From contig NZ_VTEX01000004.1 of assembly GCF_008180865.1 (NCBI RefSeq), forward strand, positions 1-64,000: a stretch of DNA of 64,000 nucleotides, given 5' to 3'. Shown here one piece after another: positions 1-64,000 of the stretch. How positions within the stretch are numbered: position 1 is the stretch's first letter; each line of letters starts with the position of its first letter. The notes under the pieces were generated by a model, which saw only the letters and a program-made list of their open reading frames with translations, was not told the origin of the DNA and did no database searches. Source of the DNA: Rossellomorea aquimaris. GTDB lineage: Bacteria; Bacillota; Bacilli; Bacillales; Bacillaceae_B. The translations under genes were made by a program, and so were the position numbers.

Positions 1-36
1 CTTACCTTCTATTAGAAAAAGGAGGAAATATATAGT

Positions 37-135
37 TTCTTTAGCTCAAAAATCGTCTCATCTCATCCCATAGCTGTCAAGAAAACCATTTGACAGCTAT
101 GGGATGAGATGAGAAGGGGTCAGTAAGCTAAAGAA
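37..135. repeat. Long perfect inverted repeat (nested hairpin)
   Basis: Two 25-bp arms at 56-80 and 90-114 are exact reverse complements around a 9-nt loop. A further 10-bp pair (37-46 and 126-135) flanks them, so about 100 nt can fold on either strand. No U-tract follows, so it is not a classical terminator. No gene is seen around it. Function unknown; it may be a transcript-end structure or a mobile-repeat remnant. Confidence 0.8.
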
Positions 136-169
136 GGAGAAAGTCTAGCCAGTAACGGCTTTAACGCAA

Positions 170-203
170 AATAAAAGAAGGAGCTAAAAAGGCTTCTTTT
201 ATT
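170..203. terminator. Possible weak terminator hairpin
   Basis: An 11-bp A/T-rich stem (170-180 with 193-203) is separated by 12 nt. The flanking T content is modest on both strands. It may be a second stop for minus-strand transcription that passes ypiB. Apart from this hairpin, the nested inverted repeat and the ypiB terminator, positions 1-439 hold no supported gene. Confidence 0.3.
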
Positions 204-396
204 AAAGTTGCCTTTAAATCGATGTGCATAATGAGTATTGACAGTTTCGTTCATATCAGGAGGCTCGACTTCCTCCCCGGGGAATCTTGTGCCTGGAGCG
301 AAAAGGAACGGTCCCTGTTTTCACACTAACACTTATGATAAAAATAATTTTTTGAAGTTTGCAAAGTCAGTGGTTGAGACCCCGCAAGCGAATAAA

Positions 397-441
397 AAAG
401 CTCGAATGAAGAGATGTACCTTTCTCTTCATTCGAGCTTTT
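397..441 (-). terminator. Rho-independent terminator of ypiB
   Basis: A 17-bp perfect stem (397-413 with 424-440) and a 10-nt loop begin directly at the ypiB stop codon. On the minus strand the stem is followed by a T-rich tract. The stem is also terminator-like on the plus strand. Confidence 0.85.
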
Positions 442-979
442 AGCTTAAGCTATTCAATTCTTTGGTTAATTTCTTGAAGGATTTTTCATCACCGGTATCA
501 AGAGCCTGATCTATGGCCTTTAGCAATCGATCACGTTGAAAGGTTTGCAAACTGTCTTTGAGGAATTGTTCGGCAACAATCCTGTCTTTTTCATTAATCA
601 AAAGATACTTCGGCATAAAAGGGTTTTCTTCAAGTACTGCTGCAAATTGATAACTTGAATTTGCCTTACTGAAGTTCAATTGAATATAAATATCTTCGTC
701 CTTATTTAAACGAATATCGTGAAATGACTTCTCCGCATCAGTTGTCATGATGTTCTCTTTATAGAATCGGAATGGCACATCCTCAACACAATGTGTGGAC
801 ATTACAAGACCTCTTGGACAGTACTGAGATTCTTCAACAAAATGAACTTTTTTCATTAATTGATCATGACTCATCAGGTAATTCAGTATCCACACACATT
901 CTCTTCTTTTTAATTGATATCGGTTTAAAAACCAGCGAATAAATTCTTTCTTCTCGTTGACAGAAACAGGGGTGGTCAT
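440..979 (-). CDS. ypiB: YpiB family protein (UPF0302, IDEAL domain)
   Basis: The product is 179 residues and matches the YpiB/UPF0302 family, which has an N-terminal conserved domain and a short C-terminal IDEAL motif (here around residues 150-175, with the core [16 protein letters not shown]). The molecular function is not established. The start ATG has a good GGAGG-type site just upstream. The gene follows ypiA as in B. subtilis, but the usual next genes (ypiF, qcrABC) do not appear in the 439 bases downstream, where a strong terminator and inverted repeats lie instead. Family assignment is firm; role unknown. Confidence 0.85.
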
Positions 980-1119
980 GGTTTTCCCTCCTCTGCAGAA
1001 TCTTTTTTAGTTTAGGTCCGTTTTCCTTTTGACATACAGCTTAAAAACGTTAGCAACTCTAAGGTGATCTCATGTTTACACACCAGCCAAATCCCTTTGT
1101 ACCACCGACGTCGTTTCGT

Positions 1120-2379
1120 TTAGTCTTGTAATCTTTCAATCAGGTCCTGCCACTCGTCATTTGAAGGATCCATTTCAATCAGGTGTTTATATACTTCTAC
1201 CGCTTCGCCTCTGAGTCCTTCTTCTACTAGAAATTGTCCGTACTCTAGTAAAAACTCTTGATGATTCTTAAAGTAAGTATATGCAATACGGTATTGTTTT
1301 AATGCATGATTAAATTGTTCAAGCCCCTCATAGGCCTTTGCCAGATCCCAGTTGATTTGAGGCTCTTCTTCCCCTTCAACCTTAAGCATCTGGGCGATCT
1401 CCAATACATCCTCAAACCGATCTTGCGTAAAGAACAATTTATTTATGACTAAAGCTGCTTCGACATAACCTGGATCTAAGGCTAAAGCTTCCCTAAAAAA
1501 TGTCTCTGCCTCTTTTTCCAGCCCAAGCTTTAAGGAAACTTTCCCACCAAACAAATTCAGCTCCTTGTTGTATTCATCCTGTTTTACGCCCTCTTGAATG
1601 GTTTCCAGGCTTTCCTGCAGCTTTTCTTCATGTTCATAGGATCTGGCTAATAATAAATACACCGAATGATATTCAGGATCCAGCTCTTTAACCGAAATAA
1701 GCTTTTCTATGGCTTTTTCATAGAATCCAGCCTGATATGCAGTAACGGCATATCCGAATAGTGTATTGATTTCCAGGTGATCCTGAAGAGCTTTTTCGTA
1801 ATGTGTCAATGCTTCTTCAAAGGCTCCCCCTACACTATAAGCTTCGGCTAACCTTTGATGGACATTGGTTCCACCCAGCTCAGTCGTGCCTTTCTGAATG
1901 AGGGCATGATAATGTCTTATCGCTTCCAGGAACCTGCCTGTTTCAGAGTATAATTCCCCCAGGCCGAAATCAATGACAGGCTCATCTGGTAATAACTTCT
2001 TGGCTTGTAAAAGCTTCTGTTCACTAACTTCAAATAAACCTTGCATTTGATACAGATCTGCCAAAAGGAGCAATGCTCTTGGATAGGTGGGGTCTTCTTC
2101 ATCCAATTGTGCGAGTTTGTCTATCGCCTCTTCTTCATTATCCATCTCCACCATCACTTCTGCGAGCTCAATCAGGAGTTCTCCCTCTCCCGGGTAATAC
2201 TCCAGCAGATTTTCATACAACTCTTTGGATTCCTCAAGAAACCCTAAATGGTGTAATTCTTCAGCCAGGCTGAATTTTTCTTCATGACTTCCAAACTTCA
2301 ATGCTTGCTTATACTGTTTCTTTGCTTCGTCCAATTTCCCTTCTTCTAATGAAGATAACATTCGTTCAGCGTATGACAT
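1120..2379 (-). CDS. ypiA: TPR-repeat protein YpiA
   Basis: The protein is about 419 residues and consists almost entirely of tetratricopeptide-like helical pairs, visible as recurring patterns such as LGELYSETGRFLEAI and YEKALQ. TPR proteins mediate protein-protein contacts; the partner of YpiA is unknown. An in-frame TTG two codons upstream also exists, but the AAAGGG site is spaced correctly (7 nt) for the ATG at 2379. There is no signal peptide, so it is probably cytoplasmic. Its position between the aro cluster and ypiB is that of B. subtilis ypiA, apart from one inserted gene. Confidence 0.88.
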   Translation of the reverse strand: MSYAERMLSSLEEGKLDEAKKQYKQALKFGSHEEKFSLAEELHHLGFLEESKELYENLLEYYPGEGELLIELAEVMVEMDNEEEAIDKLAQLDEEDPTYPRALLLLADLYQMQGLFEVSEQKLLQAKKLLPDEPVIDFGLGELYSETGRFLEAIRHYHALIQKGTTELGGTNVHQRLAEAYSVGGAFEEALTHYEKALQDHLEINTLFGYAVTAYQAGFYEKAIEKLISVKELDPEYHSVYLLLARSYEHEEKLQESLETIQEGVKQDEYNKELNLFGGKVSLKLGLEKEAETFFREALALDPGYVEAALVINKLFFTQDRFEDVLEIAQMLKVEGEEEPQINWDLAKAYEGLEQFNHALKQYRIAYTYFKNHQEFLLEYGQFLVEEGLRGEAVEVYKHLIEMDPSNDEWQDLIERLQD

Positions 2380-2414
2380 GGTCAATCCCTTTCTATAAAA
2401 AAGCTAAATAGTCT

Positions 2415-3314
2415 TTAAATAAAGTACCCGGGTGTTTGAATGACTAGTTCTTCACCAGCACCAGGATAATAATAGCCTCTATTATTTAAGTAAAAACATT
2501 TTCCTTTATTCATTGTACATTTTAGCACATGTTGGTCAGTTTTAAATGCAGAGGGCTCAGCACCAGTCTCACCTTCGATATTCATATAGAGGTTATAACT
2601 TATTTCTCCACCCACCAAAAAATTTCCTCTAAGGGGATATATTCCAATTTTCTTCAGTTCTTTAAGCCTCAATGGTTCTTTTTGCGGGATTTCATTTGAA
2701 AGATGAGGAATTTTCTCGTTTTCCATCGTATTTTGCCATATTTTAAGATGCTTCATTTTTGTTTTTATGTCTATATTTGTCGTAAAAAAAGGGACAAAAG
2801 TAATAGGATAATCATATAAAAATCCTTTGATCCATCCCCAGCGAATTTCCTTGAATAGATCTATTTCATCAATGTCAATCCAGACAACGGGAACCTTATG
2901 TCTTTTACACGACCGAATGACTGTAGGAGTAATAAGATTTGCAGATGTTTTTAACCCAATCGTGTAATCAAGAGGACTATTTAACAAGGAGGTTTTGCGT
3001 TCATTCCATTTAGCTAAGAATTCGTATTCGTACCCTAATGTAAATGCCGTCAGGACAGTAGTACAACCTTTGTGGATAAATTCATCCAGGTAATAATTCT
3101 TTATTGAAAGAAAATCAGTTCCTTCAGGCACCTCTAAGTCACACATTACATGTCCGGGGGTCATCATGAAAGATGAAACATCCATCCTCATGTACCGATA
3201 ATAAGAAAACCTGTCTCTTATGGCCGATATTTTATCGTCTTTAACGAGTAAAGAAGTTTGAGTGACTTTGGAATCTTTAATCCAATTCGCATTTTCAATA
3301 ATATACGTACTCAA
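2415..3314 (-). CDS. Unrecognised amidohydrolase-like protein lacking metal ligands
   Basis: The protein is 299 residues from a TTG start that has a strong GGAAGGTGA site 7 nt upstream; a farther TTG at 3341 lacks good spacing. Residues about 1-50 resemble the N-terminal beta-sandwich of amidohydrolases/dihydropyrimidinases (a YIIENAN strand, a LLVKDDKISAI strand, then TPGHVMCD where active enzymes carry the HxH metal motif). A late segment, IGIYPLRGNFLVGGEISYNL, matches the C-terminal IYP-x-G-x-VG signature of that superfamily. The HxH pair and the other metal-binding histidines are not seen, and the length is well short of the usual 430-480. It is probably a non-catalytic or re-purposed relative. 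It lies between aroA and ypiA with a terminator separating it from aroA. Function unknown. Confidence 0.7.
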   Translation of the reverse strand: MSTYIIENANWIKDSKVTQTSLLVKDDKISAIRDRFSYYRYMRMDVSSFMMTPGHVMCDLEVPEGTDFLSIKNYYLDEFIHKGCTTVLTAFTLGYEYEFLAKWNERKTSLLNSPLDYTIGLKTSANLITPTVIRSCKRHKVPVVWIDIDEIDLFKEIRWGWIKGFLYDYPITFVPFFTTNIDIKTKMKHLKIWQNTMENEKIPHLSNEIPQKEPLRLKELKKIGIYPLRGNFLVGGEISYNLYMNIEGETGAEPSAFKTDQHVLKCTMNKGKCFYLNNRGYYYPGAGEELVIQTPGYFI

Positions 3315-3390
3315 ATCACCATCACCTTCCTTTATAGACAAGCTATGAAAGAAGGGATGAAATCATGCTATGCATTCATATAAAAGGAGA

Positions 3391-3423
3391 GGTGTAAGGA
3401 CTATAGTATAGTCCTTACACCTC
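3391..3423 (-). terminator. Terminator after aroA
   Basis: A nearly perfect 33-nt palindrome lies 20 nt after the aroA stop. On the minus strand it is followed by a short T-rich stretch. It ends the aromatic gene run before the amidohydrolase-like gene. Confidence 0.75.
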
Positions 3424-3443
3424 CCTAAAGGAATTCACGTACA

Positions 3444-4736
3444 TTATTTCTGTAAAAGTTTGTTTATATGCTCAAAGAAAGTTGGATACGAAATGTTCAC
3501 TGCATCCGCACCTTCAAGATAGACGTCAGAATCTGTTATTAAAGAAGCGACAGCCAATGTCATTCCGATCCGATGATCTCCCCAGGAATGAACCTCACCA
3601 CCGTGTAATGGCGTTTTCCCTTGAATGATCATGCCGTCCTCAGTACCCTGAATGTCAGCACCTAGATGTCCAAGCTCTTGTACGATGGCATCGATTCGAT
3701 TAGTTTCCTTGACCTTTAATTCTTCTGCATCTTTAATGATGGTCCTACCCCTTGCCTGGGAAGCCAACAGGGCGATAACAGGGATTTCATCAATTAACGA
3801 TGGGATCAGTTCTCCTCCAATTTCTATTCCTGTGAGATTTGAAGACTCCACCAGTATGTCACCTATCGGTTCTCCACTTTTTGAACTCTCCATTATTTCT
3901 ATGGATGCCCCCATCTTTTTCATCACTTCAACAATTCCCACACGGGTTTCATTAAGGCCGACATTTTTCAGGAGCACTCGACTATTCGGTACAATCGCAG
4001 CAGCTACCATGAAGAAGGCTGCAGAGGAAATATCCCCGGGGACATAGACTTCAGTTCCTTTTAACACCTGACCGCCCTTTACCTTGATTGTATCTCCATG
4101 TCTTTCGATATGGCCACCAAATTCGATAATCATTTTCTCAGTGTGATTTCTTGTCTTTTCAGGTTCTTGAATTTCAGTAGTACCTTCTGCCTGAAGTCCT
4201 GCCAACAAGAGAGCAGACTTCACTTGTGCACTCGCTACAGGCAACGTGTATGTAATTCCTTTCAGGTCACCCCCGCGGATTGATAAAGGAGTATAGTTGC
4301 CTTCTGAACGACCGTCGATTTTAGTCCCGAACTCTTTTAATGGTTCTGTCACTCTTTTCATTGGGCGTTTAGCAATCGAGTCATCCCCAATAAGGATTGA
4401 ATGAAAAGGCCTCCCTGCCAATATCCCCATAATAAGACGAGTAGTGGTACCCGAATTACCAACATCGAGTATGTCCTGTGGTTCTTTTAAATGATTCCAG
4501 CCACCGCCTGAAACGATCACTTCCCCATCACTTACTTGGATATCAACACCTAACTTACGGAAGCATTCGATTGTGCTTAAACAATCCTCACCCATAAGAA
4601 AATTATGTATAACGGTTATCCCTTCAGCAACCGAACCAAACATAACAGCCCGGTGTGAAATCGATTTATCCCCGGGAACATGCAGTTCTCCATTAAGACC
4701 TTTTTGGGGGTTTATTAATTTCTTTTTTCCTTCCAT
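3444..4736 (-). CDS. aroA: 3-phosphoshikimate 1-carboxyvinyltransferase (EPSP synthase)
   Basis: It transfers enolpyruvate from PEP to shikimate-3-phosphate, the sixth step of the shikimate pathway, in the cytosol. The 430-residue product shows the family motifs: GDKSISHRA near the N-terminus, [12 protein letters not shown] around residue 90, and RPMKRV around residue 125. The family name in B. subtilis is aroE. The ATG at 4736 is preferred to a GTG three codons earlier because GGGTGAT lies 5 nt upstream of it. It starts 12 nt after the tyrA stop, so the two are co-transcribed. A terminator follows. Confidence 0.96.
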
Positions 4737-4748
4737 CCTTATCACCCT

Positions 4749-5852
4749 TTACCCTAAGAATAATTCATAATCCGTATTTTCTTTTAAGCAGTTTAATGCT
4801 CTTTCCCTATCTTCGAGTGTTTGAAAGCTGATGACTAATACTCCGTAAATATCTTCTCTCGTTTCCAGGATTCTTATGTTTGTTAAACTTATGTTTTCCC
4901 CGGCAAGGTAAGCAGTAACTTCAGAAATCACCCCTGGATAGTCAGGAACATCAACAAATAAGTCATAGAACGAAGGTATGGCCCCTTTTTCTAGGATTGG
5001 AAGATCATCGCGAAAAGTTTTCGCTTCTGTAAAGTAATCAAAGATTCCCTGGGAGTCCTTCTCTTCAATAATGGTGATGACTTCATCCATTTCTGATTTC
5101 CACTGTCTGAGAAGTGAAAGCAAAACAGCACTGTTCTGAAGCGTGATATCCTTCCACATCGTCGGGTTAGAAGAGGCAATCCGCGTAATGTCACGGAACC
5201 CTCCAGCAGCGAGCCTCCGCAAATAAGGATGCTGTACAGATGATTCTTTCGCTTGATGAACAAGAGATGCCGCTACAATATGTGGAAAATGACTGATCGT
5301 ACCTGTTAGTTCATCGTGCTCCCTGGGTTCGACGATCAGAAATTTGGCATGCGTTCCTTTCAGCCATCCCTGAAGTTCTTCTACTTTTTGACCAGTAGCA
5401 CCAGAACCTGGAGTCAGCATATAGAAAGCATTTTCAAATAAGATTTTTTTAGCTGCTGCTACACCGCTTTTGTGAGAACCTGCCATCGGGTGTCCACCAA
5501 TGAACTGAATCCCTTTAGCAGTCAGTTCCTCGGAACACTTCATAATTTGTTCTTTTGTGCTCCCCGTATCGGTGATTATCGCCGTTTCTTTTAAAGCGAA
5601 TGATTGAAACTGCGCAATAATCTTTTCAGTTTGAAAAACTGGTGTGGAAATGATGATGAGATCCGCTCTTTCAGCAACAGGTTGTAAAGATAATGACATT
5701 TCATCGATAATTCCGAGTGACCTCGCCAATCTTAACTCTTTATGGTTAATATCATGTCCAATGATTGTAGCATCGGGGTGTTCACTCTTTATACAGAGTG
5801 CCAATGAGCCTCCGATTAATCCCATCCCGATGACCAATACTGTCCCTTTCAT
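4749..5852 (-). CDS. tyrA: Prephenate dehydrogenase with C-terminal ACT domain
   Basis: It oxidises and decarboxylates prephenate to 4-hydroxyphenylpyruvate for tyrosine synthesis. The 367-residue protein has an N-terminal Rossmann motif GMGLIGGSLA for NAD, the family motif GGHPMAGSHKSG near residue 120, and a C-terminal ACT domain beginning at FVDVPDYPGVISEVT, expected to sense an amino acid. The open frame extends 27 codons upstream, but the ATG at 5852 has an AGGGGGG site and starts at the family N-terminus. An intrinsic terminator lies immediately upstream, between hisC and this gene. Confidence 0.95.
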   Translation of the reverse strand: MKGTVLVIGMGLIGGSLALCIKSEHPDATIIGHDINHKELRLARSLGIIDEMSLSLQPVAERADLIIISTPVFQTEKIIAQFQSFALKETAIITDTGSTKEQIMKCSEELTAKGIQFIGGHPMAGSHKSGVAAAKKILFENAFYMLTPGSGATGQKVEELQGWLKGTHAKFLIVEPREHDELTGTISHFPHIVAASLVHQAKESSVQHPYLRRLAAGGFRDITRIASSNPTMWKDITLQNSAVLLSLLRQWKSEMDEVITIIEEKDSQGIFDYFTEAKTFRDDLPILEKGAIPSFYDLFVDVPDYPGVISEVTAYLAGENISLTNIRILETREDIYGVLVISFQTLEDRERALNCLKENTDYELFLG

Positions 5853-5875
5853 GATTGCCCCCCTCAGTTGATTTG

Positions 5876-5916
5876 AAAAAAGTCGGAATGGGCTCACATT
5901 TCGGAGCCGTTCCGAC
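5876..5916 (-). terminator. Intrinsic terminator between hisC and tyrA
   Basis: On the minus strand a G/C-rich stem (5904-5916 with 5882-5895, one mismatch) is followed by six T (5876-5881). It begins 13 nt after the hisC stop and ends 23 nt before the tyrA start. As an intra-operon stop or attenuator it would lower tyrA-aroA expression relative to hisC. Confidence 0.8.
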
Positions 5917-5929
5917 CATCCATTCCTTT

Positions 5930-7030
5930 TCACACTTGTTTTTGAAGGGCTAGAAATTCCTTCATTTTCTCAATAACCTCTTCATTTTGTTCATATGAGC
6001 CTACCGTTACCCGTACAGAATGAGGATATCCCAGAGCCTCTCCGGATCGTACAATGAATCCCTTACTCATCAAGAATTGAAACACATCATCACCGCTAAC
6101 ACCGAAATCGATTAACACGAAGTTTGCTTGTGATGGTATATAATGCAGGCTGCGTTCCTTGCAGAATTGGTAATACTGCTCCAGTCCTTTACGATTATGC
6201 TCCCTGCATTCTCTTATAAACTTCTGGTCTTCAACGGCTGCTGCTGCGGCTCCCTGCCCTAAAGCATTATTATTGAACGGTTCCCGGATTGGTTCTAATT
6301 TTCCTATCACATCTTCATTTGCAATTCCAAACCCTACTCGAAAGCCTGCTAATCCGTATGCCTTTGAAAAAGTACGTGTGATCAATAATTGAGGGTATGA
6401 TTTTAATAATTCCAATGAATTATAGTAGTCCCCGGCCACCACATATTCATAATAAGCTTCATCCAATACGACTAACACATGCGCAGGAACAGCATCCAGG
6501 AAGGAGATGAGTTCCTCACTGCGAATATATTCCCCTGTTGGGTTATTCGGTGAGCAAAGCCAAACGACCGAGGTCGTTTCATCAATTTCAGCAAGCATCT
6601 TGGTTAATTGATGTCTGCCAGCTGAGTCAAGGGGAACTTCTCTTATTTCTGCTCCTTCAACAATGGCATTGTGCTTATACTGAGGGAAAGTCGGCGTAGC
6701 CATAACCGTGCTCTTATCACCGTCTAGTAATGCTCTTGAAATCATCTGAATCACTTCATCTGATCCATTCCCGAAAAGTAACTGTCCAGGGTCAACAGAT
6801 AGCTGCTCTGCCACCTTCATTCGCAGTTCCTTTGCATAACCGTCGGGATAAATCGCATGTGAAACCGCGTTCGTCTTGAGAAAGGTTTCAACGTTCTTTG
6901 AACAGCCGAATGGATTTTCATTCGAAGCAAGCTTCACTACCTTGTCGAGATTGAATAGTTCTTTCACATCATCCATCGTTTTCCCCGGCTGGTATGCTTT
7001 AAGATTTTGAATCTGAGATCTCCACTTCAT
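5930..7030 (-). CDS. hisC: Histidinol-phosphate / aromatic aminotransferase
   Basis: This PLP-dependent class I/II aminotransferase converts histidinol phosphate in histidine synthesis and, in Bacillus, also serves phenylalanine and tyrosine transamination. The 366-residue protein carries LASNENPFG near residue 40, CSPNNPTGE near 160, and the PLP-lysine motif TFSKAYGLAGFRVGF near 225. The ATG at 7030 (AAGGAAGG upstream) is preferred to the longer frame, which would overlap aroH. It lies between aroH and tyrA, directly after aroH, where B. subtilis has trpEDCFBA. Confidence 0.95.
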   Translation of the reverse strand: MKWRSQIQNLKAYQPGKTMDDVKELFNLDKVVKLASNENPFGCSKNVETFLKTNAVSHAIYPDGYAKELRMKVAEQLSVDPGQLLFGNGSDEVIQMISRALLDGDKSTVMATPTFPQYKHNAIVEGAEIREVPLDSAGRHQLTKMLAEIDETTSVVWLCSPNNPTGEYIRSEELISFLDAVPAHVLVVLDEAYYEYVVAGDYYNSLELLKSYPQLLITRTFSKAYGLAGFRVGFGIANEDVIGKLEPIREPFNNNALGQGAAAAAVEDQKFIRECREHNRKGLEQYYQFCKERSLHYIPSQANFVLIDFGVSGDDVFQFLMSKGFIVRSGEALGYPHSVRVTVGSYEQNEEVIEKMKEFLALQKQV

Positions 7031-7043
7031 GCTTACCTTCCTT

Positions 7044-7433
7044 TCAATCGTTTTCATTCGAAATAGACGCGGTATCCTTCAAGTCAGGACGTAGGCTGAC
7101 TGCATTTTTCATATAAATATGTTGGATGTCTTTCTGAGGTGTAGATGTATTTAAATGAATCATCACTCTAATACAATTCGGCAATGCATCAGGGAGATCC
7201 AACTCCTGCATACACATGACAGGAACATATTTCCAGTCTTCAATCCTTCTTAATGCTTTTGCCGGAAATACACTCCTGATGTCACTGGTGGCAGAAATAA
7301 ATACAGATGCAACATCCTCTGCCATAATATCATTATGTAAAATCATTTCCCTTAAGAGACTTTCAGTTGAAAGGAGAACTTCCTTTTCATTGTCACAATC
7401 CGTTGTAGTGGCGCCTCGAACTCCCCTGATCAT
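7044..7433 (-). CDS. aroH: Monofunctional chorismate mutase, AroH type
   Basis: It rearranges chorismate to prephenate, the branch toward phenylalanine and tyrosine. The 129-residue protein has the AroH-family signature IRGVRGATTTD at the N-terminus (first active-site Arg), followed by FISATSDIRSVFPAKALR with further substrate-binding residues. The family is a trimer of about 127 residues. It follows aroB after a 70-nt gap and precedes hisC by 13 nt. Confidence 0.95.
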   Translation of the reverse strand: MIRGVRGATTTDCDNEKEVLLSTESLLREMILHNDIMAEDVASVFISATSDIRSVFPAKALRRIEDWKYVPVMCMQELDLPDALPNCIRVMIHLNTSTPQKDIQHIYMKNAVSLRPDLKDTASISNEND

Positions 7434-7503
7434 TCTTCCACTCTCCCTTTATTCCGGCTAATGAGCTCTATTTTTACTTACGTGATTCATTAAGACCAGA
7501 TTT

Positions 7504-8589
7504 CTAATTAAACTCTCGAATAAATTGATCTGCCCGTCTTAAGTCCTCAACAGATACTTTCATCATCAATGGTTTCCCAATATCCTTCAATAAGACAAAA
7601 ACAGGATTTCCATGTTGGGATTTCTTATCAAGTTTCATTCCTTCATATAAATTGTCAAAAGTGATATGAGATGGAATGTTCAGATTGTACCCAAGTGAAG
7701 CGACCCAATCAATAAATCCTTGTAGATCGAATGTAAGATCGCAGTATTGTTCACTAAGATAGAGAGCAAAAATCATCCCGATCATCACCGATTCACCATG
7801 CGTTCGATTTCCGTATCCACTGGCACTTTCAACGGCATGGCCATACGTATGCCCAAAATTTAAAAACGCCCGGATATTCGATTCTCTCTCGTCCTTCGCA
7901 ACAATATTTCCTTTAACACGGATCCCTTTCATCAGACAATCGGTTAGAAATACATGATCCAACCGTTCCGGGGAATGAAAATTATCCATCAACTCCTGTA
8001 AAAAAGCTCGATCGGATAAAAAGGCGTGCTTAATCACTTCTGAGAATCCGGATAGAACTTCCGTTTTCGGTAAAGTCGTCATATAATCCAAATCAAAAAA
8101 CACACCTTCAGGCTGATAAAATTGCCCTACCATGTTTTTGCCAAGGGGGTGGTTAATCGCTACCTTTCCTCCAACAGAACTATCATGTGCGAGAATCGTT
8201 GTAGGGACACCTATGAAGGGGATCCCCCTCATATAGGTGGAAGCCACGAAACCTGCAAGATCTCCAATGGCTCCGCCTCCGAAGGCTATCACCAGGGCAC
8301 TACGATCGATATGATTTGCAAGACCGTGGGTGATGGCATCTTCATAAATAGCGAAACTTTTGGCCTGTTCTCCTTTGGGAGCAAGATAAGTCGTTACGTC
8401 ATATGTTCGACTAAAAATCTCTGAAAAAGCTGTTCCATGAAGGTTGTAGACCTCTTTATCAGCGATGATCCACAATTTAGATACTTGCGGGAAGCTCTTT
8501 TTGATAAAAGAAACAATTTCATTCGTCATTTCCACTCCAATTTTCACGTCATACGTTTTGGAAGCAGTGTGAATGGTTATCTGTTTCAT
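7504..8589 (-). CDS. aroB: 3-dehydroquinate synthase
   Basis: It cyclises DAHP to 3-dehydroquinate, the second shikimate-pathway step, using NAD and a divalent metal. The 361-residue protein shows FGGGAIGDLAGFVASTYMRG near residue 105 (NAD site), the metal/substrate motif FLNFGHTYGHAVE near 245 and HGESVMIGM near 263. The ATG is 3 nt after the aroC stop with AAGGAG upstream, indicating translational coupling to aroC. Confidence 0.96.
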   Translation of the reverse strand: MKQITIHTASKTYDVKIGVEMTNEIVSFIKKSFPQVSKLWIIADKEVYNLHGTAFSEIFSRTYDVTTYLAPKGEQAKSFAIYEDAITHGLANHIDRSALVIAFGGGAIGDLAGFVASTYMRGIPFIGVPTTILAHDSSVGGKVAINHPLGKNMVGQFYQPEGVFFDLDYMTTLPKTEVLSGFSEVIKHAFLSDRAFLQELMDNFHSPERLDHVFLTDCLMKGIRVKGNIVAKDERESNIRAFLNFGHTYGHAVESASGYGNRTHGESVMIGMIFALYLSEQYCDLTFDLQGFIDWVASLGYNLNIPSHITFDNLYEGMKLDKKSQHGNPVFVLLKDIGKPLMMKVSVEDLRRADQFIREFN

Positions 8590-8592
8590 TCA

Positions 8593-9765
8593 TTAATACT
8601 CCTTGGACTCTTGACGTTGTCTATTGATATCTTCATGAAGCTTATCGAATTGATCACTATGAAATTGTTCCACGATAGCAGAAGCAAGTTCCCACGCAAC
8701 TACGGCTTCTGCCACTACGCTTGCAGCAGGTACGGCACAGCTATCGGACCTCTCGATACTTGCTTTAAACGGTTCCTTTGTTTCGATATCCACACTTTGT
8801 AATGGTTTATACAGGGTGGGAATAGGCTTCATGACCCCTTTAACCCGAATGGGCATTCCTGTCGTCATACCGCCTTCGAAGCCGCCTAGACGATTCGTTT
8901 TACGGTAATAACCATGTTCTTCACTCCAGGCAATCTCATCGTGAACTTCACTACCCGGTTTTCGAGCCATTTCAAATCCCAAGCCGAATTCGACCCCTTT
9001 GAATGCATTAATACTCATGACAGCCATGGCAATCTTCGCATCAAGCTTACGATCATAATGGACATAGCTCCCGACTCCTGAAGGCATCCCTTCAACGATG
9101 ACCTCAACCACACCACCTATGGAATCTCCATTTTTCTTCGCTTCATCTATTAAGTCCATCATTTTCTGTGCAGCTTCTTTATCCAGGCACCGGACCGGAG
9201 AATCTTCAGTAATATCTCTAAGATCTTTTATAGAATCATAGTGTAGGTTCTCTGCTTTAATTCCACCAATTTCAAGAACATGACCGACAACCTCGATACC
9301 TAACAACTTTAATAACTTCTTCGCAACGGCACCTGCAGCCACTCTTACAGTGGTTTCCCTGGCTGATGACCTTTCTAACACATTCCTCAGGTCCCTATGT
9401 CCATATTTCATACCACCAACAAGGTCTGCATGTCCTGGTCTTGGCCTTGAAATCTTTCTCTTTACCTCTTCTTCTGCTCCAGGCTCCAGAGGTTCGATAC
9501 CCATCACTTTCGTCCAGTGAGTCCAGTCTCTATTCTCCACAACCAGTCCTAAAGGAGATCCCAGAGTATATCCATGCCTCACTCCTCCAACGATCGATGC
9601 CTGATCTTTCTCGATTTGCATCCTCCGGCCACGGCCATAGCCTTTTTGCCTTCTTGCCAGGTTTTCATTGATATCCATAGCTTCTAATGGCATTCCTGCA
9701 GGCAGCCCTTCAATGATGGTCGTTAATTGTGGTCCATGTGATTCTCCAGATGTTAAGTACCTCAT
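8593..9765 (-). CDS. aroC: Chorismate synthase
   Basis: It forms chorismate from EPSP, needing reduced FMN, and is the last common step of aromatic synthesis. The 390-residue length is typical. Family motifs are seen: [10 protein letters not shown] at the N-terminus, RRQKGYGRG near residue 45, and [15 protein letters not shown] near 130. The ATG at 9765, preceded by AAGGGGGAAAG, is chosen over a start six codons earlier. It is the first gene of the aro run; B. subtilis calls it aroF. Confidence 0.96.
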
Positions 9766-9804
9766 TTCACTTTCCCCCTTCAACTCGTTAAAGAATTATG
9801 TACC

Positions 9805-9813
9805 AATATAACA
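9805..9813 (-). promoter_or_regulatory. Candidate extended -10 promoter of the aro run
   Basis: On the minus strand TG-T-TATATT sits about 40 nt upstream of aroC. The -35 region is poor, so the call rests on the extended -10 element. Confidence 0.35.
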
Positions 9814-9978
9814 TAGAATTCAGATCATTTCCTAGCCCTTAAGTTTAAAAAATTTTCTAAAAACCTCTCTAACACAGAAAAAAACGATGCGACCTAACAT
9901 TTTTAACTTTTAAACTGTAGCATTCGCCAGAAGCAAGCGTACAGCCGTCCAGTAAATGCAGGATCGACATCGTAAATT

Positions 9979-10770
<792 letters not shown>

Positions 10771-10840
10771 CTACATAAAAGGTATAAGACTATATGTATT
10801 ATATCGAACGTCATTCAGAAAAGTTAAACACTATTCCATA

Positions 10841-10873
10841 AAAAAAGGCAAGTCGCCTTAACACGACTTGCCT
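10841..10873 (-). terminator. Terminator after ndk
   Basis: A 10-bp perfect stem (10846-10855 with 10864-10873) is followed on the minus strand by six T. It lies between ndk and cheR, so cheR probably has its own promoter. Confidence 0.9.
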
Positions 10874-10897
10874 AAAAACATTATGATATATCAGATA

Positions 10898-11344
10898 TTA
10901 ATAAACCCACTCGTTCATTAATTTAGAATACTCTACCAGTTCTTCCTCTTTGAAGAATAAGCCGATTTCTCTAACAGCGCTTTCAGCAGAGTCAGATCCG
11001 TGGATGATATTCTTTCCGACTGTCAAGCCGAAATCACCGCGGATTGTTCCAAGGGCAGCATCCTTAGGGTTTGTTGCTCCCATCATTCCACGAGCTGTCG
11101 AGATGACGTTTTCACCTTGCCAAACCATTGCAAATACTGGCCCAGAAGTGATAAAGTCAACAAGTTCTCCAAAGAATGGTCTTTCCTTGTGCTCTCCGTA
11201 ATGCTCTTCAGCAAGCTCATTTGAGATGCTCATTAGCTTCGCCCCTACCAATTGAAAGCCCTTTTTTTCAAAACGTGATACGATATCACCGATTAACCCT
11301 CTTTGTACGCCGTCCGGCTTTACCATTAAAAATGTCTTTTCCAT
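10898..11344 (-). CDS. ndk: Nucleoside diphosphate kinase
   Basis: It transfers the gamma phosphate between nucleoside di- and triphosphates through a phosphohistidine. The 148-residue protein has the N-terminal [16 protein letters not shown] and the active-site motif NIIHGSDS near residue 115. The open frame runs 21 codons further, but the ATG at 11344 has an AGGAGTGG site and gives the normal family length. It follows hepT and ends with a strong terminator. Confidence 0.96.
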
Positions 11345-11446
11345 TTTCCCCACTCCTAAATATGTATGTATAGAAGTCCTAAGGACATCCCACGAAAATA
11401 GTAACACTGATTGGGGTTTTTGGCAACGTTTCCATTTTAAATTTTC

Positions 11447-12409
11447 TTAATATTTTCTCTTACCAATATAGTTTGCGATATTCTTCAAAGTTTTCTTCAC
11501 GCGGTTGTATGGGAGATGATTCAGATCTTCCAACGCTCTGTCTAAGTACATTCTGCTAAGCTGATGGGATCGATCTATGGCATCGGTCGCCAAGATGGAC
11601 GAAATGATATCTTTCATCTCTTCAGGAGAAGTATATTCAGTCACTCTTTCTATCTTCGTTTTAAGAGCAGGGTTTTCCATTGCATATAAAATCGGAAGGG
11701 TGATATTACCTTGCCACAAGTCACTGCCTGCAGGCTTACCCAGTTCTTCCTCACTTGCTGTCAGGTCTAATATATCATCTGTAATTTGAAAGCTCATCCC
11801 AACATTATACCCAAACCGGTATAATCGTCGATGTATTTCTTCAGGTGCCCCGGAAGAAATGGCACCGATCTGGCAGCTTACAGCAATTAGCAGGGCTGTT
11901 TTCCGCTTGATTCTTAGAAGATAATCCCTCAGATTTTGGTCAAATCGATATTTATCTTTTATTTGAGCGATTTCACCTTTACATACTTCAACAATGGTGT
12001 GAGAAAGTATTTGATGTGCTTCAGGGGCTTTAATATTCGTCATATACTCGAGAGCTCGTGCAAAGATGTAATCTCCGGTGTACATGGCAATACGATTGTC
12101 CCATTGAGCTTTAATCGTTGGCTTTCCTCTTCTTAACTCTGCATCATCGATCACGTCATCGTGAACAAGGGATGCCATATGAATTAACTCCAAAGCCACT
12201 GCTACATTTTTCACAATGTTAATATCATATTGTCCGTATTTTGCAGAGAGCAAGACAAAAACAGGACGGATTCTTTTACCACCTGCTTGTAGTAGGTGAA
12301 GGGACGCCTCTTGTAAAAGTTGTGATTCTGACTCAATCGCAACTTCCAGTTCCTTTTCAATTTCATCAATATCCGTTTTTAAAAACGAATACATCCTGTT
12401 TAGCTTCAT
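11447..12409 (-). CDS. hepT: Heptaprenyl diphosphate synthase component II
   Basis: With HepS it builds the C35 chain of menaquinone-7 from farnesyl diphosphate and isopentenyl diphosphate. The 320-residue protein shows the two aspartate-rich motifs of trans-prenyltransferases, HDDVIDDAELRRG near residue 83 and FQITDDILD near 210, plus GGKRIRP near 43. The hepS-menG-hepT order is the classic B. subtilis arrangement. Confidence 0.95.
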   Translation of the reverse strand: MKLNRMYSFLKTDIDEIEKELEVAIESESQLLQEASLHLLQAGGKRIRPVFVLLSAKYGQYDINIVKNVAVALELIHMASLVHDDVIDDAELRRGKPTIKAQWDNRIAMYTGDYIFARALEYMTNIKAPEAHQILSHTIVEVCKGEIAQIKDKYRFDQNLRDYLLRIKRKTALLIAVSCQIGAISSGAPEEIHRRLYRFGYNVGMSFQITDDILDLTASEEELGKPAGSDLWQGNITLPILYAMENPALKTKIERVTEYTSPEEMKDIISSILATDAIDRSHQLSRMYLDRALEDLNHLPYNRVKKTLKNIANYIGKRKY

Positions 12410-12436
12410 AGTTTATCCACCTAATTTACAAATTTC

Positions 12437-13138
12437 TTACTTTCTGCCTGAATGCATGGCAGCCACTCCGCCACTATATGGTTTTACATGTATATCTTTA
12501 AAGCCGGCTTCTTCAAACATTTTCGCAAGCTCCTTCATCCCTGGGAAATCTCTAGCTGACTCCTGAAGCCATGAATATTCATTAAAGCTCTTGGCAAAGA
12601 TTTTTCCGAACAGTGGCATCACGAAACGAAAGTATGCATAATACATCTGTTTGAATCCGAGCATGGTAGGTTGGGAGGTTTCAAGGCAAACAGCCATCCC
12701 TCCTGGTTTCACCACACGATTCATTTCTTTTAAGACGTGGAGGTAGTCAGGAACATTCCGTAAGCCAAAGCCAATCGTGACATAATCAAAGGTATTATCG
12801 TCAAAAGGCAGCTCCATTGCATTTCCATGGATCAATTCAATGTTATCCAAGGGGGATTTTTTCACTTTCTCTTCTCCAATTGACAGCATATTTTGGCTGA
12901 AATCCAGCCCTACTACATGGCCCGTTTCTCCGACTTTTTCTCCTATCGCTAACGTCCAATCCGCAGTTCCGCAGCATACGTCCAGCGCCTTTGTGCCTGG
13001 CTTCACATCCATATGCTTCATGGTATCTTTTCTCCACTTTTTATGCTGTTGGAAACTGATTACCGAATTCATCTTATCATAATTCGAGTATATTTTTTCA
13101 AATACTCCGTGGACTTTTTGTTCTTTGGACTGCTGCAT
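12437..13138 (-). CDS. menG: Demethylmenaquinone methyltransferase
   Basis: It C-methylates demethylmenaquinone with S-adenosylmethionine to give menaquinone. The 233-residue protein matches the UbiE/MenG family: [17 protein letters not shown] at the N-terminus, SAM motif [13 protein letters not shown] near residue 50, and GFGLRNVPD near 120. It sits between the two heptaprenyl synthase subunit genes, starting 6 nt after hepS. Confidence 0.96.
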
Positions 13139-13144
13139 TTCGAT

Positions 13145-13978
13145 TTACCCTTCTTCCGCATATAGTTTGGTCATAGGTTCAGGCTCAGCATAAGGTAATA
13201 ACTCTACAATCAGCTTTTTAAAATATGGTGTTACCGGTTCTATGTTCTCTAACTGAGTTTGAATGGTTTTCTTCGTAGAGGAAATTAATTTATCCACACT
13301 TGAAAGCAAATGTCTGGACTCTTCTTTCGTTAGCTTTAAAGATGGTGTTTCACTGGCCGATTCGAACGTTAAAGTCGACAACGCTTTTATAAAACTCGTA
13401 TTCTGCGAGTGCTCTATACAAATTCTCTCTTGAACGAGCTTCTTGTATAAAAGGGCTTGCTCAACAATCCGGATCCATTTGTCATCTTCAAAAAAACGAA
13501 AGAATTTTGAAACGATCGCTGATTCTCTTGTCTTTAAGCTTGACATTAGCCCATCCAGGTTTTGATGTTCCTCTTTATATATGGATATTTTGCTTTCGTT
13601 GATTTCTTTAATCGCCTTGGCTAATACTGCGATAAGGTCCACATCATCTGTGTCGGCAAGGATTTTATAGTAAAGGCTGCTGAAGTATACTCCTGCAAGT
13701 ACCGTAAGCTGCCTCTCTTTCAATGGATCAAGCTCAGAGATTGTAACCTTTTCATGGGTATCAAGGGCTATCTGCAATAACATGGCAGTCGAAATCCACT
13801 GTACAACTTCTTTGTTCAACGTCCGTCCCTCATTGACAAAAGGAAGGAGCAAGAAATAAATCCGATCCCGATCAATATAAGGTTGATCGATATATTCCTT
13901 TAAGTAAGAGTGATGCAACTGCTCTTCTATGTATTGATGAATGATATTCGCTTGATGGTTACAATCAATGAATTTCAT
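13145..13978 (-). CDS. hepS: Heptaprenyl diphosphate synthase component I
   Basis: This is the non-catalytic partner subunit of the heptaprenyl diphosphate synthase, helping set product chain length. The 277-residue helical protein lacks aspartate-rich motifs, as expected for HepS. The assignment comes from the overall family pattern (N-terminal IYEEQL-type helix, central LQIALDTHEKV) and its position upstream of menG-hepT. The ATG has an AAAGGG site. Confidence 0.9.
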   Translation of the reverse strand: MKFIDCNHQANIIHQYIEEQLHHSYLKEYIDQPYIDRDRIYFLLLPFVNEGRTLNKEVVQWISTAMLLQIALDTHEKVTISELDPLKERQLTVLAGVYFSSLYYKILADTDDVDLIAVLAKAIKEINESKISIYKEEHQNLDGLMSSLKTRESAIVSKFFRFFEDDKWIRIVEQALLYKKLVQERICIEHSQNTSFIKALSTLTFESASETPSLKLTKEESRHLLSSVDKLISSTKKTIQTQLENIEPVTPYFKKLIVELLPYAEPEPMTKLYAEEG

Positions 13979-14101
13979 ACCCTTTAATCCCCATTTCTAC
14001 TATGTATCGGTCTAAAAATTTCAGCAATAGATATTATACCATAAAATCCTCAACAATAGGGAATCAGTCTTGCCCCCATATCTAGCTTTAGTATAACAAA
14101 G

Positions 14102-14139
14102 GGGACGACTAAGAAGTTCAGCTATTCATAGTCAGTCCC
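14102..14139 (-). terminator. Possible terminator after mtrB
   Basis: A 10-bp stem with one bulged base (14129-14139 with 14102-14111) follows mtrB by about 37 nt. Only a short T-rich stretch follows, so termination is likely weak. Confidence 0.4.
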
Positions 14140-14175
14140 ACCTGTATCTTCTCTGGAACGGAAATTCTCAGAGTA

Positions 14176-14397
14176 TTATTTCTTGTTATCACTTTCGACT
14201 TCGCCGTAGCTTGTAACGATTGTTGCTTTTCCTCTAACTTTAATCGCAGATGTATGGTCTGTAAATTGAGCAATCATGACTTCACCTTTATCAAGCTTTT
14301 CTGAATGATGAAATCGGGTATCTGTCCCTCTTGTCAGCCCGATCACGTTCACACCATCTTCAATCGCCTTAATCACAATATAATCATTTGAATTCAT
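14176..14397 (-). CDS. mtrB: Tryptophan RNA-binding attenuation protein TRAP
   Basis: TRAP forms an 11-subunit ring that, when loaded with tryptophan, binds G/UAG repeats in leader RNAs of trp genes. The 73-residue protein has the family core [19 protein letters not shown] and [19 protein letters not shown]. It follows folE by 13 nt with an AGGAG site. The trp operon it usually regulates is not in its normal place between aroH and hisC in this window. Confidence 0.96.
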
Positions 14398-14410
14398 CCT
14401 TGGCTCACTC

Positions 14411-14977
14411 CTAATTCTTTATAAAAGAAAGAACTTCGCTTCGTGCTTGAGAGTCTTCTTTAAACGAGCCTCTTACCGCAGTCGTCACTGTACTTGAACC
14501 AGGCTTCTTTACACCTCTCATTGTCATGCACATATGCTCAGCTTCAACCACTACCATTGCACCATAAGGCTCAAGGGTTTCCATGATCGTATCAGCCACT
14601 GTGGAGGTGATTCTTTCTTGCAGCTGAGGTCGTTTAGCAACAGATTCAACTGCCCTTGCCAGTTTACTAAGTCCAGCCACTCTTCCGTTTCTAGGAATAT
14701 ATGCTACATGAGCTTTTCCGTAGAAAGGTACCAAGTGGTGTTCACACATCGAATAGAATGGAATATCCTTCACAAGCACCAATTCCTCATGCTCTTCACT
14801 GAATATGGTTTCAAAGTATTCTTTCGGATCGTGACCGATCCCCGAAAATACTTCTGCATACATCTTCGCCACACGTTTTGGTGTGTCTAATAAACCTTCT
14901 CTATTAGGATTCTCTCCAATAGCTTCTAATATTAATCGAACTGCTTCTTCTATTTGGCCATGATTGACTTGTGCCAT
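14411..14977 (-). CDS. folE: GTP cyclohydrolase I
   Basis: It converts GTP to 7,8-dihydroneopterin triphosphate, the first folate step. The 188-residue protein has the zinc-binding motif [14 protein letters not shown] near residue 75 and the later HMCMTMRGV segment with the third zinc ligand. B. subtilis calls it mtrA and also pairs it with mtrB. A strong AGGAGG site precedes the ATG. Confidence 0.96.
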
Positions 14978-15154
14978 TATGTTGTCCTCCTAAAATAACT
15001 TAAAGAAATAGTAACATTGTTAATATTAGCACAAGCCTATAATGTCATCAAAGACTAGTGCTTTAGAAGTTTTATAATAATATAAAACTTCCTTTAAAGG
15101 AATAAAACTTCGTACATATTTTAAGAAGAAACAACCATACTATAAATGAATAGC

Positions 15155-15186
15155 AAAAAAGGCCGCATAAATATGCGACCTTTTCT
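15155..15186 (-). terminator. Terminator after hbs
   Basis: A stem of about 11 bp around the AT-rich loop at 15168-15171 is followed by six T on the minus strand. It lies 20 nt beyond the hbs stop. Confidence 0.85.
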
Positions 15187-15205
15187 TTACGCTCAAAGTA
15201 TGTAA

Positions 15206-15478
15206 TTATTTTACAGCTTCTTTAAGCGCTTTACCTGGTTTAAAAGCAGGTACTTTGCTAGCTGAGATTTCGATCTCTTCACCTGTTTGTGGGTTGCGAC
15301 CTTTACGGGCTGCACGCTCACGTACTTCGAAGTTACCGAATCCGATTAATTGTACTTTATCACCGTTTGCAAGTGAATTTTGAATTGTATCGAAAACAGC
15401 GTCAACCGCTTTAGTAGCGTCCTTCTTAGATAGCTCAGCAGCTTCTGCAACAGCATTGATTAGTTCTGTCTTATTCAT
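15206..15478 (-). CDS. hbs: DNA-binding protein HU
   Basis: This histone-like dimeric protein bends and compacts DNA. The 90-residue protein starts [18 protein letters not shown] and carries the HU signature [20 protein letters not shown] near residue 45-65. The ATG at 15478 with AGGAGGTGA upstream is preferred to a start 12 codons earlier. A possible extended -10 (TGATATTAA, 15528-15535) lies about 50 nt upstream. Confidence 0.97.
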
Positions 15479-16066
15479 GCCATTCACCTCCTCCCAAGGA
15501 AATGTCTCAGTCATGATTCATTTACTTTAATATCATTAGTAAACAACTTTAGCGAATTCTATACATAAAGTGTAGAAAAAACGCTTGAAAACGTTGCTGA
15601 ATCAATATTCAACAACAATTCTGTTAAAAGATTATCACAATAGATTAACCTTAGCAAGAACAAATCAAGAAATAATGGGAATCTTTTCTTATTTGAAACA
15701 CAAATGTAATAGAATCCCCTCAAAGCCCTTTATTCTTGAACTCTATTCAACCTATCACTTCTTTTCGATGACTGCAACTTATACCTCCATCGCCAGGTAC
15801 TCTATCTTACTTCCCAACCTTGGAATTCCTTAAACATCGACAACCTATTTTTATCTGTGATGAATATCCACAGTGATGTATGGGTTCTATTACAAAAACC
15901 TATATATATCAAGGTTTCATAGCCTTCCACAGTGTTTTCAAACTCTATTCGCCCCAGCTATAAATTTATAAATATACAAGAGGGAAATCTGCAAAATAAT
16001 GTAGGTATTTCCTAAGAAAAATTCAGATCTGTTTGATAAAAATAAATGATTTTAAATAAACCAAAC
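15479..16066. other. Long AT-rich intergenic region, no gene seen
   Basis: Nearly 590 bases separate hbs from the spoIVA terminator. The only open frame of note (15585-15833, plus strand) has no ribosome site and no family resemblance. The segment presumably contains hbs promoters, which in B. subtilis are multiple; only a weak extended -10 is visible. Confidence 0.5.
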
Positions 16067-16091
16067 AAAAAAAGACCCTCCTAAGAAGGTC
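16067..16091 (-). terminator. Terminator after spoIVA
   Basis: A short stem (GACC/GGTC with a few inner pairs) is followed by seven T on the minus strand. It lies 10 nt after the spoIVA stop. Confidence 0.7.
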
Positions 16092-16100
16092 CAAAGACAT

Positions 16101-17579
16101 TTATAATATGATGGCGATCAATCCACCTGATCCCTCGTTGATGATTCTTTCCAACGTATCTTTGAGTTTATATCTTGCATTCTCAGGCATTAAGGAAAGT
16201 TTCGCTTGGATTCCCTCTCTTACAATGGAACTTAAGCTTCTGCCGAAGATATCGGAATTCCAGATGGAGAGCGGGTCATCTTCGAAATCCTGCATTAAAT
16301 AGCGCACTAGTTCTTCGCTCTGTTTTTCTGTACCGATAATTGGTTCGAACTTGGATTGTACATCCACTTTGATCATGTGGATGGATGGTGCCACTGCTTT
16401 CAAACTGACTCCGAATCTGGAACCCTGTCTGATGATTTCCGGTTCATCCAGACTCATATCATTTAACGAAGGTGCTGCGATGCCATACCCCGTCTGCTTC
16501 ACCATTCTCAATGCATCTGAAATCTGGTCGTATTCCGCTTTTGCATGAGCGAAGTCCTGCATTAACTCCAGGAGATGATCTTTCCCGCGAATTTCCACCC
16601 CTACAATCTCCTTCAGTACTTCATCATACAGTTCGTCAGGGGCGTACAGGTCAATTTCTGCAATCCCTTGCCCCATATCAATGCCGGCAAGTCCTGCCCG
16701 TTCAATATGGTCAAATTCACTGAAGTAATGAACCACACGATCCACATCCCGCAGCCGTTTAATATCCTTAACAGTTTCTTTGACGGCTTCCTGATAGTTC
16801 TGTCTTAGCCAGTGCTCTTCTTTCAGAACCATTACCCAGCTTGGAAGATTAACATTCACTTCAAGTACCGGGAATTCGAATAGTGCTTCTCTCAGCACGT
16901 TGAGGACGTCTGAGTCTCTCATGCTCTCTACACTCATGGCTAGAACTGGGATGTCATACTTATCTTGAAGTTTCACTCTTAGGTCTTCTGTCTCAGGAGC
17001 ATGAGGTCTCGCCGAGTTGATGACCATGATAAATGGTTTACCTACTTCTTTCAGTTCCTCAATGACTCTCTCTTCCGCTTGGATGTAATCGCCTCTGCCA
17101 ATTTCACCGATGGAACCGTCGGTTGTCACCACAACTCCGATCGTGGAGTGTTCCTGGATGACTTTACGCGTACCGATCTCGGCCGCTTCATGGAATGGAA
17201 TAGGTTCTTCATACCATGGTGTATTGATCATTCTAGGCCCATTTTCATCTTCATATCCTTTAGCACCCGGTACCGTATATCCCACACAATCTACCAATCT
17301 AATATTCACTTCGAGGCCTTCATCGACATGAACAGAGATGGCTTGATTCGGAACAAACTTCGGTTCAGTCGTCATGATGGTCCTGCCTGCCGCACTTTGA
17401 GGTAACTCATCCTGCGCTCTTGCTCGTTCTGATTCACTTGCGATGTTAGGAAGGACGACAAGTTCCATGAACTTCTTGATGAATGTTGATTTTCCTGTTC
17501 TAACTGCTCCTACCACACCTAAATAGATATCTCCGCCTGTTCTTTCGGCAATGTCCTTAAATAGATCGACTCTTTCCAA
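16101..17579 (-). CDS. spoIVA: Stage IV sporulation protein A (spore coat ATPase)
   Basis: SpoIVA polymerises with ATP hydrolysis on the forespore surface to form the coat basement layer and is needed for cortex assembly. The 492-residue protein has the Walker A motif GAVRTGKST near residue 24 and the family ending GSGGLIAIIL, and is closely similar to B. subtilis SpoIVA throughout. The start is the TTG at 17579, six bases after GGGAGGG; the ATG five codons upstream is part of the ribosome site. B. subtilis spoIVA also starts with TTG. Confidence 0.98.
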   Translation of the reverse strand: MERVDLFKDIAERTGGDIYLGVVGAVRTGKSTFIKKFMELVVLPNIASESERARAQDELPQSAAGRTIMTTEPKFVPNQAISVHVDEGLEVNIRLVDCVGYTVPGAKGYEDENGPRMINTPWYEEPIPFHEAAEIGTRKVIQEHSTIGVVVTTDGSIGEIGRGDYIQAEERVIEELKEVGKPFIMVINSARPHAPETEDLRVKLQDKYDIPVLAMSVESMRDSDVLNVLREALFEFPVLEVNVNLPSWVMVLKEEHWLRQNYQEAVKETVKDIKRLRDVDRVVHYFSEFDHIERAGLAGIDMGQGIAEIDLYAPDELYDEVLKEIVGVEIRGKDHLLELMQDFAHAKAEYDQISDALRMVKQTGYGIAAPSLNDMSLDEPEIIRQGSRFGVSLKAVAPSIHMIKVDVQSKFEPIIGTEKQSEELVRYLMQDFEDDPLSIWNSDIFGRSLSSIVREGIQAKLSLMPENARYKLKDTLERIINEGSGGLIAIIL

Positions 17580-17642
17580 GAGATTCCCTCCCATCTTATA
17601 TTCCAGGGATGTTTCATCCGTGTATTCTGTCTCACATTCTAT

Positions 17643-17672
17643 ATTTATGATGTTGTCCCAATGACTTATGAC
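17643..17672 (-). promoter_or_regulatory. Candidate SigE promoter of spoIVA
   Basis: On the minus strand GTCATAA and CATAAAT are spaced 16 nt apart about 65 nt upstream of spoIVA. They resemble mother-cell SigE elements, and spoIVA is SigE-dependent in B. subtilis. Spacing is slightly long, so this is tentative. Confidence 0.35.
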
Positions 17673-17782
17673 TATTAATATGCTTTTTTTCCCCCCTTAT
17701 GATTAAAAGTATAAAAATTTATTATGTCTTTAGCATTTATGATCATTAGTTTTGATGAAATTTCCCTATAAAGGATGACATA

Positions 17783-17830
17783 AAAATAATAACCCTTCCC
17801 TTACAATATATTTTGCAAGGAAAGGGTTAT
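17783..17830 (-). terminator. Terminator after yphF
   Basis: A stem with 9 bp at its base (ATAACCCTT with AAGGGTTAT) and further inner pairs abuts the yphF stop. A T-rich tract follows on the minus strand. Confidence 0.8.
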
Positions 17831-17832
17831 GC

Positions 17833-18543
17833 CTATTTTGTCATAAAGACAGGATCGTTATTTTCATCCACCGTATAAGGTAAAGAATAAGCTGGAACAA
17901 AAAAAGTGTCCTCGACTAGTAAATTCCGGATATCTGTACCGGGTTCCAGTTCTTTATCAGTCGATTTGATCTGTTCAAATAAGTCCATTGAGTAATCTAC
18001 AAATATGTCACCGTCACCATTTATGACAAGGGGTAGATTCTTGTTTGAGTATGGGCTATGTACGTACACTTCACCATCATACCCCAGTTCTTTATAATTT
18101 AATGTATATACATTATTGGCTACTTCCTCTTTAAATGGCGGGTAACCTTGAGCTTCTATTCTGATTTTCAATTCCCTTATTTGTTCCGCCAACCGTAGAT
18201 CAAAAATCTTGACTTGAGGATCTTCCTCCACGTCAGTCAAAACATATTGAAAAATCCCACCGTTTTCAAAAGCATTCCCTGGAATCTCTGCTAAGTACTG
18301 AGGTGAAAGCTTTCTGAAATCAATCGGATACTTCTGATAAATGGGTGTATCCTGGTCTCGGGTCTTAATTGGAAGCAACCCATTATTGTCCTTCTGATAG
18401 GTTACGACCGCATCTTGTACAGCTTTCACCTGCGTTTCATAAGGGATCTGATTCTGACTAAGCTTTTCCTCAGGGTACATACATCCAGAAAGAATACTCA
18501 TAGTTAAAATAAGAAGAAATGCAATTAAACCTAAGCGTTTCAA
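17833..18543 (-). CDS. yphF: YphF family sporulation-region lipoprotein
   Basis: The 236-residue protein starts with a lipoprotein signal peptide ending in the lipobox LSGC (Cys about residue 21), so it should be anchored on the outer face of the membrane. The rest is hydrophilic without a recognised catalytic motif. The TTG start has AAAGGA 8 nt upstream. The order yphE-yphF-spoIVA is conserved with B. subtilis. Function unknown. Confidence 0.85.
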   Translation of the reverse strand: MKRLGLIAFLLILTMSILSGCMYPEEKLSQNQIPYETQVKAVQDAVVTYQKDNNGLLPIKTRDQDTPIYQKYPIDFRKLSPQYLAEIPGNAFENGGIFQYVLTDVEEDPQVKIFDLRLAEQIRELKIRIEAQGYPPFKEEVANNVYTLNYKELGYDGEVYVHSPYSNKNLPLVINGDGDIFVDYSMDLFEQIKSTDKELEPGTDIRNLLVEDTFFVPAYSLPYTVDENNDPVFMTK

Positions 18544-18574
18544 TCCAAAAACGTCCTTTCAATCGGACAGCAAC

Positions 18575-18775
18575 CTAATTGGTCGGTCCACTAAATACAA
18601 TATAGATCATCATAAGTCCACCGGCAATCATCATTATATATGCCATGAATGCAGTAATAAAGCGCAAGAATTTCTGTTTGATCTTATACCTGCTAAAATA
18701 GATCGTTAATATGGCAAAAAACATGAATCCCATCGATGCAAACGAAATCCACATCTTCATCATTGAATCCAACAT
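18575..18775 (-). CDS. yphE: Small membrane protein YphE (DUF2768)
   Basis: The 66-residue protein has two predicted membrane helices (about residues 8-26 and 39-60) joined by a short basic loop, the DUF2768/YphE pattern. A strong AGGAGGG site precedes the ATG. It lies 31 nt upstream of yphF and is probably co-transcribed. Function unknown. Confidence 0.82.
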   Translation of the reverse strand: MLDSMMKMWISFASMGFMFFAILTIYFSRYKIKQKFLRFITAFMAYIMMIAGGLMMIYIVFSGPTN

Positions 18776-18905
18776 ACATCCCTCCTGTTATCGAATGTAT
18801 TATATCATAAGATTTTTACAAAAGAATAGAAAAGAATCGTTGTTCAAGAATCTGTTACAAACCTCAAGATGTACCTTTACGGACTTCCCCTCGGGAGAGA
18901 TTATC

Positions 18906-18970
18906 AAAAAAAAGAGCTTCCCAAGTATTTAAACATCATTTGAATGATGTCAAAATACTTGAGCTGCTCT
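18906..18970 (-). terminator. Large terminator hairpin downstream of gpsA
   Basis: A long interrupted stem pairs 18914-18937 with 18944-18970 (AGAGC/GCTCT, CAAGTATTT/AAATACTTG, ACATCAT/ATGATGT). On the minus strand eight T follow. It sits about 170 nt beyond gpsA and isolates gpsA from yphE. Confidence 0.85.
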
Positions 18971-19060
18971 AAACAAAGCGAGACCTACCCATCCATAGGC
19001 AAAGCTGTATATATTCATGACAGTGTATGCAACAGGGGCGCACTTCGCATCCTCGAATGC
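18950..19060 (-). other. Open segment between gpsA and its terminator, possible gene remnant
   Basis: A 36-codon stretch is open on the minus strand and runs into the terminator hairpin. Its last 22 codons begin with ATG and read MNIYSFAYGWVGLALFRAAQ then VF and stop. The composition looks protein-like (hydrophobic, aromatic), but there is no ribosome site before the ATG and the upstream part lacks a start. It may be the tail of a decayed gene or chance. The rest of 18776-19140 shows no gene. Confidence 0.25.
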
Positions 19061-19140
19061 CTATTCTTCCAAGATTAATTCATTGTTTCGAAAGATTCAT
19101 TAGTGAAAGTTGTGATGCATTCTACCGTAAATGAATCAAC

Positions 19141-20187
19141 TTAATTTAATCGCTCACCAAGAATGTTCACGAGGTCTTCCATCTCGTTTGTCTTTACACG
19201 TCCCATTAAGTGGTCTACCGCTTCTTTCGCTTCTACTTTATTGAATAGCACATCATACAAAGCGTCGGTAATGGGCATATTCACTTCATACTTGTCTGCT
19301 AACTGATGAGCAGCTTTCGTTGTGCGTACGCCCTCAACGACCATCCCCATATTGTCCAGGACCTCATCAAGGTTATGACCTTTACCAAGCATATTTCCCG
19401 CTCTCCAGTTTCTTGAATGTACACTTGTACATGTAACGATCAGATCACCGATGCCTGTTAAACCAGAAAATGTTAATGGGTTTGCTCCCATCTTGGTTCC
19501 CAAACGGGCTATTTCTGCAAGACCCCTCGTTATAAGCGCGGCTTTTGCATTATCTCCATAACCCAATCCGTCTGTAATTCCGGCTGCAAGGGCTATGATA
19601 TTCTTTAAGGCTCCACCGATCTCAACCCCCAGCATATCGGGATTCGTATATACACGGAAATTCATGTTCATGAATAAGTCCTGAATCTCTTCAGCAGCCT
19701 TCATATCCTTAGAGGATACGGTCACAGTCGTTGGGTGCCTCAGACTCACTTCTTCAGCGTGACTAGGTCCGGACAATACCACCACTGTATGTAAGTTATC
19801 AGGTTTCATTTCATCTTCAATCATTTCTGAAATTCTCAGAAGTGAATCAGGTTCAATCCCCTTACTCACATGAACAACGGTTAATGGTGCACGTTGAACC
19901 TCTTGAATTTGACCCAATACTCCGCGGATCGCTTTCGTCGGTACAGCCAGAATGATTGTATCAACGCCATCTAAAGACTCACCAAGATCATGATAACCCT
20001 TGATGGTTTCCGGGAGCTTGACCTCTTTCAGGTACTTTTCGTTGGTATGTTGAGTATTAATTTCATCAATCTGCTCTTTTTTGTGTCCCCATAGTCTTAC
20101 TTCCAGTCCATTATCAGCCAATACCATCGCAAGTGCCGTCCCCCAGCTTCCTGCGCCAACAACCGTTATATTCTTTGAACTTTTCAT
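19141..20187 (-). CDS. gpsA: NAD(P)H-dependent glycerol-3-phosphate dehydrogenase
   Basis: It reduces dihydroxyacetone phosphate to sn-glycerol-3-phosphate for membrane lipid synthesis. The 348-residue protein has the nucleotide-binding [10 protein letters not shown] at the N-terminus, SKGIEPDSL near residue 110 and the catalytic-region [18 protein letters not shown] near 190. The ATG at 20187 has AAGGTGG upstream; the longer frame would overlap der. It begins 16 nt after der. Confidence 0.96.
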
Positions 20188-20203
20188 TTTTACACCCACC
20201 TTA

Positions 20204-21514
20204 TTATTTTCTTGCGCGAGCAATAATACGAATAGGAGTTCCTTCAAATCCAAATGCATCACGTATTCTATTTTCCAAGAATCGTTCGTATGAGAAGTGC
20301 ATTAATTCCGGATCATTCACAAATACCACGAATGTTGGCGGCTTCACAGCCACTTGAGTCGCGTAGTAGATTCTGAGTCGCTTCCCATTATCTGTAGGAG
20401 TCGGATTCATTGCTACTGCATCCATGACCACTTCATTCAACACGCTCGATTGAACTCGCAGGGCATGATTTTCACTTGCCATATTGATGATCGGCAGTAA
20501 TGTATGAATGCGCTTCTTTGTTTTGGCAGATAGAAAAACGATCGGAGCGTAATCAAGGAATTGAAAATGTTCGCGGATATTCTTTTCCCATTTGTTCATG
20601 GTTTTCTCGTCTTTATCAACGGCGTCCCATTTGTTCACAACGATTACGATTGCTCGACCTGCATCATGTGCATACCCGGCAATTTTTTTATCTTGCTCGA
20701 TAATCCCTTCTTCTCCATCAATGACAGATAAGACGACATCGGAACGTTCAATCGCTCTAAGAGCTCTTAACACACTGTATTTTTCAGTGGTCTCATACAC
20801 TTTACCTTTTTTCCTCATGCCTGCAGTATCAATGATGACATAATCCTGTCCATCATACGTGTAAGAGGAATCAATGGCATCCCGCGTCGTTCCTGCAACA
20901 TTACTCACAATCACACGCTCTTCTCCTAATAAGGCGTTAACCAGGGAGGATTTCCCGACATTCGGTCGACCAATTAATGAAAATTTGATCACATCTTCTG
21001 CATAGTCCTCTTCTTCCTCTTGGTTAAAGTGTTTCACAACATCATCAAGTAGGTCTCCTAACCCAAGACCATGAGAACCTGAAATTGGATATGGTTCCCC
21101 AAATCCAAGGGAGTAAAAATCATAAATCATTTCCCTCATTTCTGGGTTATCAATTTTATTAATACCCAGTACGACCGGTTTCTTAGAGCGATAAAGGATT
21201 TTGGCTACAATTTCATCTGCAGCTGTCACACCTTCACGGCCATTCGTCAAAAAGACAATCACATCTGCCTCATCAATGGCAATTTCAGCCTGCTGCCTGA
21301 TTTGATCTAGGAATGGTTCATTCCCAAGTTCAATCCCACCTGTATCTATAATGTTAAATTCATGAGTCAGCCACTCAGCAGAACTATATATACGGTCTCT
21401 TGTTACACCAGGCACATCTTCAACAATGGAGATTCTTTCACCAACAATTCTATTAAAGATCGTGGACTTCCCAACGTTTGGACGCCCTACGATTGCTACT
21501 ACTGGTTTTGTCAC
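20204..21514 (-). CDS. der: Ribosome biogenesis GTPase Der (EngA)
   Basis: Der is a double-domain GTPase needed for 50S ribosome assembly. The 436-residue protein has two Walker A motifs (GRPNVGKST near residue 9 and GRPNVGKSS near 181), two NKxD motifs (NKID, NKWD) and a C-terminal KH-like domain. The GTG at 21514 fits the AAAGGGTGA site and gives the B. subtilis length; another GTG lies three codons upstream. Confidence 0.97.
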
Positions 21515-21605
21515 GTTATTCACCCTTTCTGTAAGAAGGTTGTCCTATTCTTACATTTCCTCTTTTTATACCTTTTCAATCATCAATCGGAGTTATGCAT
21601 AAGAA

Positions 21606-21645
21606 GGACCGGCCCTTAAGGTATTGTTTCCTTATGGGACAGTCC
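21606..21645 (-). terminator. Probable terminator before der
   Basis: A G/C-rich interrupted stem (GGACTG... with ...CGGTCC, loop around 21622-21629) follows the capping-subunit gene by about 45 nt on the minus strand. The T-tract is short. Confidence 0.45.
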
Positions 21646-21688
21646 CCCCTAACTTAATTATTTTATCAATAAAAGAATAAACTAGCAA

Positions 21689-21880
21689 TCAATGTTTTAC
21701 AATGATAAATAGTCCTTCATCCAGTTCATGGGCAATGCCATCGAGAATCGCCTCTAAATTCGCACAGATCTTTTGCAATTCCTCATCTGTTTTACAATAA
21801 AAGACGCTTGTTCCACTTGGAACTTTTTCAGGTGATGTCGTAACCGTCGCGAGAATAAACTTTTGGATCGTTGTACTCAT
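21689..21880 (-). CDS. Capping complex subunit for YIEGIA
   Basis: The 63-residue acidic protein matches the small family annotated as the capping complex subunit that accompanies YIEGIA proteins. Its ATG overlaps the stop of the YIEGIA gene by 4 nt (ATGA), so the two are translationally coupled. It has no membrane segment. Biochemical role is not known to me; sporulation is implied by the company it keeps. Confidence 0.75.
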   Translation of the reverse strand: MSTTIQKFILATVTTSPEKVPSGTSVFYCKTDEELQKICANLEAILDGIAHELDEGLFIIVKH

Positions 21881-22773
21881 TCTAATTTACCACCCTCCTG
21901 ATTCGCTTTCGATTCTGACGGCATTCTTATCGCATTTTCCAATGTCGGCACCTGTCCAAGAATGGCAATGGCTTTCTCTACATCCTTTCGCTGCGGAAGG
22001 ACGAAGACACCTATTCGACCATCGTCTAAATCCCTCTTGGCCAGTGGCGTCAATGCGGGAGTTCCTGAATCTTTAAATATCCCCAACGAAGTAGACATAT
22101 CATGAAGAATGGCCTGCCTTTGACCAAGGTTCGCTACCGTAGATCTGGCATCGAATGATTTGGGAGAAAGGACAAACCCCATTCCATACTTTAAAATTTC
22201 TTCTTGTCTTACCTTTAATCCAATATTCATGATGTAAATATTATCAACGTAAAGTCCGGCCCCATCAAAATGAGGCTTCACATATTCAATAGTTACGATA
22301 TCCTTCAATCTGCCTCCAGCCATTAGTTTATGTGCAATCACCATACATATCGCACTGATCACCAGCGCTACATAGAAGTTAAAGACAATATAAGCTAAAG
22401 TGGCTAAGAGAGACGTGAAAATGACCAAATAATTACGGCTTTCAAATGCTACGGCAATCCCTTCGATGTATGTAGCCCCTCTAGGGACAAGTTCATATGC
22501 ATCTAGCTCTGTCAATGTGTTCCTCTCCATATTTCGCACATCCCGAAATTGAGACGCAGCAACGGTTAAGAAAGTAATCGCCGTGAAGTTCTCCTCTAGT
22601 AAAGCAGGAATCGCGATAGTGCCTAAACCAGCAGCAATAAATCCAAGAGCAATATGTATAATCTTCCCATGCAAATAAGTGGGATATTGGCGATAGTCTG
22701 TACGCAGCATATAGATTCTGGTTAATGTCCCAACTACTACTCCGAAGATGACAGGATACACATACTCATTCAT
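21877..22773 (-). CDS. yphB: YIEGIA family membrane protein (YphB-like)
   Basis: The 298-residue protein has several N-terminal hydrophobic segments (to about residue 155) and a soluble C-terminal half. The name-giving motif YIEGIAVAFESRNYL lies near residue 100. Family members occur in spore formers and are linked to spore envelope assembly. It overlaps both neighbours by 4 nt, indicating an operon yphA-YIEGIA-capping subunit. The symbol is by position in B. subtilis. Confidence 0.75.
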   Translation of the reverse strand: MNEYVYPVIFGVVVGTLTRIYMLRTDYRQYPTYLHGKIIHIALGFIAAGLGTIAIPALLEENFTAITFLTVAASQFRDVRNMERNTLTELDAYELVPRGATYIEGIAVAFESRNYLVIFTSLLATLAYIVFNFYVALVISAICMVIAHKLMAGGRLKDIVTIEYVKPHFDGAGLYVDNIYIMNIGLKVRQEEILKYGMGFVLSPKSFDARSTVANLGQRQAILHDMSTSLGIFKDSGTPALTPLAKRDLDDGRIGVFVLPQRKDVEKAIAILGQVPTLENAIRMPSESKANQEGGKLE

Positions 22774-23381
22774 AGATTTTTCATTTCCCCTTTGTTTGTT
22801 TGAACTTTGATGTTGAATAACTGATTTATTTCTTCAAATAACTTAACAGCTAATAGAATTCCAATGGAAATAGCCAGGACATCGAGGTAAACAGGTCCAC
22901 CGATGGGATATAAAAATCCTACATTATTTAATGGGATACTCATAAACACTTCCCCCACTATACTGCTCCCGGCAACAGCGATCATCCGGAACATATACGA
23001 AGACGAGCTATAGAAGAAAATACTCAGGAGAGAAAGCGATAGAGCCATTATTAGGTTTCGATCAATGAACAATAGAACAGGATCATATATAGCCACTAAC
23101 CCAATGCCCGCATAAAGCATCCCCATCGCCAGAATCGCTACAAGCATATATAATTTTTCTTTCAAACTATAAATTCTTATGTAAAGGATACAAATAAGTC
23201 CTAAAACAAAAACCGGTACCGCAACCTCCACAGAACCTACTTTCAAACCATACGGAAAGACGCATAATAACACTAAACAAATGAAGGAATAATGGAAACG
23301 ATATGGGTGTGCCTTATTCATCATAAACGTCGTAAAAATCCAAATTCCCCAAATCAGCCATAAATACAGAATCCCATCCAC
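22770..23381 (-). CDS. yphA: YphA family integral membrane protein
   Basis: About 203 residues form six or more hydrophobic segments with few charged loops, so it is a polytopic membrane protein. Position and pattern correspond to B. subtilis YphA, which has been linked to spore envelope assembly. The start is uncertain: a GTG at 23390 lies too close to the AGGAGG site, so the GTG at 23381 (about 10 nt away) is chosen. It overlaps the YIEGIA gene by 4 nt. Confidence 0.7.
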   Translation of the reverse strand: MDGILYLWLIWGIWIFTTFMMNKAHPYRFHYSFICLVLLCVFPYGLKVGSVEVAVPVFVLGLICILYIRIYSLKEKLYMLVAILAMGMLYAGIGLVAIYDPVLLFIDRNLIMALSLSLLSIFFYSSSSYMFRMIAVAGSSIVGEVFMSIPLNNVGFLYPIGGPVYLDVLAISIGILLAVKLFEEINQLFNIKVQTNKGEMKNL

Positions 23382-23483
23382 AATACTCACTCCCTCCTAT
23401 TATCTACATTATGGAAAATCTTTATGTATCTCATTCATGTATGAATCATTTTTTCAAAGAAAAAATAAGAAAGGGAGGTGTTT

Positions 23484-23618
23484 ATGATGGGTAAAGATCG
23501 TCAAGAAAAGAAACTAAAACAAAGCAAACGAGTCGAATCAGACAGAGACCAGGCCCTGCACTACAACGGAGCAACAAGCCTGCAAGGACCGGAAGAAGCC
23601 AAAAAGGGACAGAGATAA
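23484..23618 (+). CDS. ypzI: YpzI family small protein
   Basis: This 44-residue, highly charged protein begins MMGKDRQEKKLKQSKRVESD and continues with DQALHYNGATSLQGPEEA, the YpzI family pattern. A good AAGGGAGGTG site lies 3-12 nt before the tandem ATG codons; the second ATG (23487) is equally possible. It is transcribed away from yphA and ends 4 nt before a palindromic repeat element. Function unknown. Confidence 0.85.
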   Translation: MMGKDRQEKKLKQSKRVESDRDQALHYNGATSLQGPEEAKKGQR

Positions 23619-23622
23619 CAAG

Positions 23623-23800
23623 AAAAGCGGAAGGGGCTCGCACTGGGGCGACAAGCATAAGGCGAGTCACCCGGAAAGGCGTCCTTTGCCTTTATGGGTG
23701 ACTTGGCTTATGACCTCGAGACCCAAGCCCCTGTAGCTGGACATCAAGAAAAGCGAAGGCGGCTTGGGTAGAGGCGACAAGCATATTTGGCTGGATGTCT
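23623..23800. repeat. Dispersed palindromic repeat, one full unit plus a partial unit
   Basis: A full unit (23623-23748) and a truncated left half (from 23749) share the sequence family seen at 35975-36252 and 50143-50812. Each unit starts AAAAGCGRAGG and contains GACAAGCATAAG, GGAAAGGCG, CTTATGACCTCGAG and GGAGCTGGA-like blocks. The inner stem here is AGTCACCC/GGGTGACTT and the outer is GGGGCT/AAGCCCC. The right end of the partial unit is approximate. Open frames through it are not genes. Confidence 0.88.
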
Positions 23801-23888
23801 TGTAAACAAACTATAATTCAGCCGTTTTATGGGTTAATTCTGCCACTTTACAAAAATACCCGAAAAAGCAACAACTAAAATCAAGCAA

Positions 23889-23928
23889 CAAAAAAAGAAC
23901 GAATTCTCAAAAGAGAATTCGTTCTTTT
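23889..23928 (-). terminator. Terminator after fni
   Basis: A perfect 16-bp stem (23893-23908 with 23913-23928) and a 4-nt loop overlap the fni stop. Both strands carry T-tracts, so it can stop transcription from either side. Confidence 0.9.
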
Positions 23929-24986
23929 TACTTATTAAACGTTCTATTGCTATAACTTCCTGGATTCAATCCTCTAACGTCCAGCCAATGAAACACGTCG
24001 CCTGATAAAACGAGTGGAACTCTGTGAAGATCTTCTAAACGCCTGCACCCCAGCGCACTCATCAGGAATTTAATATCCGTATGAATTTGATTCACTTCTT
24101 CAATGGTGTCCATAAGCCCCGAGTCTAATAGCTGCTTGAGGATGATGCCGGCCATCCCTACACCAGATGCTCCTAAGCCTAGCGACTTAACGATGTCTAA
24201 GCTATTTTGGACACCACCAGAAGCAAGAATGGGCTTCCTGGATGTTGCATGATTTTCAGCAATCGAAATGGCAGTAGGTATACCCCAATCATCGAAGAAT
24301 TCCAACATTCGTTTTCTGCGTTGATTTTCGATTTTAGAGAAGTTCGTACCACCGAATCCCCCCACATCAATGGCTGAAATGTTCGAGTGGGACAATGATT
24401 CTGCAGTCTCTTTACTGATACCAAAACCCGTTTCTTTCACTATGACAGGTACTGGAATACTTTCAGCAATCTCCTGAATCCTGTCCATCGCCCCTCTGAA
24501 GTCCCTGTCACCTTCTGGCATGGTTAATTCTTGTATGACATTTAAGTGGATTTGCAACGCATTGGCACTAATCATCTCTACGGCATCTCTTGCCTGTTGA
24601 ACGGTTGCTTCACTTCCCAAATTCCCAAAAACGATGCCATTTGGATTATGTTTGCGAACGATTTCGTACGTTTTTCGTTCAGATGGGTCTTTTAGCGCGG
24701 ACATTTGAGATCCGACAGCAATGGCCAGACCTGTTTCACGTGCAAGAATCGCTAATTCTTCATTGATTTTAGAAGTTGATTCACCACCGCCGCCTGTCAT
24801 AGCATTTATGAAAATTGGCGAACTCCAAATAAGTTCGCCAATTTCTGCCTGTAGATGAATTTCATCTACTGCTATATTCGGTAAGCTTTGGTGGACAAAA
24901 GCAACTTCATCAAAACCTGTTCTTCGTTGTTGGCCAGTTGATAAAGCGTAATTAATGTGGTCTTGCTTTCTTTGAGCTCTTGTCAC
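23928..24986 (-). CDS. fni: Type 2 isopentenyl-diphosphate delta-isomerase
   Basis: It interconverts isopentenyl and dimethylallyl diphosphate with FMN and NADPH. The 352-residue protein matches the type 2 family: RKQDHINYAL at the N-terminus, FINAMTGGG near residue 60, GFGISKETAESL near 190 and the FMN phosphate region IDVGGFGGTNF near 213. The GTG start lies 12 nt after the S1-like gene. It supplies isoprenoid units used by the hepST products. Confidence 0.94.
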   Translation of the reverse strand: MTRAQRKQDHINYALSTGQQRRTGFDEVAFVHQSLPNIAVDEIHLQAEIGELIWSSPIFINAMTGGGGESTSKINEELAILARETGLAIAVGSQMSALKDPSERKTYEIVRKHNPNGIVFGNLGSEATVQQARDAVEMISANALQIHLNVIQELTMPEGDRDFRGAMDRIQEIAESIPVPVIVKETGFGISKETAESLSHSNISAIDVGGFGGTNFSKIENQRRKRMLEFFDDWGIPTAISIAENHATSRKPILASGGVQNSLDIVKSLGLGASGVGMAGIILKQLLDSGLMDTIEEVNQIHTDIKFLMSALGCRRLEDLHRVPLVLSGDVFHWLDVRGLNPGSYSNRTFNK

Positions 24987-24998
24987 TATTCATCACCA

Positions 24999-26129
24999 TT
25001 ACTTAAGATCTTTTAATTTGTCACCAATCATTTCACCTAATTGGAAGCCGGTATTTTCTTCGGGCATTTCGTAGTCAGTCACTTCTTCCTCTTTTTCTTC
25101 AAGAGATTTGATGCTTAAAGATAAACGTTGATCATTCTCATTTACATCCAATACTTTCACTTGTACTTCTTGGTTTTCCTGAAGGACTTCGTGCGGCGTA
25201 CCGATATGCTTATGTGAAATTTGAGAGATGTGAACAAGACCTTCAACACCAGGCAACACTTCTACAAATGCTCCATATGACACTAAGCGCTTAACCACTC
25301 CGTCCAGAACACTGCCTTTAGGTGCCTTTTCTGAAATATCACTCCAAGGTCCTGGCAGGGTTTCTTTAATGGATAAAGAAATACGTTCATTGTCACGATC
25401 GACACTTAGAACTTTGACCTGGACTTTTTGTCCTTCAGTTACTACGTCAGAAGGCTTTTCAACGTGCTCGTGTGAAAGTTGGGAGATATGAACCAATCCA
25501 TCTACTCCACCAATGTCTACGAACGCTCCGAAATCTGTGATACGCTGAACTGTACCTTCAAGAACAGCACCAGATTCAATATCCGTAAGAAGCTGCTTCT
25601 TCTGGTGTTGCTTTTCCGCTTCTACAACAGCCCGGTGCGAAAGGATCAAACGATTCTTATCCTGATCCAATTCAACAATCTTGAACGTCAAAGTTTTGTC
25701 CTTATAGTCCGAGAAATCCTCAACAAAATAGTCTTCAACTAATGATGCAGGAACAAATCCTCTGACACCAAGATCAACTACAAGTCCGCCCTTCACGACA
25801 TCTTTGACTTCTGCTTCAAAGATGTCGCCATTTTCAAAGCGAACCTTCATTTCTTCCCATGCTTTTTCAGCATCTACTTTTCGTTTGGAAAGAACAAGAA
25901 GTTCTTCTTCAACTTTTGTCACGATTAACTCAAGTACATCCCCTTCACTGACTACATCAGAAGCTTTTTCGATATGAAGGCTTGAGAGTTCACTAATTGG
26001 AATGATGCCATCCACTTTGCTATCTTGAACGTCGACTAAGACCTGTTTCTCTTCAACCTTAGTGACTGTCCCTTTAACTTTTTCACCGATTTCAAGATTT
26101 TTCACTTCAATTCCATTCATGTCTTCCAT
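24999..26129 (-). CDS. ypfD: S1 RNA-binding domain protein (YpfD, RpsA homologue)
   Basis: The 376-residue protein has four S1 domains in a row (starting near residues 14, 100, 185 and 270); the last two carry the classic DGLVHISQLSH / EGLVHISQISH motif. The C-terminus is acidic. The homologue in Bacillus resembles ribosomal protein S1 but is shorter than the six-domain E. coli form and is not a stable ribosomal protein. ATG at 26129 has an AGGAGGAG site. Confidence 0.93.
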   Translation of the reverse strand: MEDMNGIEVKNLEIGEKVKGTVTKVEEKQVLVDVQDSKVDGIIPISELSSLHIEKASDVVSEGDVLELIVTKVEEELLVLSKRKVDAEKAWEEMKVRFENGDIFEAEVKDVVKGGLVVDLGVRGFVPASLVEDYFVEDFSDYKDKTLTFKIVELDQDKNRLILSHRAVVEAEKQHQKKQLLTDIESGAVLEGTVQRITDFGAFVDIGGVDGLVHISQLSHEHVEKPSDVVTEGQKVQVKVLSVDRDNERISLSIKETLPGPWSDISEKAPKGSVLDGVVKRLVSYGAFVEVLPGVEGLVHISQISHKHIGTPHEVLQENQEVQVKVLDVNENDQRLSLSIKSLEEKEEEVTDYEMPEENTGFQLGEMIGDKLKDLK

Positions 26130-26252
26130 TATGTACTCCTCCTTAATCCATGACTGCAAAGATTTTTGATAATTGCGAGACTTCGCAATTTAAAATATTC
26201 TTTCTACTAACTTCTAATAAATACTACTTTTTGTCAAGCGAGAAAGCTCATA

Positions 26253-26834
26253 TTATTCATGCTCATGTATTAGTTTTTCGATGTGCTGCATAATAATTTC
26301 AGTTGTTTTCTCTGCATTCAGTTTTTGTTCTCGAATGCCCTCCATAGCAATAGGCGGTCCGAATACGACCTTTAATTTCCTGAAAGGCTTATAGGGTCCA
26401 ATGATTGCACATGGTACAACGTAAGCCTCGGAACGAAGAGCAAAGAAACCCGCTCCTGCCAATCCCTTACCTATTTTACCTGTCTTACTTCTAGTACCCT
26501 CTGGGAACAGTCCTAAAACATCTCCTTGTTTAAGGACCTGCAAACCTTTCCTTAGTGCTTCCCGGTCGCTCATTCCCCTTTTCACCGGGAATGCCCGTAA
26601 ATCCGGTAATAGCTTACCTAATACCGGGACACTGAAAAGCTCTTCTTTAGCCATGAAAGAAACAGGTCTGGGAGCTGAAATCCCCACCACCGGGGGGTCC
26701 AGGTTATCAATATGGTTGGTGCATAATAAGACTCCCCCCTCTTCAGGGAAATGCTCCAAACCTTTGACCTCAATGCGATAGAGAGGGGAAAGAATCGATT
26801 TTACGAGACCTTTAGCAAAGGAATATAAGTTCAC
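26253..26834 (-). CDS. plsC: 1-acyl-sn-glycerol-3-phosphate acyltransferase
   Basis: It acylates lysophosphatidic acid to phosphatidic acid at the membrane. The 193-residue protein carries the HX4D motif (NHIDNLDPP near residue 41) and the substrate motif FPEGTRSKTG near 115, with an N-terminal hydrophobic stretch. The GTG start lies one base after the cmk stop, so it is coupled to cmk. Confidence 0.92.
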   Translation of the reverse strand: MNLYSFAKGLVKSILSPLYRIEVKGLEHFPEEGGVLLCTNHIDNLDPPVVGISAPRPVSFMAKEELFSVPVLGKLLPDLRAFPVKRGMSDREALRKGLQVLKQGDVLGLFPEGTRSKTGKIGKGLAGAGFFALRSEAYVVPCAIIGPYKPFRKLKVVFGPPIAMEGIREQKLNAEKTTEIIMQHIEKLIHEHE

Positions 26835-26835
26835 A

Positions 26836-27504
26836 TTAACCTTTCCTTTCTACTAACAGCATAATTTGATCCACGACTTCAGGGATGGATAGTGAAGTTG
26901 TATCTATTTCAGTTGCGTCGTCCGCTTTCTTAAGTGGAGCTACTTCTCTTTCTGAATCGATCTTATCACGGCGGGCAATTTCAACTTTTAATTGTTCCAG
27001 ATCAGAAGGGAACCCTTTCGAAATGTTTTCCTCATGTCTTCTTTGGGCTCTTTCATCTACGCTTGCCAGTAGAAATACTTTTATTTCAGCGTCAGGAATA
27101 ACATGGGTCCCGATATCTCTTCCGTCCATTACAACAGCACCTTGTTTAGCCAACTGCTGCTGCCTGTTCACCATCTCTTCTCTAACTTCAGAATGAACGG
27201 CCACATGAGATACTGAATTGGTAACTGTGGCTTGACGAATTTCATCTGTCACATTTTCCCCGTCTACATATACAATTTGTCCATCTTCAGTCGGTTCTAG
27301 CGTGATTTTTGTTTGAGCTAATAATTCCTTCAGCTCATTTTCATCATGCAAGTCTATATTCTGTTTCAAAGCTTTATATGTTAATGAGCGGTACATCGCC
27401 CCAGTATCAATATAAAGATAAGATAATTTCCCTGCTACAATTTTCGCCACAGTACTTTTCCCTGCAGCTGCAGGACCATCGATCGCAATTCTTAATTTCT
27501 TCAA
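26836..27504 (-). CDS. cmk: Cytidylate kinase
   Basis: It phosphorylates CMP and dCMP with ATP. The 222-residue protein has the P-loop [15 protein letters not shown] at residues 7-21, [14 protein letters not shown] near 34 and the DGRDIGTHV segment near 105. The TTG start has a TAGGTGG site. It heads the cmk-plsC pair, with ypfD following. Confidence 0.95.
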
Positions 27505-27586
27505 CTAATCCACCTACTTAATTTCCTAATAATTTTCTTACCTATTTTAACATAAATCTCACACCACGTTGAAAGAATCTTTATTC

Positions 27587-27617
27587 AAAAAAAAGAGCAG
27601 GCAATCAATTACCTGCT
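27587..27617 (-). terminator. Terminator after ypfB
   Basis: A 6-bp G/C stem (AGCAGG/CCTGCT) is followed on the minus strand by eight T. It overlaps the end of ypfB. Confidence 0.75.
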
Positions 27618-27817
27618 TTACCGGATAAGGTTTCGACTATTTCGCTGTACTCCATTTTTTCGACGCCTTCATAAAAAACGATCTTATTGAGCTCCGGAAG
27701 GATATTTAATTCATGGATGACAAATTGGACCGCTATTAATAAAATGAAATGTATAATGACTAATTTGATTAATATTCGCTCAACGGATTTAATTGTATTC
27801 ACCCTTTTCCTATTCAT
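27605..27817 (-). CDS. ypfB: Small membrane protein YpfB (DUF5359)
   Basis: Up to 70 residues with one hydrophobic segment (about 18-38) preceded by a basic N-terminus, matching the DUF5359/YpfB group. The start is uncertain: the ATG at 27817 has no ribosome site and abuts a TATAAT; a GTG at 27802 with AGGA upstream gives MNTIKSVERILIKL and is at least as likely. It lies between motI and cmk as in B. subtilis. Function unknown. Confidence 0.7.
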   Translation of the reverse strand: MNRKRVNTIKSVERILIKLVIIHFILLIAVQFVIHELNILPELNKIVFYEGVEKMEYSEIVETLSGKAGN

Positions 27818-27851
27818 TATTATAGAAAAAGTATGTGTAAATTATGGGATT

Positions 27852-28499
27852 TTATTCAAGTAACCCTTTTTTTCTTAAATTCAACTGTCTTTCAAAACAA
27901 TATCTTAAAATAAGCTGACGTTGATTTTCAGTTAAATGTACAAATTCAACGCTTGCAACTTTTTTGTGACCTTTTTCCCAGACGCGGATAACTTTACCTT
28001 CTATTTCTACATACTGGTTCTCACCCGTTTGCATAGGCAAAACGATGGTGGTTGATATGTTAGAACCACTTTTCAGGTCCATTCCTTTCCTCACCAATAC
28101 CGCGCATCCTCCTGCACTGATATCCTCAGTAACCGTAGGAAAATAATCCTCATTTATTTTTATTGAGATATCTGTGTTCGCTTCTACTCGCACAAACTGT
28201 CTTCTTTGGACCTTCTCTAAACCTTCCTCTCCTGGATAATGAATGTGGATCATCGGTATTTTGGATAGTTTGCGGCCCTTCACTTCTGTTTCAAACATAA
28301 GTACCGTCTGTTCATTAACGATGAAACTTGCTTTAAGTTGTGTACCATCTATTAAGAAAACGGCTTTCTCTGTTTTTGTATGAATAGGGTAATCGATAAA
28401 GAGCCCTTCTTCCCCGATCTCAACGACCCGGCACCTATACCGTTCAAATGTATCATTATGTATGGGTTCCAACTGTAATGTGGTACCTGCTTTTATCAT
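27852..28499 (-). CDS. motI: PilZ-domain c-di-GMP flagellar brake protein
   Basis: MotI (YpfA/DgrA) binds cyclic di-GMP and then disengages the flagellar stator. The 215-residue protein has an N-terminal YcgR-like domain and a C-terminal PilZ domain with the RxxxR-type motif QRRQFVRVEA near residue 98 and the DxSxxG-type TEDISAGGCAV near 125. The ATG at 28499 is preferred by family length and a GGGAG site 9 nt upstream. Confidence 0.88.
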   Translation of the reverse strand: MIKAGTTLQLEPIHNDTFERYRCRVVEIGEEGLFIDYPIHTKTEKAVFLIDGTQLKASFIVNEQTVLMFETEVKGRKLSKIPMIHIHYPGEEGLEKVQRRQFVRVEANTDISIKINEDYFPTVTEDISAGGCAVLVRKGMDLKSGSNISTTIVLPMQTGENQYVEIEGKVIRVWEKGHKKVASVEFVHLTENQRQLILRYCFERQLNLRKKGLLE

Positions 28500-28602
28500 A
28501 GTACAATACTCCCACTTTCCCATTTTATGTATCTATATTATGGCATGACATTCCTCACCTTTCCATACCTTTTTGAATCTCTATTCTGAATTTTTCTACA
28601 TC

Positions 28603-28643
28603 TAAAGAAAAGGGACGGACCTCCATATCGAAGGTCCGTCCCT
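28603..28643 (-). terminator. Terminator after ypeB
   Basis: A 12-bp perfect G/C-rich stem (28611-28622 with 28632-28643) is followed by TTTTCTTT on the minus strand, 9 nt after ypeB. Confidence 0.92.
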
Positions 28644-28651
28644 CTAAAAGC

Positions 28652-29998
28652 TTAGACGACTTCTTCATAAATCGGTTCTGCTTTTCTGAGCTTCTCTACT
28701 TTTTCTTCTTCTCCTGTGTTTGCATTGATAAATATTCTAAAGGTATCTTTACCCAGCATACCTAAGAATTCGTAGCATAGCACTTCTTCATTAAGATCAT
28801 TCACAATTACCGCTTTACGCTCTTCCATTACTTTTAGATTAGGGTTTGTCGTTTCTTTAGCTTCTGCTTGTGTAATGGACGGTTGTCCGATTTCCCTGTC
28901 ATGATTATTCTTCAAATATTCTTCCGCAGCAAATCCGACGATGTGTCCATTATCCAATGCTACCTTTATTTTAACAGAGTCCGGATATATCCTTACACCA
29001 TCCAATACTGTCACATAAGTGAAAATACCAATGTTGTCATACTGTGCACTTTCAAATAGTTCTAATTTCTCAAAGTCGTTATCCTTCAGGAAGGCAGTCG
29101 CTTTCTCTGCCGCTTTATTTAAGCTGATTTTTGCTTTCTGGACTTCCCGATTGTTGATATACCAGATTGGATATCCACCTTTTTGAGTAATGTCCATACT
29201 TGCATGGGTTTTACCCTTTTCAACCGTAACACTATAAAATTTATAGTCAGAGCCTTTTCCGCTCTTCGTTACTTTTGCATCAATCTTTTCACTTATCCCG
29301 GAGTATTTTCTTAAGATCGAAACAGCCTCATCCTTTGAAATCTCTTTCCCTTTAATCTTCTGAAAATTTTGGTCTTTCTTCTCAGTATTCACAAATGTTG
29401 TAGAACCAAAGTTTGCTTCATCATATCCGGATACATTCTTTTCAACGGTTTTAAAACCATCGATAATGGTGTTATCAACCTGTTCATTCCCTGACGCCAA
29501 AGCAAGCTCCACATCCATCCATCTCAGGTTGTTCTCCATAACCAGATGTTGAACCTTTCTTAACTGATTCTGAATATCTGCACTTTGCTCATACAAATTT
29601 TCAAGTGATTTATATTCTTTATCCGTTAAAGGATTCTTATCTAAATCCCTCACTGCTACTCGGTAGCTGAAATCTCCAATATTACTTAAGAACTCTTCTG
29701 TTTTATTAAACGGCAGCAGCGTTAACGGAAGCTGCCCTACATCACTGTGCGCCTGAGAAGTTAATCTCCATATATCGGCAAGTGCCGGAGACAATGATTT
29801 CCTTGAATTCATGGCAAGAGTCGAACCTATTTTATCGTGTACCAGATCCACTTGGTAAGTTAACTCATGGAACGCTCTTTGATAGTTATTTTCAGCATTG
29901 ATTAATATCGCATTTTTTTCCTGATGCTCTTGGTATCCCCAGAATGCGGTACCTGCAACACCAAGGACGAGCACCGTTATTAAAATGACACGTAGCAA
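28652..29998 (-). CDS. ypeB: Germination protein YpeB
   Basis: YpeB is needed for SleB to accumulate and work in the dormant spore. The 448-residue protein has one N-terminal membrane anchor (residues about 2-22) and repeated PepSY-type modules in the C-terminal half (for example KEISKDEAVSILRKY and SITQAEAKETTN). It starts 14 nt after sleB, the conserved bicistronic arrangement, and ends with a strong terminator. Confidence 0.94.
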   Translation of the reverse strand: MLRVILITVLVLGVAGTAFWGYQEHQEKNAILINAENNYQRAFHELTYQVDLVHDKIGSTLAMNSRKSLSPALADIWRLTSQAHSDVGQLPLTLLPFNKTEEFLSNIGDFSYRVAVRDLDKNPLTDKEYKSLENLYEQSADIQNQLRKVQHLVMENNLRWMDVELALASGNEQVDNTIIDGFKTVEKNVSGYDEANFGSTTFVNTEKKDQNFQKIKGKEISKDEAVSILRKYSGISEKIDAKVTKSGKGSDYKFYSVTVEKGKTHASMDITQKGGYPIWYINNREVQKAKISLNKAAEKATAFLKDNDFEKLELFESAQYDNIGIFTYVTVLDGVRIYPDSVKIKVALDNGHIVGFAAEEYLKNNHDREIGQPSITQAEAKETTNPNLKVMEERKAVIVNDLNEEVLCYEFLGMLGKDTFRIFINANTGEEEKVEKLRKAEPIYEEVV

Positions 29999-30012
29999 TG
30001 TACTTCACCTCT

Positions 30013-30888
30013 TTAACTACAGAATATGTGCTTTCCAATTTTCTTGATTTGTGGACGTGACCAAATCCACTTGCTTGTTGCTGTCACAGGGTTAAAGTAA
30101 TAGAGAGCACTTGAAGAAGGATCCCAGCCGTTTATGGCATCTAAAACCGCTTCTTTCGCTTTTTCATTTGGCGTTAACCATATTTGCCCATCTGCTACGG
30201 CTGTAAAGGCACCAGGCTCAAAGATAACCCCCGCCGCTGTGTTCGGGAATGCTGAGCTGTCAATTCGATTGAGAATGACGGCCGCTACTGCAACTTGTCC
30301 CTCATAAGGCTCACCACGGGCTTCTCCATATACGGCATTTGCCATAAGTTGAATGTCGTTTTGTGAAAATCCATTAGGCGTGTTCACTGCCGTTGGCTTG
30401 GATGGAGTGGGTGTTGGTTTTGGAGCAGGCTTCTTTTCAGGAGCTGCTTTTCCACCGGATGTTCCGCCTTTAGCCCCGCCACCTCCAGGACCTTTTTGTT
30501 TATTTAAATCTGTTCCGCCATAGTGACTGAAATTGTTACCTTTTTCTATTTGTTCTTTTACGAATTGCTTATTATACTTTGAAGCTTTCACTAGTTTTTC
30601 TTTTGTTTCGGCACCAGCCAGGCCGTCGATGGGAAGACCGAACTCATATTGAAAGTTTCTCAGTGCCCAATATGTGCCCCACCCGAACACTCCATCAATA
30701 TCGCCGTTATAATATCCGATATATTGAAGTCTGGACTGAAGCTCGATTACATCCTCACCTGTTGCGCCATGTTGTATCACTTGATTCGTAAATGCGTCTG
30801 CCTTCTCTCCTTCAGACGAAATCATAAAAAGAGAACACATAAGCACCATGACGACTGAAGTAGAAATCAATTTGAAACGACTATTCAT
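30013..30888 (-). CDS. sleB: Spore cortex-lytic enzyme SleB
   Basis: SleB is a lytic transglycosylase that degrades cortex peptidoglycan containing muramic lactam during germination. The 291-residue protein has a signal peptide, a PG_binding_1 domain (about residues 38-98, GATGEDVIELQSRLQYIGYY), a Gly/Pro-rich linker (about 128-168) and a C-terminal hydrolase_2 domain with the catalytic-glutamate region YGEARGEPYEGQVAVAAVIL near 185. It heads the sleB-ypeB operon. Confidence 0.96.
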   Translation of the reverse strand: MNSRFKLISTSVVMVLMCSLFMISSEGEKADAFTNQVIQHGATGEDVIELQSRLQYIGYYNGDIDGVFGWGTYWALRNFQYEFGLPIDGLAGAETKEKLVKASKYNKQFVKEQIEKGNNFSHYGGTDLNKQKGPGGGGAKGGTSGGKAAPEKKPAPKPTPTPSKPTAVNTPNGFSQNDIQLMANAVYGEARGEPYEGQVAVAAVILNRIDSSAFPNTAAGVIFEPGAFTAVADGQIWLTPNEKAKEAVLDAINGWDPSSSALYYFNPVTATSKWIWSRPQIKKIGKHIFCS

Positions 30889-30927
30889 AATGCTTTAACC
30901 TCCATATCTTCAATTAACATTAACTCT

Positions 30928-30957
30928 AGTTTTTGTAGAGGCTCCCATTTTATACAA
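30928..30957 (-). promoter_or_regulatory. Candidate SigG promoter of sleB
   Basis: On the minus strand TGTATA and AAAACTA are about 17 nt apart, 40 nt upstream of sleB. They resemble forespore SigG elements, and sleB is SigG-dependent in B. subtilis. The -10 is not ideal. Confidence 0.4.
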
Positions 30958-31086
30958 GTGAATAATAAAATTTAGAAAGCAACAATGATAAGACTCTGTA
31001 ATGTCCCAGCAAAAGCCATGTAAACAATCTGAGTTAAAATAGAATGAGGATTACTTCAAACAAATCCGCAATAAGAGGGGGAGGTC

Positions 31087-31434
31087 ATGATGGAAGACTA
31101 TTTAGCGAAGTCATTAGATGAGTGGAAAGAAGATATTTCAGAGGTGTTGGATCAGATTAATACTGACTACGAAGAGATAAAGAAGGAACTGAAGGTGTAT
31201 TCCTATAAGTACGGAATTACAAAGCAAGTCATTCAATCAACAGTGAATGAGGAAATCATCGAAAATATCAGGGAAATGTATCATAAGCCTTTTGAAGAAA
31301 AGTACAATGAACTGAAGGAATACATACGCGAATTGGACGAAAAAAGAAAAGTGTTTCAAATGTTCGTGAATAAAATTGATGAAGTGAAACGGAAAGAGGC
31401 TCCTAAAACCGACCTTGCTGCTGCGTATAAGTAG
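31087..31434 (+). CDS. Hypothetical coiled-coil protein
   Basis: A 115-residue charged protein with no cysteine, membrane segment or signal. Predicted to be nearly all helix, with heptad-like spacing of hydrophobic residues over residues 10-100. The start has a strong GGGGGAGGT site before tandem ATG codons (31087, 31090), and a plus-strand terminator follows the stop. It faces prsW and is divergent from sleB. I do not recognise the family. Confidence 0.75.
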   Translation: MMEDYLAKSLDEWKEDISEVLDQINTDYEEIKKELKVYSYKYGITKQVIQSTVNEEIIENIREMYHKPFEEKYNELKEYIRELDEKRKVFQMFVNKIDEVKRKEAPKTDLAAAYK

Positions 31435-31445
31435 ATATTTTATTA

Positions 31446-31472
31446 AACCGTCTTTCATTGGGCGGTTTTTTT
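31446..31472 (+). terminator. Terminator after the coiled-coil gene
   Basis: A stem AACCGTC/GGCGGTT with a short loop is followed by seven T on the plus strand, 11 nt after the stop. Confidence 0.88.
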
Positions 31473-31500
31473 ATGGGAGTTTATACGGATCTGAAAATGC

Positions 31501-31534
31501 AAAAAAGGACGCTTTAAATAGCAAGCGTCCTTTT
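31501..31534 (-). terminator. Terminator after prsW
   Basis: A 12-bp stem (AAAAGGACGCTT with AAGCGTCCTTTT) overlaps the last bases of prsW. On the minus strand the T-tract runs through 31501-31506; it is also T-flanked on the plus strand. Confidence 0.85.
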
Positions 31535-32219
31535 AAATAATTTCTTTTTCGAAATCAGTACCCGTGTATTTCTTTTCAGTTAATCGATGAGCACTTTTCA
31601 CTTTCTTCAAACCAAGCCACCATAAGAAAAACATAAACGGCACCATATAATAGATCCAGTTCTTCTCGGCTAAAAAGATGTAATTATATGTTCCGTGTAA
31701 CAACAGGGGCACAGAAATCGCAATGAAAAGCCACTTATGCCTTTCTTCACTGGAGGAAAATTTTGCTTTTCCTAAGTAATATCCCATAATGACACCGAAC
31801 AACGCATGACTTGAAACAGGCAGGATCGCTCTTCCAAATGCATGTTCAACACCGTTTGCAACCAAATACAAAATATTTTCAATAGTAGCGAATCCAAGTG
31901 ACACACTTGCACCATAAATAATGCCGTCGTATGGTTCATTAAAATCAACATGTTGGAAAATCGCAAACATTAAAATAAACCATTTGAAGAATTCTTCTAA
32001 AAGCCCGGAAGAAATGAATGCCGTCGACCAATTGGAATCAATGATTCCTTCAACTTCTAACACATATTGTAAGAACATAATAGGAAAGGTGATAAGGGCC
32101 CCATACATAAAGGTTTTGAACACTAGCGTAATGGGTTCTGCGTCATATTCATCCCGCAAATAAAAGTAACTTAGCAATGCTAATCCTGGTGCTATACCCG
32201 CTGATAAAATCACCAGCAT
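31533..32219 (-). CDS. prsW: Glutamic-type intramembrane protease PrsW
   Basis: PrsW makes the site-1 cut in anti-sigma factor RsiW, activating SigW upon envelope stress in B. subtilis. The 228-residue polytopic protein has the family motifs LLEEFFKW near residue 73 (EE pair), GFATIEN near 108, and SSHALFG near 136. A SigX/RsiX pair is also in this window, but whether PrsW acts on it is unknown. Confidence 0.93.
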
Positions 32220-32309
32220 AAAAAAGTCCTCTTTTCTTTCTGTTTTCTTAATCGTATCATGTTAATGTAGGAATGGAAACAGGAATTTATTTGGTTGGAG
32301 GAATGAACT

Positions 32310-33284
32310 TTGAAGAAAGATATTTTGGTCATACATACAGGCGGTACCATCTCTATGATGGAAGACGAACAGACTGGAGCAGTCACTCCCGGGAAGGAAA
32401 ATCCCCTTTCGGTACAAACGTCTATCGTATCGAATTTAGCAAATCTGACGGTCTTAGAAGCATTTCATTTGCCTTCCCCCCATATTACACCAGAACATAT
32501 GCAGCAATTAAAAGAGATAATCGAAACGAAATATAGGGAAAAATCATTTGACGGAGTCGTCATTACCCACGGAACAGATACGCTCGAAGAAACTGCCTAC
32601 TTCCTGGATTTAACCCTTTCTCTTCCAGTCTCCCTTGTCGTTACAGGGGCAATGAGATCAAGTAATGAGATTGGAGCGGACGGTCTTTATAACCTCATTT
32701 CATCCGTTCGGGTAGCTGCTGATGACAAATCCAAGAACAAAGGAGTTTTAGTCGTACTGAATGACGAAATCCACTCTGCTAAGAACGTGACCAAAACTCA
32801 CACAAGCAATGTATCTACCTTTCAAAGTCCACAGTATGGCCCAATCGGGATTGTGACTAAAAGAGGCGTTCTTTTTCATCATCAGCCTACATCAAATGAG
32901 CATTATCAGGTTTGTGACATATCCAAGAGGGTTACCCTGATCAAAGCATATGCTGGAATGGATTCAGGCTTATTAGTTGCCATAAAAGATTTACAGTACG
33001 ATGGGGTTGTAATTGAAGCATTAGGGCAAGGAAATCTACCTCCTGATACGGTAGATGGAATTAATGGACTGTTAGCAGCTAATATCCCGGTTGTATTGGT
33101 TTCAAGATGCTTTAATGGGATTGTTCAGGATATATACGGCTATTCAGGAGGAGGGAAACAACTGAAAGAAAAAGGAGTGATCTTCTCGAATGGCCTAAAC
33201 GGACAAAAGGCAAGAATCAAGTTAATGGTGGCTCTGTCCCAAACCGATGACATTAAAGAACTAGAAACGATTTTCAAAAATTAA
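32310..33284 (+). CDS. ansA: Type I asparaginase
   Basis: It hydrolyses L-asparagine to aspartate and ammonia in the cytosol. The 324-residue protein has both asparaginase signatures: HTGGTISM near residue 9 (catalytic Thr) and THGTDTLEETAYFL near 86 (second catalytic Thr and Asp). No signal peptide is seen, supporting the cytosolic type. The TTG start has GGAGG upstream; an out-of-frame ATG lies in between. It is transcribed opposite to prsW and bdr. Confidence 0.93.
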   Translation: MKKDILVIHTGGTISMMEDEQTGAVTPGKENPLSVQTSIVSNLANLTVLEAFHLPSPHITPEHMQQLKEIIETKYREKSFDGVVITHGTDTLEETAYFLDLTLSLPVSLVVTGAMRSSNEIGADGLYNLISSVRVAADDKSKNKGVLVVLNDEIHSAKNVTKTHTSNVSTFQSPQYGPIGIVTKRGVLFHHQPTSNEHYQVCDISKRVTLIKAYAGMDSGLLVAIKDLQYDGVVIEALGQGNLPPDTVDGINGLLAANIPVVLVSRCFNGIVQDIYGYSGGGKQLKEKGVIFSNGLNGQKARIKLMVALSQTDDIKELETIFKN

Positions 33285-33318
33285 GATTGTCTCATTGGTT
33301 GAAAAGTAACCATAATAT

Positions 33319-33350
33319 AAGAAAGAGGCTCACAGCAGAGCCTCTTTCTT
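33319..33350. terminator. Bidirectional terminator between ansA and bdr
   Basis: A 12-bp perfect stem (33319-33330 with 33339-33350) lies between the convergent genes, with T-rich flanks on both sides. Confidence 0.85.
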
Positions 33351-33352
33351 TG

Positions 33353-34318
33353 TCATTTTTCTTTTTGTGTAATGGATTTAGCGATCAATCCGCCATGCAT
33401 TCGACCATTTTCAATAAAGATCTCATTCGCATTGTTTCCCGCAGCAATGACACCTGCAATATAGATTCCTTCTACATTGGTTTCCATCGTTTCTTGATGA
33501 AAAGCAGGCCGACCTGTATCCTTGTCAATGTTTATTCCCATTTTCGTCAGGAAGCTATGATCAGGGTGATAACCTGTCATTGCAAACACAAAGTCATTTT
33601 TGATTTCTTTCTTCTCACCATTTACCTTGTAGGTGACAGAGTCGTCTGTGATCTCCTCTACACACGCGTTGAATTCCATCGCTACCTCACCATTTCTGAC
33701 AAGCGCATCAAAGTTAGGAAGTATCCAGGGCTTAACACTTTTCGAGTACTCGCTTCCCCGGTATAAGACGGTGACTCTTGATCCCGCTTTATTCAATTCA
33801 AGTGCTGCATCAACCGCTGAGTTCTTCCCTCCGATCACAACCACATCTGTGTCAAAAAAGGGATGTGCTTCTTTAAAATAATGAAAGACTTTCTCTAATT
33901 TCTCTCCTGGGATTTTTAAATAATTGGGATGATCATAGTAACCGGTCGCAATGACGATATTTTTACTTTCATACGTTCTCTTTGAGGTGGAAACGGAAAA
34001 ACGTCCATCTTGCTTCTCCACCTTTTGAACTGTTTCGAATCGATTGATTCTTAATTCTTTCCGCTTCGCTACTTCACGATAATACACGAGTGCTTGATTC
34101 CGTCTTGGTTTGTGTTCTTCAATAACAAAAGGAACGTCACCAATTTCCAGCTTTTCACTTGATGAGAAAAACGTTTGATGAGTGGGATAGTGGTAAATGG
34201 CATTCACGATATTCCCTTTTTCAATGATTAAAGGATCGATACCCTTTTCTTTTAGACTAATAGCAGCTGACAACCCACATGGTCCCCCGCCTACAATAAT
34301 GCATTCTTCCATTTTCAA
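33353..34318 (-). CDS. bdr: Bacilliredoxin reductase (YpdA)
   Basis: This NADPH- and FAD-dependent reductase recycles bacilliredoxins in the bacillithiol redox system. The 321-residue protein has the FAD motif CIIVGGGPCGLSAA at the N-terminus (with the conserved Cys next to Gly) and the NADPH motif VVVIGGKNSAVDAALEL near residue 160. The start TTG at 34318 sits 9 nt after AAGGAG; the ATG two codons later has poorer spacing. Confidence 0.92.
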   Translation of the reverse strand: MKMEECIIVGGGPCGLSAAISLKEKGIDPLIIEKGNIVNAIYHYPTHQTFFSSSEKLEIGDVPFVIEEHKPRRNQALVYYREVAKRKELRINRFETVQKVEKQDGRFSVSTSKRTYESKNIVIATGYYDHPNYLKIPGEKLEKVFHYFKEAHPFFDTDVVVIGGKNSAVDAALELNKAGSRVTVLYRGSEYSKSVKPWILPNFDALVRNGEVAMEFNACVEEITDDSVTYKVNGEKKEIKNDFVFAMTGYHPDHSFLTKMGINIDKDTGRPAFHQETMETNVEGIYIAGVIAAGNNANEIFIENGRMHGGLIAKSITQKEK

Positions 34319-34518
34319 ATTCAGACACTCCTTCAATTCCTCTATCTGAATGGTAATTTACGTTCGTTCATTTCAGATGTTAAAATAATTACTACCCAAT
34401 TATTATGGAATAAGTTTGCGATTTGGTCAAAAGGAAGCACTCGAAGCTCATGGCCACGTCAGTAGTATGATTTCTAATTTCTGCTGAAATTATTGTAATG
34501 CGCCATTATTTAGAATTG

Positions 34519-34551
34519 AAAAAGGATGAGATGTCATTCATCTCATCCTTT
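34519..34551 (-). terminator. Terminator after gudB
   Basis: An 11-bp stem (34521-34531 with 34541-34551) begins 8 nt after the gudB stop and is followed by T residues on the minus strand. Confidence 0.88.
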
Positions 34552-34558
34552 ACTGGGA

Positions 34559-35836
34559 TTAAATCCAACCTCTGAACCGGCATGCTTCGGCCATTTTTCT
34601 GACTCCTACCATATAGGCGGCAAGTCTCATATCGACTCTTCTGGACTGGGAAGTTTCGTATACATTATTAAAGGAGCTGACCAAGATCTTCTCCAATTTT
34701 TCTTCCACTTCTTCTTCAGACCAGTAATAACCCTGATTATTTTGTACCCATTCAAAGTAAGAAACCGTCACCCCACCCGATGATGCTAACACATCAGGCA
34801 CCAGTAGGATTCCACGCTCGGTGAGGATTTTCGTTGCTTCCAACGTTGTCGGTCCGTTCGCTGCCTCTACCACAATGCTTGCTCTTATGTTGTGAGCATT
34901 TTTCTCCGTGATTTGGTTCTCGATGGCTGCAGGCACGAGAATGTCACAGTCCAGCTCTAATAGTTCTTCATTTGTTATCGTATTATTAAATAATTTCGTA
35001 ACCGTTCCAAAACTATCCCGACGATCCAGCAAATAATCAATATCCAGCCCATCTTCGTCATGAAGTCCACCGTAGGCATCAGAAATCCCAATCACCTTTG
35101 CTCCTGCATCATGCATAAACTTTGCAAGGAAGCTTCCGGCATTACCAAAGCCTTGAACGACTACTCTCGCTCCTTTAAGCTTAATTCCTTTTTTCTTGGC
35201 TGCTTCATGAATACAAATCGTGACGCCCTTCGCGGTTGCCGTTTCACGACCATGGGATCCCCCAAGCACCAATGGTTTCCCTGTAATAAATCCTGGCGAA
35301 TTATACTCATCGATTCGGCTGTATTCGTCCATCATCCACGCCATGATTTGCGAGTTTGTAAAAACATCGGGAGCCGGAATATCTTTAGATGGTCCGACAA
35401 TTTGGCTGATTGCGCGTACATAACCACGACTTAATCGCTCGAGCTCTCTAAATGACATATCCCGGGGATCACAGATGATGCCCCCTTTACCTCCACCGTA
35501 TGGAAGGTCTACAATTCCACATTTCAAGCTCATCCATATGGAAAGCGCTTTAACTTCTTTTTCAGTAACGTTCGGGTGAAATCGAATCCCACCCTTTGTT
35601 GGTCCAACTGCATCATTATGTTGAGCACGGTATCCCGTGAAAACCTTTACTTTCCCATCATCCATCCGGACTGGTATTTTAACCGTTAACATTCGTACAG
35701 GTTCTTTTAATAATTCATATACTTCTTGTGAATACCCCAATTTATCAAGAGCAAGATGAATAACCGTTTGTGTAGATTTCAATACATCGTGTCGATCAGA
35801 TGCTTGGTGATTTTCTTTCCCCTTATCGGCTACCAT
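34559..35836 (-). CDS. gudB: NAD-specific glutamate dehydrogenase GudB
   Basis: It oxidatively deaminates glutamate to 2-oxoglutarate. The 425-residue protein has the catalytic-lysine motif [14 protein letters not shown] near residue 115 and the nucleotide motif [11 protein letters not shown] near 225. In B. subtilis 168 this gene is inactive because of a 9-bp duplication giving a repeated VKA; here the site reads [10 protein letters not shown] with a single copy, so an active enzyme is expected. ATG has GGGAGG 9 nt upstream. Confidence 0.95.
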
Positions 35837-35896
35837 TTATGTAAACCTCCCAGTATACTTCACTGTTTAACGGAACCTCGTCCGCTTTCATGACAT

Positions 35897-35924
35897 AGTA
35901 TACACGTTTGAATTCTACTTGCAA
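35897..35924 (-). promoter_or_regulatory. Candidate SigA promoter of gudB
   Basis: On the minus strand TTGCAA and TATACT are separated by 16 nt, about 60 nt before the gudB start. Confidence 0.5.
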
Positions 35925-35974
35925 AGAAGGAAAATCAAAAAAAGAAGATTTTTTTGAAAACGCTATCATAAACG

Positions 35975-36252
35975 AAAAGCGGAGGCGGCTTGGGCAGGCC
36001 CGACAAGCATAAGGCGAGACCAGCGGAAAGGCGCACTTTGCCTTTTTGGTGGTCTTGACTTATGACCTCGAGGGGCTAGCCGCCGGAGCTGGACATTTCG
36101 AAAAGCGGAAGGGCTTTGCCCAGAGGCGACAAGCATAAGGCGGCCCCACCAGAAAGGCGCTCTTTGCCTTTGTGGTGTTCTTGACTTATGACCTCGAGCC
36201 CCAAGCCCCTGGAGCTGGACATCGCGAAAAGCGGAGGCGGCTTGGCCAGGCA
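35975..36252. repeat. Dispersed palindromic repeat, two full units plus a partial unit
   Basis: Units start at 35975, 36101 and 36227 (126-bp period); the third is cut after about 26 bases. The first has outer stem GCGGCT/AGCCGC, the second has GGGCTT/AAGCCC at the same place, showing paired change. The open frame on the minus strand (35966-36292) is only the repeat read through. The rest of 35837-36396 shows no gene except the gudB promoter region. Confidence 0.9.
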
Positions 36253-36396
36253 TACAAAAAATCACAACAACCATCACCATAACAAAAAACACTTCCAGGA
36301 ATCACCCTAAAAGTGCAAAATAATGTCGATATTTTCTATAAATCATAGTAAAACATATATCTAAAGGGGGGGAAGATTGGGTGCCAAATAACATAA

Positions 36397-36981
36397 TCAG
36401 AAATAAAACAGAATTTTATCAATGGAATCCTTTATTAAAACAGCACGGCCGTACTCCATCAGGATATGTTTCGTAATCTTTGATTGTTGACCGTATTCAG
36501 CGCAAATAGCCTCCATGACCAAGCTATCGTATTCCAATAGATTTTCAATAAGTAAGTAGTAGTTTTTTTCATAATAATAAATGCTTAATTGTATAAGGCG
36601 ATTGTTCACTTTGTTCAATTCGTTGATACGTTTAAGGAGGTCCAGTACATCCTCGAAATCCTCAAAGTAAACGAGCACATCATGATCATTCATGGACTTC
36701 ATGATTCCACTTTCGTCTTCCCAATCAGAAAAGTCATCTTCTGACTCTAATGTGAGGATCATGCAGATTTCCTGATCATCAAATGACTCAATCTCAACGG
36801 TGATTTCCATCTGTGTTTCAATGCCGAACTTCCCTTGAACTTCATCTAACATGTCTTCAAAAAGATCATGCCACATATAGGAATCTTTCCATTGGTCTTG
36901 TTCAAATAAGCCTTTTTGCTCTAATTCTTCCACACTAATGGAAAATTTTATTTTGTTGTCAGAAATTCTTTCAAGCTTCAT
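36397..36981 (-). CDS. mecB: MecA-family adaptor protein (MecB/YpbH)
   Basis: MecA-family adaptors target substrates to ClpCP; the paralogue YpbH acts on competence and sporulation. The 194-residue protein has the N-terminal substrate-binding domain starting MKLERISDNKIKFSI, an acidic linker and the C-terminal ClpC-binding domain. Length and place next to ypbG match YpbH rather than MecA. The ATG at 36981 with AGGGGGT upstream is preferred to an upstream start. Confidence 0.88.
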   Translation of the reverse strand: MKLERISDNKIKFSISVEELEQKGLFEQDQWKDSYMWHDLFEDMLDEVQGKFGIETQMEITVEIESFDDQEICMILTLESEDDFSDWEDESGIMKSMNDHDVLVYFEDFEDVLDLLKRINELNKVNNRLIQLSIYYYEKNYYLLIENLLEYDSLVMEAICAEYGQQSKITKHILMEYGRAVLIKDSIDKILFYF

Positions 36982-37052
36982 CTTCGTACCCCCTAGAGTG
37001 TGACGATTTATCACCATACTATGTAAGGGGCAGAAAACAGTGCATAATCCAA

Positions 37053-37964
37053 TTATAATTTACTTTTCAGCCATAGTTCCCAATCAGGTTTGGATTGTCC
37101 GACAATGTGTTCCTGAAATTCCTCTTTCTTTTCTTTTGGGAGATGGTCTACTGCAAAACCGCCAATTCCAATTTCCAGGCCATCCCGCTCACTCTTTAAT
37201 GAAGTAACGAGTGACAACAGGTTATCTACATTTTCCCTTAAGGTGCAGGAGAAGAACAGAAACTTAGGGTCGACTTCGTCAAGAACGACGTCGATATCAT
37301 TTTCTTTAATACTCGAGCCTAAATAGATTACTTCAAATCCCTTTCTTCTTACATAGAGAGTAAAGATTAACAATCCCAACTCATGCCATTCGTCCGGTCC
37401 GCAAACTGCTACTACTTTAGGCAAGATTCCGTTGTGAGGAAAAGAGTGCATGATGATTCCGATACGGGATCTCAGTATCGATGTTGCAAAATGCTCGTGA
37501 GCCGTCGTAATTTTCCCGTTCTCCCACAGGTCTCCGATTTTAACCAGCAAGCTGCCCAGGATATCGATCACCACTTTATCTATCGTGTAAACAGCAAACG
37601 ACTGGTTGATTAATTCATGGGCTTTTGTTTCATCAAAGCTTAAGAGTGCTTTTAACAAATCATCCGAGATGCTCTGAGTGCGGTCCTTTCGTTCAGAGGA
37701 TGCAATCTCATTTTCTTCCAGCTCTTGTTTATCAAGTAACGCAACTGCCTGACTGATCGTAAATCCCTGATTGACCTTTTCAACCAGCCATTTCAATATA
37801 TTTAAATGTTGTTCTGTGTACAATCGATGACCTGATTCATTACGTACAGGAGCAATTATCTGATATCTTCTCTCCCATGCCCTTAATGTACCTGGTTGTA
37901 TTCCTAAGATTGTGGACACAGCTTTTATATTGTATTTGCCTTCTAACTTCTTGTCATTGCTCAT
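37053..37964 (-). CDS. litR: LitR/CarH-type B12-dependent photoreceptor regulator
   Basis: The 303-residue protein has a MerR winged-helix domain (about 11-80, with IQPGTLRAWERRY), a helical B12-binding domain (about 100-175) and a C-terminal Rossmann-like cobalamin domain. The photoreceptor signatures are complete: W147 followed after nine residues by E157-H158, and E192-x-H194-xx-G197, whose histidine is the lower cobalt ligand in CarH. Such proteins hold adenosylcobalamin in the dark, bind DNA as tetramers and release it in light. A dyad overlaps the -35 of its own promoter. Family assignment is strong; light response here is inference. Confidence 0.88.
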   Translation of the reverse strand: MSNDKKLEGKYNIKAVSTILGIQPGTLRAWERRYQIIAPVRNESGHRLYTEQHLNILKWLVEKVNQGFTISQAVALLDKQELEENEIASSERKDRTQSISDDLLKALLSFDETKAHELINQSFAVYTIDKVVIDILGSLLVKIGDLWENGKITTAHEHFATSILRSRIGIIMHSFPHNGILPKVVAVCGPDEWHELGLLIFTLYVRRKGFEVIYLGSSIKENDIDVVLDEVDPKFLFFSCTLRENVDNLLSLVTSLKSERDGLEIGIGGFAVDHLPKEKKEEFQEHIVGQSKPDWELWLKSKL

Positions 37965-37999
37965 AAATAGTCCCCCAAAGTAATTCTCTTCTCTCTAAA

Positions 38000-38028
38000 A
38001 TTATAATCGAGAAACCGCACTGTGTAAA
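38000..38028 (-). promoter_or_regulatory. SigA promoter of litR
   Basis: On the minus strand TTTACA (38023-38028) and TATAAT (38000-38005) are separated by exactly 17 nt, about 40 nt before the litR start codon. Confidence 0.8.
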
Positions 38029-38037
38029 ATTTGTACA
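38023..38037. promoter_or_regulatory. Candidate LitR operator
   Basis: The 15-nt dyad TGTAAAATTTGTACA has only one mismatched pair around its centre and covers the whole -35 box of the litR promoter. A long dyad of TGT...ACA type over a -35 is the usual arrangement for CarH/LitR autorepression. Confidence 0.55.
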
Positions 38038-38061
38038 GGTAATGAACAACAAATGTTCATT

Positions 38062-38826
38062 TCATTCCTTTTCGATTTTCAGTAAATGGGTCTCTGCAGG
38101 AGCTCCCAAGCGTAATGGGAGCGCAGTTGTCCCATAGCCGTTACTTACTAATAGGGTGGTCTGTGGGAGCTTTTCAAGTCTTCCTTTTTTATACAGTCCC
38201 CAACCAAACAATCGAATTTGTCCACCGTGTGTATGGCCACTCAACATCAGGTCAATCCCCTCTTCTTTTCGTACCTGCCTTACAAGTCTCGGGTCATGAC
38301 TGATTAATATATTAAATTCATACGGTGTTGTTTTTTTAAGGGAAGAAGAGTAAGAAGCTTTCTGCGTACTCGCATCGTCCACTCCGATCAGGTTAACCTT
38401 CCCGTTTTGAATAGGCACCTTAACTGAATCATTTACAATTTCAATGATTCCCTTTTGTTTAAATATATCCTTCAGCCTGTTCGTATTCACTTCATGATCA
38501 TTATTGCCCCATACGAAATAAACCGTTCCCAGTGTCAATAGTTTATCTAAGTTTTGCTCAACTCTTGAGTAGGGCACTCCTTTTTCCAACAGATCCCCGC
38601 CAATGATGACAAAATCGACTTTCCCTTTCACTTCATCAATAATTCCGTCTGACACTTCCCTCTTATGTATATCAGATATAAAAAAGATGGAAATCGCGCT
38701 CATATGATGAGGAAGGGCAAGAAGCTTGACCTTCTCCATTTTCACAACATTTCTACGTGCTTCATATAACATAAAAAAGAGGAGACTGACTCCCCCTACT
38801 AATAAAAATATACTAAATTCAAGCAT
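38062..38826 (-). CDS. ypbG: Membrane-anchored metallophosphoesterase YpbG
   Basis: The 254-residue protein has an N-terminal membrane helix (about 4-22) and a calcineurin-like phosphoesterase domain with metal-binding motifs SDIHKR near residue 52, GGDLLEKG near 76, GNNDHE near 107, SHDPR near 177 and GHTHGGQIRLFG near 197. Substrate unknown. It overlaps the preceding membrane-protein gene by 8 nt with AAGGAGG upstream, so the two are co-translated. Confidence 0.88.
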   Translation of the reverse strand: MLEFSIFLLVGGVSLLFFMLYEARRNVVKMEKVKLLALPHHMSAISIFFISDIHKREVSDGIIDEVKGKVDFVIIGGDLLEKGVPYSRVEQNLDKLLTLGTVYFVWGNNDHEVNTNRLKDIFKQKGIIEIVNDSVKVPIQNGKVNLIGVDDASTQKASYSSSLKKTTPYEFNILISHDPRLVRQVRKEEGIDLMLSGHTHGGQIRLFGWGLYKKGRLEKLPQTTLLVSNGYGTTALPLRLGAPAETHLLKIEKE

Positions 38827-39202
38827 TGTGGCCTCCTTGTCGGTGGAAATCTATAGAAATAATACCATAAAAGATGGATAAGAAGGAAAAAATCATTGTT
38901 TGCCACATTCCAAAAGTGCTCAACAAATAGATGATGCCTATATGAAATGGGATGAAGACTAATTCTTTATGTAGTTTACCATTCATTAATCTTAGAATAG
39001 AAAACAGTTCGAATTTCAATAAATTCCCTTGGACGATTAACCCGACCATAAAGGCCATCATTGCCGCAAAGAATGGCACGGGATTTAAGAGTAGCTCCAC
39101 AATAAACTCAGAGCTGTTCAGCAGTTCACCCGCCGGAAACCATTTAATGAATAGATACCCTAATAGAAACGTGATAAGCAGTTTAACAGTATGATTGATC
39201 AA
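38819..39202 (-). CDS. Small polytopic membrane protein, unknown
   Basis: A 127-residue protein with about four hydrophobic segments and no recognised motif. The TTG start at 39202 is six bases after GGGAGGG. Unusually, that site and the T-run before the start form the descending arm and tail of a terminator hairpin (39201-39237), so both transcription and translation of this gene may be held down. It overlaps ypbG by 8 nt. Confidence 0.65.
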   Translation of the reverse strand: MINHTVKLLITFLLGYLFIKWFPAGELLNSSEFIVELLLNPVPFFAAMMAFMVGLIVQGNLLKFELFSILRLMNGKLHKELVFIPFHIGIIYLLSTFGMWQTMIFSFLSIFYGIISIDFHRQGGHNA

Positions 39203-39237
39203 AAAAATCCCTCCCATAAATCTTATGAGAGGGATTT
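39201..39237 (-). terminator. Terminator that also masks a ribosome-binding site
   Basis: A 15-bp stem with one mismatch (39223-39237 with 39205-39219) is followed by seven T on the minus strand. It ends the CBS-domain gene; its second arm contains GGGAGGG and its tail reaches the TTG start of the next gene. Confidence 0.82.
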
Positions 39238-39261
39238 CTTTTCATACAGGGTTTCAGTCAA

Positions 39262-39897
39262 TTATTCATCTTCATGAATATCAAGAATGCGGAATCCTGA
39301 TTTCTCCAACTTATTGAGAAATTTATCCATATTGTCCTTCTTTTCGACCTTTAGTACGATACGTCTTAATAATTTATCGGTTTCATCAAAGGTAACCAGG
39401 GAGATGACCGATTCCGAATACTGCTGGACGATATCTCCAAGACGGGCAATCCTTCCTTCTGTTTCCACAGAAGAAAAGGCGATTCTCACTCCCTTTTGAT
39501 CCATCCCGAATGCACTTCTGAATTGATCAAGTACATCAAAGCGGGTGATCAATCCAAGGAACTTTTTATCTGGCCCTACGACTGGAAGAATCGGAGAATC
39601 CTTCAATTCGACCAATGCATTTTCAAATACATCTTTGTCAGTTATATATTTGTCGGTATCGGCAATAATATCACGAACCTTTTTCTCCTTGAGAAAGGCT
39701 TCTTTATCCATTCCTGAAAGGAAGAAGCTCTGATAAATATTGTAGCGTGTTGCCACCCCTTTATATTCTTCATTCGAGAGTACCGGCACCCCATCAATTT
39801 TATGGTGCTCCAATACATTAAGGGTCTTTTCGATCGAGTCATTTTCATCAACCACATAGCATTTGTGTTTCGGTATCATGGCACTTTTTACAAACAT
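39262..39897 (-). CDS. CBS-domain pair protein with C-terminal regulatory region
   Basis: The 211-residue protein has two CBS domains (about residues 1-60 and 73-130), with the typical HHKIDGVPVLSNE and ILPVVGPDKKFLGLITRFDV strands, then about 75 residues resembling an ACT-like fold. CBS pairs bind adenosine nucleotides; the ligand here is unknown. It is not DNA-binding by any motif seen. It is transcribed divergently from cotJA. Confidence 0.8.
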   Translation of the reverse strand: MFVKSAMIPKHKCYVVDENDSIEKTLNVLEHHKIDGVPVLSNEEYKGVATRYNIYQSFFLSGMDKEAFLKEKKVRDIIADTDKYITDKDVFENALVELKDSPILPVVGPDKKFLGLITRFDVLDQFRSAFGMDQKGVRIAFSSVETEGRIARLGDIVQQYSESVISLVTFDETDKLLRRIVLKVEKKDNMDKFLNKLEKSGFRILDIHEDE

Positions 39898-40048
39898 TTG
39901 ACCACCTCATCATTAATATCCTACATCTGTAGTATTCAACATTTTCACAAAGTTTCCCTTCATATTTATGAATTTAAATTAATTAACATGTTCTATTTAA
40001 CCTTTTCATATGTTGTTACGAAGGATTTTCTTTAAAGGAGGGATTATC

Positions 40049-40270
40049 GTGCACGAATTTTACAAAGCTTATTACCCATATGTAAGCCCATTCGATCCGT
40101 GTAAGCCTATTACCCGGAAAGTCTATTCAACGCCCCCTAATCTTTACTTAGGGTTTCAACCTCCCAACCTGGAGCAATATTCGCCTAAAGAAGCGTTACA
40201 AAAAGGTACTCTATGGAAAGTGTTTTATGATCCCTACTATAGCCCGTATGAAAAGATGAAGGGAGAATAG
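40049..40270 (+). CDS. cotJA: Spore coat protein CotJA
   Basis: CotJA is a small proline- and tyrosine-rich protein of the spore coat. The 73-residue product starts at a GTG 5 nt after AAAGGAGGGA; the upstream extension lacks support. It begins the cotJABC operon, which is mother-cell SigE-dependent in B. subtilis. A CATATGTT box 34 nt upstream resembles a SigE -10, but the -35 is unclear. It lies 6 nt before cotJB. Confidence 0.9.
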   Translation: MHEFYKAYYPYVSPFDPCKPITRKVYSTPPNLYLGFQPPNLEQYSPKEALQKGTLWKVFYDPYYSPYEKMKGE

Positions 40271-40276
40271 ACTGAC

Positions 40277-40537
40277 ATGAAACAGCTTCCCCCCCATTAT
40301 TATGAAGTGCTGGAAGAGTTACAAGCTGTAGATTTCGTGATTCTTGACCTTACCCTTTACCTTGATACACACCCTGAAGATTATGATGCAATCTCTCAAT
40401 ATAATATGTACATCAAAACGCGAAAACAAATTAAGAAGAAATTCGAAAAAGAATTTGGTCCTTTGACAAACTTTGGATATAGCTACTCCAATTACCCATG
40501 GGATTGGAAGGATGCTCCATGGCCATGGCAAGTTTAA
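40277..40537 (+). CDS. cotJB: Spore coat protein CotJB
   Basis: The 86-residue protein matches CotJB: N-terminal helix with LEELQAVDFVILDLTLYLDT and a tryptophan/proline-rich end (YPWDWKDAPWPWQV). It is the middle gene of cotJABC and is thought to assemble with CotJC in the coat. Confidence 0.93.
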   Translation: MKQLPPHYYEVLEELQAVDFVILDLTLYLDTHPEDYDAISQYNMYIKTRKQIKKKFEKEFGPLTNFGYSYSNYPWDWKDAPWPWQV

Positions 40538-40558
40538 TATTTCGGGAGGTGCATGACA

Positions 40559-41128
40559 ATGTGGGTTTACGAGAAAAAACTTCAATATCCGGTCAGAGTA
40601 AGTACATGCAATCCTAAACTGGCAAAATTTCTGATTGAACAATACGGCGGTGCTGACGGAGAACTTGCAGCTGCCTTAAGGTATCTCAACCAACGCTATA
40701 CCATCCCTGACAAAGTCATCGGATTGTTAACGGATATTGGTACGGAGGAGTTTGCTCACTTGGAAATGATCGCGACAATGGTTTATAAATTAATTAAAGA
40801 TGCAACTCCCCAGCAGATGAAGGACGCCGGACTCGACCCTCATTATGTTAATCATGATGGAGCGATCTTCTATCACAATGCTGCAGGTGTGCCGTTTACT
40901 ACAGCGTATATAGCGGCTAAAGGTGATCCGATAGCTGATTTATATGAAGATATAGCAGCTGAAGAGAAAGCAAGGGCTACCTATCAGTGGATCATTAATA
41001 TGAGTGACGATCCTGATCTGAATGATGGTTTGCGGTTTTTAAGGGAGCGTGAAATCGTCCACTCCCAACGCTTCCGTGAAGCAGTTGAAATACTTAAGGA
41101 CGAAAGAGATAAAAAGGTATTCTTTTAA
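40559..41128 (+). CDS. cotJC: Spore coat protein CotJC (manganese catalase family)
   Basis: The 189-residue protein belongs to the manganese catalase-like ferritin fold family, with the metal-ligand motifs GELAAALRYL near residue 36, GTEEFAHLEM near 64 and REREIVHSQRF near 160. In B. subtilis it is a coat component; catalase activity is plausible but not shown here. The ATG at 40559 is 9 nt after GGAGG; the ATG two codons before is too close. Confidence 0.94.
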   Translation: MWVYEKKLQYPVRVSTCNPKLAKFLIEQYGGADGELAAALRYLNQRYTIPDKVIGLLTDIGTEEFAHLEMIATMVYKLIKDATPQQMKDAGLDPHYVNHDGAIFYHNAAGVPFTTAYIAAKGDPIADLYEDIAAEEKARATYQWIINMSDDPDLNDGLRFLREREIVHSQRFREAVEILKDERDKKVFF

Positions 41129-41140
41129 GCATGGAAAATT

Positions 41141-41178
41141 GGCTCATTTCTTCGAAAGAAGAAATGAGCCTATTCTTT
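41141..41178 (+). terminator. Terminator after cotJC
   Basis: A perfect 13-bp stem (41141-41153 with 41158-41170) and a GAAA tetraloop are followed by a T-rich tract on the plus strand. Confidence 0.9.
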
Positions 41179-41225
41179 TACTATAAAATAAATATGAGCT
41201 CGTTTTTTAGTACTAACATTTACTC

Positions 41226-41666
41226 TCACTTACTACCATGAAATAAATTAATATCCCATTCTTTTTTCATTTTTTCGTACACATGATGCCTTTTTTTCCA
41301 CGCTTCCTCTTTCCATAAATCTTTACTTCGATCGATGATCTCACACCTTAATGCATGATATTCTTTTTCCTTTTTCTCCTTTTTTTCATATAAGATTCTT
41401 GTAGCACCGAAAAGTCCGACAAGAAGCATAGTGATAATTAGATGAAAAGAGCTGGATACAAATACAGAAAACATCGCTGCAAAAGAATAAGAATATGGTC
41501 CAAGCACGAATTTCGTCACATAATAGAGAAAAAAGAAGGAAGCAAACATGGTTGCCCATAAGGTATAGAGGTGTACCGCTTTGGCTTTATCAAATTTTTG
41601 TTTTTTGTCTATTAAATTATGTAGCATCTGTCCAGTGGCTTGATCTGTCCACTCTCCAAATTTCAT
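41226..41666 (-). CDS. ypbF: YpbF family membrane protein (DUF2663)
   Basis: The 146-residue protein has two membrane helices (about 36-55 and 66-90) flanked by charged, Lys/Glu-rich termini, matching YpbF/DUF2663. ATG at 41666 is 9 nt after AAAGGAG; another ATG lies two codons earlier. It faces cotJC. Function unknown. Confidence 0.75.
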   Translation of the reverse strand: MKFGEWTDQATGQMLHNLIDKKQKFDKAKAVHLYTLWATMFASFFFLYYVTKFVLGPYSYSFAAMFSVFVSSSFHLIITMLLVGLFGATRILYEKKEKKEKEYHALRCEIIDRSKDLWKEEAWKKRHHVYEKMKKEWDINLFHGSK

Positions 41667-41731
41667 CCCCATTCACTCCTTTCCTTCCTTTATAGTTTAT
41701 GAACTTGTCCATAAAGTTAGAATAGTAGAAT

Positions 41732-41757
41732 AAAAAAAGGACCTCTTCAGATCCTTT
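41732..41757 (-). terminator. Terminator after the GT4 gene
   Basis: A stem of about 8 bp with one mismatch (AAAGGA... with ...TCCTTT) is followed by seven T on the minus strand. Confidence 0.8.
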
Positions 41758-41788
41758 ACGAATATCAGGAAGGCGGGTTTAGGTTTCT

Positions 41789-42934
41789 TCACCCTGACAT
41801 CTGATTCCGACTATTAAGAAAACTAACTTCATGAAATTCCGTTATGAGTTGATCAAAGATGCAATCCCAGGACTGTTTTTCAGCCATTTGAAGAGCATTT
41901 TTTTTCATTTCAGTTAGGAGATCTCTATTTAATATCTCTTCAATATGATGAATAAACGAAGAGTAGCGATGAGCTTTCGCCATCCTTCCTGTTTGATTAT
42001 GCACTACGATGTTCGTCACACCGCCTTTATCAGCCACTACCGCTGGCAATCCGGAGGCAAATGCTTCTAATACTACATTTCCAAACGTCTCTGAAGCAGA
42101 TGGGAAGACAAATAGGTCAGAGGATGCATACACTTCCGCTAATTCGTTTCCTGTTACATAACCCGTAAAGAGTACATTTTCGTTTTTGGTTTTTTCCATA
42201 AGCTCATTCCTCATCGGTCCATCGCCGACTATCACCCATTGAACTTGATCTTTTAATGTTTGAGGAAGATATTTAATCGTCTTTTCGAGTGTGTCCAAGT
42301 CCTTTTCAGGAGCTAAACGCCCCACATAAAGAAGAGTGTATTTCTTGTTTTTATTAAATTTCCTCCTTAGTTCAGGGCTTCGCTTTTCCGGAGAATAGGT
42401 TTGACAATCCACTCCCCTGCTCCATATGGATAAGTCGGTAAAACCTTGGTTTTCTAAGTGAAGCTTCGTTTCAATTGAGGGGACAAAAATTCGATCTGCC
42501 TGTGAATAAAACCATTTCATGTATTTCCATAATAATGGTGCCACCCACATCATTTTGTAATAATTCAAATACAGATCAAAATGGGTATGATAAGAGGCAA
42601 CCAATGGGATATTCATTTTCTTTGCACCCCGGACCCCATATAATCCCATTGTAAGAGGTGTGGTTACATGAATCAGTGTAGGTGAAAAATCTTTCAGCTG
42701 TTTTTCAATGGTTTTCGGGTTGGCAATAGCCGTTCTGCATTCAGGATAGAAGAAAAAAGGAAAACTTGTAAAGGAATGTACATTTGGATAGGACTCTTTT
42801 TTCTCTTGAAGATCAGGAGCAAATACTTTGTACTCAATTCCCCTTTTCTCATAGTGATTCGTCAATCTCTTTAACGTTCTTGCGACCCCGTTCACTTGAG
42901 GATAGTAAGTATCTGAAAACAATGCCACTCGCAT
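41789..42934 (-). CDS. GT4-family glycosyltransferase
   Basis: The 381-residue protein has the GT-B fold pattern: N-terminal FSDTYYPQVNGVARTL, a mid-protein YVGRLAPEKDLDTLE, GDGPMRNEL, and the nucleotide-sugar E-x7-E motif in SASETFGNVVLEAF near residue 285. It resembles bacterial diacylglycerol or mannosyl glycosyltransferases (the MgtA group). The neighbouring PAP2 phosphatase suggests lipid-linked chemistry, by inference. ATG has AAAGGGGGAAGG upstream. Confidence 0.85.
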   Translation of the reverse strand: MRVALFSDTYYPQVNGVARTLKRLTNHYEKRGIEYKVFAPDLQEKKESYPNVHSFTSFPFFFYPECRTAIANPKTIEKQLKDFSPTLIHVTTPLTMGLYGVRGAKKMNIPLVASYHTHFDLYLNYYKMMWVAPLLWKYMKWFYSQADRIFVPSIETKLHLENQGFTDLSIWSRGVDCQTYSPEKRSPELRRKFNKNKKYTLLYVGRLAPEKDLDTLEKTIKYLPQTLKDQVQWVIVGDGPMRNELMEKTKNENVLFTGYVTGNELAEVYASSDLFVFPSASETFGNVVLEAFASGLPAVVADKGGVTNIVVHNQTGRMAKAHRYSSFIHHIEEILNRDLLTEMKKNALQMAEKQSWDCIFDQLITEFHEVSFLNSRNQMSG

Positions 42935-42983
42935 GTACCCTTCCCCCTTTATGATTGCCTTTCAATTCTTAGATTTTATACGT

Positions 42984-43511
42984 TTATCCCATAAACAAAA
43001 GGACCATTAAAGTCGTAGCAAATGCAAGAAATGCTCCCGCCAATACATCTGAAGGATAATGGACTCCGAGCACCACTCGGGAGTATCCCACTAACCAACT
43101 TAAAGGAAAAAGGATAAGTATCGTGTATGGATACTGAATCATAAAAGGAATCGATATGGAAAAAATGGCGGTTGAATGACCAGACGGAAATGAATGATCC
43201 TTAAATTCATAGCCGTGTATCATTGCATCGGGTAATGTTAGATAAGGTCTGATACGTTTAACCAATTTCTTGGTGATTGACATAATAATATGACTGATAC
43301 ATAACGTTATCATGGCAGCCATTACCGTTCTTTGCATCTGTGAATAATATTGACTCAAGAAAAACAAGATCAGGACGGAGGCTACAGTAATCCTCGCTCC
43401 ACCCAAATGAGTGACATAGCCGAAGAATGAACGATACAGCCGCTTGCTTCCATTGATTCTGTAAAACAACAGGTCATCTACTTTTCGAAAGCGCGTAAGC
43501 ATTCTGTCCAT
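42984..43511 (-). CDS. PAP2-family membrane phosphatase
   Basis: The 175-residue polytopic protein has the three acid-phosphatase motifs: KLVKRIRP near residue 80, FPSGHS near 110, and SRVVLGVHYPSD near 145. Such enzymes dephosphorylate lipid phosphates such as undecaprenyl pyrophosphate or phosphatidic acid outside the membrane. It precedes the glycosyltransferase by 49 nt on the same strand. Confidence 0.9.
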   Translation of the reverse strand: MDRMLTRFRKVDDLLFYRINGSKRLYRSFFGYVTHLGGARITVASVLILFFLSQYYSQMQRTVMAAMITLCISHIIMSITKKLVKRIRPYLTLPDAMIHGYEFKDHSFPSGHSTAIFSISIPFMIQYPYTILILFPLSWLVGYSRVVLGVHYPSDVLAGAFLAFATTLMVLLFMG

Positions 43512-43609
43512 GAAACCAACTCCTCTTCTTTTAGTGATGTCACCTCCATTATATTTTAGGTTTGTAATGCTTCTTATAAATGAATGTAAATTTTATCGTG
43601 AATATTTGT

Positions 43610-43656
43610 AAAAAAAAAAAAAATAGCACCCCCCAAAATCGACTTGGGGGGAGTGC
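43610..43656 (-). terminator. Terminator after ypbE with a 14-base T-tract
   Basis: A G/C-rich stem (43626-43636 with 43644-43656, small bulges) is followed on the minus strand by an uninterrupted run of 14 T after one base pair step. It lies 4 nt after the ypbE stop. Confidence 0.92.
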
Positions 43657-43659
43657 CTT

Positions 43660-44349
43660 TTATTGATCTAATGGGATTTCCAGTACTTGCCCTGTCTGAA
43701 TTTCATTATTTTGAATATTATTCCATTCCTTAATTCGTTCAACTCCTGATTGGGAATTGTAGTATTTCATAGCAATCCTGAAAAGGGTTTCCTTGGAGGC
43801 GACCGTGTGATACACGATCTTGTTTGTTGGCTGCTCTTCCACAGGCTCTTCATTTTCCTCTTCTGTCGGCTTTTCCTCTGCTGATTCTTGTTCAGCAGGT
43901 GGAGAAGCAGGTTCAGTGGATGCTGGTTGTTCTTTTCCAGTCACTGAGGGAGCAACTTCATTCAGGGATTCTTCACTTTTGTCATTCCCGGCAACCTCTT
44001 CTTCTTTGGAATCAGCCTCTCCAATGCTCTCCTCATTATCATTATCGGATTGGTCGTAGCGAACTTCTTCCACATCATCCACATCTTCTGACATGACCAC
44101 CAGGGGGCCATTCCTGCTATCAAAATATGAATAAATGCTAAAAACCGTCAAGGGCAAAAGAATAAAAAATAAGAGCAGCATACTGATCAATGGATATTTC
44201 ATTCTCCATTTGTTTTTCTTCTTTTTCTCTCTATGTAACTCACTTCTCGCTGGAAGAGGCTCTCTTTTTTTAAATGATGCTTCCTCTGGGACTCGTTCAA
44301 TCTTTTGCTTTAATTTCGCTGCTTGATCTCGATATGGGTCTTTACTCAT
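43660..44349 (-). CDS. ypbE: Single-pass membrane LysM protein YpbE
   Basis: The 229-residue protein has a basic N-terminus, one membrane helix (about 50-72), a long acidic Glu/Pro/Ser linker and a C-terminal LysM domain (about 180-228, with VASKETLFRIAMKYY). The LysM is expected to bind peptidoglycan outside the cell. ATG at 44349 has AAGGGATG upstream and overlaps the ypbD stop by 8 nt. Confidence 0.88.
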   Translation of the reverse strand: MSKDPYRDQAAKLKQKIERVPEEASFKKREPLPARSELHREKKKKNKWRMKYPLISMLLLFFILLPLTVFSIYSYFDSRNGPLVVMSEDVDDVEEVRYDQSDNDNEESIGEADSKEEEVAGNDKSEESLNEVAPSVTGKEQPASTEPASPPAEQESAEEKPTEEENEEPVEEQPTNKIVYHTVASKETLFRIAMKYYNSQSGVERIKEWNNIQNNEIQTGQVLEIPLDQ

Positions 44350-44941
44350 GAGACATCCCTTCTTTACTTCCTTGTCTTCCTTTCTTACGCATATGTATAC
44401 CCAGTAAGAAATCGATGACAAAGTGCATGATGATTGTTACCAATAAATTCTCTGTTTGTTCATAAATGAAACCGATCCAAAAGCTAAGCAGTACAATATT
44501 GACAATTAAAAACCAGTGAGCCCAGTATCTAAAATGTATCAGTGCAAATATAATACTTGAAATGATTATACCAAAGTGAAATTGCAACACGCCTCTAAAT
44601 AATATTTCTTCACTGATGCTGATGAAAAATGCAAGCAGTGCAATTTCACCAATGCTTCTATCCGTAAATATCCTTGCATTCACCCCGCCATCGTCATAGT
44701 ATTTACTGGGTAAACGCTTCATTAATACGATGTCGATGATCACAATCATCACACCGCTTGTTAATCCAATTGTCAAAATGGTCGGGGAAATGTAAAACTG
44801 TTTCCAAAAACCGGACCATGTGTCAAATAAAAATATACCTAATCCTAAGGCAATCGTTAATAGTAAGAATTGAGTGAAATACAAATGAAATGTTAACTGG
44901 TTCTTAGAAAGCTGTTCTATGACTTCCCCTTGTTTCTGCAT
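44342..44941 (-). CDS. ypbD: CPBP-family intramembrane metalloprotease YpbD
   Basis: The 199-residue polytopic protein has the Abi/CPBP motifs: EEILFRG near residue 110, FALIHFRYW near 132 and HFVID near 180. Family members cleave membrane proteins such as processed prenylated tails or anti-sigma factors; the substrate here is unknown. The start is uncertain between GTG 44950 and ATG 44941. It follows recQ directly. Confidence 0.85.
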   Translation of the reverse strand: MQKQGEVIEQLSKNQLTFHLYFTQFLLLTIALGLGIFLFDTWSGFWKQFYISPTILTIGLTSGVMIVIIDIVLMKRLPSKYYDDGGVNARIFTDRSIGEIALLAFFISISEEILFRGVLQFHFGIIISSIIFALIHFRYWAHWFLIVNIVLLSFWIGFIYEQTENLLVTIIMHFVIDFLLGIHMRKKGRQGSKEGMSHE

Positions 44942-44950
44942 GAATACCAC

Positions 44951-46417
44951 TTATCCTAATAATAATTTTTCCAACCTTTTTTCCCATCTTGTTTCAATCG
45001 GGTTTTGAGTGTCAGTTGGCCGACACTTGAAATCCTTAAGGGAATAACCGCATTGATCGCAACAGAAGTTGTTCTCCTGTTCTAACACTTCATCAAAATA
45101 GTGAAGGAGCTTCTCTCTCCTACAGGAATCAACCTGTAACCACTCGATCATGGAGAGCAGTTTGTCCTTCTTGTATTGTAAACGATTGTTGCGAATTTGT
45201 TTCATCTTTTCTATTAATCTATCATGACTAAGTGTCCGTCCTCGAGTCAGCTCATCTGAATAATACGTAAGAAATCGATATTGAATCTCCGACAGTTGCA
45301 ACAGATCGATTATCTCATTCGCCTGGCCCTGTCTGGCTTCCTTTACATACCTTTGTATTTGTAAATCTTCAGGCAATTCACTTTGAATAAGCTGCAGTGG
45401 GATCGAAAGGTCTTGTTCAGAGTATAACACGACAGACACACTGCTTTCCCCATCTCGTCCCGCTCTTCCGATTTCTTGTGAGAATGATTCTATGTTTGAA
45501 GAGAAATGAAAATGAATGACAAATCGAATATTTTCCTTGTTTACACCCATACCAAAAGCAGAAGTGGCACATATGATTCTTAGCTTATTGGATAGAAATT
45601 GTTGTTGAATGAGTATCCTATCCTCTTGTTCCATTCCCCCATGATAGTGAGCAACACCTGATACACCATTTTCCCCAAGCCATAAAGAAACGTCTTCTGC
45701 CATACGCTTACTTGAGAAATAGATAATGCCCGGTCCGCCCCAGGTTGTCACATATTCTAAAAGCTTATCCAGTTTATCGCTATGATTCGTGACTTTCTCA
45801 ACGAATAGACCAATATTTTCACGATTAATTGAATAGACTTTTTCCACAGCACCTTCCATTTGGAGCACTCGTTTAATGTCTTTTCTCACTTCACCTGTGG
45901 CAGTCGCCGTTAATGCCAAGGTCGTTGGATTGCCAATCTTCTCTTTCATCTCCCCCAATTTTAAGTAATCAGGTCTGAAGTCAGGACCCCACTGAGATAT
46001 ACAATGTGCTTCATCAATGACAAATAAAGAAATGTGTAAAGTTTGTAGTAAGGGAATAATAACCGGACTCATTAACATTTCCGGGGATATGAATATAAAT
46101 TTATAAACGTGTAATTGCTCAAGGGCCGATCTTCTTTCCATATAAGGTAAAAACGAATTCAGTGCAATCACCCGTTTTTCACCCATAACTTTCATCTGCT
46201 CCACTTGATCCTGCATTAAAGAGAGAAGGGGAGAAACGATTAATACTTGTCCTTTCTTTAGATACCCGGGTAATTGATAGCACAGCGACTTACCTGTTCC
46301 TGTAGGGAGCATCGCCACCGTATCCCGTTGATTTAGAACAGATAGAATGATTTCCTCCTGACCTTCTCTGAAGGAAGAATAGCCAAATCTCTCTTTAAGT
46401 TCTTTTTGCAAATTCAC
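44951..46417 (-). CDS. recQ: RecQ-family ATP-dependent DNA helicase (RecS type)
   Basis: A 488-residue short RecQ helicase with Walker A ([17 protein letters not shown] near residue 45), DEAH box ([19 protein letters not shown] near 135) and motif [13 protein letters not shown] near 310, followed by the zinc-binding cysteines. It lacks an HRDC domain, as B. subtilis RecS does. GTG at 46417 has AGGTGA upstream and overlaps ypbB by 23 nt. Confidence 0.93.
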
Positions 46418-47465
46418 GGTTCTCACCTGCCTTCGCAATCGCTACTCTAATTTGAAAATAAGATAAATGAGGAATCTTCTCTTTTATCGGTTTTAGCCTT
46501 TTAGTTTGAGCGTCGTTCATAACTAAAAGCACATTCTCATATTCCTCTTGAGAAATGAACGGATCTATTGCAAACTCTTCCTGAGTTAAGATTAGTTCAA
46601 TCACATGGTCTTCAATAGTATTTATTTTTAAATCACGTATACGCGCGATTTCTTCGATTGAATGACCCCTTTGATACAACTCATATGTTTTGCTTGTTGA
46701 AATGGTCAGATTTTGAAGCTGATCATTTTTTAAGCTGATTGAATATAATAAGGGATAAGTCGAAGGATCTTTTTCTAATTCAGATAATATGCTATGAATT
46801 AAATCAAGAAACTGAAAGCGGAATTCTTCTTCATGCATATTCAATTTTTCAGCAACTTGCAATTCTGTCCATCCATAATCCTTGAAGCCCGTTAACCGGA
46901 ATACGAGAACGTCTGGATTTAAGGATTGTGTTAGACTGGTCAACAGGGTATACAGCTCCTTATACAAATCGGAAGACATTTTTTCAATATTAGGGTTCGC
47001 CCGTAAACAGCTCTTTACCCAATCTTGTATGCTCTTGTTACGTTGTACAGGAAAATAGAGCGTTTCCTGCTGTTTCCCGTTCGATAGAACCTGAACAAGG
47101 AGGCTTAATCTTTTCCAAAACAGAAACGTTTGATCACCGTAGACAAGGCCATTCATATTTGATGGAAAGGAGTCACCTTGAAAATCTTTTTTTACAGATT
47201 CAGTACCAGCAGTTGTCACAATCGCTTTCCCACTATCATCGACAATGACATACCCCAATTTCTCTAATTCCTTTACCTTCTGGTTAAAGTACGCTCGTTT
47301 AAGCTTAGGTAAAGAAAGGAAAAATGGCTGCAAATAAAAGAGGTGAGCATCCTGAATCGACTGGGAAGACTTTTTTCCTTTTAAGATATGAAAAACAGAG
47401 TAAATCGATCGCTCTCCATTTATTTGTATGAAGCAATATAAAATCACATAATTAAGATAGGTCAA
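46395..47465 (-). CDS. ypbB: YpbB family protein, helix-turn-helix C-terminus
   Basis: The 356-residue protein matches YpbB, the partner encoded just upstream of recQ in Bacillus. The C-terminal region (about 260-320, [20 protein letters not shown]) is the helix-turn-helix module also found fused to RecQ helicases, so a joint role is likely. The open frame starts 43 codons earlier, but the TTG at 47465 has AAGGAG 7 nt upstream and gives the family length. Confidence 0.88.
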
Positions 47466-47616
47466 TTCTCTACTCCTTAACATGTAGGTTATTGTCAAAT
47501 ATTGTACCATGAATTTGTTGTTTAACCATGTTTTGTTTTTCATATATAGGATAAAAATAAAAAGAAACCACCTAACTATTGAAAAGTTATACAATCCTCT
47601 ATAAAATAAACATTAA

Positions 47617-47937
<321 letters not shown>

Positions 47938-47946
47938 TAGTTCCGA

Positions 47947-47977
47947 AGCTAAGGGAGAATTTCCCCTTAGCTTTTTC
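47947..47977 (+). terminator. Terminator after fer
   Basis: A 9-10 bp stem (47947-47955 with 47963-47972) is followed by a T-rich tract on the plus strand. Confidence 0.9.
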
Positions 47978-47999
47978 TTTTTGTGCTGATGACATTAGA

Positions 48000-48027
48000 A
48001 AACCCCTCAAATGTAATTGAGGGGTTT
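48000..48027 (-). terminator. Terminator after ribU
   Basis: An 11-bp perfect stem (48000-48010 with 48017-48027) lies 17 nt after the ribU stop, with T residues following on the minus strand. Confidence 0.9.
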
Positions 48028-48043
48028 ATGATTTATATTTGCA

Positions 48044-48613
48044 CTATGCCGCTTTCTTTAGGGCTGTCTGTCTTGCCAACCAGCCTTGAAGACGAACAAA
48101 TAGTAAGATAAAGACTGATGTTACAAGGATTCCTTTTAAAATGTTGAAAGGAACAATTCCTGTAATGATAATCTCAGCAGGAAGCTCAAAATTCATGAAG
48201 TATTTATATGCGGGAAGGAACACAAAATAATTAAGAATTCCCATACTGATACTCATGACCACAGTTCCTGTGATAAGTCCGATCAACAAACCTTTTTTAG
48301 ATTGAAAACGTGAATAAATATAATATGTCGGTAGAATCAAAAGCACTCCCGCCATAAAGTTTGCAACATGACCAATCGGAACGCCGGTATCGCTTCCTGT
48401 CATGATGTAATCAATCACGTTCTTGAATAATTCAACTAATATTCCTGCAAGAGGACCTAATGTTACTGTCGCAATCAATGCAGGCACATCACTGAAATCT
48501 ACCATTAAAAACTTTGGAAATGGTGGAATCGGGAAGTTAAAAAGCATTAACACATAGGATATGGCACTTAACATACCAACCGTTACAAACGTGCGTGTAT
48601 TCATTTTTCTCAT
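48044..48613 (-). CDS. ribU: Riboflavin transporter RibU (ECF S-component)
   Basis: RibU (FmnP/YpaA) is the substrate-binding membrane subunit of an ECF-type riboflavin importer. The 189-residue protein has about six membrane helices and the family segment FPKFLMVDFSDVPALIA near residue 32, with GPLAGILVELFKN next. It is controlled by an FMN riboswitch in its leader. ATG at 48613 is 8 nt after AAAGGAG. Confidence 0.95.
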   Translation of the reverse strand: MRKMNTRTFVTVGMLSAISYVLMLFNFPIPPFPKFLMVDFSDVPALIATVTLGPLAGILVELFKNVIDYIMTGSDTGVPIGHVANFMAGVLLILPTYYIYSRFQSKKGLLIGLITGTVVMSISMGILNYFVFLPAYKYFMNFELPAEIIITGIVPFNILKGILVTSVFILLFVRLQGWLARQTALKKAA

Positions 48614-48675
48614 AAACCTCTCTCCTTTAGGAGATTCATCTCATATCGAAGATAGCTCAAGCCAAAGGTAGCATT

Positions 48676-48703
48676 AAAAAACCCCTAGATACGTATATCT
48701 AGG
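48676..48703 (-). terminator. Riboswitch-controlled terminator of ribU
   Basis: A perfect 8-bp stem (48696-48703 with 48684-48691) and tetraloop are followed on the minus strand by GGG and six T. It lies between the FMN aptamer and ribU and is the expression platform. Confidence 0.88.
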
Positions 48704-48767
48704 AGAACGATAAGGCATACCCTAATAAACGTTCAGCTTCCCTTTTTCTAAACGTTCTGGCATAAAC

Positions 48768-48899
48768 CTTCATCTTCTCCCATCCAGACTATACTGTCGG
48801 CTTTGGAATCGCACCAAATCCTGCCCGTGAAGGCTCGCGGGCTTAGAGACAAATGTCTCATCACCGCCGGTAGGGAATTTCACCCTGCCCCGAAGACGA
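48768..48899 (-). promoter_or_regulatory. FMN riboswitch (RFN element)
   Basis: The minus strand shows the RFN core in order: TCTTCGGGGCAGGGTGAAAT, CCCTACCGGCGGTGATGA, a variable stem with GCCCGCGAGCC, GATTTGGTGCGATTCCAAAG and CCGACAGTATAGTCTGGATG, closing with GGGAGAAGATG. These conserved blocks surround the FMN pocket. FMN binding should favour the downstream terminator and shut off ribU. Confidence 0.97.
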
Positions 48900-48923
48900 A
48901 TCTTTATTTTTTTATACATTTTC

Positions 48924-48952
48924 ATTATACATAATGACAGGAGTTATGTGAA
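48924..48952 (-). promoter_or_regulatory. SigA promoter of the ribU leader
   Basis: On the minus strand TTCACA (48947-48952) and TATAAT (48924-48929) are exactly 17 nt apart, about 25 nt before the riboswitch. Confidence 0.8.
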
Positions 48953-49015
48953 GGAAAACAGTTTGAATTCGAAATATTTTTGTTTACTAATGGAATATTC
49001 AGGTTTACGATTCCA

Positions 49016-49930
49016 TTATTGTATGTTTAATACTTGTTGAGGATATATAGGTGTCTTAAGATCCAGGTCATTCCAAGCCACCAAGTCATTCACATCGACT
49101 CCTTGTGCGACTGAAATGGAGTATAAGGTGTCCCCTTGTTTCACTACATACCCACTTCCAGCTGACAGAGGGATGGCTAACGATTGATTAATTACCAAAT
49201 TATTGGTTTCATTTAACCCATTGGCCCTCTTAATATCCTCTACGGATATATTGTATTGCTGAGAAATCCCCCAGAGGGTTTCTCCCTTATGTACGACATG
49301 ATTTACCATGTTTTCATTATTATGAACTTTTTTCGTACTTACATCATGAGTGATATCAGCTGTTCCAGAAACACCCACTGCCTGATAGGGATCCCGCTCC
49401 TGAGCAAACACAAGCTGCCCGACCTCACCTTGTCCAAATACCATATAGGGATCGATTGCATTTTCCTTATCAATCGTCCATTCACCCCTGTGCACTTCAA
49501 AATGCAGGTGAGCTCCTGTGGATCTGCCTGTATTTCCTAAATTTCCAAGCTGTTGACCTTGATCCACTTCTTGATTTTCTTCAACAAGCCGGTTCTTAAG
49601 ATGAGCATAAACGGTTTCATACCCATTTTCATGCCTAATGAATACTACATGTCCGTAGCTTGGAGATAGATATGATCTAATCACCTTACCTTTGGCAACA
49701 GAATAAACAGGAGAGCCTATGTCTCCTCCTATGTCCATTCCTTTATGAGTACCAGACCTTGTCCCATATGAATCCGTTATCATCCCTTCAACAGGAAATG
49801 TCCAGGATACCGTTTCCTCCACGATCTTATTCGTCTCTGCTTTCGCTATCTTTCCTGTAAAGAACATAATGCTCACACACAATGCTAACAGGAATACAAT
49901 TAAGAGCCTTCTTACATAATCCAAAATCAT
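49016..49930 (-). CDS. Secreted M23 endopeptidase with two LysM domains
   Basis: The 304-residue protein has a signal peptide (about 1-31), an M23 metallopeptidase domain with zinc motifs HKGMDIG near residue 63 and GAHLHFEVHRG near 140, then two LysM repeats (about 210-255 and 258-304). It probably cuts peptide cross-links in peptidoglycan. The domain order is unlike B. subtilis neighbours of rsiX. ATG has AAGGAGG upstream. Confidence 0.88.
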   Translation of the reverse strand: MILDYVRRLLIVFLLALCVSIMFFTGKIAKAETNKIVEETVSWTFPVEGMITDSYGTRSGTHKGMDIGGDIGSPVYSVAKGKVIRSYLSPSYGHVVFIRHENGYETVYAHLKNRLVEENQEVDQGQQLGNLGNTGRSTGAHLHFEVHRGEWTIDKENAIDPYMVFGQGEVGQLVFAQERDPYQAVGVSGTADITHDVSTKKVHNNENMVNHVVHKGETLWGISQQYNISVEDIKRANGLNETNNLVINQSLAIPLSAGSGYVVKQGDTLYSISVAQGVDVNDLVAWNDLDLKTPIYPQQVLNIQ

Positions 49931-50142
49931 GCTTGTCCTCCTTACCCATTTAACGCAATACCTTATTTCTTCCCTACTGAAGCTTCACGTCCGCTACCTT
50001 TTCATCTATTAACCCATTCTTACCTTCTCACCATCATTTCATGCACTCCCCACTATATGTAGACCCTCCATTCAATATTCACAAGTGAATGAGATAATTT
50101 TCCTTTGAGTAGTTTGTCTAAGTCTAAGATAAATATACACCC
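49931..50142. other. Intergenic region before the repeat array
   Basis: No gene, clear promoter or hairpin is seen between the M23 gene start and the first repeat unit, apart from the M23 ribosome site. Together with the array the gene-free stretch is about 940 bases. Confidence 0.5.
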
Positions 50143-50812
50143 AAAAGCGGAGGCGGCTTGTTCAGAGGCGACAAGCATAAGACGAACAGGCCGGAAAGGC
50201 GTTCTTTGCCTTTTTGGCCTGTTTGACTTATGACCTCGAGGGGCTAGCCGCTGGAGCTGGATGACACCCAAAAGCGGAGGCGGCTCGTTCAGAGGCGACA
50301 AGCATAAGATGAATTGGCCGGGAAGGCGTCCTTTGCCTTCTTGGCCAATTTAGCTTATGACCTCGAGGGGCTAGCCGCCGGAGCTGGATGACACCCAAAA
50401 GCGGAGGCGGCTCGTTCAGAGGCGACAAGCATAAGATGAATTGGCCGGGAAGGCGTCCTTTGCCTTCTTGACCAATTTAGCTTATGACCTCGAGGGGCTA
50501 GCCGCCGGAGCTGGACGACACCAAAAGCGGAGGCGGCTCGTTCAGAGGCGACAAGCATAAGACGAACAGGCCGGAAAGGCGTTCTTTGCCTTTTGGGTCT
50601 GTTTGACTTATGACCTCGAGCCTCTAGCCGCCGGAGCTGGATGACACCCAAAAGCGGAGGCGGCTTGTTCAGCCCTGACAAGCATAAGATGAATTGGCCG
50701 GGAAAGCGTCCTTTGCCTTCTTGGCCAATTTAGCTTAGGACCTCGAGGGGCTAGCCGCCGGAGCTGGACGACACCAAAAGCGGAGGCCGCTCGTTCAGCC
50801 CCGACAAGCATG
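50143..50812. repeat. Tandem array of five palindromic repeat units plus a partial sixth
   Basis: Units start at 50143, 50270, 50397, 50523, 50650 and 50776 (126-127 bp period), the last cut after about 37 bases. Each folds with outer GCGGCT/AGCCGC, an inner pair CATAAG/CTTATG and a variable inner stem: AACAGGCC/GGCCTGTT in units 1 and 4-like, AATTGGCC/GGCCAATT in units 2 and 5. All units keep GACAAGCATAAG and GACCTCGAG. Overlapping open frames on the minus strand are read-through of the repeat. Confidence 0.95.
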
Positions 50813-50822
50813 CCCTTCACAC

Positions 50823-50865
50823 AAAAAAAGACCGGAAACGGATTCCTTTCCCGCTTCCAGTCTTT
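50823..50865 (-). terminator. Terminator after rsiX
   Basis: An interrupted stem of about 14 bp (AAAGAC...GTCTTT ends) is followed by seven T on the minus strand, 10 nt after the rsiX stop and next to the repeat array. Confidence 0.85.
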
Positions 50866-50874
50866 CTGTGATAA

Positions 50875-52116
50875 CTAATTTTCGAATGTTTTCTTATTCG
50901 GGCTGATAGGAGTCTCAATGGGTTCGTTGAACATGAATCCATTCCAGCTTTCCTGTTTAATGTTTTCGAATTGAACTCTTTCATACCCGGAGCTTTTGCT
51001 TGTCAGTAAAATGCCTTCAATCATTTCCATGGCTGTTTCGTTGTCTAATATTTCTATGTCCAGTTCATTTAAGAAATTGATGGTTAGATATTCATCTGAT
51101 TCCTTTACACTGATATTGATGTTTTTAGGAATCACACTTTGGAACAGGCTCGTCTCTGAGCTTTTCATTGCCTGAATGGACTCTTTGACATTTCCTCTAT
51201 TTATATTATCCGGTACGAGGAAGCGTTCCCTTCCATTTGGCGAGTAAAGGTAATAAGCCGTATGAGCATCTTCATTAAGGTCGATTTTTGAGAATTCCCC
51301 GGTGGAGCTGAATTCCGGGACTGAGCCGTCTTGTTCTTGAAGAACCACTTCATTTAACCCCTTATGCTGAAATGAGTATAATAGAGTATGGTAAAAAGCG
51401 TATTCCACTGCACTACCGCCACTATAAGAATGCTCAGGATCCAAAGTGAAAATGACTTTGTTTTCACCCATTGTAAATTTGCCTTTTAAAGGGAGAAAGT
51501 CTTCCATCCCCCACTCACCTTCAGGCAACTCACCTGCAATTTCTTCATAACGGGTCAACCAGCCTTCTTCCCCTTCTGCAGGGCGATCGACAATTGAAAT
51601 AGGTACAGGTACCGCTTCAGGTGAAACGAGTCCATAAGAATAGTAGTCCTGCCCTTCCAAGTCTTCTTCATATAAAGATAATCTTTCTGCCGTAGTTGGT
51701 TGAATGTCTTTTTCAGTCTCAGCCATACTAAGCTCGCTATTATCCTTTTCAACTGTCATTTGGTCTTTATCGGCGTCATCATGTATCATTTCTGATTTAT
51801 CACTTGATTTCGCCAGGGAATCTTGTGCTGAATTCGGTGCTGAATCCCCACCTGAAGATTCCGTTGATTTCATTTCTGATTTTTCCATAGTATTTTCATT
51901 GAATTGATTTAATACGGTTGGAGCAAGCATGACCATGATGAAAATGGCTGCCAGCGCTGCGACTGTTGGAATAAAACGGTTAAATGCAATAAACTTCTTT
52001 TTGTTCTGGCGTTCTATTTTTGCATATATCGATTGAGGAGTTCGAACATCTTTGATTTGAGGAAGCTTTTTGACGAGGTCCTCTATATCACGATCTTTCC
52101 ATTCTGACTGTTTCAA
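50875..52116 (-). CDS. rsiX: Anti-sigma factor RsiX
   Basis: RsiX holds SigX at the membrane. The 413-residue protein has a cytoplasmic N-terminus, one membrane helix (about 47-65), a long acidic/Ser-rich extracytoplasmic linker and a C-terminal region resembling GerMN-type domains. TTG start has AAAGGAGG upstream and overlaps the sigX end by 29 nt, the usual sigma/anti-sigma arrangement. It is longer than the B. subtilis protein. Confidence 0.87.
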   Translation of the reverse strand: MKQSEWKDRDIEDLVKKLPQIKDVRTPQSIYAKIERQNKKKFIAFNRFIPTVAALAAIFIMVMLAPTVLNQFNENTMEKSEMKSTESSGGDSAPNSAQDSLAKSSDKSEMIHDDADKDQMTVEKDNSELSMAETEKDIQPTTAERLSLYEEDLEGQDYYSYGLVSPEAVPVPISIVDRPAEGEEGWLTRYEEIAGELPEGEWGMEDFLPLKGKFTMGENKVIFTLDPEHSYSGGSAVEYAFYHTLLYSFQHKGLNEVVLQEQDGSVPEFSSTGEFSKIDLNEDAHTAYYLYSPNGRERFLVPDNINRGNVKESIQAMKSSETSLFQSVIPKNINISVKESDEYLTINFLNELDIEILDNETAMEMIEGILLTSKSSGYERVQFENIKQESWNGFMFNEPIETPISPNKKTFEN

Positions 52117-52642
52117 TGTCTCTTTCCTCCTTTGGTAGCCGTTGATTCATTTCAATTCTTAACCACTTTATGGCTCTATGCTGGGTCGTTTTCACTTTAC
52201 TTTCAGACCAGCCGAGGACTTCAGATGTTTCAACAATTGAAAGTTCTTGTAAGTAACGCATAATAATGACCATCCGATAATCCGTCGAACAGTTTTTCAA
52301 ACATTCGTACAATACCTGAACTTCTTCCTTCGCAACAGTAATTTCTTCCGGAAGCGCCCCATCGTCTGTCACATCATTCCGGCTCCAATCGAATTTATCC
52401 AATATCCGATGCTTCCAGTTCTTCTGTTTTCTAAAATGATCTATGGCTACATTTTTTGCAATCGAAAAAAGCCACGTTTTTTCAGAGCTTTTCCCTTCAA
52501 AACGCTCATGCGATTTAAGCACCCGTATATATACTTCCTGCACCAGATCTTCAGCCTGCTGCTTATTCTGTACCATGTATATAAGGAATTGAAAGACGTC
52601 CTGATGATACTCAGTGTATAATTTCTCAAAAACGGAGTTCAC
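52088..52642 (-). CDS. sigX: ECF sigma factor SigX
   Basis: SigX directs envelope-modification genes in response to surface stress. The 184-residue protein has region 2 (AEDLVQEVYIRVL and TWLFSIAKNVAIDHFRK near residues 31 and 57) and region 4 (LSIVETSEVLGWSESKVKTTQHRA near 135). GTG start follows GGGGAGGG. A TGTAAC/CGAC promoter upstream fits autoregulation. Confidence 0.95.
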   Translation of the reverse strand: MNSVFEKLYTEYHQDVFQFLIYMVQNKQQAEDLVQEVYIRVLKSHERFEGKSSEKTWLFSIAKNVAIDHFRKQKNWKHRILDKFDWSRNDVTDDGALPEEITVAKEEVQVLYECLKNCSTDYRMVIIMRYLQELSIVETSEVLGWSESKVKTTQHRAIKWLRIEMNQRLPKEERDIETVRMERS

Positions 52643-52668
52643 TTGCTTCCCTCCCCGTCAATTTATTA

Positions 52669-52694
52669 GTCGTTTTTTCTGTAAAAAAGTTACA
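52669..52694 (-). promoter_or_regulatory. ECF (SigX-type) autoregulatory promoter
   Basis: On the minus strand TGTAAC (52689-52694) and CGAC (52669-52672) are 16 nt apart, just upstream of sigX. This is the classic SigX promoter form. Confidence 0.8.
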
Positions 52695-52780
52695 CACTAT
52701 CAATATAGTATTTTTCTGGTAAAAAGGAAAGACTTATATTAAATTCAGGTTTCACCTCAAATTCACTTCAAATAAAAAGT

Positions 52781-52818
52781 CAACAAGGTACTTATCCCCT
52801 GTTGACTTCTCATATTCT
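52781..52818 (-). terminator. Terminator after resE
   Basis: A 9-bp perfect stem (52787-52795 with 52810-52818) plus inner pairs is followed by TTTATTT on the minus strand. It lies about 105 nt beyond resE and ahead of sigX. Confidence 0.78.
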
Positions 52819-52923
52819 CATCATTTTTTCAACATCATTTTCTACTCACAGAGAAAAAATAAAGAATGTTTCCCATGTAACAAGAAAAAACGTCAAGTTT
52901 CTATGGATATCATCGATTCTTGG

Positions 52924-54690
52924 CTAAATGGGAAGAAAGAAAGTGAAGGTTGTCCCTTGATCGACTTTACTTTGTACTTGGATATGACCTTTATGGGACT
53001 CAATGATGTTCTTTGCGATCGCGAGGCCCAGACCAGTACCGGACTTCCCTCTTGTTCTGGCTTTATCCGCTTTATAGAAGCGCTCGAATACAAAAGGAAG
53101 ATCTTCTTCAGGAATCCCGGAACCCGTGTCTTTTACGTGGAATAAATAACCACCCTTGCTTTCCGTCAGGGAGACGGTTACTTCTCCATCTGTAGGAGTA
53201 TGTCTTAAAGCATTATCAATAAGATTGGTTAATACTTGTTCAATCCGGTCCGGATCCATGTGAATTTCATTTTTGATTCCTACGTCACTTTCAAAGTAAA
53301 CGGATACCTTTTTTTCTTTGGCCAGTCCAATAAATTTATTCGTCACTCTTTCGGTGAAAGGCATGACACCAATGACGTCTTTATTTAGTGTGATATGCCC
53401 CGCTTCCATACGGGCCAAATCCAGAAGGTCGTTGACCAGACGCCCCATCCGCAATGACTCATCATAAATAATTCGGGCTATCTCTTTCTTTTCTTCTTCT
53501 GTTTCCGCAATATCATCAACGATCGCTTCACTATATCCTTGAAGCATAGAGATTGGGGTACGGAGTTCATGTGAGACATTGGCGATAAAGTCTTTCCGAA
53601 GCTTATCCAATCTTCTCTCTTCTGTCATATCGCGCACCACCGCCACGGCTCCCCTGATGTTGTTGTTATTGTAGAGAGGACTGATAATCACCACATACGA
53701 ACGCCCCTGCAGACTCAATTCACCTGTCTGCTCCATTTCTGTAACGACCACGCTCTGCAATAATTCTTTTACAGTAGTTGGGATGGCTTCCTCACTGTTT
53801 TCACTTTGCTCATAATACCAATGCTGAAGGAAGCGATCGGCAGGTGGATTAGTGATCAAGATCGTGCCGTCTCTATTAAAGGTGATAACTCCATCGGCCA
53901 TACTGCTCAAAATAGAGGAGAGCTGCTCCTTCTCCTGGCTCAATGCGTTAATGTGAAACTTAAGCTGCCTGCCCATTTGGTTAAATCCTGTTGCGAGTTC
54001 ACCGATTTCATCCTTCGTCAAAATCGGAACCTTTGTATCAAACTTACCCTTTGCTACCTCAAAGGCTGCTTCCCTCATTTTCCTTAGTGGTGCAGTGATA
54101 CGTGTGGAAAGGAAGAAAGCAAAGATGGTCGTTAGAATAATGGCAATCCCGGCAGCAAGCAAGATCAGTTTCGTTGTTTGACGTGTTGTATCTTTAATAA
54201 CACCAAGAGACTGATAGAGATATACCGCTCCATCTTCTTCATCAATATGAAGAGGAGTCCCTACAATGATGATATTTTCATATCGGTTAGACGACATTTC
54301 CGAAGATAATTCAATCTCTTTCTTGATGGTGATTTCTTTTGTTTTCACCGATTGAAGTTGTTTATCATCAGAAATATACTCATGAATATTGTTTTGAAAT
54401 GCTGTAGAATCCTGGGAATAAAGTGATTCATTCTGGTCTAATGAAATAATGATATTGACTGGATCATCGATGATTTCTTTCCCCAGTTCCATCCCCAGCT
54501 CCAGGTCTTTATGATTTTCAATGACTCTCGCCACTTTTTCAGCCGTTTGGGTTAGTTCTTTTTCGACCACATCGACGTGATAGTTTTGAAAGAATTCCAG
54601 TAAAAGAATCGTAAGGATAAATAACACAAAGGAAACTAAGAGGAGAATCGTTAGCCACAGCTTCCCTACAACACTACGCCATAGCCTCAT
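52924..54690 (-). CDS. resE: Sensor histidine kinase ResE
   Basis: ResE senses oxygen limitation or nitric oxide and phosphorylates ResD. The 588-residue protein has two membrane helices (about 8-30 and 170-190) around an extracytoplasmic domain, HAMP (about 190-240), PAS (about 250-350), the His-box [18 protein letters not shown] near residue 372 and an ATPase domain with [19 protein letters not shown]. It overlaps resD by 4 nt. Confidence 0.96.
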
Positions 54691-55403
54691 TCATTTGTTA
54701 CCTCGAACTTGTAGCCTACTCCCCATACGGTAACAATCATCTTTGCAGCCATCTCGGATACTTTATTCAGTTTTTCTCTTAATCGTTTCACATGTGTATC
54801 GACCGTACGCAGGTCCCCGAAGAATTCATAATGCCACACTTCCTTAAGCAGGTGCTCACGGTCAAATACTTTGTCAGGAGCTTTTGCAAGGAAATATAGG
54901 AGCTCGTATTCTTTTGGTGTTAAGTTCACATCTTTACCGTCAGCGGTTACCCGATGGGCATCATTATCGATTGTAAGATGAGGATAGACAATAAGGTCCT
55001 TCGCCTTGGCATCTGTTTGAATAAAGCTAGTCTTTGAAGAGCGTCTTAATAACGCTTTCACTCTCAGTACCACTTCGCGAGGGGAAAAAGGTTTCACTAT
55101 GTAATCATCGGTTCCCACTTCGAACCCTTGCACTCTGTTCACTTCTTCTCCTTTAGCAGTAAGCATGATCACAGGCGTCGCTTTCTTTTCACGAAGGTAC
55201 TTACATACTTCGATCCCGTCCATTCCCGGCATCATGATATCCAGTAAGATACAGTCGTAATTATTCTCCAGAGCAAGCGCCAAAGCTTCCTCTCCATTTT
55301 CGGCTTCATCGATTTCATAGTTTTCTCTTTCAAGATACATTTTTAACAGTCTGCGAATCCGGTCTTCATCATCTACAACTAAAATTCGAATATTTTCCTC
55401 CAT
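54687..55403 (-). CDS. resD: OmpR-family response regulator ResD
   Basis: ResD activates genes for aerobic and anaerobic respiration, including resA and cytochrome genes. The 238-residue protein has a receiver domain with the acidic pair ([12 protein letters not shown]), phosphoacceptor region [11 protein letters not shown] near residue 55 and conserved Lys in [10 protein letters not shown], then a winged-helix domain (about 140-235). A terminator upstream separates it from resC, so it probably has its own promoter. Confidence 0.96.
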
Positions 55404-55455
55404 GGGTACATCCCCCTTTTGTATAATTACACCATATTATCCTATATTTTATATG

Positions 55456-55505
55456 AAAAAAGAAGCTGACTCAAAGAGAATATCACTCTCGTTATAGCCA
55501 GCTCC
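55456..55505 (-). terminator. Terminator between resC and resD
   Basis: An interrupted stem (AGCTGAC with G-CCAGCT plus GAGA/TCTC inside) is followed by six T on the minus strand, 16 nt after resC. It divides resABC from resDE. Confidence 0.7.
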
Positions 55506-55520
55506 TTCCCCGTTCGTCAT

Positions 55521-56711
55521 TTAAGCGTATGAATGCAGTCCTGCGATAATGAGGTTTACAGCCACCAGGTTGAATAGAATAATGGCGACCCCGATGACGG
55601 CTAACCATGCAGACTTCTCACCGTGCCATCCTTTAGAGAGGCGTAGATGCAGAAATGCCGCATAGAATAAGAATGTAATTAATGCCCATACTTCTTTGGG
55701 ATCCCATCCCCAGAATCGAGTCCAGGCAATTTGAGCCCAGATCATTGCGAAGATGAGCCCTCCCAGTGTAAATACTGGAAAGCCGATTAATACTGAGCGG
55801 TAACCGATTTCGTCCATCAGGTCCAGATTCACATTTTTCACGAGTGGCTGTAATTTCGCAGCTATTCGCTTTCTGAAGATTAAGCGTAATAGAAGATAAA
55901 TTCCAGTTCCAATCAGAAACGACCAAATAACGGTATTAAGTTTCTTAGCATTGATGAGGGCTGGCATTTCTACCAGCGGCTCCATTACATTGTCAGTTAA
56001 TAATTGTCCTTCATTCGGTCCGACAAGGGCCGGCAGTGTGTATTCAGAAATCGCTTCGGCCCCTTCTTGATCGACATACTGAAAATTCGCTTCATAATTT
56101 CCCAGGGTAAAAGCAGTTGATGCAACTACAAACCCTAATACGACCACTAAAGAATACATGACGGTTTCTAGCCAAAACGATTGTTTGCTTCCTTTTGTAT
56201 GTTGCACTGATTTCAATAAGTAGATTAACCCTGCCACAAAACTGATGGATAAAATCGCTTCCCCCGCTGAAACAGTTGTGACGTGGATTTTCAACCAATC
56301 ACTTTGAAGAGCAGGAATCAGTGGACTAATGTCTTTAGGGAACATACTGGCATAGGCGATCACCAAAAGTGCAAATGGTAATGCAATGACACCCAGTATC
56401 GTTGTTTTATACATAAAGTAAAGTATGATAAAGGCTCCGACAAGCATCATTCCGAAAAAGGTTGTAAATTCAAATAAATTACTTACTGGAGCGTGTCCTG
56501 CTGCCCCCCATCTTAAAAAGAAGTAGCCTAATTGAGCGGCAAATCCGATAAGGGTTAAAACAATTCCAATTAATCCCCACTTTTGCTGATTCGTTTCAGT
56601 TGTATTCTTTTGGCGGATGCTTCCACCAAAAAACAACGTAGCAATCAAATACATCATGAAGGATACATAGAGTAAATTACTACTCCACTCTGCCATTGTT
56701 ATCGTTGACAT
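55521..56711 (-). CDS. resC: Cytochrome c biogenesis protein ResC (CcsA type)
   Basis: ResC with ResB forms the System II complex that brings haem out and attaches it to apocytochrome c. The 396-residue polytopic protein has the tryptophan-rich haem-handling motif [16 protein letters not shown] near residue 325. ATG at 56711 is 7 nt after AAGGAGG; the start overlaps resB by 32 nt. Confidence 0.95.
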
Positions 56712-58347
56712 CTTCATTCCTCCTTGCTTCGTCTTTTTGTTGTTGATCTTCAGGTTCCTGTATACCGGTACCTTCCAAAACGAAGTTGATTTCATTTTTT
56801 AATCCATGCCAGTTTTTATTCGAATGACCGGCTACGATGACTCCATCTTCACTTCGCCTGATCCAGATTCTTCGGTGATGCCAATATGCACCTTGTACGA
56901 CACCTATCATAAAGATGGCTCCACCAACGGCTAAAATCCAAAGAGTGAGATCCTTATGAACGGTTAAAGCAGATACATCTCTCGTCTCAACACCTGCAAA
57001 TGACAATTTATATTCATTGTCACCAAGCGGTTCCAGATTTTGCTGGATTCCTACAAAGCTCACTTCACCATCGGGCTTTTCAGGAGAGAACAACTTGAAT
57101 AGGAATGCAGGATTATTCGGTAAAGGAGACTTTGTTTGCGGCTCTCCTTGTTCATTAAATCCAGAGAAATCAGGATAATATCCCATCAATTCTACTTTAT
57201 AACCTTCTTCAAATGCATAGGTATCCTGAGGATCAAATAGGTCGACGGTGAATTTACCGAAACTGTCCCCTGACTCTTTATTATCGAATGTAAAGGACAT
57301 TGATTTAAATTCGTCCAACTTGTAACTGGTTTGATAGACAGCGAAATTCCCGAATTTAAGGGGATGATTCACTTTAATGGAGTCCTCTTTTTCCACTTCA
57401 CGGTCAGCCGTTTGTCCTGGAAGTTTATCTCCGGATTCTTTATACAGTACCACGTCAGACTGGAAATTCTTTGCGATGGTTCCATTCTTATCAATGGCTT
57501 CCCCAAATACTTCTTTGTCTTTATCTTTATCGTATGTCTCTAACGTAAACCCTTTATTTTCTAAGTAATATTCTTGTTTCGTACCAGGAACCGCCCTTGT
57601 TTCACCTTCACGGATCCACACGGTTTCATCAATATACATTCCGGGAACGAATCGCAGCATGCCCCCGAAAAGGAAAATGATAAGACCAATATGATTGACA
57701 TAGGGACCCCATCTCGAGAAACGATTTTTCTCTGCAAGAATGTTTCCGTCTTCTTCCCGGATCTTGTATTTTTTTTGAGTTAACTTTTCCTTGATCTTAC
57801 TTATTGAATCATTGACTTCTACCATTTCTGTTTTCCCATAGATTCGTTGACGCTTCAGGAAACCAACATGTCTGGAAACACGTTGATTCTTGAGGGCACG
57901 ATAGAGGGGAATCACCCGATCCAGACTGCAGATCACGAGGGAAACTCCAATCGATGCGATTAATAATAGATACCACCATGAACTATATAAATCATGGAAC
58001 CCTAACGTATAATATAACTCTCCAAAAAAGCCGTATACATCTTCATAGTATTCATTTGCCGGCTGTCCATTCGGAATATACTGTTCCTGGGGCAAAATCG
58101 TACCGACTGCAGAGGCGATAAGTGTGATGACAATTAACCATACGCCAACCTTAACAGATGAAAAGAAATTCCAAATCTTATCGACTATCGATTTGTTATA
58201 CGTTTGGGAACGTCTAGCACTACCCTCGTATCGCATGTCATGAAGCTTCTCGTTCTTCGCTTCATCCGTTAAAGCACGTCCGCAGGATTCGCAGAGAACG
58301 GTACCATTCGGGTTTACATGACCGCATACACATTTGATCTCTTTCAT
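56680..58347 (-). CDS. resB: Cytochrome c biogenesis protein ResB
   Basis: ResB is the large periplasmic-type partner of ResC in System II haem attachment. The 555-residue protein has an N-terminal Cys4 zinc-ribbon-like segment (C6, C8, C19, C22), about four membrane helices (near 70, 120, 205 and 470) and a large extracytoplasmic domain in between. It lies between resA and resC. Confidence 0.95.
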
Positions 58348-58381
58348 GTTAAAACTCCTTATATCAAGTTAAACTGCTGAA

Positions 58382-58912
58382 CTAAGGCTTAATGCTCTCT
58401 AAATCTTCAATGATATCGTTTTCTGACATCGTTCCTGTAATGATCTTTTCGATTTTACCTTGAGGGTTAATGAGGAAGGTTGTTGGTAACGGATCAATGC
58501 CGTATGCATTTTGAACTTCTTCTTCCTCGTCCACTACAATCGGGAACTCTAACCCGTGTTTCGATACGAAACGATTGATAAGAAAATCCGATTCCCCCAC
58601 ATTAACAGCCAATATCTCTACACCTTGATCTTTATATTTCGAATATTGATTATTCATATAAGGCATTTCTCTTTCACATGGTTTGCACCATGTTCCCCAG
58701 AAATTCAGGAATACCCCTTGACCCTCATAGTCGGACAAACGATGTTTATTCCCTTCCATATCCTCCAAAACAAAGTCAGGCGCTTGATCCCCCACCTTCA
58801 ACTTCCCTCTTTCATCCTTCGTAAAGTTTGCATACAAGGTATATGCAACCGCAGAAGTCAGTACAATGAGGATTATGGTCCGGATGAGTAATCTGCGTTT
58901 TTTCTTATCCAT
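58382..58912 (-). CDS. resA: Thiol-disulfide oxidoreductase ResA
   Basis: ResA reduces the haem-binding cysteines of apocytochrome c outside the membrane. The 176-residue protein has an N-terminal signal anchor (about 8-28) and a thioredoxin-fold domain with active site WCKPCE near residue 75; B. subtilis ResA has CEPC. It is the first gene of resABC. ATG is about 10 nt after GGGAGG. Confidence 0.94.
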   Translation of the reverse strand: MDKKKRRLLIRTIILIVLTSAVAYTLYANFTKDERGKLKVGDQAPDFVLEDMEGNKHRLSDYEGQGVFLNFWGTWCKPCEREMPYMNNQYSKYKDQGVEILAVNVGESDFLINRFVSKHGLEFPIVVDEEEEVQNAYGIDPLPTTFLINPQGKIEKIITGTMSENDIIEDLESIKP

Positions 58913-59172
58913 GTACGTGTGCCTCCCATATTGAAATCGTTCTCAAAAAATGGAAAAGTTTTTTTCTCTCTTTACAGTAGCAAAGGGCCTGATGTCATAA
59001 GAATTCACTTATGAGACCAGTCCCTGCCATAATGTAATGTTCCATTCCTTCATAATAAGCAGGGAAATATCCCTTATATTTCAGGGTAAAATTCCTTTCT
59101 CATTATATCATTTATCACTTTATAGATAGTGTAAATTATATGAAGGATATGTGACACTTTCCATGCTATTTT

Positions 59173-59904
59173 CTATCGGATGCTTCCCGTTTCAGCCAGT
59201 GTTCTTAGCTGCTTCACTTCATGGGGAGTAAGTTCCCTTCCTTCTCCTGCGTTCAAACCATGAAGAGTAAGGAATGCATATCTTTCTCGTTTCAGCTTCT
59301 GAACCGGATATCCAAGGGCTTCGAACATTCTGCGCACTTGGCGGTTTCTGCCCTCATGAATGGTAATTTCGACGATGGATTTCCCTTGTTTCTTATCAAT
59401 GCTTAATACTTTCACTTTTGCTGGAGCCGTCATGCCGTCCTCCAGTTTAACCCCTTTTTCAAGTTCTCTGATTTTGAACTTAGGTGGGATGCCTTTTAAT
59501 CTCGCTACATACGTTTTTTCAATTTCGTTACTTGGATGCATCAGGGAGTTAGCGAAATCCCCATCATTGGTTAGAAGAAGAATACCTGACGTTTCATAGT
59601 CCAGTCTTCCTACCGGATAGATTCTTTCTTCTATTTCAGGGAAGAAATCGGTTACGACTTGACGGTCTTTATCGTCAGTCACAGCTGAGATGACCCCTCT
59701 TGGTTTATAGAGCATATAATATACTTTATTTTCTCTTTCAATCTGAATACCTGTCACTTCAACTCTATCGGAATTAGAAACCTTTGTTCCTAATTCTTTT
59801 ACTACTGTACCATTGACCTTTACTTTGCCTTCTATAATTAATTGCTCAGCTTTTCTTCGTGACGCTACGCCACTATGAGCAATAACCTTTTGTAATCGTT
59901 CCAC
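59173..59904 (-). CDS. rluB: 23S rRNA pseudouridine synthase RluB
   Basis: It modifies a uridine in helix 89 of 23S rRNA. The 243-residue protein has an N-terminal S4 domain (MERLQKVIAHSGVASRRKAE) and the RsuA-family active-site motif GRLDYETSGILLLTNDG near residue 98, whose Asp is catalytic. It lies upstream of resA by about 260 nt, as in B. subtilis. Confidence 0.94.
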   Translation of the reverse strand: MERLQKVIAHSGVASRRKAEQLIIEGKVKVNGTVVKELGTKVSNSDRVEVTGIQIERENKVYYMLYKPRGVISAVTDDKDRQVVTDFFPEIEERIYPVGRLDYETSGILLLTNDGDFANSLMHPSNEIEKTYVARLKGIPPKFKIRELEKGVKLEDGMTAPAKVKVLSIDKKQGKSIVEITIHEGRNRQVRRMFEALGYPVQKLKRERYAFLTLHGLNAGEGRELTPHEVKQLRTLAETGSIR

Positions 59905-59976
59905 GGTATTTCACCTCATTTAATTTTCAATACATTTGTCTTCATGAATTATTACACAATCCAGACAAAATAGAAA

Positions 59977-60020
59977 GGTATAAAGAAAAATCGACTTTTT
60001 CAGTCGATTTCTTTATACCT
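59977..60020 (-). terminator. Terminator after spmB
   Basis: A long stem of about 17 bp with small bulges (59977-59996 with 60003-60020) lies 35 nt beyond the spmB stop. Confidence 0.8.
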
Positions 60021-60054
60021 TATTATTTCCTTTATTAATAGATGTCAACCATTA

Positions 60055-60582
60055 TTAAAACATGACCGTGACGATGAAGATTGCAGCTACGATTCCTACG
60101 ACATCGGCTAGTAATCCAACTTTGAGGGCGTCCCCCATCTTCCGGATGCCTACTGCCCCGAAGTACACGGTCAGTACGTAAAGGGTCGTATCGGTACTTC
60201 CCTGTAAGGTTGATGCAAGTCTTCCTATAAAGGAATCTGGCCCGTGGGTAGCGACTATATCGCTCATCATACCCAGGGCAGCTGTTCCTGAAATGGGCCT
60301 GATAATGGCAAGTGGTACAATTTCAGGGGGAATACCGAGTGCAAGTAATCCCGGACGGATGAGGTTTACGAAGAACTCAAGTGCCCCTGATTCTCTGAAA
60401 ATGGTAATGGCTACAAGCATCCCAATGAGAAAAGGAATGATTGACACGGCTATTTTAATGCCTTCTTTTCCCCCATCGACGAACACTTCATACGTAGGTA
60501 CCTTTTTGAGTGTTCCATAGATTAAAATGAAGCCGATCATAATGGGGATCAACCATAATGAAATCGTGGATATCCATTGCAT
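60055..60582 (-). CDS. spmB: Spore maturation protein B
   Basis: SpmB works with SpmA in spore core dehydration. The 175-residue membrane protein belongs to the nucleoside-recognition (Gate) family, with the segment IRPISGTAALGMMSDIVATH near residue 95. ATG begins one base after the spmA stop with GAGAGGTGA upstream, so they are coupled. Confidence 0.94.
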   Translation of the reverse strand: MQWISTISLWLIPIMIGFILIYGTLKKVPTYEVFVDGGKEGIKIAVSIIPFLIGMLVAITIFRESGALEFFVNLIRPGLLALGIPPEIVPLAIIRPISGTAALGMMSDIVATHGPDSFIGRLASTLQGSTDTTLYVLTVYFGAVGIRKMGDALKVGLLADVVGIVAAIFIVTVMF

Positions 60583-61176
60583 CTACTTCACCTCTCTACG
60601 AGTACGTCTATAATGAAAATATCGGTCTATCAATATGGCTCCTATGGTGGAGAGCATGGTCGCGATCAAGGTTGGTCCCACAATTTCAGTCGGGGAAGCA
60701 GAATCATATTTCATCCGGATCGCAATGACAGTTGTTGGTATGATGGTAAGGCTCGACGTATTAATGGCTAAGAAGGTAATCATCGATCTGCTGGCATAGT
60801 CTCTTCCGCCGTTCAATTCCTTTAATTGCTCCATCGCTTTAATCCCAAGAGGTGTTGCTGCGTTTCCAAGACCGAACATATTGGCCATCATATTCGATAA
60901 TATATACCCCATCGCGGGATGATTATCAGGCACCTCTGGAAACAACCGGGTGACAAAGGGTCTGAACAGCCTTGCCAGTTTATCCAATAATCCCGCTTCC
61001 TGGGCAATCCTCATGATTCCCAACCAAAACACCAATACACTGACCAACCCTATACAAAGAGTAACGGCTTCATTTGCTGAAGTGAAAATGGCTTCGTTTA
61101 CTTCTTTCATCTTGCCATTGATAATGGCGAATACTAAACCTATGATGGTCATCCCCACCCAAATGAGATTAACCAT
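60583..61176 (-). CDS. spmA: Spore maturation protein A
   Basis: The 197-residue polytopic membrane protein is the partner of SpmB, with the family segment NMMANMFGLGNAATPLGIKA near residue 105. It overlaps the dacB stop by 8 nt. dacB-spmA-spmB is a SigE-type mother-cell operon in B. subtilis. Confidence 0.95.
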   Translation of the reverse strand: MVNLIWVGMTIIGLVFAIINGKMKEVNEAIFTSANEAVTLCIGLVSVLVFWLGIMRIAQEAGLLDKLARLFRPFVTRLFPEVPDNHPAMGYILSNMMANMFGLGNAATPLGIKAMEQLKELNGGRDYASRSMITFLAINTSSLTIIPTTVIAIRMKYDSASPTEIVGPTLIATMLSTIGAILIDRYFHYRRTRREVK

Positions 61177-62329
61177 GATCCCTGACCCCTATAAAGGACT
61201 CAAAGGAATAGGCCCAGAATTTCCACCAGCTCTTTTCTTCTTCAGCTTCATCCGTTGTTTTAAAGTAAATGGGAAGAGTATCTACTTCTTCGTCTTCTAA
61301 ATACACGACAGCCTTCCCTACTACTTCAGGTACATTTTTATTCTTTAACCATTCCTCTTTAGGCTTTAACATTTTGTACTCTACCTTCACATCATCCACT
61401 TCATCATCTTTAAGGGTTAGGACGGATTCTCGTTTAAGATAGGCATGATCCTTATATATTTCGTCATCCATTTTTTCAATCATGCCTTCTTCCAGGACGA
61501 TCTTATAATCATATTGCTTAAACCCGTATTCAAACATCCCTATATGATCATTCCAATCATCAGGTCCATTGAGTGTAACGGCAATCAGGTTCTCCCCGTC
61601 CTTGGAAGCTGTGGACACAAGCGTTCTTTTGGCTAGTTTTGTATATCCCGTTTTCCCACCCGTACTATGCTTATACAATTCTGTTAATAATCTATTTTTG
61701 TTCTTCCACTTCCGGTCCCACTTTTCTTCAGGATTTGGTGCTGTATGCACTTTTGTCCCTGCAATCTCCTTATATACTTCATTCTCCATTGAATATCTAG
61801 TCAGAACTGCCATATCGTAAGCAGTGGAATAGTGGTCTTCATGATCATCGAGACCATGTGGATTGGAAAAATGCGTATTTTTCATTCCGATTTCATTCGC
61901 TTTTTCATTCATCATATAAGCAAACCCGTCAAGACTTCCTCCCACAGATTCTGCAATAGCGACTGCCGCATCATTCCCGGACCTCAACATAAGCCCGTAA
62001 ACGAGATCTTCCAGCTTGATTTTCTCCCCCGCTTTCAGGTAAAGGGACGATCCTTCTGTCCCCGCTGCATTCGAAGATACCGTTACTTCCTTATCCATCA
62101 TTCCGGATTCAACCGCAAGAATCGCCGTCATGATTTTTGTGATGCTTGCTATCCGACTTTGACTGTGGGCATCCTTTTCATACAGAATCCGCCCCGTCTC
62201 CTGATCCATTAAAATCGCCCGCTGTGAACTAACAGAAGGTGCGGCCTGAACTTCATTGGAAACCACTACAAATAGCAAGGTGAGGATAAGAATATAATAT
62301 ATGTAATATTTCACTCTCTTTCGATTCAC
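61169..62329 (-). CDS. dacB: D-alanyl-D-alanine carboxypeptidase DacB (PBP5*)
   Basis: DacB trims cortex peptidoglycan to control cross-linking during sporulation. The 386-residue protein has a signal peptide (about 8-30) and penicillin-binding motifs SITKIM near residue 63, SGN near 117 and KTG in TGGKTGYTK near 225. The GTG at 62329 is 7 nt after AAAGGAG; an ATG two codons earlier is only 3 nt away. Confidence 0.94.
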   Translation of the reverse strand: MNRKRVKYYIYYILILTLLFVVVSNEVQAAPSVSSQRAILMDQETGRILYEKDAHSQSRIASITKIMTAILAVESGMMDKEVTVSSNAAGTEGSSLYLKAGEKIKLEDLVYGLMLRSGNDAAVAIAESVGGSLDGFAYMMNEKANEIGMKNTHFSNPHGLDDHEDHYSTAYDMAVLTRYSMENEVYKEIAGTKVHTAPNPEEKWDRKWKNKNRLLTELYKHSTGGKTGYTKLAKRTLVSTASKDGENLIAVTLNGPDDWNDHIGMFEYGFKQYDYKIVLEEGMIEKMDDEIYKDHAYLKRESVLTLKDDEVDDVKVEYKMLKPKEEWLKNKNVPEVVGKAVVYLEDEEVDTLPIYFKTTDEAEEEKSWWKFWAYSFESFIGVRDHG

Positions 62330-62446
62330 ACCCATCTACTCCTTTAATTCTAACGTGTTTGTACAAGTTTATGCAGGACAAGGGGTAATATGAATGAAAA
62401 TCCGGAATTCACATTTAGGTTCAATTTCTGGTATTTGACCCACGAA

Positions 62447-62480
62447 AAAGACACAGCAGAGAAACTTTGCTGTGTCTTTT
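62447..62480 (-). terminator. Terminator after scpB
   Basis: A 13-bp perfect stem (62447-62459 with 62468-62480) lies about 60 nt beyond scpB; its flanks are T-rich on both strands. Confidence 0.88.
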
Positions 62481-62487
62481 CGTGATT

Positions 62488-62532
62488 CTATTCTTTTGGA
62501 TCCGGACCCCTGCCAGTCCATTTATATTTCAT
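62488..62532 (-). CDS. Possible 14-codon peptide between scpB and its terminator
   Basis: An ATG six bases after the scpB stop opens a frame MKYKWTGRGPDPKE ending with TAG, just before the terminator. A GTAGGG sequence lies at a usable distance. It is too short to judge; conservation is unknown. Confidence 0.25.
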   Translation of the reverse strand: MKYKWTGRGPDPKE

Positions 62533-62538
62533 TCTGCC

Positions 62539-63132
62539 CTACTCTTTCGATTCCATCGTTTCTTGAAATTTCTCAAAAAACAAGTCCGCTTCATCCTGCA
62601 TGAATTCATCCTCGATATTTTCAGGTAGGGGAGGAAGTTCTTCTATTCTCTTCAAGCCGAAATAGTCCAGAAATTCTTTTGTCGTACCGAATAAGTAGGC
62701 ACGACCTGTCCCTTCTGCTCTTCCAACTTCCTTCACGAGCCCTTTTGACGTAAGGGTCTGAATGGGACGCTCGGTTTTGACGCCTCTGATTTGTTCAATT
62801 TCCATCCTCGTGATCGGTTGCTTATAAGCGACTATCGCAAGTGTTTCAAGAGCTGCTTGTGATAAAAAGCTTACATTTGGTGACTCAACCAATTTCTTTA
62901 AGTAATCGGCGTTGCTTTTTTTTGTCACCAATTGAAAAGTGTCTGCTATCTCAATCATATAGATCCCCCGATCGGGATCATTTTCGTAATCCGCCTTTAG
63001 CTCCTCGATCACAGCCATCGCTTCCTGATCCCCGATTTCCAATACAGAACAAACTTGCTTTAGTGAAAGACCTTCATCACCAGCTGCAAACAATAAGCTT
63101 TCGAGGATCCCTTTCCAATTACTACTGTTCAA
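62539..63132 (-). CDS. scpB: Segregation and condensation protein B
   Basis: ScpB binds ScpA in the SMC condensin complex. The 197-residue protein has tandem winged-helix domains, with the family segment [20 protein letters not shown] near residue 93, and an acidic C-terminus. The TTG start is 8 nt after AGGAGGT and overlaps the scpA stop by 11 nt. Confidence 0.95.
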
Positions 63133-63883
63133 CTAGACCTACCTCCTCTCCTGCTTCAACAAATATTTCCGTGAAGTTTTTTTCTTGATTGACAATGATC
63201 TGCTTTCTCTTCATCAATTCAAGCACGGCAAGGAAAGTAACAACGAGATGTTCTTTATTATCAGACGGGAAAAGACTTGTAAAGGGTGTTCGCTCTTTGA
63301 TATTTCGCAGACTATGAAGAATATCATTCATTCTTTTTTCAATGGATATTTCCTGTCTGGTTATTCTGGTTTGCACTGGCCGTTGCAGCTTCTTGCGCCT
63401 CAATAATTTATGAAAAGCTCCTAACATGTCATATAGAGACACTTGAACCTCGCTATTCTTTAAATCCGCCTCTTCCGTAAATTCCGAGAGATCACTAGGA
63501 GGTTTCGTATACACCTGTCCCCGTTCTTCCTCACGGTGCTTCAGCTCATTGGCAGCTTCTTTAAACTTGCGATACTCAATCAACCGCTCAACCAATTCAT
63601 CACGGGGATCTTCCTCTTCGAATTCAATTTCATCGTTTAAAAGGCCGTCATCATGTTTAGGGAGGAGCATTTTACTTTTAATCGCCAATAATGTAGCGGC
63701 CATCACTAAGTACTCACTGGCAACATCAAGTTGCAAATTCTTCATCGTATGTACATATAACATATACTGCTCAGTAATTTGAGCCATAGGAATATCATAT
63801 ATATCAATTTCCAACGAATTAATCAGATGCAAAAGAAGATCTAACGGACCTTCAAAAGCGTCAATCTTCACATTGTATTCCAC
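63122..63883 (-). CDS. scpA: Segregation and condensation protein A
   Basis: ScpA is the kleisin that bridges SMC heads. The 253-residue protein starts with the family segment [12 protein letters not shown] near residue 9 and ends with a winged-helix domain. The GTG start has a GGTGAT sequence upstream. It overlaps scpB and is preceded by a good SigA promoter. Confidence 0.95.
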
Positions 63884-63930
63884 TTTATCACCAAATTTCT
63901 AATTACAGTCATTCCTGATCGCTACTTAAT

Positions 63931-63959
63931 AGTATAGTAGATTGACCACTATTCTCCAA
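63931..63959 (-). promoter_or_regulatory. SigA promoter of scpAB
   Basis: On the minus strand TTGGAG (63954-63959) and TATACT (63931-63936) are exactly 17 nt apart, about 45 nt before the scpA start. Confidence 0.65.
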
Positions 63960-64000
63960 TAGAAAGTTTTTGCATAAAGAGGATGTACTTGTCGTTTTGG

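Follow-up and report, generated by a model that had tools for sequence, protein, structure and literature searches.

A CarH/LitR-type regulator of Rossellomorea aquimaris with predicted target sites at carotenoid and mgsR-like genes

Cobalamin photoreceptors and the CarH-type protein

The closest described systems are the CarH/LitR proteins of Thermus thermophilus (CarHTt, here TtCarH) and Bacillus (Priestia) megaterium QM B1551 (CarHBm), which in the dark sit as adenosylcobalamin (AdoCbl)-bound oligomers on tandem repeats and are released in light (PMC9304148, PMC10442372, PMC8156234). Their operators consist of tandem 11-mers of the form nnnnTnnACAn; in CarHBm, four such repeats, or three with an additional imperfect one, overlie -35 or -10 elements (PMC9304148). 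CarHBm, a Gram-positive CarH, controls crt genes (PMC6739363); the literature on it, as covered here, mentions neither an mgsR nor a DUF4397 target, and our comparison with it is by description rather than by sequence. Two motifs, Wx9EH and ExHx2Gx41SxV/Tx22-27GG, together define CarH (PMC8156234), and in TtCarH light makes H132, the neighbour of W131, the upper ligand of cobalt (PMC10442372). Further relatives are the light-regulated class II LitR proteins of Pseudomonas (PmlR2, PplR1), which belong to the MerR family and recognize TGTACA-type sites (PMC9758184), the photocobilins (8j2w, from Saccharothrix) and CtMerR of Chloracidobacterium (8jbs).

We examined a carH-type gene in a 64,000-nucleotide stretch of R. 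aquimaris DNA, hereafter referred to as the window (Table 1). The first-pass annotation had described its product as a CarH/LitR-type regulator with an N-terminal MerR domain and two cobalamin signatures, W147-x9-E157-H158 and E192-x-H194-xx-G197, and all of these were recovered. MerR_1 (PF13411) scored 55.4 bits against a cut-off of 21.6 (Pfam), B12-binding_2 and B12-binding scored 54.4 and 46.6 bits (Pfam; both over cut-off), Wx9EH matched residues 147-158, and the second signature lies inside a full ExHx2Gx41SxV/Tx22-27GG match at residues 192-269, so that both motif sets support the assignment. Wx9EH arose by chance in 1.75% and ExHx2G in 5.5% of 20,000 shuffles of the protein; taken alone, the short motifs are weak evidence.

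Table 1. Features of the carH-type locus in the window, domains of its product, and exact triple-repeat sites on contigs C1 and C12 of the same genome
Feature	Position	Strand	Remark
carH-type gene	37053..37964	(-)	303 aa ORF; MerR HTH + four-helix B12 cap + Rossmann B12 domain
MerR HTH	residues 11-79 of carH-type protein		
Four-helix B12 cap	residues 101-171 of carH-type protein		
Rossmann B12 domain	residues 183-281 of carH-type protein		
mecB/MecA-like adaptor, downstream neighbour	36397..37017	(-)	syntenic marker; possible read-through from carH promoter
ypbG-like metallophosphoesterase, upstream neighbour	38062..38826	(-)	syntenic marker
Predicted CarH operator, four tandem 11-bp repeats	38021..38059	(-)	near-identical in congeners
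Operator repeat 1, TGAACA	38059-38054	(-)	
Operator repeat 2, TGTTCA	38048-38043	(-)	imperfect
Operator repeat 3, TGTACA	38037-38032	(-)	
Operator repeat 4, TACACA	38026-38021	(-)	overlaps -35 box
-35 box TTTACA, predicted sigma-A promoter of carH	38023..38028	(-)	promoter scan
-10 box TATAAT, same predicted promoter	38000..38005	(-)	promoter scan
Exact triple site before crt operon	C1:229291-229318		
Exact triple site before mgsR-like gene P0002	C12:246189-246216		

Structural comparison, which the first-pass annotation had proposed as a check, led to the same family. The best PDB sequence matches were T. thermophilus CarH/LitR (3whp, E 2.4e-23; 5c8d, E 2.7e-23), which shares domain order, both cobalamin motifs and fold with the window protein but only about 25% identity. 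An AlphaFold2 model (built from 18 sequences; mean pLDDT 82.9, pTM 0.65) placed 5c8e and 5c8d first in Foldseek, but the rmsd was large over the full length and the domain orientation is thus poorly modelled. Its cobalamin part (residues 94-303) superposed on the TtCarH domain across about 196 residues (Z about 21, rmsd about 2.4), a tie with photocobilin 8j2w (Z 21.9), followed by CtMerR (Z 17.8) and MetH (Z 17.2). Photocobilins share this cobalamin photoreceptor fold but have another overall make-up, with a chain of about 330 residues; CtMerR also shares the fold but is less similar. Class II LitR proteins keep the four-helix part only, whereas both B12 subdomains are present here, and PmlR2, unlike the window protein, works with a LOV protein (PMC9758184). 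The narrow NCBIfam equivalog NF052513 (TransRegCarH) gave 129.3 bits, far under its cut-off of 400. On sequence grounds, we assign the protein to the known class I CarH/LitR family as an additional member, probably one closely related to the B. megaterium regulator already studied. The same genome gave three matches to Cob_adeno_trans over cut-off; these represent adenosyltransferase genes that could supply AdoCbl, which makes cofactor supply plausible.

We further compared 91 distinct orthologous proteins drawn from 121 loci. The cap residues W147, E157 and H158 were kept in 89, 91 and 90 of them, respectively, H194 in 90, and H156, which turns the cap motif into HEH, in 88. The complete Wx9EH was absent from 3 of the 91; syntenic orthologues without it were seen at loci L201, L203 and L231, suggesting that the light cap may be lost in some lineages. 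In a sequence alignment with PDB relatives, the residue at the TtCarH H132 position is E148, and this position is Glu in 87/91 distinct proteins and His in none of the 91. With E148 in place of H132, a bis-His light state through that position is excluded, and judged from the alignment the light state of the window protein must differ in detail from that of Thermus CarH. The earlier CarH picture thus stood with regard to regulator type and motif sets but omitted the replacement of the light-state His by Glu148.

This replacement bears on an alternative that we regard as unlikely, namely that the protein senses AdoCbl level or redox instead of light and that, without His132, its oligomer may persist under illumination. 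One study found the TtCarH H132A variant to stay mostly tetrameric in light, although it cites an earlier report of disassembly (PMC10442372), and no bis-His state is seen in illuminated CtMerR, which has Arg here (PMC11796333). CtMerR is nonetheless presented among light-responsive proteins despite its Arg, and photocobilins likewise have no His there (PMC11796333). Variation at the H132 position has already been reported in other cobalamin photoreceptors, and E148 is compatible with a light response. Moreover, 88/91 proteins retain the Wx9EH cap, which keeps the photolabile adenosyl group in place, and the predicted targets described below suit photoprotection, with crt at 27 of 98 loci and a photolyase at one. 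A light-sensing role remains our preferred reading, and the conserved Glu makes the need of bis-His ligation for release testable in a natural lineage.

The carH locus and its promoter

Orthologues of the window protein are widespread. The one in a congener was 98% identical and that in R. aquimaris 97B 97%, and full-length orthologues occurred in 34 of 36 genus genomes, our own included, with 65-98% identity apart from the query itself; the other two, G015 and G028, gave short weak matches only. Across the order, 199 of 299 genomes and 68 of 116 genera matched the protein at E up to 1e-20, counts that may include paralogues. We then inspected 40 order loci, one or few per genus, which were picked from the better-scoring matches and are thus biased towards orthologues. 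The neighbours ypbG or mecB lay beside carH in all 40, and both did in 33; mecB was undetected in three and ypbG in four, with carH kept in these. The first-pass annotation had noted that carotenoid genes are missing from the surroundings, and this holds more widely: crt probes had no match in 40/40 orthologous loci (stretches of 10-13.5 kb), and the one squalene/phytoene-synthase match of the R. aquimaris genome is on a different contig from carH. By contrast, the two distant matches (L065, L066), which come from MAGs of Anaerolineales and Caldilineales, had crtN-like matches within about 3 kb.

In the whole window, the four-repeat pattern with up to one mismatch was expected 0.01 times and matched once, upstream of carH. 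The predicted sigma-A promoter that it overlaps, TTTACA-N17-TATAAT, has 11/12 consensus matches and a spacer of 17; the upstream region overall held 10 promoter-like sites versus 8.7 in shuffles. This layout of three plus one repeats over the -35 box resembles the described CarHBm operators (PMC9304148), while it differs from the three repeats of CarHTt. Within the genus, 29 of 30 carH promoters (30 of 34 orthologues tested) passed a shuffle test at 11-bp spacing, compared with 5 at 9 bp and none at 10, 12 or 13 bp. At the 40 order loci, the 11-bp spacing passed in 17 cases and the 9-bp spacing in 10, with 1 pass at 10 bp, 2 at 12 bp and 0 at 13 bp. We read the 9-bp signal as the -35 box TTTACA following TATACA at that distance within one block. 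Autoregulation of carH, as predicted from these repeats, is well supported within the genus and only moderately so outside it.

The short gap between carH and mecB contained no terminator-like site, and mecB could therefore be co-transcribed from the carH promoter. Together with the conserved neighbourhood, in which ypbG and mecB flank carH in 33/40 order loci and at least one of them does in 40/40, this gap could be taken to mean that the protein acts locally on ypbG and mecB. We consider such local action very improbable: carH is retained where mecB (3/40) or ypbG (4/40) is undetected, and exact repeat sites are concentrated at crt and mgsR-like genes rather than at ypbG. The first-pass annotation had offered the flanking mecB/ypbG region as possible targets; of the predicted operators, one lies in this region, at the carH promoter.

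The window also contains two arrays of a similar tandem 126/127-bp unit, AAAAGCGGAGGCGGCT..., at 35973-36247 (2.2 copies) and 50137-50811 (5.3 copies); the first lies in the mecB-gudB gap, the length of which varies among relatives. An FMN riboswitch was found at 48768-48901 (-) with 122 bits.

Predicted sites in the genome, genus and order

A loose pattern of four TnnACA repeats performed poorly in the R. aquimaris genome (9 matches versus 7 for the reversed control, up to two mismatches) and was discarded there; across 36 genus genomes, allowing one mismatch at most, its matches numbered 137 and those of the control 8. Many of the loose matches were TTTACA 11-bp repeats, which by our reading resemble PhoP boxes, e.g., upstream of a phosphate-binding-protein-like gene (L069), and the pattern was consequently tightened to TRTACA-N5-TRTACA-N5-TRTACA, scored out of 18. 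Only two exact triple repeats occur in the 4.7-Mb genome, one before a crt operon (two CrtI-family desaturases and a squalene/phytoene synthase) and the other before the mgsR-like gene (Table 1). Up to two mismatches gave 13 matches versus 1 for the reversed control, the additional ones being at the carH promoter, at a DUF4397-sortase operon and at three isolated sites. The last three (L264, L265 and L269, the latter inside a gene) were set aside as chance matches or sites of another kind. The expectation that targets lie elsewhere in the genome is supported by the predicted sites at crt, mgsR-like and DUF4397-sortase genes.

These sites recur in the genus. All 31 crt promoters examined scored 17 or 18 of 18, and in each the site lies on the strand opposite crtN, 14-29 nt before its start; these are 31 of the 32 genus genomes with a PF00494 match, the weak match of G028 being left out. 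Exact sites (18 of 18) precede the mgsR-like gene in 33 of 34 genomes, the exception being a degraded site in G010 (score 15). Shuffles reached at most 15 and other repeat spacings at most 16. Two genomes with carH, G022 and G010, have no PF00494 match. We had expected a promoter beneath the crt repeats, but the promoter scan detected none of sigma-A type on the strand of crt; TATAAT hexamers are readable there, yet with that scan result a placement of the repeats over a crt -10 box is our reading only. The mgsR repeats contain weak promoters near chance level (3 found versus 1.4 in shuffles).

The DUF4397 protein and sortase operon (L137, G000:C10, 6649-8132) carries a CarH-type repeat array that was conserved in 6/6 genus genomes viewed (G000, G002, G006, G013, G026 and G033); in some congeners, part of the array takes the form of an inverted repeat, TGTACAAGT...ACTTGTACA.

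Taken with the protein features, these sites make it probable that the gene encodes a photoreceptor-repressor of CarH/LitR class I, which would directly control its own gene (through the repeats over -35), the crt operon, the mgsR-like gene and the DUF4397-sortase operon. In the dark, AdoCbl would cap the protein, an oligomer would form, and its MerR domains would occupy the tandem 11-bp promoter repeats. In light, the Co-C bond would be broken, the oligomer would loosen and the promoters would open. With crt and the mgsR-like gene both among the targets, light would raise carotenoids and an Spx/MgsR-type stress regulator together.

We next extended the search to 299 genomes of the order, where exact triple sites occurred in 92 genomes and the reversed pattern matched once in 299. 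Of the 199 genomes that encode the protein, 91 had sites, versus 1 of the 100 without it (Fisher P = 6e-19, shared ancestry ignored), and removal of our own genus left 79 of 187 versus 1 of 100 (P = 6e-17, ancestry ignored). The remaining 108 of the 199 protein-bearing genomes had no exact triple site in this search, which covered the exact pattern only. Outside the genus, 109 exact sites were listed, of which 99, at 98 loci, were examined, with the first site per locus labelled; ten sites (G068, G090, G125, G153, G217, G223, G242, G264 twice, and G311) were left out. The site preceded an mgsR-like gene, with a product 51-73% identical to P0002, at 56 of the 98 loci, crtN at 27, a DUF4397 gene at four and a second CarH paralogue at one, leaving ten others, one of them a photolyase/cryptochrome gene in G053. 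The mgsR label of L363 is borderline at 51% identity, and a same-strand crtN label at L359 (24% identity) was not counted.

Two of these loci were viewed individually. The triple repeat in G053 (L409, 1454-1481) lies between the photolyase/cryptochrome gene and an oxidoreductase-like ORF in divergent orientation, and that in G211 stands at the start of the second, diverged CarH paralogue (L328, 595-1528; 37% identity).

The predicted mgsR-like target and its proposed link to light

The product of the mgsR-like gene, P0002, scored 121.4 bits against a cut-off of 75.05 for the Spx/MgsR family TIGR01617 and also exceeded the cut-off of the Spx model NF002459 (131.8 versus 123); its nearest solved relative is Spx. 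P0002-like (58-66% identity) and Spx-like (45-49%) proteins are encoded by separate genes in G077, G110 and G209. In Bacillus subtilis, MgsR is a redox-sensitive regulator of about 70 genes, and mgsR is described as exclusively sigma-B dependent and positively autoregulated (PMC7235348). Our literature search, which missed most subscription papers including both primary CarHBm papers, found no report pairing mgsR or yqgZ with CarH or LitR.

Within the genus, an mgsR-like match at 1e-40 was present in 34/34 genomes with carH and 0/2 without it. We also searched 48 of the 102 known carH-less genomes (100 from the order draw plus G015 and G028) and found an mgsR-like match at 1e-30 in 38, of which only three had 58-66% identity; the remaining best matches had 44-50% identity, and those inspected start like Spx. 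Thirty promoters from carH-less genomes scored 11-14 of 18, except that of G209 (17).

These comparisons also bear on whether the repeats belong to PhoP, to MgsR itself or to another MerR protein, with an indirect link to carH, which we judge quite improbable. The looser TnnACA searches do also catch PhoP-like TTTACA repeats, such as the one at L069, and MgsR of B. subtilis is positively autoregulated (PMC7235348). The TRTACA version, however, is nearly absent without the protein (1/100 genomes), whereas TTTACA matches persist in the two carH-less genus members. Among the three genomes with an mgsR-like gene and no carH match, two do not have the repeats, scoring 12 and 14 of 18, while one scores 17 of 18, and the repeats both fit published CarH operators (PMC9304148) and occur at carH and crt as well.

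The main addition of this analysis is the predicted CarH regulon, above all the conserved candidate site at the mgsR-like gene. If the prediction is true, one B12 photoreceptor would couple light to pigment and to a redox-type stress regulator in many spore-formers. The mgsR-like gene is commoner than crt at the non-genus sites (56 versus 27 of 98), by which the family's presumed purpose here would change. We lean, with some reserve, towards a broader model in which, in many Bacillales genera, a syntenically fixed CarH directly represses both the mgsR-like gene and the carotenoid operon. Green light, perceived by way of B12, would then launch an Spx-type stress programme. CarH would act as a general photo-stress regulator of Gram-positive spore-formers rather than as a carotenoid switch, through a light state that does without the His132 ligand.

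A further cobalamin protein was seen in the R. aquimaris genome. At L139 (G000:C10, 6569-7219), we read a stand-alone B12 module of 216 aa with Wx9EH and ExHx2G, adjoining an ORF without Pfam or NCBIfam matches and a carbonic-anhydrase-like ORF. This module is a possible second cobalamin light sensor, and second matches similar to it were listed for most genus genomes.
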